A stretch of 34,634 bases of DNA, taken from an uncultured Pelagibacteraceae bacterium. GTDB lineage: Bacteria > Pseudomonadota > Alphaproteobacteria > Pelagibacterales > Pelagibacteraceae. A program made the position numbers and the translations under genes. Positions within the stretch are counted from its first letter, which is position 1. Each line of letters begins with the position of its first letter. Positions 1 through 34,634 of the stretch are shown piece after piece. The notes beneath the pieces are model-generated. The model ran no database searches and was not told the origin of the DNA. It saw only the letters and a list, made by a program, of their open reading frames with translations. Location of the stretch: positions 1-34,634 of the forward strand of contig CACJED010000010.1 in assembly GCA_902592285.1 (NCBI GenBank). Reading direction: 5' to 3'.

Positions 1-259
1 GTGGATCTTTTTTTTCACTTATATTTGGCCAGAATTCAGAATATTGTTTATTGATTTCCAACCATTTTTCGCTCCCTGGTTCAGTATCAGCAGTGATTGC
101 ATCAACTGGACATTCAGGTTCACAAACGCCACAATCTATACACTCATCCGGTTTAATTACAAGCATATTTTTACCTTCATAAAAACAATCTACTGGACAT
201 ACTTCAACGCAATCCATTAGTTTACATTTAATACATTTGTCATTTACAACATAAGTCAT
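1..259 (-). CDS. fdxA: Ferredoxin, 7Fe/4Fe-4S FdxA-type (C-terminus cut by window start)
   Basis: Manual reverse-strand translation from ATG at 257-259: [86 protein letters not shown]; two cysteine clusters typical of FdxA. Not in the ORF track because it lacks a stop inside the window. Confidence 0.93.
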
Positions 260-672
260 TTTAAATTTTCTTTTTTAATTTCCTCTTTAATATCTCCCAT
301 GATTTTACTGTCAATATAAAGAAGTCCCGCAAGTCTTCGCATTAAATTTGTTTCATAGATGTCAGCATCTTTATTAGAGTAAATTATTCTCCAAAGCGAT
401 TTTATAATCTTAATTTTATCTTCTTCTTCAAGATTTTTAATCTCTTTAGTAAACTCTAATATTTGATTTGCGTCTTCTTCACATTGTTTTGCTTTAGTAA
501 TTAAAGACAGCAAATTAGTCTTATTTGCACCGAGACTTAATAATGTTTTTTTAACAATTTCCTCTTCTTCTTTAGAATAATTTTCATCTATTTTTGCAGC
601 ATAAATAAGTAATGCACCAATTTTTACAAAATTGGTCTCAAGATTATTCTTATCTTTTTTATTAAAAAACAT
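256..672 (-). CDS. TerB-like (tellurite resistance TerB family) helical protein
   Basis: 138-aa ORF; N-terminal [25 protein letters not shown] resembles the TerB/DjlA-N fold; stop overlaps the fdxA start by 4 nt (ATGA). Confidence 0.65.
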
Positions 673-675
673 TTT

Positions 676-3156
676 TTAACTAAGATTTAAATTTTTTAAC
701 ACGCCAAAAGGGTTTTCTTTATTGAGCTTTTTATCAAATGATTTCCTAATATTTCTTTTTGGAGTATATTTAAAAAATATATCCTCATTTTTTTTTATAA
801 TTTTATAGTTCATTTTTTGGATTAATATTTTGAAATTTTCTTTATTACATCCCAAAAGATTAAGCATTTCTGGAGTTAACTTAATTTCTTTATTTTCTTC
901 AGATCCAGAATTAATTATCTGCATGAATAATCTCTCTAAAATATCAATCCTCACAAAAAAATTATCAAATTTTTCAAAACCGCAGAGCAACATAAAGTTT
1001 TTGTTTTTATTATTTTTGTCATCTATAAAATTTAAGCCAAATGTAGGAGGCTTAAGTTTAAAGTACTTTTGATGATAATTTTTCCATAATAAAGTTCTAA
1101 TTGTTACAGGTTCAGGTTTAATTAATTTATGTAAAAAAATATGGTATCTACCAAATTTGACACCTAGTTCTCTTAAAACTTTTCTTTCATTTTGACCTAA
1201 ATTTTTTAAATATTCATAAACATTTTCTCTTTTTAGAACACCATTATTTTCATAAAGTTGATACGCTAAAGCATTTATTGAAGAGTTTTTATCTTTGAGA
1301 TTTTTTAAATCAATTAAACTTTGTAAAACAGTATTTATTTTGTTTTTTATCCATTTTTTAATAAACAAACTTAATTTATTTTTTTGATCATGTTCGAGTA
1401 TATCGTCTACAATTAGATTTATATTTGGACTTAAGTAATCATTTCCTGACACTAGTTTTGCTATCGCAAATTTATTCCAATATATTTTAAAATCATCTTT
1501 AAGTTCGATTAAACCTGTATCAATAATATTTTGGATTCTTTTTTCTAATTCTGGCCCAATAGTTTGACGTGCAGCTTTTTTTAGAGATTTGATATCTGTT
1601 TCTAATGCTCCTTTTTTAAGATCTAATTCTAATTTAAGGCCATTGATTTTTCCTATAAATTGATCATCAATTTTAACATCATTATTTTCTGTTATTTGAG
1701 TTTTAAATTCCATATCTTGTTTTAAGCCCCTCGCAAGAATACTAGCTCTCTTATCAATAAAAGTTTTTGTAAGCTCTTCATGAAGTCTATCCGAAAGTCT
1801 ATCCTCTAGTAGTTTTGTTTTTTCAATCCAATATTCCTGATTTTCAATCCAATTATTTTTATTTGAAACATATGACCAAGTTCTGACATTTGCAATTCTA
1901 TTCGATAAAGAATCAACATTTCCATCTAATTTGTCTAATTTCATAAGCTGTATTCTCATAAAATCATTGGGAATTTTTCCCGTTTTACTAGATAGAAACT
2001 TAAATACATTTTCAATAACCTCGTAATGATTTCCATAAGTTTTTTTAACAAAATCTGGTATCTGACAACATTCCCAAAGTAAATTAAGAGTTTTATTATC
2101 AAAATGAATATTTTCGAAATTTTTGTCTCTCAAAAAATATTTTAAAGCCTTCTCATCCTCACATTCATTTATTTTTCTTAACCATTCTTTTTGGGGTTTT
2201 TCTTCTAATGATTTTATTAAACTATAAGGATTATTAAAATTTAGATTAGAATTTCGCCAAAATAAAGTTCTGATTTCTTCAAATTTATGATTTTCTAATA
2301 GATCAACTTCTTCAGGATTTATTTCTTTACATTCTCCAGTGATTCCAAAACTACCATTGTTTAAATATCTTCCTGCCCGGCCTGCAATTTGTCCTATTTC
2401 TGATAAATTCAGTTTTCTAAGTTTTTTTCCATCAAATTTTTTTAAATTTGAAAAATAAATATAATCTAAATCCATATTTATGCCCATTCCTATAGCGTCT
2501 GTTGCAACTAAAAAATCTACATCACCTGATTGATATAACTCTACTTGTGCATTCCTAGTTTTTGGACTAAGAGAGCCCATTACAATCGCTGCACCACCTT
2601 TCTGTCTTCTAATCAATTCTGCAATCGCGTATACTTCTTCAGCGGAAAAAGCAATTATTGCAGTTTTTCTGTTTATTCTTGAAATTTTTTTATGACCTAT
2701 ATATGTGAGCTTTGATAATCTTTCTCTATCAATAAACTCAACATCATCATGCAATTTAGTAATAATCTTTTTAATTGTATTTGATCCCATTAACATTGTT
2801 AATTTGCTACCTCTCATGTTTAGCAAGCGATCAGTAAAAATATGTCCGCGTTCGTGATCTGCACACATTTGTATTTCATCAACACCCACAAATTCTAAAT
2901 CTTTGTTAATTGGCATTGATTCAACAGTGCATAAAAAATACTTTGCATTAGATGGTATTATTTTTTCTTCACCTGTAATTAAAGCAACTTTATCTATACT
3001 AATTTTCTTTATAACCTTGTCATATACTTCTCTAGCTAACAATCTAAGGGGAAAACCTATCATCCCAGTTTCAAATGAGAGCATAGTATCAATTGCTAAA
3101 TGTGTTTTCCCAGTATTTGTTGGTCCAAGAACAGCAGTAATTTTATTTTTTGTCAT
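676..3156 (-). CDS. SUV3-like DEAD/DEAH-box RNA helicase (alphaproteobacterial type)
   Basis: 826 aa; Walker A GPTNTGKTHLA, VDEIQMCADHERGH, GSLSPKTRNAQ, LVATDAIGMGINMDLD, QIAGRAGRY helicase motifs. Confidence 0.9.
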   Translation of the reverse strand: MTKNKITAVLGPTNTGKTHLAIDTMLSFETGMIGFPLRLLAREVYDKVIKKISIDKVALITGEEKIIPSNAKYFLCTVESMPINKDLEFVGVDEIQMCADHERGHIFTDRLLNMRGSKLTMLMGSNTIKKIITKLHDDVEFIDRERLSKLTYIGHKKISRINRKTAIIAFSAEEVYAIAELIRRQKGGAAIVMGSLSPKTRNAQVELYQSGDVDFLVATDAIGMGINMDLDYIYFSNLKKFDGKKLRKLNLSEIGQIAGRAGRYLNNGSFGITGECKEINPEEVDLLENHKFEEIRTLFWRNSNLNFNNPYSLIKSLEEKPQKEWLRKINECEDEKALKYFLRDKNFENIHFDNKTLNLLWECCQIPDFVKKTYGNHYEVIENVFKFLSSKTGKIPNDFMRIQLMKLDKLDGNVDSLSNRIANVRTWSYVSNKNNWIENQEYWIEKTKLLEDRLSDRLHEELTKTFIDKRASILARGLKQDMEFKTQITENNDVKIDDQFIGKINGLKLELDLKKGALETDIKSLKKAARQTIGPELEKRIQNIIDTGLIELKDDFKIYWNKFAIAKLVSGNDYLSPNINLIVDDILEHDQKNKLSLFIKKWIKNKINTVLQSLIDLKNLKDKNSSINALAYQLYENNGVLKRENVYEYLKNLGQNERKVLRELGVKFGRYHIFLHKLIKPEPVTIRTLLWKNYHQKYFKLKPPTFGLNFIDDKNNKNKNFMLLCGFEKFDNFFVRIDILERLFMQIINSGSEENKEIKLTPEMLNLLGCNKENFKILIQKMNYKIIKKNEDIFFKYTPKRNIRKSFDKKLNKENPFGVLKNLNLS

Positions 3157-3286
3157 ATCTACTCTTGGTATATTTTTTTACAAACCTACAAGATATTGTT
3201 GGTACTAAAGAACAAAGATAGACTAAAACATGTCCGAATCATAGGTACAAATGTTCTCATAATTATAATTGAATTTAAAGATTTGT

Positions 3287-3712
3287 CTAACCACCCGGCC
3301 CTAAATCAGATGGCTTTACTTTTAAAATTTTCCAAACTCCTGATGCAGATGTGATTATTTTATTATTACATCGCAATTCACAAAATAAAAAAACAAGAGT
3401 TTTTGTTTTTTTAAGAATCTTTACATAACCTGTAATCTCATCACCTTTTTTTGATGTGCCAATAAATTTAAGATCTAGAGATATTGTAACACAAGGTGCA
3501 TTTTCAGCAGCCCTATGTGCAGCCGTTCCTGCTCCAGCATCTATTAAAGCTGATAAATATCCTCCATGAGTTATTTCTGCTGCATTCAAGTGATTTTCAT
3601 TTATAATTGATTTAAACTCATATTCATTTTCAGAGATATTTCTAAATAAAACACCTCCATTATGTTTCATAAAGCCTGGCTTAATACTTATTTGCTCAAA
3701 TTTTTCAGACAT
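3287..3712 (-). CDS. PaaI-family hotdog-fold thioesterase
   Basis: 141 aa; NHLNAAEITHGGYLSALIDAGAGTAAHRA (HGG-x-D hotdog motif), VTISLDLKFIGTSKKGDEI. Confidence 0.85.
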   Translation of the reverse strand: MSEKFEQISIKPGFMKHNGGVLFRNISENEYEFKSIINENHLNAAEITHGGYLSALIDAGAGTAAHRAAENAPCVTISLDLKFIGTSKKGDEITGYVKILKKTKTLVFLFCELRCNNKIITSASGVWKILKVKPSDLGPGG

Positions 3713-3719
3713 AATTTTT

Positions 3720-3818
3720 TTATAGTATAATTGTTAAAATTAACAAAATGATAAAAATTATTAAGAAAAAATATATTACAGACATTTGTAGAGAGCTTTT
3801 GATCAACCATTTAAACAT
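3720..3818 (-). CDS. Candidate small single-TM membrane peptide (32 aa)
   Basis: Manual translation: MFKWLIKSSLQMSVIYFFLIIFIILLILTIIL*, exactly 33 codons; AAGGA-like RBS a few nt before the ATG; stop lies 7 nt upstream of the thioesterase start on the same strand. Below the ORF-track length cutoff. Confidence 0.45.
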   Translation of the reverse strand: MFKWLIKSSLQMSVIYFFLIIFIILLILTIIL

Positions 3819-3833
3819 AAAAATCCTTATTAA

Positions 3834-3910
3834 TGGCGCGCCTGCTAGGAGTCGAACCCAGAACCTCCTGGTCCGTAGCCAAGCGCTCTATCCAGTTGAG
3901 CTACAGGCGC
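3834..3910 (-). tRNA. tRNA-Arg (anticodon ACG)
   Basis: Reverse complement folds as a cloverleaf: GCGCCTG/CAGGCGC acceptor, anticodon stem CTTGG/CCAGG with loop CTACGGA, T-loop TTCGACT, encoded 3' CCA. Confidence 0.97.
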
Positions 3911-3980
3911 ATTTATAATTTTATTTGATTATAGTATATCATTTTTTAGTGTATTTTAATGATAAGACAAATTTTAATTT

Positions 3981-5156
3981 ATGAATAATGAACTAAATGA
4001 AGTATTTATTGTAAATGCTATAAGAACACCAATTGGTACTTACCAAGGGTCATTAAAAAACATAAAAGCTGATCAACTTGGATCTATGGTTATAAGCGAA
4101 GTTTTACAGAAAACTAGATTTACAAAAGATGAAATTGACGAGGTAATTATGGGTCAAGTGTTAACTTCAGGAGCTGGACAGAACCCAGCGAGGCAGGCTG
4201 CTGTGAATTCTGGAATTCCAATTACAAAACCCGCACATATAGTTAACCAAGTTTGTGGATCTGGACTCAGAGCAGTAATTTCAGGATATCAATCAATTAA
4301 GTTAGGAGAGTCAATCAGTGTAATTTCTGGAGGTCAAGAAAATATGTCAATAGCTCCACACTCAATTTTTTATCGTGATGAAAAAAAAATTTTAGAGGAA
4401 AAATTATTAGATACAATGATTAATGATGGATTGATCGATGCATTTAACAATTATCACATGGGCATAACAGCAGAAAATATTGCAAAAAAATTTAAAATAT
4501 CAAGACAAGAACAAGATATATTTGCTCTAAATTCTCAAAAAAAAACAGAGCTTGCAATAATTAATAATAAATTCGATGATGAATTAATCAAAATAAATCA
4601 TGAAAGTAATATTTTATCCAAAGATGAGCACCCAAGAATAGGTTTGCAAATTTCTGATCTAGAAAAATTAAAACCCGTATTTCAAAATAACGGAACAGTT
4701 ACGCCTGGAAATTCCTCTGGAATAAATGATGGTGCTGCAGCATTATTGTTGACCTCTGGAATGGAAGTAAAAAAAAAATCTATTGAGCCATTAGCAAAAA
4801 TAGTTTCATGGGCCTCAGTTGGAGTAGATCCATCCTTAATGGGTCTAGGACCAATCGAAGCTGTAAGAAAAGCAGCTAAAAAAGCAAACTGGAATTTGAA
4901 TGAAATTGATTTATTTGAAATTAATGAGGCTTTTGCAGCTCAAGCAATAGCAGTGATACGAGAACTTAATATTGATGAAAATAAAATAAATGTCAATGGT
5001 GGAGCAATTGCACTTGGTCATCCAATAGGTGCTTCTGGAGCTAGAATACTAGTAACCTTGATACATGAAATGAAAAGACAAAAAAAAAACAAAGGGTGTG
5101 CCACACTCTGCATAGGTGGTGGAATGGGTATAGCCGTGTGTGTTGAAAGAAATTAG
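3981..5156 (+). CDS. Acetyl-CoA C-acetyltransferase (thiolase)
   Basis: 391 aa; NQVCGSGLRAV active-site Cys, NEAFAAQ, NGGAIALGHPIGASGAR, CIGGGMG signatures. Confidence 0.93.
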   Translation: MNNELNEVFIVNAIRTPIGTYQGSLKNIKADQLGSMVISEVLQKTRFTKDEIDEVIMGQVLTSGAGQNPARQAAVNSGIPITKPAHIVNQVCGSGLRAVISGYQSIKLGESISVISGGQENMSIAPHSIFYRDEKKILEEKLLDTMINDGLIDAFNNYHMGITAENIAKKFKISRQEQDIFALNSQKKTELAIINNKFDDELIKINHESNILSKDEHPRIGLQISDLEKLKPVFQNNGTVTPGNSSGINDGAAALLLTSGMEVKKKSIEPLAKIVSWASVGVDPSLMGLGPIEAVRKAAKKANWNLNEIDLFEINEAFAAQAIAVIRELNIDENKINVNGGAIALGHPIGASGARILVTLIHEMKRQKKNKGCATLCIGGGMGIAVCVERN

Positions 5157-5269
5157 GAGTTAATTTTTCCATATTTCTGGTCTAATAAAATTTTCTGTAT
5201 CCATAATTTAGCATCTGTGTAAGTGCTAATTTTTGGTTGGATAAGTGTTTTTAATAACTTTTTAATCAT
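5153..5269 (-). CDS. Candidate small ORF of unknown function (38 aa)
   Basis: Manual translation: MIKKLLKTLIQPKISTYTDAKLWIQKILLDQKYGKINS*; fills most of the thiolase-aceE gap and overlaps the thiolase stop by 4 nt. No ORF-track entry (too short). Confidence 0.3.
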   Translation of the reverse strand: MIKKLLKTLIQPKISTYTDAKLWIQKILLDQKYGKINS

Positions 5270-5367
5270 TTCTGATGTATGTATTTAAAGAGTGTCAAAA
5301 AATTGAACTAAATGTGTTAAAATTTGCAATTAACATCATTTTTATAGTGTATAAAACATAAAAAATA

Positions 5368-8300
5368 ATGACTAAAAAATTATTAGTTCCTGACATTGGT
5401 GATTTCGAAAATGTTGAAGTAATAGAACTACTTGTTAAAGAAGGACAAGAGATTAAACAAAACGATCCAGTTGTTACAATAGAAAGTGATAAGTCAAGTG
5501 TCGAAATACCATCCACATTTTCAGGAAAAATAGATTCTATTTTAGTAAAAGTTGGAGATAAAGTTTCCAAAGGAGATTTGCTTCTTGAAATAACTAGTTC
5601 TACGCAGGCAACTCAATCATTACAAGATGTGCCAAAAAAAACTGAAAATTTAATTCAAGAGGCTGAAAATTCTTTGAAAAAAATTAAAGAAAAAAAAATT
5701 GTAATTCAAAATATTAAAAAAGAAAAACCAGAATTAATTCAAGTTACAAATGAAGGTGATATTGATCCTTTGGAAACAAATGAATGGCTAGAATCTCTTT
5801 CAGAAGTTATAGAAAAAGATGGTAATCAGAGAGCTCACTATTTGATAAAAGAATTAATTAATAAAGCTTATATGGAAGGAGCTAATATTCCATATACACA
5901 AAATACTCCATATATAAACACTATCCCAGTAAATGAAGAAAAAAAATCAAATGGTGATCAAAATATTGAGAGGAGAATCAGATCATTAATAAGATGGAAT
6001 GCTGCGGCGATGGTAGTAAGAGCAAATAAGAAATTTCCTGAACTTGGAGGTCATATAGGAACATTTGCATCTGCGGCTACTCTTTATGATGTTGGAATGA
6101 ATCATTTTTGGAGAGCAAAAAATAATAAGTTCGGAGGTGATTTAATTTATTTTCAAGGCCATAGTGCACCTGGCATGTATGCTAGAGCTTTCTTAGAAGG
6201 TCGATTAAATGAAAAGCAATTAGATAGTTTTAGACAAGAGGTTAATCCGGGCGGCTTGTCTTCTTACCCACATCCATGGTTAATGCCAAAATTTTGGCAA
6301 TTTCCAACAGTGTCTATGGGTTTAGGCCCAATGTTAGCGATCTATCAAGCAAGATATATGAAGTATTTAATTAATAGAGGTTTAATTAAAGATGAAGGTA
6401 GAAAAGTTTGGGCTTTTTTAGGAGATGGAGAAATGGATGAGCCAGAATCTTTAGGTGCTATTGGTTTAGCAGCAAGAGAAAAATTAGATAATTTAATATT
6501 TGTTGTGAATTGCAATCTTCAAAGATTGGATGGACCTGTTCGAGGTAATGGAAAAATTATTCAAGAGTTAGAGGGAATTTTTAGAGGGGCAGGATGGAAT
6601 GTTATTAAGGTCATTTGGGGTTCATATTGGGATCCATTATTAGCAAATGATAAAACAGGTCATTTAGTAAAAACGATGAACGAGACTGTTGATGGTGAGT
6701 ACCAAGCAATGAAAGCAAGAGACGGCGCCTATGTAAGAGAAAAATTTTTCGGTAAATACCCAGAGACTAAAGATTTAGTTTCAAGTCTATCTGATAAAGA
6801 TATTTGGAGATTAAACAGAGGGGGGCATGATCCTCATAAAGTTTTTGCAGCCTACGACAAAGCGTCAAAAAATATTGGAAGTCCTACGGTTGTAATTGCA
6901 AAAACAATTAAAGGCTATGGAATGGGCAAGAGCGGAGAAAGTGTTAACACTACACACCAAACTAAAAAATTAGATATAGATGATTTAATGTATTACAGAG
7001 ATAGATTTGATGTGCCTCTTACAGATCAACAGGTAAAAAACATAGAATATTATAAACCAGATCAAAATTCTCAAGAAATAAAGTACCTTAAAGAAAGAAG
7101 ACTTCAATTAGGTGGATTCATTCCAGAGAGAACCACCTACGCAAAACCAATTAAAGCTCCACCAAAAGATATCTTTGATAACATGAAAGAGTCTACAGGC
7201 ATAAAAGAAATGTCCACTACAATGGCTTTAGTTCGAATGCTTACGAACCTTTTAAGAGATAAGAATGTTGCTCCAAGATTGGTACCAATTATTCCTGATG
7301 AGGCTAGAACTTTTGGCATGGAAGGTTTCTTTCAAAAAATTGGTATTTATGCTCATGAGGGACAGAAATATGAGCCTGAAGACTCTGCGCAATTAAGCTC
7401 GTATAGAGAAGATAAAAGCGGACAAGTTTTGGAGGAAGGAATTAATGAGGCTGGCGCAATGTCTTCTTGGATTGCAGCGGGAACTTCTTATACAAATCAT
7501 GATATTGAGATGATACCTATTTATCTTTTTTACTCGATGTTTGGTTTTCAAAGAATAGGAGATTTTGCATGGGCGGGTGCAGATAGTCAGTCTAGAGGAT
7601 TTTTGATTGGTGCAACAGCTGGTAGAACAACTTTAGCAGGAGAGGGTCTACAGCACCAAGATGGTCATAGTCATCTTATGGCTTCAACTATTCCCAACTG
7701 TGTATCATATGATCCTACATTTCATTATGAATTAGCAGTTATTTTTAGACATGGATTAAAAAGGATGCATGAAAAAAAAGAGAATATTTTCTTCTACATT
7801 ACAACTATGAACGAAAATTATCCTCATCCAGCTATGCCTAAAGATAGATCTTGTGAAGAAGGGATCTTAAAAGGTATGTATAAAATAAAAGAATTTAATA
7901 AATACAAAAAAACTAAAATTCAATTTTTGGGATCAGGCACAATTTTAAGAGAAATGATTGCAGGTGCCGAAATATTACAAAAAGAATATCAAATAGATAG
8001 TGAAATTTGGAGCGTAACAAGTTTTAATGAGTTAAGAAGGGATGGGCTAGAAGTAGAAAGATATAATCTTTTAAATCCAGACAAGGAACCAAAGAAGTCT
8101 TATGTTGAAAATTGTTTGGGCAAAACGGAGGGACCTATTTTAGCTGCCTCAGATTACATGAGAATGAATTCAGATCAAATTAGACCTTATGTTAATAAAA
8201 GTTTTTACTCACTAGGAACAGATGGCTTTGGACGAAGTGACACTAGAAAAAATTTAAGAAATTTTTTTGAAGTTGACAAAGAGCATGTTGTTACCTACGG

Positions 8301-8406
8301 ATTAAGTGTATTAGCTAAAGAACAGCTAATAGCATCCAAGCACGCTAGAGAGGCAATCAAAAAATACAAAATAGATATTAATAAACCAATGCCAACAAAA
8401 TTATAA
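5368..8406 (+). CDS. aceE: Pyruvate dehydrogenase E1 component, homodimeric AceE type, with N-terminal lipoyl domain
   Basis: 1012 aa. Residues ~1-77 are a lipoyl domain (TIESDKSSVEIPS, lipoyl Lys42); the AceE body starts ~residue 130 (IDPLETNEWLESL...RRIRSLIRWNAAAMVVRAN...GHSAPGMYARAFLEGRL...GDGEMDEPESLGA...NCNLQRLDGPVRGNGK). Confidence 0.95.
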   Translation: MTKKLLVPDIGDFENVEVIELLVKEGQEIKQNDPVVTIESDKSSVEIPSTFSGKIDSILVKVGDKVSKGDLLLEITSSTQATQSLQDVPKKTENLIQEAENSLKKIKEKKIVIQNIKKEKPELIQVTNEGDIDPLETNEWLESLSEVIEKDGNQRAHYLIKELINKAYMEGANIPYTQNTPYINTIPVNEEKKSNGDQNIERRIRSLIRWNAAAMVVRANKKFPELGGHIGTFASAATLYDVGMNHFWRAKNNKFGGDLIYFQGHSAPGMYARAFLEGRLNEKQLDSFRQEVNPGGLSSYPHPWLMPKFWQFPTVSMGLGPMLAIYQARYMKYLINRGLIKDEGRKVWAFLGDGEMDEPESLGAIGLAAREKLDNLIFVVNCNLQRLDGPVRGNGKIIQELEGIFRGAGWNVIKVIWGSYWDPLLANDKTGHLVKTMNETVDGEYQAMKARDGAYVREKFFGKYPETKDLVSSLSDKDIWRLNRGGHDPHKVFAAYDKASKNIGSPTVVIAKTIKGYGMGKSGESVNTTHQTKKLDIDDLMYYRDRFDVPLTDQQVKNIEYYKPDQNSQEIKYLKERRLQLGGFIPERTTYAKPIKAPPKDIFDNMKESTGIKEMSTTMALVRMLTNLLRDKNVAPRLVPIIPDEARTFGMEGFFQKIGIYAHEGQKYEPEDSAQLSSYREDKSGQVLEEGINEAGAMSSWIAAGTSYTNHDIEMIPIYLFYSMFGFQRIGDFAWAGADSQSRGFLIGATAGRTTLAGEGLQHQDGHSHLMASTIPNCVSYDPTFHYELAVIFRHGLKRMHEKKENIFFYITTMNENYPHPAMPKDRSCEEGILKGMYKIKEFNKYKKTKIQFLGSGTILREMIAGAEILQKEYQIDSEIWSVTSFNELRRDGLEVERYNLLNPDKEPKKSYVENCLGKTEGPILAASDYMRMNSDQIRPYVNKSFYSLGTDGFGRSDTRKNLRNFFEVDKEHVVTYGLSVLAKEQLIASKHAREAIKKYKIDINKPMPTKL

Positions 8407-9665
8407 TGTCAGAAATTGAAATTAAAGTACCTAATATCGGAGATTTCAAAGGTGTGGAGGTAATTGAGGTTTTAGTTTCTGAGGGCCAAACTCTAAAAAA
8501 AAATGATCCTTTAATAACAATAGAGAGTGACAAATCTAGCGTAGAAATTCCTTCAAATTTTGAGGGTAAAATCAAAACTTTAAAAACAAAGGTGGGAGAT
8601 AAAGTTTCAGAGGGTGACTTAATTTTAATTTTAGAAAATACTAATGAAACACAAGAAAGAGTTATAAAAAAACCAGTAATTGAAAAAGAGATTAAAAAAA
8701 CTCAAGAAATAAAACCAGAGACTCAAAAAATATCAACTAACCAAAATAAAGTTTTTAATATATCGTCAGCAAGTCCAAAGGTTCGAAAATTTGCAAGAGA
8801 ACTTGGAGTAGATATTAACCAAGTTGCAGGCAGTGAACGCAAAGGTAGAGTTGTTGAGAGAGATATCAAATTATATGTGGCTTCGAAATCTAATAACCAA
8901 GTCAATAATGAGAATAAAAATAATGAAAAGATAAAACAAGAATACTCTCACTCTGAATTTGGAGAAGTAGAAATAAAAGATATACCGAGAGTTAAAAAAT
9001 TATCATCAAAATACTTAATGAATTCTTGGACAACTATTCCTCATGTTACAAATCATGATGAAGCAGATATAACTGAAATGGAAAATTTTAGAAATTCTCT
9101 TACAGACATTTATTCTGGAGAAAAAGTTAAAATTACACCTTTGGCTTTTATAATTAAAGCTTTAGTGGCGTCTTTGAAAAAATTTCCAAATTTTAATTCA
9201 TCTATTGACCAATTAGAAACTGGAAAAATGACTTTGAAAAAATATTATCATATTGGAATAGCAGTTGATACACCAAATGGTTTAATGGTTCCTAAAATAA
9301 GAAATGCAAATAACAAAAAGATTTCTTTAATTAGTAAAGAACTTAAAGAAGTAAGTGAACTTTGTAGAAATTTAAAAATTGATAAAAAAGAATTATTCGG
9401 TGGATCTATGACAATAACTAGTCTTGGGGGGATTGGAGGATCATTTTTTACTCCAATAATTAATTATCCTGAAGTAGCTATATTGGGTGTTGGACGCTCC
9501 CAAAAAAAAAATGTTTTTTTTAACGGTAAATTTCAAGTAAGAACAATGTTGCCAATTTCATTATCTTATGATCATAGAATTATTGATGGTGCTGAGGCAG
9601 CTAGATTTAATAATGATATTAAAGAAAATTTAGGTAAAAACTTTGCATATAAATTAGCAGTTTAA
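8406..9665 (+). CDS. aceF: Dihydrolipoyllysine-residue acetyltransferase (PDH E2)
   Basis: 419 aa; one N-terminal lipoyl domain (TIESDKSSVEIPS), peripheral subunit-binding domain (ASPKVRKFARELGVDINQVAGSERKGRVVERDI), catalytic domain ending LSYDHRIIDGAEAARF; start overlaps the aceE stop by 1 nt. Confidence 0.95.
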   Translation: MSEIEIKVPNIGDFKGVEVIEVLVSEGQTLKKNDPLITIESDKSSVEIPSNFEGKIKTLKTKVGDKVSEGDLILILENTNETQERVIKKPVIEKEIKKTQEIKPETQKISTNQNKVFNISSASPKVRKFARELGVDINQVAGSERKGRVVERDIKLYVASKSNNQVNNENKNNEKIKQEYSHSEFGEVEIKDIPRVKKLSSKYLMNSWTTIPHVTNHDEADITEMENFRNSLTDIYSGEKVKITPLAFIIKALVASLKKFPNFNSSIDQLETGKMTLKKYYHIGIAVDTPNGLMVPKIRNANNKKISLISKELKEVSELCRNLKIDKKELFGGSMTITSLGGIGGSFFTPIINYPEVAILGVGRSQKKNVFFNGKFQVRTMLPISLSYDHRIIDGAEAARFNNDIKENLGKNFAYKLAV

Positions 9666-9673
9666 ATAAAATT

Positions 9674-10567
9674 ATGTCCAAGACTATTTCATTGTTAAGC
9701 GCTTTATTGTGCACTTTTATTTGGGGCACAACTTTTATTGCTCAAGACACTGGAATGGATGATATTGGGCCATTCACTTTTAATGCTGTTAGATTTTTTG
9801 TCGGGTTTTTAGCTATATTTCCCTTAGTCTTATTATTTGAAATGAATAAATTAAAATTCGAATTGAGTTTTAAGTTCAAAACATTTGCCGTTCTCTCTTT
9901 TTTAATCGGTATTTCATTATTTTTAGGATCAGCCTTACAGCAAGTAGCCTTATTATATACAGATGTAGCTAATGCAGCATTTTTTACAATTTTTTATGTT
10001 CCAATGGTCCCAATTATAATTTTTTTATTTAAAAGAAAATCATTACACTGGAGCGTATGGCCTTCAGTTATTTTGTGTTTAATTGGAGGATATTTATTAA
10101 CTAATTTTTATGATGCTACAGTTAGACTTGGGGATTCGTTAGTAATTTTGGGTGCTTTATTTTGGAGTACTCATATTATTTTTACAGGTATTATAGTAAC
10201 AAAATATAATCTTCCTTTGACGCTAGGTGCTATCCAGACATTTATAGTTGCTGTATTTTCTTTGGTAATTGGATTGAATTATGAAGAGTTTATTTTTAAA
10301 AATATTTTAAATGAAATAGATTCGATATTATATGCAGGAGTTTTATCTGGGGGCTTTGCATTTGTATTGCAAATTTATGCACAAAAAAATATAACCCCTG
10401 CTCCTGCAGCCATTATTTTTTCTTTAGAAGGTGTATTTGCAACTATAGCAGCCTGGTTTTTATTATCTCAAGCACTAGATATAAATAATTTAATTGGGTG
10501 TTTTTTTATATTATCTGGAGTCTTATTGTCACAATTATTGCCTTTGATAAAAAATACAAATCAATAG
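9674..10567 (+). CDS. EamA/DMT-family transporter
   Basis: 297 aa, about 10 hydrophobic segments; FIWGTTFIAQDTGMDDIGPFTFNAVRF and C-terminal PAPAAIIFSLEGVFATIAAWFLL typical of EamA repeats. Confidence 0.85.
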   Translation: MSKTISLLSALLCTFIWGTTFIAQDTGMDDIGPFTFNAVRFFVGFLAIFPLVLLFEMNKLKFELSFKFKTFAVLSFLIGISLFLGSALQQVALLYTDVANAAFFTIFYVPMVPIIIFLFKRKSLHWSVWPSVILCLIGGYLLTNFYDATVRLGDSLVILGALFWSTHIIFTGIIVTKYNLPLTLGAIQTFIVAVFSLVIGLNYEEFIFKNILNEIDSILYAGVLSGGFAFVLQIYAQKNITPAPAAIIFSLEGVFATIAAWFLLSQALDINNLIGCFFILSGVLLSQLLPLIKNTNQ

Positions 10568-11328
10568 TATATTATTAAAAATAAAAATAAAGCGATAAAC
10601 ATTCTATAGATTACAAAAATATTTAAAGAAAATTTATTTATATAATTTAAAAAAAATTTAACAGTTATATAGGAGAATATAAAAGATAAAACTACTGCAA
10701 TCACTATTAAATAATTTATTTCTATTGACTGATTAGATATATCTTTTAGTCCAAGAAAACTGGCTCCAGCTAATGCAGGAATAGATAATAAAAACGAAAT
10801 TTTACCTGAGTCAACTCTATTAAATTTTAAAAATCGAGCTGCTGTCATTGTTATACCCGCTCTACTCACCCCTGGTATTAATGCGAGAATTTGGAAAAAT
10901 CCAATAAATAATATAGATTTAAAGTTCAAGTTTGTAGAAATACTATGATTAATTTTTCTTTGATCTGCAAAGAATAAAATAATTCCAAAAATTAATGTCA
11001 TCCAAGCAATAACTTTTATATTTCTAAAAATATAAATTAATTCAGTGGTTTGTAATATATAACCAATAATAATAAGTGGCAGTGAGCCAATTACAATTAA
11101 ACGGAGTAATTTTTGATTATTTTTTAGATCAAATAAATCTTTCTTAAAAAAAAATATTATTGCCAATAAAGAACCCAAATGTAAGCTTATGTCTATTAAT
11201 AATGAGCTTGATTTTAAATCATAAAGGTTAGAAATTATGATTAAGTGAGCAGATGAACTTACAGGTAAAAATTCAGATATACCTTGGACTGCTGATAAAA
11301 TTAGGATTTCTATAAATTCTTGAAACAT
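10561..11328 (-). CDS. uppP: Undecaprenyl-diphosphatase (BacA/UppP)
   Basis: 255 aa; SAVQGISEFLPVSSSAHLII and PGVSRAGITMTAARFL motifs. Confidence 0.93.
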   Translation of the reverse strand: MFQEFIEILILSAVQGISEFLPVSSSAHLIIISNLYDLKSSSLLIDISLHLGSLLAIIFFFKKDLFDLKNNQKLLRLIVIGSLPLIIIGYILQTTELIYIFRNIKVIAWMTLIFGIILFFADQRKINHSISTNLNFKSILFIGFFQILALIPGVSRAGITMTAARFLKFNRVDSGKISFLLSIPALAGASFLGLKDISNQSIEINYLIVIAVVLSFIFSYITVKFFLNYINKFSLNIFVIYRMFIALFLFLIIYY

Positions 11329-11430
11329 TTAAGTGTCGTAACGTAAAAAATATCCTTTTAAAACAATTCCATTTGATCATAATAGGTATGCATAAATTAA
11401 AATTTTGATATTTTTAGCCATTTTTATCTT

Positions 11431-11459
11431 TTTATAGGTCATAAATACTGACCCATATA
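11431..11459. promoter_or_regulatory. Candidate operator dyad upstream of gltD
   Basis: TTTATAGGTCA-N7-TGACCCATATA; central GGTCA/TGACC is perfect and the 11-bp arms match at 9/11 positions. Confidence 0.35.
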
Positions 11460-11483
11460 ATTCTTTTACTAATAAAAACAATG

Positions 11484-11489
11484 TATAAT
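11484..11489 (+). promoter_or_regulatory. Putative sigma70 -10 box for gltDB
   Basis: TATAAT 22 nt upstream of the gltD ATG in a 183-bp gap; no convincing -35. Confidence 0.3.
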
Positions 11490-11511
11490 TTACCAAAATT
11501 TTAGAAATGTT

Positions 11512-12951
11512 ATGAATGATAAAATGCTAAAGTTTGTGAAAATAGGTCAGCAAACACCACCTAAAAGAGAGGTTGATGACAGAAAAGATGACTTTAATGA
11601 AATCTATGACGATTTTTTAAAGCAAAAAGCAGAAGAACAATCCAGTAGATGCTCACAATGTGGAGTACCTTTTTGTCAAGTTCATTGTCCTTTAAGTAAT
11701 AACATTCCAGATTGGCTAAAATTGACAGCAGAAGGCAGACTAAAAGAAGCTTATGAATTATCTCAAAGTACTAATAATATGCCAGAGGTTTGTGGAAGAA
11801 TATGTCCACAAGATCGACTTTGTGAGGGTAACTGCGTAATAGAACAATCAGGACATGGAACAGTAACTATTGGTTCTATGGAAAAATTCATCACCGACAA
11901 TGCTTGGAAACAGGGCTGGATAAAACCAATTGAAGTAAAATATGAAAAAGACCAAAGTGTAGGCATAATTGGTGCAGGGCCGGCAGGTTTAGCAGCAGCA
12001 GAACAATTAAGAAAAAATGGATACAAAATTACAGTTTATGATCGATACGATCGTGCTGGAGGTTTGTTAATTTATGGCATACCAAACTTCAAATTAGAAA
12101 AACATGTTGTTCAAAGAAGAACAAAATTATTAAAAGATGGTGGTATAGAATTTATCCAAAATTTTGAAGTTGGCAAGGATGCCACTTTAGAACAATTAAG
12201 AAAAAAACATGATGCAATTCTAATTGCTACTGGAGTTTATAAGCCAAGAGAAATAGAGCTGCCAGGAAATGACCTTGAAAACATTTTTCCTGCAATGGAA
12301 TTTTTAACAGCTTCTAATAAAAAAGGTTTAGGAGATAAAGTTGAACTATTTGATAAAGGAATATTAAATGCTGAGGGAAAAGATATAGTTGTAATAGGTG
12401 GTGGGGATACTGCAATGGACTGTGTAAGAACATCGATTAGACAAAAAGCAAAATCTGTTAAATGCCTTTACAGAAGAGATAAAGAAAATATGCCAGGATC
12501 AGCAAGAGAAGTAGCTAATGCAGAAGAGGAGGGAGTCGAATTTGTTTGGCTTTCAAGCCCTAAAGAGTTCAAAGGAACAAATAAAATTGAAAATGTAATA
12601 GTTGATCAAATTCAATTAGGAGAACCTGATGAGTCAGGAAGGAGAAGACCCGAAATAAAGAAAGGCTCAGAGTTTAAAATAAAAGCTGATATGGTAATTA
12701 AAGCTCTCGGATTTGATCCTGAGGATCTACCATATTTATTTGATATAAAGGAATTACAAGTTACAAAATGGGGAACTCTTAAAACTGACTTTGATACAAT
12801 GGAAACAAACCTTAAAGGGGTATTTGCTGCTGGAGATATTGTTAGAGGGGCATCATTAGTTGTCTGGGCTATTAAAGATGGAAGAGATGCTGCTGCAGCT
12901 ATGAAAAATTATTTAGAAAATATTGAAAAGAAGAGATCAAAAGTGGCTTAA
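11512..12951 (+). CDS. gltD: Glutamate synthase (NADPH) small subunit
   Basis: 479 aa; CSQCGVPFCQVHCPLSNNIPDW, GRICPQDRLCEGNC, GAGPAGLAAAEQLRKNGYKITVYDRYDRAGGLLIYGIPNFKL. Confidence 0.96.
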   Translation: MNDKMLKFVKIGQQTPPKREVDDRKDDFNEIYDDFLKQKAEEQSSRCSQCGVPFCQVHCPLSNNIPDWLKLTAEGRLKEAYELSQSTNNMPEVCGRICPQDRLCEGNCVIEQSGHGTVTIGSMEKFITDNAWKQGWIKPIEVKYEKDQSVGIIGAGPAGLAAAEQLRKNGYKITVYDRYDRAGGLLIYGIPNFKLEKHVVQRRTKLLKDGGIEFIQNFEVGKDATLEQLRKKHDAILIATGVYKPREIELPGNDLENIFPAMEFLTASNKKGLGDKVELFDKGILNAEGKDIVVIGGGDTAMDCVRTSIRQKAKSVKCLYRRDKENMPGSAREVANAEEEGVEFVWLSSPKEFKGTNKIENVIVDQIQLGEPDESGRRRPEIKKGSEFKIKADMVIKALGFDPEDLPYLFDIKELQVTKWGTLKTDFDTMETNLKGVFAAGDIVRGASLVVWAIKDGRDAAAAMKNYLENIEKKRSKVA

Positions 12952-15900
12952 TGAAAACATATAAAAAAAATCTTGAATTGCTTACAAAAAATCATGTTTA
13001 TTCAAAAGAAATGGAACATGATGCTTGTGGAGTTGGTGTAATTGCTTCAACTGAAGGGAAAAAATCAAGAGCAGTTGTTGAATATGGTATTGAAGCACTG
13101 AAAGCCGTTTGGCACAGAGGAGCAGTTGATGCAGATGGAAAAACGGGCGATGGTGCTGGAATTCATGTTGAAATACCAAAGGATTTTTTTATAGAGAAAA
13201 TTGAAGTAACTGGACATGATTATGATAATTCCGAAATTTGTGTAGGAATGATTTTTTTACCTAGAAATGATTACTCGGCACAAGAAAATTGTAAAACTAT
13301 TGTTGAAAGTGAGCTGACTAAAAATAACTTTAGCATATATGGTTGGCGACAAGTCCCAGTCAATCCAAAGATCTTAGGTGAAAAAGCTTTTCAAACTATG
13401 CCCGAAATTATTCAAGTTTTATTTAAATCTAATGATCCAAACCTCTTGGATAAGAACTTAGAAAGAAAAATTTATGAAACGAGAAAGAGAATTGAAAATA
13501 AAGCTTTTGAAGCATCACTTAACAATTTCTATATTTGCTCGATAAGCTCGAAGTCTATAATTTATAAAGGATTATATTTAGCTGAGGCGATATCAGATTT
13601 TTATTTAGATTTAAGAGATCAGAGATTTATATCAAGATATGCGATTTTTCATCAAAGATTTTCCACAAATACAGCACCAAGCTGGAGTTTAGCTCAACCA
13701 TTTAGAGCTATAGCTCACAATGGAGAGATAAATACTTATAAAGGAAATAAAAACTGGATGAAGGTACATGAACAAGAAATGAGTAGCCCACTTTTTGACA
13801 ATATAGAGAATCTAAAGCCAGTTATTCAAAAAGGTGTCTCTGACTCAGCAGCCTTAGATAATGTATTTGAACTTCTAAATAAATCTGGTCAATCAGCGCC
13901 CCTAGCTAAATTGATGCTAGTGCCAGATGCTTGGTCAAAAAAAAACAAGACCTTATCAAAGAGTCATCAGCAATTGTTTAATTTTTTAAATAGCACTATG
14001 GAACCTTGGGATGGTCCAGCAGCTCTAGCTGCTACAGATAACGAGTGGATTATAGCTGCAAATGATAGAAATGGTTTAAGACCGTTAAGATATGTCATAA
14101 CAAAAGATAAAATGCTTTTTGCAGGATCAGAGACAGGAATGATAGATTTAAATGAAAAAAAAATTTTAACCAAAGGAAGATTAGGTCCTGGTGAGATTAT
14201 TGGGGTTAGAATAGAAAAAGGAAAAGTCTTTTCAAATAATCAAATTAAAGATTATTTAGCAAAAGAATTTAAACATTTTAATTCTCAAATAATTGATCTA
14301 GACGAAAAATTATCAATCTCTAATGAAAAACATAATTTTGAAGGAGAAAGTTTAAGAAGAAGACAGTACACTTTTGGTATAAGTTTAGAGGATTTAGAGC
14401 TGATTTTACATCCAATGGCTGAAGATGCGAAAGAAGCAACAGGCTCAATGGGTGATGATACTCCTTTGGCTGTGCTTTCAGATAAGTATAGACCTCTTTA
14501 TCATTTTTTTAGACAAAATTTTAGTCAAGTAACAAACCCACCAATTGACTCATTGAGAGAAAATAAAGTAATGAGTTTAAAAACTAGATTTGGTAATTTA
14601 GGAAATATTCTCGATTTTGACACTTTGACGAAAGAAAACATTTTTGTTCTAAATAGCCCTATTTTATCAAACTCTCAATTTAATAAATTTTTAAATTTTT
14701 TTGGTAAAAATTCAGTAACAATTAATTGTACTTTTTCAAAAAATGAAAATTTGGCAGACTCAATTAGCAGAATACAAAAAGAGGCAGAAATTGCTGTTAG
14801 AAAAGGAATCACTCAACTTATCTTAAGTGACAAGGAGATTTCGACTGAAATTTTACCAATGCCAATTTTATTGTGTGTTGGGGCGATAAATACATTTTTG
14901 ATCCAAAAAAAATTAAGAGGATATGTTTCAATAAATGTTCAATCAGGTGAAGCCCTAGATACTCATTCATTTGCAACTTTAATTGGTGTAGGAGCAACAA
15001 CGGTTAATCCATATTTAGCTTTTGATAGTTTATATCAAAGATACAAAAAAAAACTTTTTGGCCAATACAGTTTTGATGAATGCGTTCAAAGATATATTAA
15101 ATCAGTTAATGCAGGTCTATTAAAGATAATGTCTAAGATGGGAATTTCAGTTTTGAGTTCTTACAGAGGAGGATGTAATTTTGAAACTGTGGGATTGAGC
15201 AGATCTGTTGTTAATGATTATTTTCCTGGGGTAATATCAAAAATTTCAGGTATCGGTTTGGTAGGAATTGAAAAAAAAATTAGAGAAATCCATAAAGAAG
15301 CTTTTGAAAGTAGTGAAACGATTTTACCAATTGGAGGTATCTATAGGTATAGAAAGAATGGAGAAACTCACCAATATCAGGGCAAATTAATTCACCTATT
15401 GCAAAGTGCTGTAAGTTCTAATTCATATGAAGCATACAAAAAATATGCTGAGGGTATTTATAATTTACCACCAATTAACCTCAGAGATTTAATTGATTTT
15501 AGAAAAAAAAAATTGGGTTCACCTATAAAAATTACTGAAGTTGAACCAATACAAAAAATATTAAAAAGGTTTGGTAGTGGAAGTATGTCTCATGGAGCTT
15601 TGTCCAAAGAGGCACATGAAACTTTAGCAATAGGAATGAACAGAATAAAAGGAGCATCTTGCAGTGGAGAAGGTGGCGAAGATGCTGAAAGATTCAAAAT
15701 AATGGATAGTGGAGATAGTGCAAATTCAAGAGTAAAACAAATAGCGTCCGCTAGATTTGGAGTTACTGTAAATTATTTAAACAATTGTAATGAGATTGAA
15801 ATAAAAATGGCTCAAGGTGCAAAACCAGGTGAAGGTGGTCAGTTACCAGGTTTTAAAGTAACTCAAGAGATTGCAAAATTGAGACATTCTACTCCAGGCG

Positions 15901-17456
15901 TAACATTAATCTCTCCACCTCCACATCATGATATTTACTCAATAGAGGATCTTGCTCAATTAATTTATGATTTAAAGCAAATAAATCCAACAGCAAGAGT
16001 TGGTGTAAAATTAGTTGCATCCTCGGGAATTGGAACTATTGCAGCAGGAGTAGCGAAAGCCAAGGCTGATATTATTTTGATTTCTGGTCATAATGGTGGA
16101 ACAGGCGCAACTCCACAAACAAGTGTTAAATATGTTGGGATACCATGGGAAATGGGTCTTACAGAAGCCAATCAAGTACTTACTTTAAATAATCTAAGAC
16201 ACAAAGTAACCCTAAGAGCCGATGGTGGCATTAAAACTGGTAGAGATGTAGTTATAGCAGCAATGATGGGTGCAGAAGAATATGGAGTTGCAACTACCGC
16301 CTTAGTAGCTATGGGGTGTATTATGGTAAGACAATGTCATTCAAATACGTGTCCAGTTGGTGTTTGTACTCAAGATGATAAACTAAGAGAGAAATTTACT
16401 GGTACTCCAGATAAAATTGTAAATTTGTTTAGTTTTATTGCCTCTGAAGTAAGGGAAATTTTAGCTGAATTAGGATTTAAATCCCTAAATGATATTATTG
16501 GAAGAACTGACTTGCTAATGCAAGTAAATAAGGCCTCTCCTAATTTAGATGATTTAGATTTAAATCCTCTATTTGTCCAAGCAGATCCAGGAAACAATAA
16601 AAGCTATTGCGAAACACAAGCAATAAATAAGGTCCCAGATACTTTAGATCAGAAGCTTTGGCCAGAAATTGAAAAAAAATTAGACAACTTAGAAAAATTT
16701 GAACAAGAAATAAAAATAAAAAACACAAATAGAGCGGTTGGTACAAGAATTTCACATCATTTATATAAAAAATATGGATATGAAAAGTTAGATGATAATT
16801 TTTTAATATTAAATTTTAAAGGCTCAGCAGGACAATCTTTTGGAGCTTTTTCATCAAAAGGCTTAAAGCTTAACTTAAAGGGTGACGCAAATGATTATGT
16901 TGGAAAGGGATTATCTGGAGCTACAATTGCAATAAAAATTTCAGATGAAAGTAATTTAGTTTCTAATGAAAATACGATTATTGGAAATACAGTTTTATAT
17001 GGTGCAACTTCTGGAAAACTTTTTGCAGCAGGCCAAGCAGGTGACAGATTTGCAGTAAGAAATTCTGGAGCAATTTCAGTTGTTGAAGGATGTGATTCTA
17101 ATGGTTGTGAATATATGACAGGTGGAACAGTAGTAATATTAGGAAATGTTGGAGATAATTTTGCGGCTGGTATGACTGGAGGAATGGCATTTGTTTATGA
17201 TAAATCAAAAGAATTCGAAAAAAAGGTTAATCCTGAATCTGTTATTTGGCAAAATGTTGAAACAGAATATTGGGAAAAAGTATTAAAACAATTAGTTTTA
17301 GAACATTATGCAGAGACAAATTCAGCACTTTCAAAAAATATAACTGCTAATTTTAAAGAGGAGAAAAAAAATTTTATTCAAGTTTGTCCTAAAGAAATGT
17401 TAGATAAACTCAGATATCCAATTTCTTTTAGGAAAACAATAAAAAAAGTTGGTTAA
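12951..17456 (+). CDS. gltB: Glutamate synthase large subunit
   Basis: 1501 aa; GATase II Cys in EMEHDACGVGVIAS, FMN/synthase domain (GSGSMSHGALSKEAHETLAIGMN, GEGGEDAERF), SNTCPVGVCTQD cluster, C-terminal GXGXG repeats. Confidence 0.97.
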   Translation: MKTYKKNLELLTKNHVYSKEMEHDACGVGVIASTEGKKSRAVVEYGIEALKAVWHRGAVDADGKTGDGAGIHVEIPKDFFIEKIEVTGHDYDNSEICVGMIFLPRNDYSAQENCKTIVESELTKNNFSIYGWRQVPVNPKILGEKAFQTMPEIIQVLFKSNDPNLLDKNLERKIYETRKRIENKAFEASLNNFYICSISSKSIIYKGLYLAEAISDFYLDLRDQRFISRYAIFHQRFSTNTAPSWSLAQPFRAIAHNGEINTYKGNKNWMKVHEQEMSSPLFDNIENLKPVIQKGVSDSAALDNVFELLNKSGQSAPLAKLMLVPDAWSKKNKTLSKSHQQLFNFLNSTMEPWDGPAALAATDNEWIIAANDRNGLRPLRYVITKDKMLFAGSETGMIDLNEKKILTKGRLGPGEIIGVRIEKGKVFSNNQIKDYLAKEFKHFNSQIIDLDEKLSISNEKHNFEGESLRRRQYTFGISLEDLELILHPMAEDAKEATGSMGDDTPLAVLSDKYRPLYHFFRQNFSQVTNPPIDSLRENKVMSLKTRFGNLGNILDFDTLTKENIFVLNSPILSNSQFNKFLNFFGKNSVTINCTFSKNENLADSISRIQKEAEIAVRKGITQLILSDKEISTEILPMPILLCVGAINTFLIQKKLRGYVSINVQSGEALDTHSFATLIGVGATTVNPYLAFDSLYQRYKKKLFGQYSFDECVQRYIKSVNAGLLKIMSKMGISVLSSYRGGCNFETVGLSRSVVNDYFPGVISKISGIGLVGIEKKIREIHKEAFESSETILPIGGIYRYRKNGETHQYQGKLIHLLQSAVSSNSYEAYKKYAEGIYNLPPINLRDLIDFRKKKLGSPIKITEVEPIQKILKRFGSGSMSHGALSKEAHETLAIGMNRIKGASCSGEGGEDAERFKIMDSGDSANSRVKQIASARFGVTVNYLNNCNEIEIKMAQGAKPGEGGQLPGFKVTQEIAKLRHSTPGVTLISPPPHHDIYSIEDLAQLIYDLKQINPTARVGVKLVASSGIGTIAAGVAKAKADIILISGHNGGTGATPQTSVKYVGIPWEMGLTEANQVLTLNNLRHKVTLRADGGIKTGRDVVIAAMMGAEEYGVATTALVAMGCIMVRQCHSNTCPVGVCTQDDKLREKFTGTPDKIVNLFSFIASEVREILAELGFKSLNDIIGRTDLLMQVNKASPNLDDLDLNPLFVQADPGNNKSYCETQAINKVPDTLDQKLWPEIEKKLDNLEKFEQEIKIKNTNRAVGTRISHHLYKKYGYEKLDDNFLILNFKGSAGQSFGAFSSKGLKLNLKGDANDYVGKGLSGATIAIKISDESNLVSNENTIIGNTVLYGATSGKLFAAGQAGDRFAVRNSGAISVVEGCDSNGCEYMTGGTVVILGNVGDNFAAGMTGGMAFVYDKSKEFEKKVNPESVIWQNVETEYWEKVLKQLVLEHYAETNSALSKNITANFKEEKKNFIQVCPKEMLDKLRYPISFRKTIKKVG

Positions 17457-18196
17457 ATAATTAGATTTAATTCTTTAGTTAATATTTTTAGCCATTTTTT
17501 TGATGATAAACTGTGATCTCCATTTTTCACAATTACTAATTTTTTTTTAGCGTTTTTAAAAATTTTTAATACTTTTTTTGAGTAAACTTTTGGGACTGAT
17601 TCGTCTTTTTCACCATGTATCATCGTAACATTTAATTTTTGATAAACAATTTTATTTAAAACTTTATTTTTTCTACCATCTTTTATTAATTGTAATGTAA
17701 TTGGATATTCATAATTTCCATGTTTTAAATAGATAATACCTTCAGAAGAAATTTTTTTTTTCATAACTTTAGTAAACTTATTCCACATTAATTTTTCTAA
17801 AAATTCTGGAGCTGATCCAATTCCTAAAAATCCTTTAATTTGCTCATTATAAATTCTAAATTGATTCAGAGAAATCCATGCCCCCATACTTGAACCAATT
17901 AATATAAAATCATTTTTTTTAACAATTTTGTTGATTAGTATACTAGTTTCTTTACTCCATTTACTAATATTTCCATCTGTAAATTTCCCTGAAGATTTTC
18001 CATGACCGCTATATTCTAAAGCCAAAAATCCAATTTTTTTTTTAATCGCAAATTTTAAAAAGTGTTTAGGTTTTTTTCCTTCAAGATCTGACATAAAACC
18101 GTGCAGAAACACAATATAAAGTTTATTGTTTTGACTATGCTTTAAATAGCGGATTTTTTTCGATTTTGATATTTTATAATAGTTATAATTTGTCAT
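17453..18196 (-). CDS. Alpha/beta hydrolase
   Basis: 247 aa; FLHGFMSDLEGKK, nucleophile elbow LIGSSMGAW, ALEYSGHGKSSG, MIHGEKDESVP, GDHSL. Confidence 0.85.
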   Translation of the reverse strand: MTNYNYYKISKSKKIRYLKHSQNNKLYIVFLHGFMSDLEGKKPKHFLKFAIKKKIGFLALEYSGHGKSSGKFTDGNISKWSKETSILINKIVKKNDFILIGSSMGAWISLNQFRIYNEQIKGFLGIGSAPEFLEKLMWNKFTKVMKKKISSEGIIYLKHGNYEYPITLQLIKDGRKNKVLNKIVYQKLNVTMIHGEKDESVPKVYSKKVLKIFKNAKKKLVIVKNGDHSLSSKKWLKILTKELNLII

Positions 18197-18238
18197 TAAA
18201 GTTTAATACTCAAATCTATTAATGTATAATCATATCAA

Positions 18239-19393
18239 ATGAAATCTAATTTAAAAGTTTTACAAGTAATTCCTAGATTAGGTTTTGGTGGAGCAGAAAC
18301 GGGTTGTTATGATATAGCACATTATCTTCCTGAAAATGATTGTAAATCTTTTATTGTTACAAGTGGAGGTGAATTAACAAAATTTATAGATCAAAAAAAA
18401 GTTAAATTAATTAGATTGCCAGTGCACAGTAAAAATCCTTTAATTATTTTTTTTAATTCAATTGTTTTAATTTTTATTATCCTTTTAAATAATATTTCTA
18501 TAGTTCATGCACGAAGTAGAGCACCTGCTTGGTCATGTTATTTTGCTACAAAAATAACGAAAACAAATTTTGTGACAACATTTCATGGAACATATAATTT
18601 TAAAAATAAAATTAAAAGATTTTATAATTCAGTGATGGTTAAATCAAACTTAGTTATCGCAGGATCAAATTTTATATTTTCACACATAAAAAAAAATTAC
18701 TCAGATTATTTAAATTTAAAGAATAGATTGTTAGTAATCTTTAGAGGAATAAATGTAGATTATTTTGATCCCACAACTAAAACTGAGGAAGAAGAAAAGA
18801 AATTATTAAAAAGTTGGAAAATAGAAGAAAATAAAAAAATTATATTATTACCAGGGCGCTTGACACCTTGGAAAGGACAAGAACTATTTTTAGAGGCTAT
18901 AAATTTAGTTAATATTAAACTTGGTTATGAGGCATTTTATGCAGTGATTCTTGGAAATGATCAAGGTCGTGATTTATATAAAAAAAAACTAATTAGAATA
19001 AGTGAGCAATTTAGGATGACCAATCAAGTGAAATTTATAAATCACTGCAAAGATATGGCTCTGGCATATAAAGTTTCAAATATAGTAGTATCTGCATCTG
19101 TTGAGCCAGAAGCTTTTGGAAGAGTAGCAGTAGAAGCTCAATCAATGGAAAAGGTAATAATCGCAAGCGATATTGGTGGTTCTAATGAAACTGTTATTGA
19201 TAAAAAAACGGGGTATCTTTTCAAGTCTGGAGATCCAAATTCTCTAAGTGAAAAAATTCTTAAAGTACTCAATTTAGACGAAACAACACTAAAAATGGTT
19301 GGTATTGCCGGAAGAAAAAATGTTGTTAGTAAGTTTAATGTTGAAAAAATGTGCTTTTCTACATATTCAGAATACAAAAAGTTAATAAATTAA
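18239..19393 (+). CDS. GT4-family glycosyltransferase
   Basis: 384 aa; VIPRLGFGGAETGCYDIA N-terminus, LPGRLTPWKGQELFLEA, VSASVEPEAFGRVAVEAQSMEKVIIASDIGGSNETV. Confidence 0.9.
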   Translation: MKSNLKVLQVIPRLGFGGAETGCYDIAHYLPENDCKSFIVTSGGELTKFIDQKKVKLIRLPVHSKNPLIIFFNSIVLIFIILLNNISIVHARSRAPAWSCYFATKITKTNFVTTFHGTYNFKNKIKRFYNSVMVKSNLVIAGSNFIFSHIKKNYSDYLNLKNRLLVIFRGINVDYFDPTTKTEEEEKKLLKSWKIEENKKIILLPGRLTPWKGQELFLEAINLVNIKLGYEAFYAVILGNDQGRDLYKKKLIRISEQFRMTNQVKFINHCKDMALAYKVSNIVVSASVEPEAFGRVAVEAQSMEKVIIASDIGGSNETVIDKKTGYLFKSGDPNSLSEKILKVLNLDETTLKMVGIAGRKNVVSKFNVEKMCFSTYSEYKKLIN

Positions 19394-21310
19394 ATGCCAG
19401 CAATAATATTACCAGATGGAAATAAACTAGACTTTCAAAAAAAAGTTACAGGTTTACAGATAGCTGAAAAAATTAGCAAATCCCTTGCTAAGCAAGCAAT
19501 TGTAATTGAAGTAGATGGAAAATTAAGGGATTTGAATTTTGTAATAGAAAAAGATTGTGCTGTAAAAATATTTACCTCAAAGAATAATGAAGGACTAGAA
19601 ACAATTAGACATGATACGGCACATATTTTAGCTATGGCTGTGCAAGAACTTTTTCCAGGAACACAGGTAACCATTGGGCCAGTGATAGAAAATGGTTTTT
19701 ATTACGATTTTGCAAGAAAAGAACCTTTTACTGAGGATGACTTAAACAAAATTGAGAATAAAATGAAGGAAATTGTTGATAGAGATATTGTTACTAGAAG
19801 AGAGGTATGGCCTAGAGAAAAAGCAATAGAACACTTCAAGAAAAAAGGTGAAATTTATAAAGCAGAATTAATAGAAAATATTCCTAAGGGAGAAGAGGTA
19901 ACAATTTATTTTCATGGTGAATGGCATGATTTATGTAGAGGCCCGCATTTATCTTCCACTGGTAAAATTGGAAAATATTTTAAACTTACAAAAGTAGCAG
20001 GTGCATATTGGCGAGGTGATTCAAAAAATGAAATGCTTCAAAGAATATATGGAACTAGTTGGGCCTCACAGAAAGATTTAGACAATTATTTAAAAAGAAT
20101 TGAAGAAGCAGAAAAAAGAGATCATAGAAAATTAGGTAAAGAAATGGATTTATTCCACTTTAGAGAAGAAAGCCCAGGATCTGTTTTTTGGCACGAAAGA
20201 GGTTGGGCGCTTTTTCAGAAGTTAATAGATTATATGAGAATGAAGCAGGAAATTGCAGGTTATAAAGAGATAAATACTCCAGAAGTTTTAGACAGAACCT
20301 TATGGGAAAAGTCAGGACATTGGGAAAAATTTGGTGCAAACATGTATACTTCAACAACTCCAGATGAGAAAGTTTTTGCAATCAAACCTATGAATTGTCC
20401 AGGTTGTATAGAAGTTTTTAATCAAGGACTAAAAAGTTATAAAGATTTACCTTTGAAGATGTCAGAATTTGGAAAAGTACATCGTTATGAACCTTCAGGA
20501 GCATTACACGGTTTGTTGAGAGTAAGGGCATTCACTCAAGATGATGCACATATATTTTGTACTGAAGATCAAATTACAAAAGAATGTTTAATTGTAACAA
20601 ATTTGATTTTAGAAATTTATAAAGATTTAGGTTTTGAAAATGTGATTTTAAAATATTCTGATAGACCTACATTAAGAGTAGGAGATGATAATGTATGGGA
20701 TAAAGCTGAAAATGCTTTATTAGAGGCAGTCAAAGCTACTAAATTGGAATATACTATAAATAAAGGTGAGGGTGCGTTTTATGGACCAAAAATTGAATTT
20801 GTATTAAGAGATGCTATTGGAAGAGATTGGCAATGTGGAACTTTACAAGTTGACTTTAATTTACCTGGCAGATTAGGTGCTTCATATGTTGATAATGATG
20901 GTTCAAAAAAAGTTCCAGTGATGTTACATAGGGCTCTATTTGGCTCATTAGAGAGATTTATTGGAATTCTAATTGAAAATTACGCTGGTAAATTTCCTTT
21001 TTGGATTTCTCCTCTCCAAACAGTGGCAATCCCTATATCAGAAGAATTTAACGATTATGCAATACAAGTTTCAAAAAAAATTAAAGATGCTGGCATGAGT
21101 TCATATGCTGATTTAAAAAAGCATAATTTAAACAATAAAATTAAAGAACATTCACTTGCAAAAATACCTCTATTATTAATTTGTGGTAAAAAAGAAGTTG
21201 ACAGTAACTCAGTAACGATTAGAAGATTGGACTCTAACAAACAAGAAAATATGGATTTAGATTTCTTTTTAAAAAAATTTTCTGCTTTAAATAAAGCATC
21301 TTCAAATTAA
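19394..21310 (+). CDS. thrS: Threonyl-tRNA synthetase
   Basis: 638 aa; TGS domain, RHDTAHILAMAVQELFPGTQVTIGPVIENGFYYDF, MNCPGCIEVFNQ, VRAFTQDDAHIFC. Confidence 0.97.
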   Translation: MPAIILPDGNKLDFQKKVTGLQIAEKISKSLAKQAIVIEVDGKLRDLNFVIEKDCAVKIFTSKNNEGLETIRHDTAHILAMAVQELFPGTQVTIGPVIENGFYYDFARKEPFTEDDLNKIENKMKEIVDRDIVTRREVWPREKAIEHFKKKGEIYKAELIENIPKGEEVTIYFHGEWHDLCRGPHLSSTGKIGKYFKLTKVAGAYWRGDSKNEMLQRIYGTSWASQKDLDNYLKRIEEAEKRDHRKLGKEMDLFHFREESPGSVFWHERGWALFQKLIDYMRMKQEIAGYKEINTPEVLDRTLWEKSGHWEKFGANMYTSTTPDEKVFAIKPMNCPGCIEVFNQGLKSYKDLPLKMSEFGKVHRYEPSGALHGLLRVRAFTQDDAHIFCTEDQITKECLIVTNLILEIYKDLGFENVILKYSDRPTLRVGDDNVWDKAENALLEAVKATKLEYTINKGEGAFYGPKIEFVLRDAIGRDWQCGTLQVDFNLPGRLGASYVDNDGSKKVPVMLHRALFGSLERFIGILIENYAGKFPFWISPLQTVAIPISEEFNDYAIQVSKKIKDAGMSSYADLKKHNLNNKIKEHSLAKIPLLLICGKKEVDSNSVTIRRLDSNKQENMDLDFFLKKFSALNKASSN

Positions 21311-21856
21311 GTGGCAGATTTTAAACAAAACTATTTTCAAAAAAGAACGAAGGATCGCGGCCCAAGATCAAATAATCGAATCTCATCACCAGAAGTTCAA
21401 GTCATTGCAAGTGATGGAGAAAATTTAGGAGTTCTTAATACTAACGAAGCGATATCTATGGCTAAAAATCAAGGATTAGATTTAATAGAAATAGCACCTA
21501 ATGCCAACCCTCCAGTTTGTAAAATTATGGACATGGGAAAATATAAATATGATGCTCAAAAAAAAGCTAACCTTGCCAAAAAAAAACAAAAAATAGTTTC
21601 ACTAAAAGAGATTAAAATGCGACCAGTTACAGAAACTCATGATTATGAATTTAAGGTAAAAAATGCAAAAAAATTTATTTCAAAAGGGGATAAAGTAAAA
21701 TTTACAATCCGATTTAAAGGTCGAGAACTGCAACACTCACATCTAGGGAATGAATTGATGATTAAGATCAAAGAAGATATGAAGGAAGTTGGTAAAGTGG
21801 AGCTACAGCCTAAGTTTGATGGAAAGCAAATGATAATGGTAATTCAGCCTTTATAA
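21311..21856 (+). CDS. infC: Translation initiation factor IF-3
   Basis: 181 aa; NNRISSPEVQVIASDGENLGVLNTNEAISMA, KEIKMRPVTETHDYEFKVKNAKKF; predicted GTG start directly abuts the thrS stop (TAAGTG). Confidence 0.94.
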   Translation: MADFKQNYFQKRTKDRGPRSNNRISSPEVQVIASDGENLGVLNTNEAISMAKNQGLDLIEIAPNANPPVCKIMDMGKYKYDAQKKANLAKKKQKIVSLKEIKMRPVTETHDYEFKVKNAKKFISKGDKVKFTIRFKGRELQHSHLGNELMIKIKEDMKEVGKVELQPKFDGKQMIMVIQPL

Positions 21857-21909
21857 GCTTTAATTAAGGTTGTAAATTTAAAACATTCTTTGTATAACCT
21901 CGCAGAATT

Positions 21910-22116
21910 ATGCCAAAACTTAAAACAAAAAGCTCAGCAAAAAAAAGATTTAAGATATCTTCAAAAGGCAAAGTAATCATGGCCCAAGCTGGTAAAAGAC
22001 ATGGCATGATTAAAAGAACAAATTCACAAATTAGAAAATTGAGAGGCACTACTACAATGTCAAAACAAGATGGTAAAATCGTAAAGTCGTATATGCCTTA
22101 CAGTTTGAGAGGATAA
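21910..22116 (+). CDS. rpmI: 50S ribosomal protein L35
   Basis: 68 aa; [22 protein letters not shown], conserved order infC-rpmI-rplT. Confidence 0.96.
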
Positions 22117-22117
22117 A

Positions 22118-22474
22118 ATGTCGAGAGTTAAAAGAGGCGTCACTAGTAGAGCTAAACATAAAAAAGTTTTAAAAGCTGTTAAAGGTCAATGGGGTAGAAG
22201 AAAAAATACTATAAGAGTTGCTAAGCAGGCAATGGAAAAAGCTATGCAGTATGCTTATAGAGACAGAAGAAATAAAAAAAGAGATTTCAAATCTTTATGG
22301 ATACAAAGAATAAATGCAGGCGTTAGAACTGAAGGAATGACATACTCAAAATTTATTAATGGTCTAAATAAATGTGGTATTATAATAGATAGAAAAATTC
22401 TTGCAGAAATTGCCTACGATAGCCCAGAAGCATTTAAAACAATCGTACAAAAAGCTCAATCCGCTTTAAATTAA
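22118..22474 (+). CDS. rplT: 50S ribosomal protein L20
   Basis: 118 aa; [68 protein letters not shown]. Confidence 0.97.
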
Positions 22475-22517
22475 TCTTCTCTATTGTTTTTATTTCTTAA
22501 GGAAATAATCTATCAAT

Positions 22518-23585
22518 ATGTCAGACTTAAAAAATATTAGAGATCAATTTATATCAAAGCTTAAAAATGATTTAAGTATTGAACAAATAAATGAAATTAA
22601 AACAGAATTGTTTGGCAAAAATGGTTTAATTTCATCAAAATTTAAAATAATTGGATCAATACCAGAGAATGATAGAAAAAAATTTGCTTCAGATTTAAAT
22701 CAAGTAAAAGATGAACTTCAAATTTTGCTAACGTCTAAACTTAAAAAGATTGAGAGAGATAAAATAAATGAAAAATTAGAAAAAGAGAAAGTGGATATAA
22801 CTTTACCTGAAAGACCATTCGTTAGAGGAAAAGTTCATCCAGTATCACAAACTATCGATGAAATTTCATCTATTTTTTCTGAAATAGGATTTAGTGTAGA
22901 GGAAGGTCCTGATGTTGAAAATGAGTACAATAACTTTACGGCTTTAAATACACCAGATAATCATCCAGCAAGAGATATGCATGATACATTTTATTTAGAT
23001 GAAAACAAAAAGGTTTTACTAAGAACTCATACGTCACCTGTTCAAATCAGAACTATGTTAAAAGATAAACCACCTTTTAAGATTATAGCTCCTGGAAGAA
23101 CTTATAGATCAGACAGTGATCAAACACATGCACCAATGTTTCATCAAGTAGAAGGTTTGCACATTGATAAAAACATTAATATGGGGCATTTAAAAGGTTG
23201 TTTAAATTATTTCATCAAAGAATTTTTTGAAGTTGAAAAAATTAAAATGAGATTTAGACCTAGCCATTTTCCATTTACAGAGCCATCTGCTGAAGTTGAT
23301 ATTGGGTATGAAATAAAAAATGATAAAATAATTATTGGTGAAGGAAATCAGTGGCTTGAAATTCTAGGTTGTGGGATGGTACATCCTAATGTCTTAAGAA
23401 ATGTAAAAGTAGATCCTTCTAAATATCAAGGATATGCCTTTGGCATAGGTATAGATCGATTAGCAATGCTTAAATACGGCATTAATGATTTAAGAGCGTT
23501 TTTTGATTGTGACTACAGATGGCTAAATCATTTTGGTTTTGATCCACTTGATGTTCCTTCAAATTACAGAGGTTTAAGCAGATGA
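22518..23585 (+). CDS. pheS: Phenylalanyl-tRNA synthetase alpha subunit
   Basis: 355 aa; [72 protein letters not shown]. Confidence 0.97.
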
Positions 23586-25990
23586 AGATTACATATGATT
23601 GGTTAAAAGATCATTTAAAAATAAATGCTAAAGAAGATAAACTTCTTGAGAAACTAACAGACATAGGTCTTGAGGTTGAGAGTATAGAAAACTTATCTGA
23701 GGGATTAGATTTATTTAAGATAGCAAAAATTGTAAAAACAGAAAAACATCCAAATGCAGATAGACTTAAGGTTTGTGATGTTGATGTTGGTAACAAAAAA
23801 ATTATAAGAGTTGTTTGTGGGGCTGTAAATGCAAGAGAGGGACTTTATACTGTGTATGCTCCACCAGGCGCAATTATCCCAAAAAATAAAACTAAACTTG
23901 TTGTTGCCAAAATTAGAGATGTTACATCTTATGGAATGCTTTGCTCCGAATTTGAATTGAATTTATCAGATGAAAGTGATGGGATTATTGAACTGTCGTC
24001 ATCCAAATATGCAAAAAGTATCGGAAAAAGTTATTTTTCTAAATCAAGGTCTAATATTATCGATTTATCAATTACACCAAATAGACCAGATTGTCTTGGT
24101 GTTCGGGGGATAGCGAGAGATTTATCAGCTGCAGGTTTTGGAAATTTAAAACCAGAAAAAGATAAAAAAATTAAATCTAATAAAAAACAGAATTTAAAAG
24201 TAAAAATAACAAAAGAAAAAGATCAAGGCTGTTTATCTTTTGGTAGCTGCTTGATAACTAAGGTCAAAAATACAGAAAGTCCTCAATGGTTGAAAGATAA
24301 ATTAATTTCTATAGGTCAAAAACCAATATCTGCAATTGTAGATGTTACAAATTATGTAATGATTGATATTAATCGTCCTTTGCACGCATATGATGCAGAT
24401 AAAATTGAGAAGGGAATAATTGTTAGAAATTCAAAATCAGGAGAAGAATTTACTGCTCTAGATAATAAAAATTATAAATTAGATGATGGAATGTGTGTAA
24501 TAAGTGATAACAAAGGCGTTTTAGGTCTAGGAGGAATTATTGGAGGCACAAGATCTGGTACAGAGCTAGACACTAAAAATGTTTTATTAGAGTCGGCTTA
24601 TTTTGATCCAAGATCAATTAGAAAAACTGCTAAAAAATTGAATATTGATACAGATGCAAAATTTAGATTTGAAAGAGGCATTGATCAGTTATCTATTGAA
24701 GATGGATTAAATAAAGCAGCTTACTTAATTAAGGAAATTTGTGGTGGTGAAATTAGTAAAATAGACATTCAAAAAAATGGGTCTTACAAAAAAAAAGTAA
24801 TAAAATTTGATCCAAAAACATTTGAAAAAATTACTGGTTTTAAAATTTCAATAAAGGAAATGATAATCATTTTAGATAAACTTGGTTTCAAGTTAAAAAA
24901 AGAAAAAGAATTTTTTAAATTATCAATTCCATCTTGGAGACCAGATATTATTCAAGAAATTGATGTAGTAGAGGAGCTTGTAAGAATTAGTGGCTATGAG
25001 AAAATAAAAATTGAAAATCCTATTAAAGAAAGATCAAAAAATACTTTAAATCCAACACAAAAGTTATTTCATTTTCTTCAAAGGGCAGTAGCATCCAAAG
25101 GGTATAAGGAAGCAATTACTTGGTCTTTTACAGATGCTAAATATAATGATCACTTTAAAGAAAATAATAAAGAAATAAAAATTGTAAATCCAATTAGCTC
25201 TGAATTGGGAGTATTAAGAAATTCTATTTTTTCAAATCTTGTGATGTACTTGAGCAAAAACTTAGATAGAGGAATTAAAGATTTATCAATATTTGAAATT
25301 GGGCCAATATTTTACGGTTCACAACCTGGAGATCAGAATACAGTTATTTGTGGTTTGTCAGCTGGAAAAAAATCTAGACTCTCATGGATTGAAAAAGAGA
25401 GAAATGTCGATGTTTTTGATATTAAACGAGATGTTATACAAACTTTAGTAGAAGCAGGTTATGATGCAGAAAAATTTTATTTAGACGATGTATCTCCAAA
25501 TTATTATCATCCAGGAAAATCAGGCAGAATATTTTTAAATAAGGAGAAAGATAAAGTGGCTGTTTATTTTGGCGAAATTCATCCAAATATTCTTAAAACT
25601 CTAGATATTAAATCAGAGTCTTTAGTAGGTTTTGAAATATTTCTAGATAATTTAAAATTACCAAAAAAACCTTTAAAAGATCTGAAAACAAAATATTCAG
25701 TATCCGAATTTCAAAAATCCGAAAGAGACTTTGCATTTATTGTTGATAAAAAAATTAGTGTGCAAGATTTAGTAAGCATAATATCAAATATTGAAAAAAA
25801 TTTAATTTCAAATGTCAAAGTATTTGATGTTTACGAAGGAGATAATATTCCTGAAAATCAAAAATCAATTGCTATAAATGTTACTATTCAATCATTGGAA
25901 AAAACTTTAACAGATAATGATTTAGAAAAAATTAATAATTTGATAATAGAAACAGTTGAAAATAAAACTGGTGCTAAAATACGTTCCTAA
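23582..25990 (+). CDS. pheT: Phenylalanyl-tRNA synthetase beta subunit
   Basis: 802 aa; [16 protein letters not shown]/tRNA-binding domain ([19 protein letters not shown]), [21 protein letters not shown]-terminal ferredoxin-like anticodon-binding domain; 4-nt overlap with pheS. Confidence 0.97.
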
Positions 25991-25998
25991 AATAATTA

Positions 25999-27804
25999 AT
26001 GAGTTCGATTGATAATATAAGAAATTTTGCAATTATTGCACATATTGATCATGGTAAATCTACTATAGCCGATAGAATTATTCATAGTTGTGGTGGATTA
26101 ACAGAAAGAGAAATGAAAGCTCAAGTTTTAGACTCTATGGATATTGAACGTGAAAGAGGAATTACAATTAAAGCTCAAACAGTTAAGTTAAATTATAAAG
26201 CTAAAAATGGAAAAAATTTTATTTTAAATATTATTGATACCCCAGGGCATGTAGATTTTAGTTATGAAGTAAGTAGATCTTTATATGCATGTGAAGGTTC
26301 AATTTTAATCGTAGATAGCACACAAGGTGTAGAAGCTCAAACTTTAGCTAATGTTTATCAAGCTTTAGATACAAATCATGAGATTGTACCAGTTTTAAAC
26401 AAAGTTGACTTACCTGCATCAGATTTAGATAGAACAAAAAAACAAATTGAAGAAGTGATAGGAATTGATACTGAAAATGCAATTCCATGTTCAGGTAAAA
26501 CTGGCGAAGGTATAGAGGATATTTTAGAACAAATAATCAAAACATTACCTGCACCAAAAGGAAAAAGCTCAGCAGATCTAAAATGTTTATTGGTTGATAG
26601 TTGGTATGACACATATCTAGGAGTAGTGATTTTAGTAAGAGTGATAGATGGTAAACTTTCAAAACATATGAAAATAAAAATGATGTCTTCCAATCAAGAA
26701 TATATTGTTGAAAAAGTTGGGGTTTTTACTCCAAAAGCAGTGGATATAAATGAATTAAAAACAGGTGAAATTGGATTTATTACAACAGGAATTAAAGTTT
26801 TATCTGAAACAAAAGTAGGAGATACAATCTGTGATGCTTCGAAACCCTTAAAAGAAGCTTTGCCAGGATTTAAACCAAGTAAACCGGTAGTATTCTGTGG
26901 GCTCTTTCCAGTAGATAGTTCTGAGTTTCAAAAACTTAAAGACGGTTTAGCTAAATTACAATTAAATGATGCAAGTTTTTCGTTCGAACCAGAGTCTTCA
27001 TCTGCTTTGGGCCTTGGTTTTAGATGTGGTTTTTTGGGTCTACTTCATTTAGAAATCGTAACTGAAAGACTTGAAAGAGAATTTGATGTTAATTTATTAA
27101 CCACAACTCCAGGTGTTGTTTATAAAGTTCATTATAATAATGGAAATGTCATTGATTTACAAAATCCTTCAAGTTTACCTGATCCTACTTTAATTAATTA
27201 TATAGAGGAACCTTGGATAAAAGCTACAATTATTACACCTGAACAATATTTAGGTTCTATAATAAAAATGTGCCAGGATAAAAGAGGAATTCAAACTAAT
27301 TTAAGTTACTCGGGAAATAGAGCAGTTGTTAATTACGAACTTCCACTTAATGAAGTTGTTTTTGATTTTAATGATCGTCTAAAATCTATGACAAGTGGTT
27401 ATGCAAGTTTTGATTATGAAATTATAGAACATAGAGAAGGTGATTTAGTTAAACTTGGAATTTTAGTTAATGGTGAGTCGGTTGATGCATTAGCCATGAT
27501 GATACACAGAGATTTTGCACAAAAAATAGGAAGGGATGTATGTGAAAAATTGAAGGACCTCATACCTAGGCACAATTTTATGATACCGGTCCAAGCTGCA
27601 ATAGGTGGTAAAATTATTGCCAGAGAAACAATCAAAGGTTTTAAAAAAGATGTTTTAACCAAAATTCATGGAGGTGGCGCTACAGATAGAAAAAGAAAAT
27701 TATTAGAAAAACAAAAAAAAGGTAAAGCCAGATCTAAACAATTTGGAAGAGTAGAAATTCCTCAGGAGGCGTTTATAGGTGTTCTAAAAATTGCTAAAGA
27801 TTAA
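25999..27804 (+). CDS. lepA: Elongation factor 4 (LepA)
   Basis: 601 aa; [39 protein letters not shown]-terminal [43 protein letters not shown]. Confidence 0.98.
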
Positions 27805-28891
27805 TTATTTTCTCTATTAACTTTAGGTCTTTTTTTTCTATGTTAATTCTAAATGGATAATTTGAATCAGTATTATCTGGCTTTGTTTTTATTCTAAAAT
27901 ACTTTAAATTTAAAATCTTACTTATTCTTTCACACTTTTTATTAGGATGATCAGCAGGTATTATTTCAATTATTTTTGTTCCAGGTTTACAAAAAATTAT
28001 ATTTGTTAAAGATGCTCCATGAGCACCAATTATTATAGAAGAATCATTAAATAGTTTTATTTGATTTTTAAAAGTTAATAATTCTGGTTTGTAAGATTTA
28101 AAATTTTTTTTCTTAATAAATCTATTTAGAGTGCCTGGATTATTTATCTGACAATGATTATAAGAAGATTTTGAACGATCTAGAAATATTTTTTTTCTCT
28201 GACTATTTTTATTATCTTTTAAAAACAATTTTCTATTTCTGGTAATAATCCAGCTAGGTATTTCATTAACTGAATTATGAATATGGCCTTTCGTATACCA
28301 TGGGTGATCTACTGCATAAATTTCATCTGCAATTATATGATTGTGTTTTTTTGAACTTAAAAGTTTATTTTCATATATACCTAAAGTTTTTAAAATTTTG
28401 ATTTGCCAATTTTTTGGATCTGCAATATAAAAATAGTCTATTTTATCTAAACCTATTTTAGAGCTAAGAAGATATATTTTTGGTATAATATCGAAAATGA
28501 AGTGAAAGTAATTATTCCCACTTGCACCTTGACAAAGATTAAAAACTCTACCTTTAATTTTTTTAACAAAAGACGGAGTACCTTTTACTAAAGCACAATT
28601 ATATTTAGAGACACGCAGTATTCCATATGCTTGTTGAAAAGAAATATTTGGTAAGATTAAATTGTTTTTTATAATAGCTACATTTTCATTATTATCAGTA
28701 TAAATTCTCGCATTTTTAACTATATAAATTTGATACTTTCCATTTTTAAAAGTTTTAAATAATGAGTTGTTAATATCTATTTTTTTTATAAGACCATTTG
28801 TTGTTTTTGGGAGGAATATTTCACCATATAAAAATTTAAAAAATAATCTTATTAAAGACTTATAATATAATTTTAATTTTTTCTTAATCAT
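27794..28891 (-). CDS. GT61-family (DUF563) glycosyltransferase
   Basis: 365 aa; [59 protein letters not shown] typical of GT61. Confidence 0.85.
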
Positions 28892-28914
28892 GTATTGTAA
28901 ATTATCAATTGTAA

Positions 28915-29946
28915 ATGAAACATATAGTTAAATGGGGCATTATCGGATTAGGAAACATAGCATATCATTTTGCAAAATCATTTTATAATCTAGATAATGC
29001 AAAATTGGTAGCAGTAGCAAGTAATTCTGAGGAAAAATTATTAAGATTTAAGGAAAATTTTGATATTAAAAATGAGAATTTATACAATGATTATGAAAAA
29101 ATTTTAGAAGATAAAAATTTAGATATTATATACATAGCTCTACCAAATAGTTTACACTTTAAATGGGCACTTAGAGGAATTGATAAAAAAAAAAATATTT
29201 TAATTGAAAAACCTAGTTTTACTTCCACCAATCAAACAGAACAAATATTTAATCATAAAAATTTTGGGCATATATTTTTTAGTGAAGGATATATGTACAA
29301 ATACCATCCACAAATAATTGAGACTATTAAACTTATAAAATCAGGAGAAATTGGTAAGCCTATTCAAATGAAAACAAATTGTGGAATGAATTTAATTTAT
29401 AAAAAAAATTTTTTGGGTTTTAAACGAAAAAAATTAGATTTAAAAAAAAGAATTTTTAATAAAAAGTTAGATGGTGGTGTTATTTTTGATCTTGGCTGTT
29501 ACACTAGCTCAATTAGTTTAATGATTGCTTCATTGATTGAAAATGTTGATTTGTCAAATTTTGTTATTAAAGATATTAAAACAAAATATCTTGATAAGAA
29601 TCTAGACGTTCATAGTTGTGCAAAAATAAATTTTGATGATAAATTTACATCAAAAGTTACAACTTCTTTTATAGAAGACATTGGTAATGCGACATTTATT
29701 GAATGTGAAAATGGTAAAATTCAAATAGAAAATAGTTGGAATCCTAGGTCAAGTAAAATTAAAATTTTGAGCAATAATGAGAGAACTCTAGAATTTAAAG
29801 ACTTTAGTGATTTATATCATTTAGAAATTAAAAATATAAGTAACGATATTATTTCGGATAAAAAAGAAGCTTCTTTTCCTGGTACTAAAAAGATAGATAT
29901 TTTATTAAACTCAAAAATAATTAATAATTGGACTAATGAGCTCTAA
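28915..29946 (+). CDS. Gfo/Idh/MocA-family oxidoreductase
   Basis: 343 aa; KWGIIGLGNIAYHFAKSF Rossmann motif, IYIALPNSLHFKWALRGIDKKKNILIEKPSFT (EKP motif), GGVIFDLGCY. Confidence 0.9.
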   Translation: MKHIVKWGIIGLGNIAYHFAKSFYNLDNAKLVAVASNSEEKLLRFKENFDIKNENLYNDYEKILEDKNLDIIYIALPNSLHFKWALRGIDKKKNILIEKPSFTSTNQTEQIFNHKNFGHIFFSEGYMYKYHPQIIETIKLIKSGEIGKPIQMKTNCGMNLIYKKNFLGFKRKKLDLKKRIFNKKLDGGVIFDLGCYTSSISLMIASLIENVDLSNFVIKDIKTKYLDKNLDVHSCAKINFDDKFTSKVTTSFIEDIGNATFIECENGKIQIENSWNPRSSKIKILSNNERTLEFKDFSDLYHLEIKNISNDIISDKKEASFPGTKKIDILLNSKIINNWTNEL

Positions 29947-30739
29947 AATAATTGATTGTATTACTTTTTTTGATAACAATTTTATGTTTGATCTTAGATT
30001 TAATATTTTGAAAGATGTTGTAGATACTTTCGTAATTTGTGAGTCAAAATACGATCATAGAAATAAATTAAAAAATTTAAATTTTGATAAAAAATATCTC
30101 TCTGATAAAAAAATTAAATACTTTATATTAGAAAAACCATTTCCTGAAAAATTTGATTTGTGGAAAAATCAAGCAATTCAGAGAGAATATTTACTTCATA
30201 GCTTGGATTTTGCTGAAAATGAAGATTTAATTTTTTTTTCAGATCCAGATGAAATACCTGATCCTAAAATTTTGAAAAACTTTTGTTTAAGAAAAAAATA
30301 TGGAATTTTTTTTCAAAATTGTTTTAACTATAAGTTTAATATTTTTAATCCATATGAAACTCCCTGGGAAGGAACTAGAGTTTGTAAAAAAAAACATTTA
30401 AAATCTATAGATTTTATGAGACAAAAAATTAAATCAAAAAATTTAGATTATGGATTTCATAGAATAGATAAAGAAAAAAATATTGAGATTTTTGAAAATG
30501 CAGGTTGGCATTTTAATAATATAATGTCTCCAGAATTAATTTCTTTAAAATTAAAAACTTTTGCACATACAGAATTTAGTGGGAGTAGATTTTCAGATGT
30601 TAACGTTATAAAAAATAAAATTAAGAATAAAATTGATCTATTCGAGAGAGGCCACATTTATAAAAAAGTCGATATAGACGAGTCTTTCCCAAGTTATTTG
30701 ATTGAAAATCTTGAAAAATATAAGCATTATATATCTTAA
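29936..30739 (+). CDS. GT17-family glycosyltransferase (MGAT3-like)
   Basis: 267 aa; KIIDCITFFDNNFMFDLRFNIL, VDTFVICESKYDHRN, DLWKNQAIQREYLLHSL, DLIFFSDPDEIPDP, GWHFNNIMSPELISLKLKTFAHTEF. Confidence 0.85.
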   Translation: MSSKIIDCITFFDNNFMFDLRFNILKDVVDTFVICESKYDHRNKLKNLNFDKKYLSDKKIKYFILEKPFPEKFDLWKNQAIQREYLLHSLDFAENEDLIFFSDPDEIPDPKILKNFCLRKKYGIFFQNCFNYKFNIFNPYETPWEGTRVCKKKHLKSIDFMRQKIKSKNLDYGFHRIDKEKNIEIFENAGWHFNNIMSPELISLKLKTFAHTEFSGSRFSDVNVIKNKIKNKIDLFERGHIYKKVDIDESFPSYLIENLEKYKHYIS

Positions 30740-30741
30740 AT

Positions 30742-30831
30742 GGAGAGGTGGCCGAGCGGTTTAAGGCGCACGCTTGGAAAGCGTGTAAAGGGTTTTCTCT
30801 TTCATGGGTTCGAATCCCATTCTCTCCGCCA
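30742..30831 (+). tRNA. tRNA-Ser (anticodon GGA)
   Basis: GGAGAGG...TCTCTCC acceptor with discriminator G and encoded CCA; anticodon stem CACGC/GCGTG with loop TTGGAAA; long variable arm; T-loop GGGTTCGAATCCC. Confidence 0.97.
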
Positions 30832-30872
30832 AATTTAATTTTTTTAAAGAAACTATTCAGTATAATAAACAA

Positions 30873-31766
30873 ATGTTAAATATAAATGACTATAGCTCAG
30901 TTACAATAGTAATAGTATTATATAAAGAGTCTTTTGATTTAGTAAATAAAACACTTCAAACTCTTAAAAATTACAAAATTGTTATAATCGATAATGCCAA
31001 TAATAATGAATTAAAAAAAAAAATTTTAAAAAATTTTAAAATTTACAAATATTTATTAAATAAAAAAAACAACGGATTTTCAGCCGGTTATAATCAAGGA
31101 ATAAAATTAAGCACTACAAAGTTTACATTGGTTTTAGGACCAGATTGTTTAATAACAAACAAAGATATTTATGTTTTGACTAAAAAACTTTCTTTTTATG
31201 AAAATACTATAATGATAACCCCAACTGCTTATAGTCAACAAAATGAACCGACATATTCTGGTGGACCACTTCCAGAAAATGGTAAAAAAGATAAAGTTTT
31301 AAATTTAGAGGGAGATGTATGTGTTGAAAGTGCTTTAGGTGCATGTATGTTATTTAAAACAGATGATTTTAAAATGAATGATTTATTATTTGATGAAAAT
31401 TTTTTTTTATATTTTTCAGATGATGACTTATGTAGAAAAATTAAATCAATCAATAAATCTATTGTACAAACTAAAGATGCAATTTGTATTCATCAGCATG
31501 GTATTATCAAAGTAAAAAGTAGATTTATGAAAATATATATTAGAGAATTTAATTTTACCCATGATATGTTGTACTACTTTTATAAAACTAAAACTGAAAA
31601 ATCTTTAGAGATTATCAGAAAATTTCAAAAAAAAAGCAAAAGACATTACTTTTTATTATTTTTTAGATTATTAACATTCAGATTTTCAGATGTTGTTAAA
31701 ATTTATTCAAGATTATCAGCATTTAATAAGTTTAAATCAAAATATTTAAATAGAACTGTTAGATAA
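30873..31766 (+). CDS. GT2-family glycosyltransferase
   Basis: VTIVIVLYKESFDLVNKTLQTL, IIDNANNNE, NNGFSAGYNQGIKLS, LVLGPDCLI, FFLYFSDDDLCRKI. The ORF-track start (30804) lies inside tRNA-Ser; the in-frame ATG at 30873 is the likely start. Confidence 0.9.
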   Translation: MLNINDYSSVTIVIVLYKESFDLVNKTLQTLKNYKIVIIDNANNNELKKKILKNFKIYKYLLNKKNNGFSAGYNQGIKLSTTKFTLVLGPDCLITNKDIYVLTKKLSFYENTIMITPTAYSQQNEPTYSGGPLPENGKKDKVLNLEGDVCVESALGACMLFKTDDFKMNDLLFDENFFLYFSDDDLCRKIKSINKSIVQTKDAICIHQHGIIKVKSRFMKIYIREFNFTHDMLYYFYKTKTEKSLEIIRKFQKKSKRHYFLLFFRLLTFRFSDVVKIYSRLSAFNKFKSKYLNRTVR

Positions 31767-31793
31767 ATTTGAAATTTATTATATATACGAAGT

Positions 31794-32543
31794 ATGGGTC
31801 TAAGAACTTTTTTAAAAAAAAAAATTTATAATTTAAAGTTTTATAAACAAAAAAAATCAAATCTTAAAAATCAAACTATACTAGTAACAGGAGCTAGTTC
31901 AGGTATAGGGTTAGGAATTTGTGAAAAATTAATTCAAAATAATAAAATTATTGCTGTTTATAATAATAACTTTGTATCTTTATCAGAATTACAAAATTCA
32001 AATCTGATCAAGGTAAAATGTGATTTATTTGATTTAGATAATTATCAAGAAATTGAAAAACAAATTGTAAAGAATAATATTGATTTAATTATTAATTGTG
32101 CTGGACAGTTTGGATCAATTAATCAACAATTAACGGATATAGATTTTAATAATTTTTTGAATATCTTAAAATTAAATTCTTTGTCAATTTTAAAAATATT
32201 ACAAATAATGAGTAAAAATGACAGAATCAAATATATTAAAAAGATTATTAATATAAGTAGTTCTGGAGGAAGTATTGAAGAAAATAAACAAGGAAATGCT
32301 TATATTTATAGAACCAGCAAATCAGCCCTTAATTCTATCTCAAAAAATTTATCAATAGATTTAAAAAAAAAATACGGAACATCAGTAATTTCAATTGATC
32401 CAGGTAACGTAAAAACTGGGATGAATAATAAAGGATATCTGGCTAAGGAAAAATGCGCTGAATACATAATTGATATAATTTGTGAAGATCGAGATTATAA
32501 TGGTTCATTTATCAACCTACTAAAAAAAGATATACCATGGTAA
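31794..32543 (+). CDS. Short-chain dehydrogenase/reductase (SDR)
   Basis: 249 aa; TILVTGASSGIGLGICEKL (TGxxxGxG), NCAG, NISSSGG, YRTSK catalytic YxxxK, PGNVKTGM. Confidence 0.9.
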   Translation: MGLRTFLKKKIYNLKFYKQKKSNLKNQTILVTGASSGIGLGICEKLIQNNKIIAVYNNNFVSLSELQNSNLIKVKCDLFDLDNYQEIEKQIVKNNIDLIINCAGQFGSINQQLTDIDFNNFLNILKLNSLSILKILQIMSKNDRIKYIKKIINISSSGGSIEENKQGNAYIYRTSKSALNSISKNLSIDLKKKYGTSVISIDPGNVKTGMNNKGYLAKEKCAEYIIDIICEDRDYNGSFINLLKKDIPW

Positions 32544-32594
32544 AATTAGCTATAGCTAAGATGTATCAGAGGCATGTTATATAATTTTAAGTAA

Positions 32595-34634
<2,040 letters not shown>

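Follow-up and report, generated by a model that had tools for sequence, protein, structure and literature searches.

In textbook descriptions of the pyruvate dehydrogenase (PDH) complex the swinging arm belongs to the E2 core, and both active-site coupling and the architecture of the complex are explained from that arrangement. The locus described here raises the question of whether the arm can be borne by E1. It lies in a 34,634-nucleotide stretch of SAR11 (Pelagibacteraceae) DNA, the whole of which we call the window, on contig C10 of a genome of 882 kb that is 70% complete; the closest named relatives, single-cell genomes and MAGs of uncultured Pelagibacteraceae, have AceEs 93-72% identical to that of the window. 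An open reading frame on the forward strand (5368..8406, ATG start) encodes a 1012-residue AceE-type E1, and a preliminary description of this DNA had proposed that the protein bears its own N-terminal lipoyl domain. The reading frame, Pfam and the NCBIfam aceE model TIGR00759 agree on that architecture and on an E1 that is not of the PdhB type. The lipoyl domain occupies residues 1-77 (5368..5598; domain proper 3-77): Biotin_lipoyl (PF00364) matches residues 5-75 with an E-value of 2.1e-19 and 69.5 bits against a cut-off of 22.1, and the domain scores 75 bits in a genome-wide search. The AceE-type homodimeric E1 body, residues 129-1012 plus the stop (5752..8406), reaches 1426.9 bits with TIGR00759 (cut-off 859.9) over residues 129-1010 and model positions 3-883 of 885; AceE-type Pfam domains begin at residue 203 and continue downstream. 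The PdhB model NF008854 falls below its cut-off on this protein (20.7 versus 454 bits) and matches the lipoyl part only. Because the family names cover the E1 body alone, the arm on AceE is hidden by annotation.

Structure prediction bears out the domain assignment. AlphaFold2 folds the N-terminal block (pLDDT 72-87) as an all-beta domain with strands at residues 2-6, 16-21, 34-39, 44-48, 53-58 and 71-76, and places Lys42 in the turn joining strands 34-39 and 44-48; the model is a partner-free monomer and carries no information on arm reach. The best Foldseek matches of the E1 are to E. coli E1p (4qoy/1l8a; probability 1.00, TMt 0.90-0.94), and a PDB search found no chain that holds a lipoyl domain and an E1 body together. 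The lysine codons named earlier as the lipoyl sites, Lys42 of E1 (5491..5493, in ESDKSSVE) and Lys43 of the neighbouring AceF (8532-8534), are correct. Lysine occupies this position in 122 of 122 SAR11 E1-borne lipoyl domains, second copies included, and in all 122 its context is DK (ESDKSS), not the MK of biotin domains. The charged linker of about 50 residues, also described before, joins the domain to the E1 body as residues 78-128 (5599..5751), with pLDDT 34-52 and a helix at 90-113. It contains a short motif, VPKKTENLIQEAENS (5629..5673), of the pattern P..TE.[IL]I..AE, which is carried by 56 of 72 representative SAR11 E1s and is absent (lost) from clades g5 and g7. This pattern persists within an otherwise fast-evolving linker, and it is possibly a docking helix. 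An in-frame stop lies three codons upstream of the E1 start, the next in-frame ATG is at residue 169, within the conserved AceE body, and no structured RNA upstream of aceE was found at Rfam gathering thresholds.

The downstream gene, whose start shares one base with the E1 stop, encodes an AceF-type E2 of 419 residues (8406..9665, forward strand) with a lipoyl domain (8415..8633; PF00364, E 2.3e-18), a peripheral subunit-binding domain (8769..8867; PF02817, E 2.6e-12) and an acetyltransferase catalytic domain with DHRIIDG (8973..9632; PF00198, E 5.5e-77). Since it misses the cut-offs of the long-form AceF models (TIGR01348, 417.8 versus 552.1; NF008814, 403.9 versus 722), we regard it as a single-lipoyl short E2. 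One SucA-SucB-Lpd cluster encodes the sole good E3 of the genome, and an AccB-like protein is also present. No PdhB-type E1 was found in the window genome (NF008854 gave no match at 1e-60), and a PF00676 match on contig C24, considered as an E1-alpha, was rejected as 1-deoxyxylulose-5-phosphate synthase. LipA is encoded in seven of seven and LipB in six of seven genomes checked, the window genome among them; G004, 96% complete, gave no LipB match.

A survey of domain architecture across SAR11 genomes indicates that the fusion is family-wide and no oddity of a single genome. AceE was matched in 218 of 247 Pelagibacteraceae genomes, and 97 of the 102 good ones carry the window type, with all 14 sampled genera represented. 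The full-length matches listed span, essentially throughout, query residues 1-8 to 1010-1012. Among the fetched SAR11 loci the lipoyl domain is found on every E1 frame whose N-terminus is present and intact, and the frames that lack it are contig-end truncations and broken genes. Outside SAR11, 0 of 43 E1 loci (gamma- and betaproteobacteria, Acidobacteriota and others) have the domain. Six non-SAR11 AceEs in a class survey of 385 genomes begin at query residue 118-132; in a phylum survey of 399 genomes, 161 with AceE, no non-SAR11 match listed covers the lipoyl domain, the earliest starting at query residue 71 and running through stops. Non-SAR11 matches that seemed to span query residues 2-1012 were rejected, their lipoyl part being that of the downstream AceF. 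The sister family gave weak lipoyl- or transketolase-level matches only.

Several other arrangements were seen in these surveys. In sister family f2 (G037 and others) AceE was not found, nor, with few exceptions, was a PdhB-type E1; G037, 100% complete, has four biotin/lipoyl-type matches, none joined to AceE. Four genomes of one genus (G156, G212, G236 and G009; 92-97% complete) gave no AceE or AceF match at the thresholds used, and in G156 an E1-beta-like frame is interrupted by an internal stop (L162). In G032 (L033) stops or frameshifts break aceE up into three frames. Some SAR11 genomes hold a lipoyl-less second AceE-like paralogue, 51-53% identical to the window E1 (L232:5922-8612, minus strand; L034; also G011, G013, G018 and G027), which scores about equally to aceE and "AKGDH_not_PDH" and in G069 adjoins TRAP transporter genes (DctP, DctM).

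Purifying selection on the E1 lipoyl domain is strong. Between close pairs the domain has a dN/dS of 0.072, against 0.074 for the E2 lipoyl domain, 0.021 for the E1 body and 0.118 for the remainder of E2; the linkers of both subunits are relaxed (0.38 in E1, 0.51 in E2). The lysine is missing only where E2 has a second lipoyl domain, in g8 and g15. In these second AceF domains (L216, L217, L225 and L226) the position is occupied by E, E, N and N; read from sequence, each is a decaying, in effect dead, arm. Two tandem N-terminal lipoyl domains were observed on E1s of g12 (L152, L153) and g15 (L224, L226).

The preliminary description had suggested swinging arms on both E1 and E2, which is what the window genome encodes but is one state of several in the family. 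Counted on E1 and E2 in 115 distinct SAR11 aceEF pairs, lipoyl domains number 1/1 (74 pairs), 1/0 (35), 1/2 (3), 2/1 (2) and 2/2 (1), and E2 thus has no lipoyl domain at all in 35 of 115. These E2 frames are 296-329 residues long, with an ATG just upstream of the subunit-binding domain, and they open right after, or overlapping, the E1 stop; the eight scanned with Pfam contain E3_binding (PF02817) and 2-oxoacid_dh (PF00198) alone. By frame length, among the genomes listed, all E2s of g6, g9, g13, g14 and g16 are without the domain, it is mixed in g1, g5 and g7, and it is kept in g8, g10, g12, g15 and g17. A tree built from the E1 body and the E2 core requires at least eight changes of state, with seven independent pairs on well-supported branches. 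A count of changes does not by itself separate gain from loss, and we favor loss of the E2 domain as the simpler course. A genome-wide search found exactly three Biotin_lipoyl domains in each of 12 genomes with a lipoyl-less E2 (G004, G111, G142, G152, G164, G222, G224, G248, G258, G270, G278 and G298; 92-99% complete), carried by AceE, a frame of about 440 residues and a frame of about 140 residues. Five of the longer frames were read, and all five are SucB by curated cut-off; one of the shorter frames, read in G111 and taken as AccB, carries the biotin motif EAMKTM and matches no NCBIfam model. Among the matches listed, each of the 12 genomes has one AceF match. With AceE, SucB and AccB as the three carriers, E1 appears to have the sole PDH lipoyl domain of these genomes.

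Altogether the sequences make it highly probable that SAR11 has a functional PDH complex with a swinging arm borne by E1, for which we infer lipoylation and the order of the arm's visits. In this model LipB and LipA would octanoylate and lipoylate Lys42 of E1, on a domain that would hang off the N-terminus of the AceE dimer by a flexible linker of 50-60 residues. An E1 active site, acting in cis or in trans, would reductively acetylate this E1-borne domain, the arm would swing to the catalytic trimer of AceF, where the acetyl group would be passed to CoA, and E3, presumably the single Lpd encoded with SucAB and held by the subunit-binding domain of AceF, would re-oxidise it. In the window genome the E1 arm would share this work with that of AceF; in many relatives the complex would have no lipoyl domain other than that of E1. 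We further consider it likely, with somewhat less assurance, that several SAR11 lineages have an armless E2 core and carry out all acyl transfer by arms on peripheral AceE dimers, so that the number and reach of the arms would be set by E1 occupancy and not by the core, and that lineages arrived at this state repeatedly, the E1 lipoyl domain having arisen earlier, in the ancestor of the family.

Where E2 has no lipoyl domain, PDH could instead borrow that of SucB in a mixed PDH-ODH complex, the E1 domain serving only for docking or regulation. In its favor, every SucB read has kept its lipoyl domain, only one good E3 is encoded in the window genome, and sharing has a precedent in the opposite direction, with the OdhA of Corynebacterium relying on lipoyl groups carried by AceF (PMC7568260). 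The E1 lipoyl lysine is invariant, however, and the domain that carries it is strongly selected. In addition, cognate PDH lipoyl domains are in general the preferred substrates of E1p enzymes, and we consider borrowing from SucB improbable. Slightly less probable again is a structural or regulatory role for the E1 domain, as an assembly tether or a plug of the active site and not as a working arm. The conserved linker motif hints at docking, and lipoylation is deduced from the sequence; a plug, however, would have no need of a lysine in every one of 122 domains, the domain is the sole PDH lipoyl domain in many genomes, and the degenerate, lysine-less domains of the SAR11 family are found on E2 only.

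The two remaining alternatives to a working arm on E1 concern the gene models, and we regard both as very improbable. Most of the genomes are draft MAGs or SAGs, and the broken aceE of G032 illustrates how assembly or frameshift artefacts could mimic a lipoyl-less E2. Against this, the 35 loci are distinct and come from many independent genomes, the position of the E2 ATG against the E1 stop leaves no space for a domain, and its absence clusters by clade, extending, by frame length, to every listed genome of the five genera named above. Translation of E1 from a start beyond the lipoyl domain, a caveat of the preliminary description for which a start predicted from sequence and the in-frame GTG (residue 88) and TTG (residues 71 and 103) codons leave room, is contradicted by the lipoyl region being in the same frame and conserved family-wide at a dN/dS of 0.07.

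How did an arm come to reside on AceE? In a tree rooted on AceF lipoyl domains from other bacteria, and with the lysine-less second E2 domains excluded, the lipoyl domains of SAR11 E1 fall together with the first lipoyl domains of SAR11 E2 in a single clade (support 98/86), indicating that the E1 domain arose by copying inside the SAR11 lineage. This upholds the common origin with the AceF domain implied by an earlier proposal of local duplication from aceF, but neither a recent date nor the direction. The two domains of the window had been called near-duplicates, which is too strong: 49 of 81 residues are identical, with 63% identity in DNA and 38% at third codon positions, and the duplication must be old. 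Across the family the copies group by subunit, which together with the third-position identity places the split between E1 and E2 copies before the family's radiation and rejects a recent duplication from aceF. In the best tree the E2 domains are nested within a paraphyletic E1 set, but in AU tests monophyly is rejected neither for the E2 domains (p 0.44) nor for the E1 domains (p 0.29), and we therefore claim no direction. The second E1 lipoyl domain of g12 groups with the lipoyl domain of its own genome's AceF and is, on this placement, the sole apparent recent E2-to-E1 copy. We also considered whether the E1 linker has lengthened to compensate for a lost E2 arm. Its median is 97.5 residues with a lipoyl-less E2 versus 89 residues otherwise, a strong raw difference that is non-significant after tree pairing (five longer, two equal, one shorter), and the idea was rejected.

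Lipoyl domains outside E2 are not without precedent. A passage in PMC7873978 places them on E1-beta of Zymomonas and on E3 of Neisseria and Alcaligenes/Ralstonia; its text gives the Zymomonas subunit as alpha, and the title of the work cited there gives E1-beta. The same passage, citing Matic 2003, places the PDH lipoyl domain of Mycoplasma hyopneumoniae on E3 (PdhD). The SAR11 arrangement resembles the PdhB of Zymomonas mobilis and other alphaproteobacteria in having a lipoyl domain at the N-terminus of an E1 subunit in a complex whose E2 is lipoylated too, but the carrier is the homodimeric AceE, not a heterotetrameric E1 of another family, and the SAR11 E2 may be without a lipoyl domain of its own. 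Like the M. hyopneumoniae complex it has a lipoyl domain shifted from E2 to another subunit, although there the arm is on E3 and the E1 is of a different type. Neisseria meningitidis and Ralstonia (Alcaligenes) eutropha similarly have an extra non-E2 lipoyl domain in an AceE-type complex, but on E3, with E2 retaining its own. Lipoyl-domain proteins of E3-like length also lie downstream of aceEF in the beta- and gammaproteobacterial loci analysed here. The SAR11 E1 body is 55% identical to that of E. coli in the structural alignment (AceE-AceF; 1l8a, 4qoy, 7b9k), and operon order and the lipoyl, subunit-binding and catalytic domain types are shared; E. coli AceE, however, has no lipoyl domain and its AceF has three (PMC8421416). 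Finally, Corynebacterium OdhA, an E1o-E2o fusion, is likewise a 2-oxoacid dehydrogenase with an acyltransferase that has no lipoyl domain of its own, but it borrows that of AceF in trans (PMC7568260), whereas in SAR11 the E1 encoded in the same operon carries the arm. Given the new carrier, its presence across a whole family and the repeated absence of the E2 domain, we see the SAR11 case as a variation on a known theme of arms moving between subunits. Papers on SAR11 mention aceEF and additional copies of aceE but not the lipoyl domain (PMC10030771), and, in line with the suggestion that the fusion is undescribed, the open-licence literature searched yielded no description of a lipoyl-AceE, a SAR11 PDH with an E1 arm or an E1 lipoyl fusion, though this is a weak absence.

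The step concerned, from pyruvate to acetyl-CoA, is central to metabolism, and SAR11 is among the most abundant groups of marine organisms. Within this one family there is a natural series of arrangements, in which the arm is present on both subunits, doubled on E1, accompanied on E2 by a second arm that is dead, or confined to E1, with many independent transitions between them. Such a series allows one to test directly whether tethering of the arm to the core is required.

A minor observation concerns another part of the window, where a tRNA gene (30742-30828, forward strand) overlaps the listed start of a glycosyltransferase reading frame (30804-31766, forward strand), whose true start probably lies downstream of the listed one.
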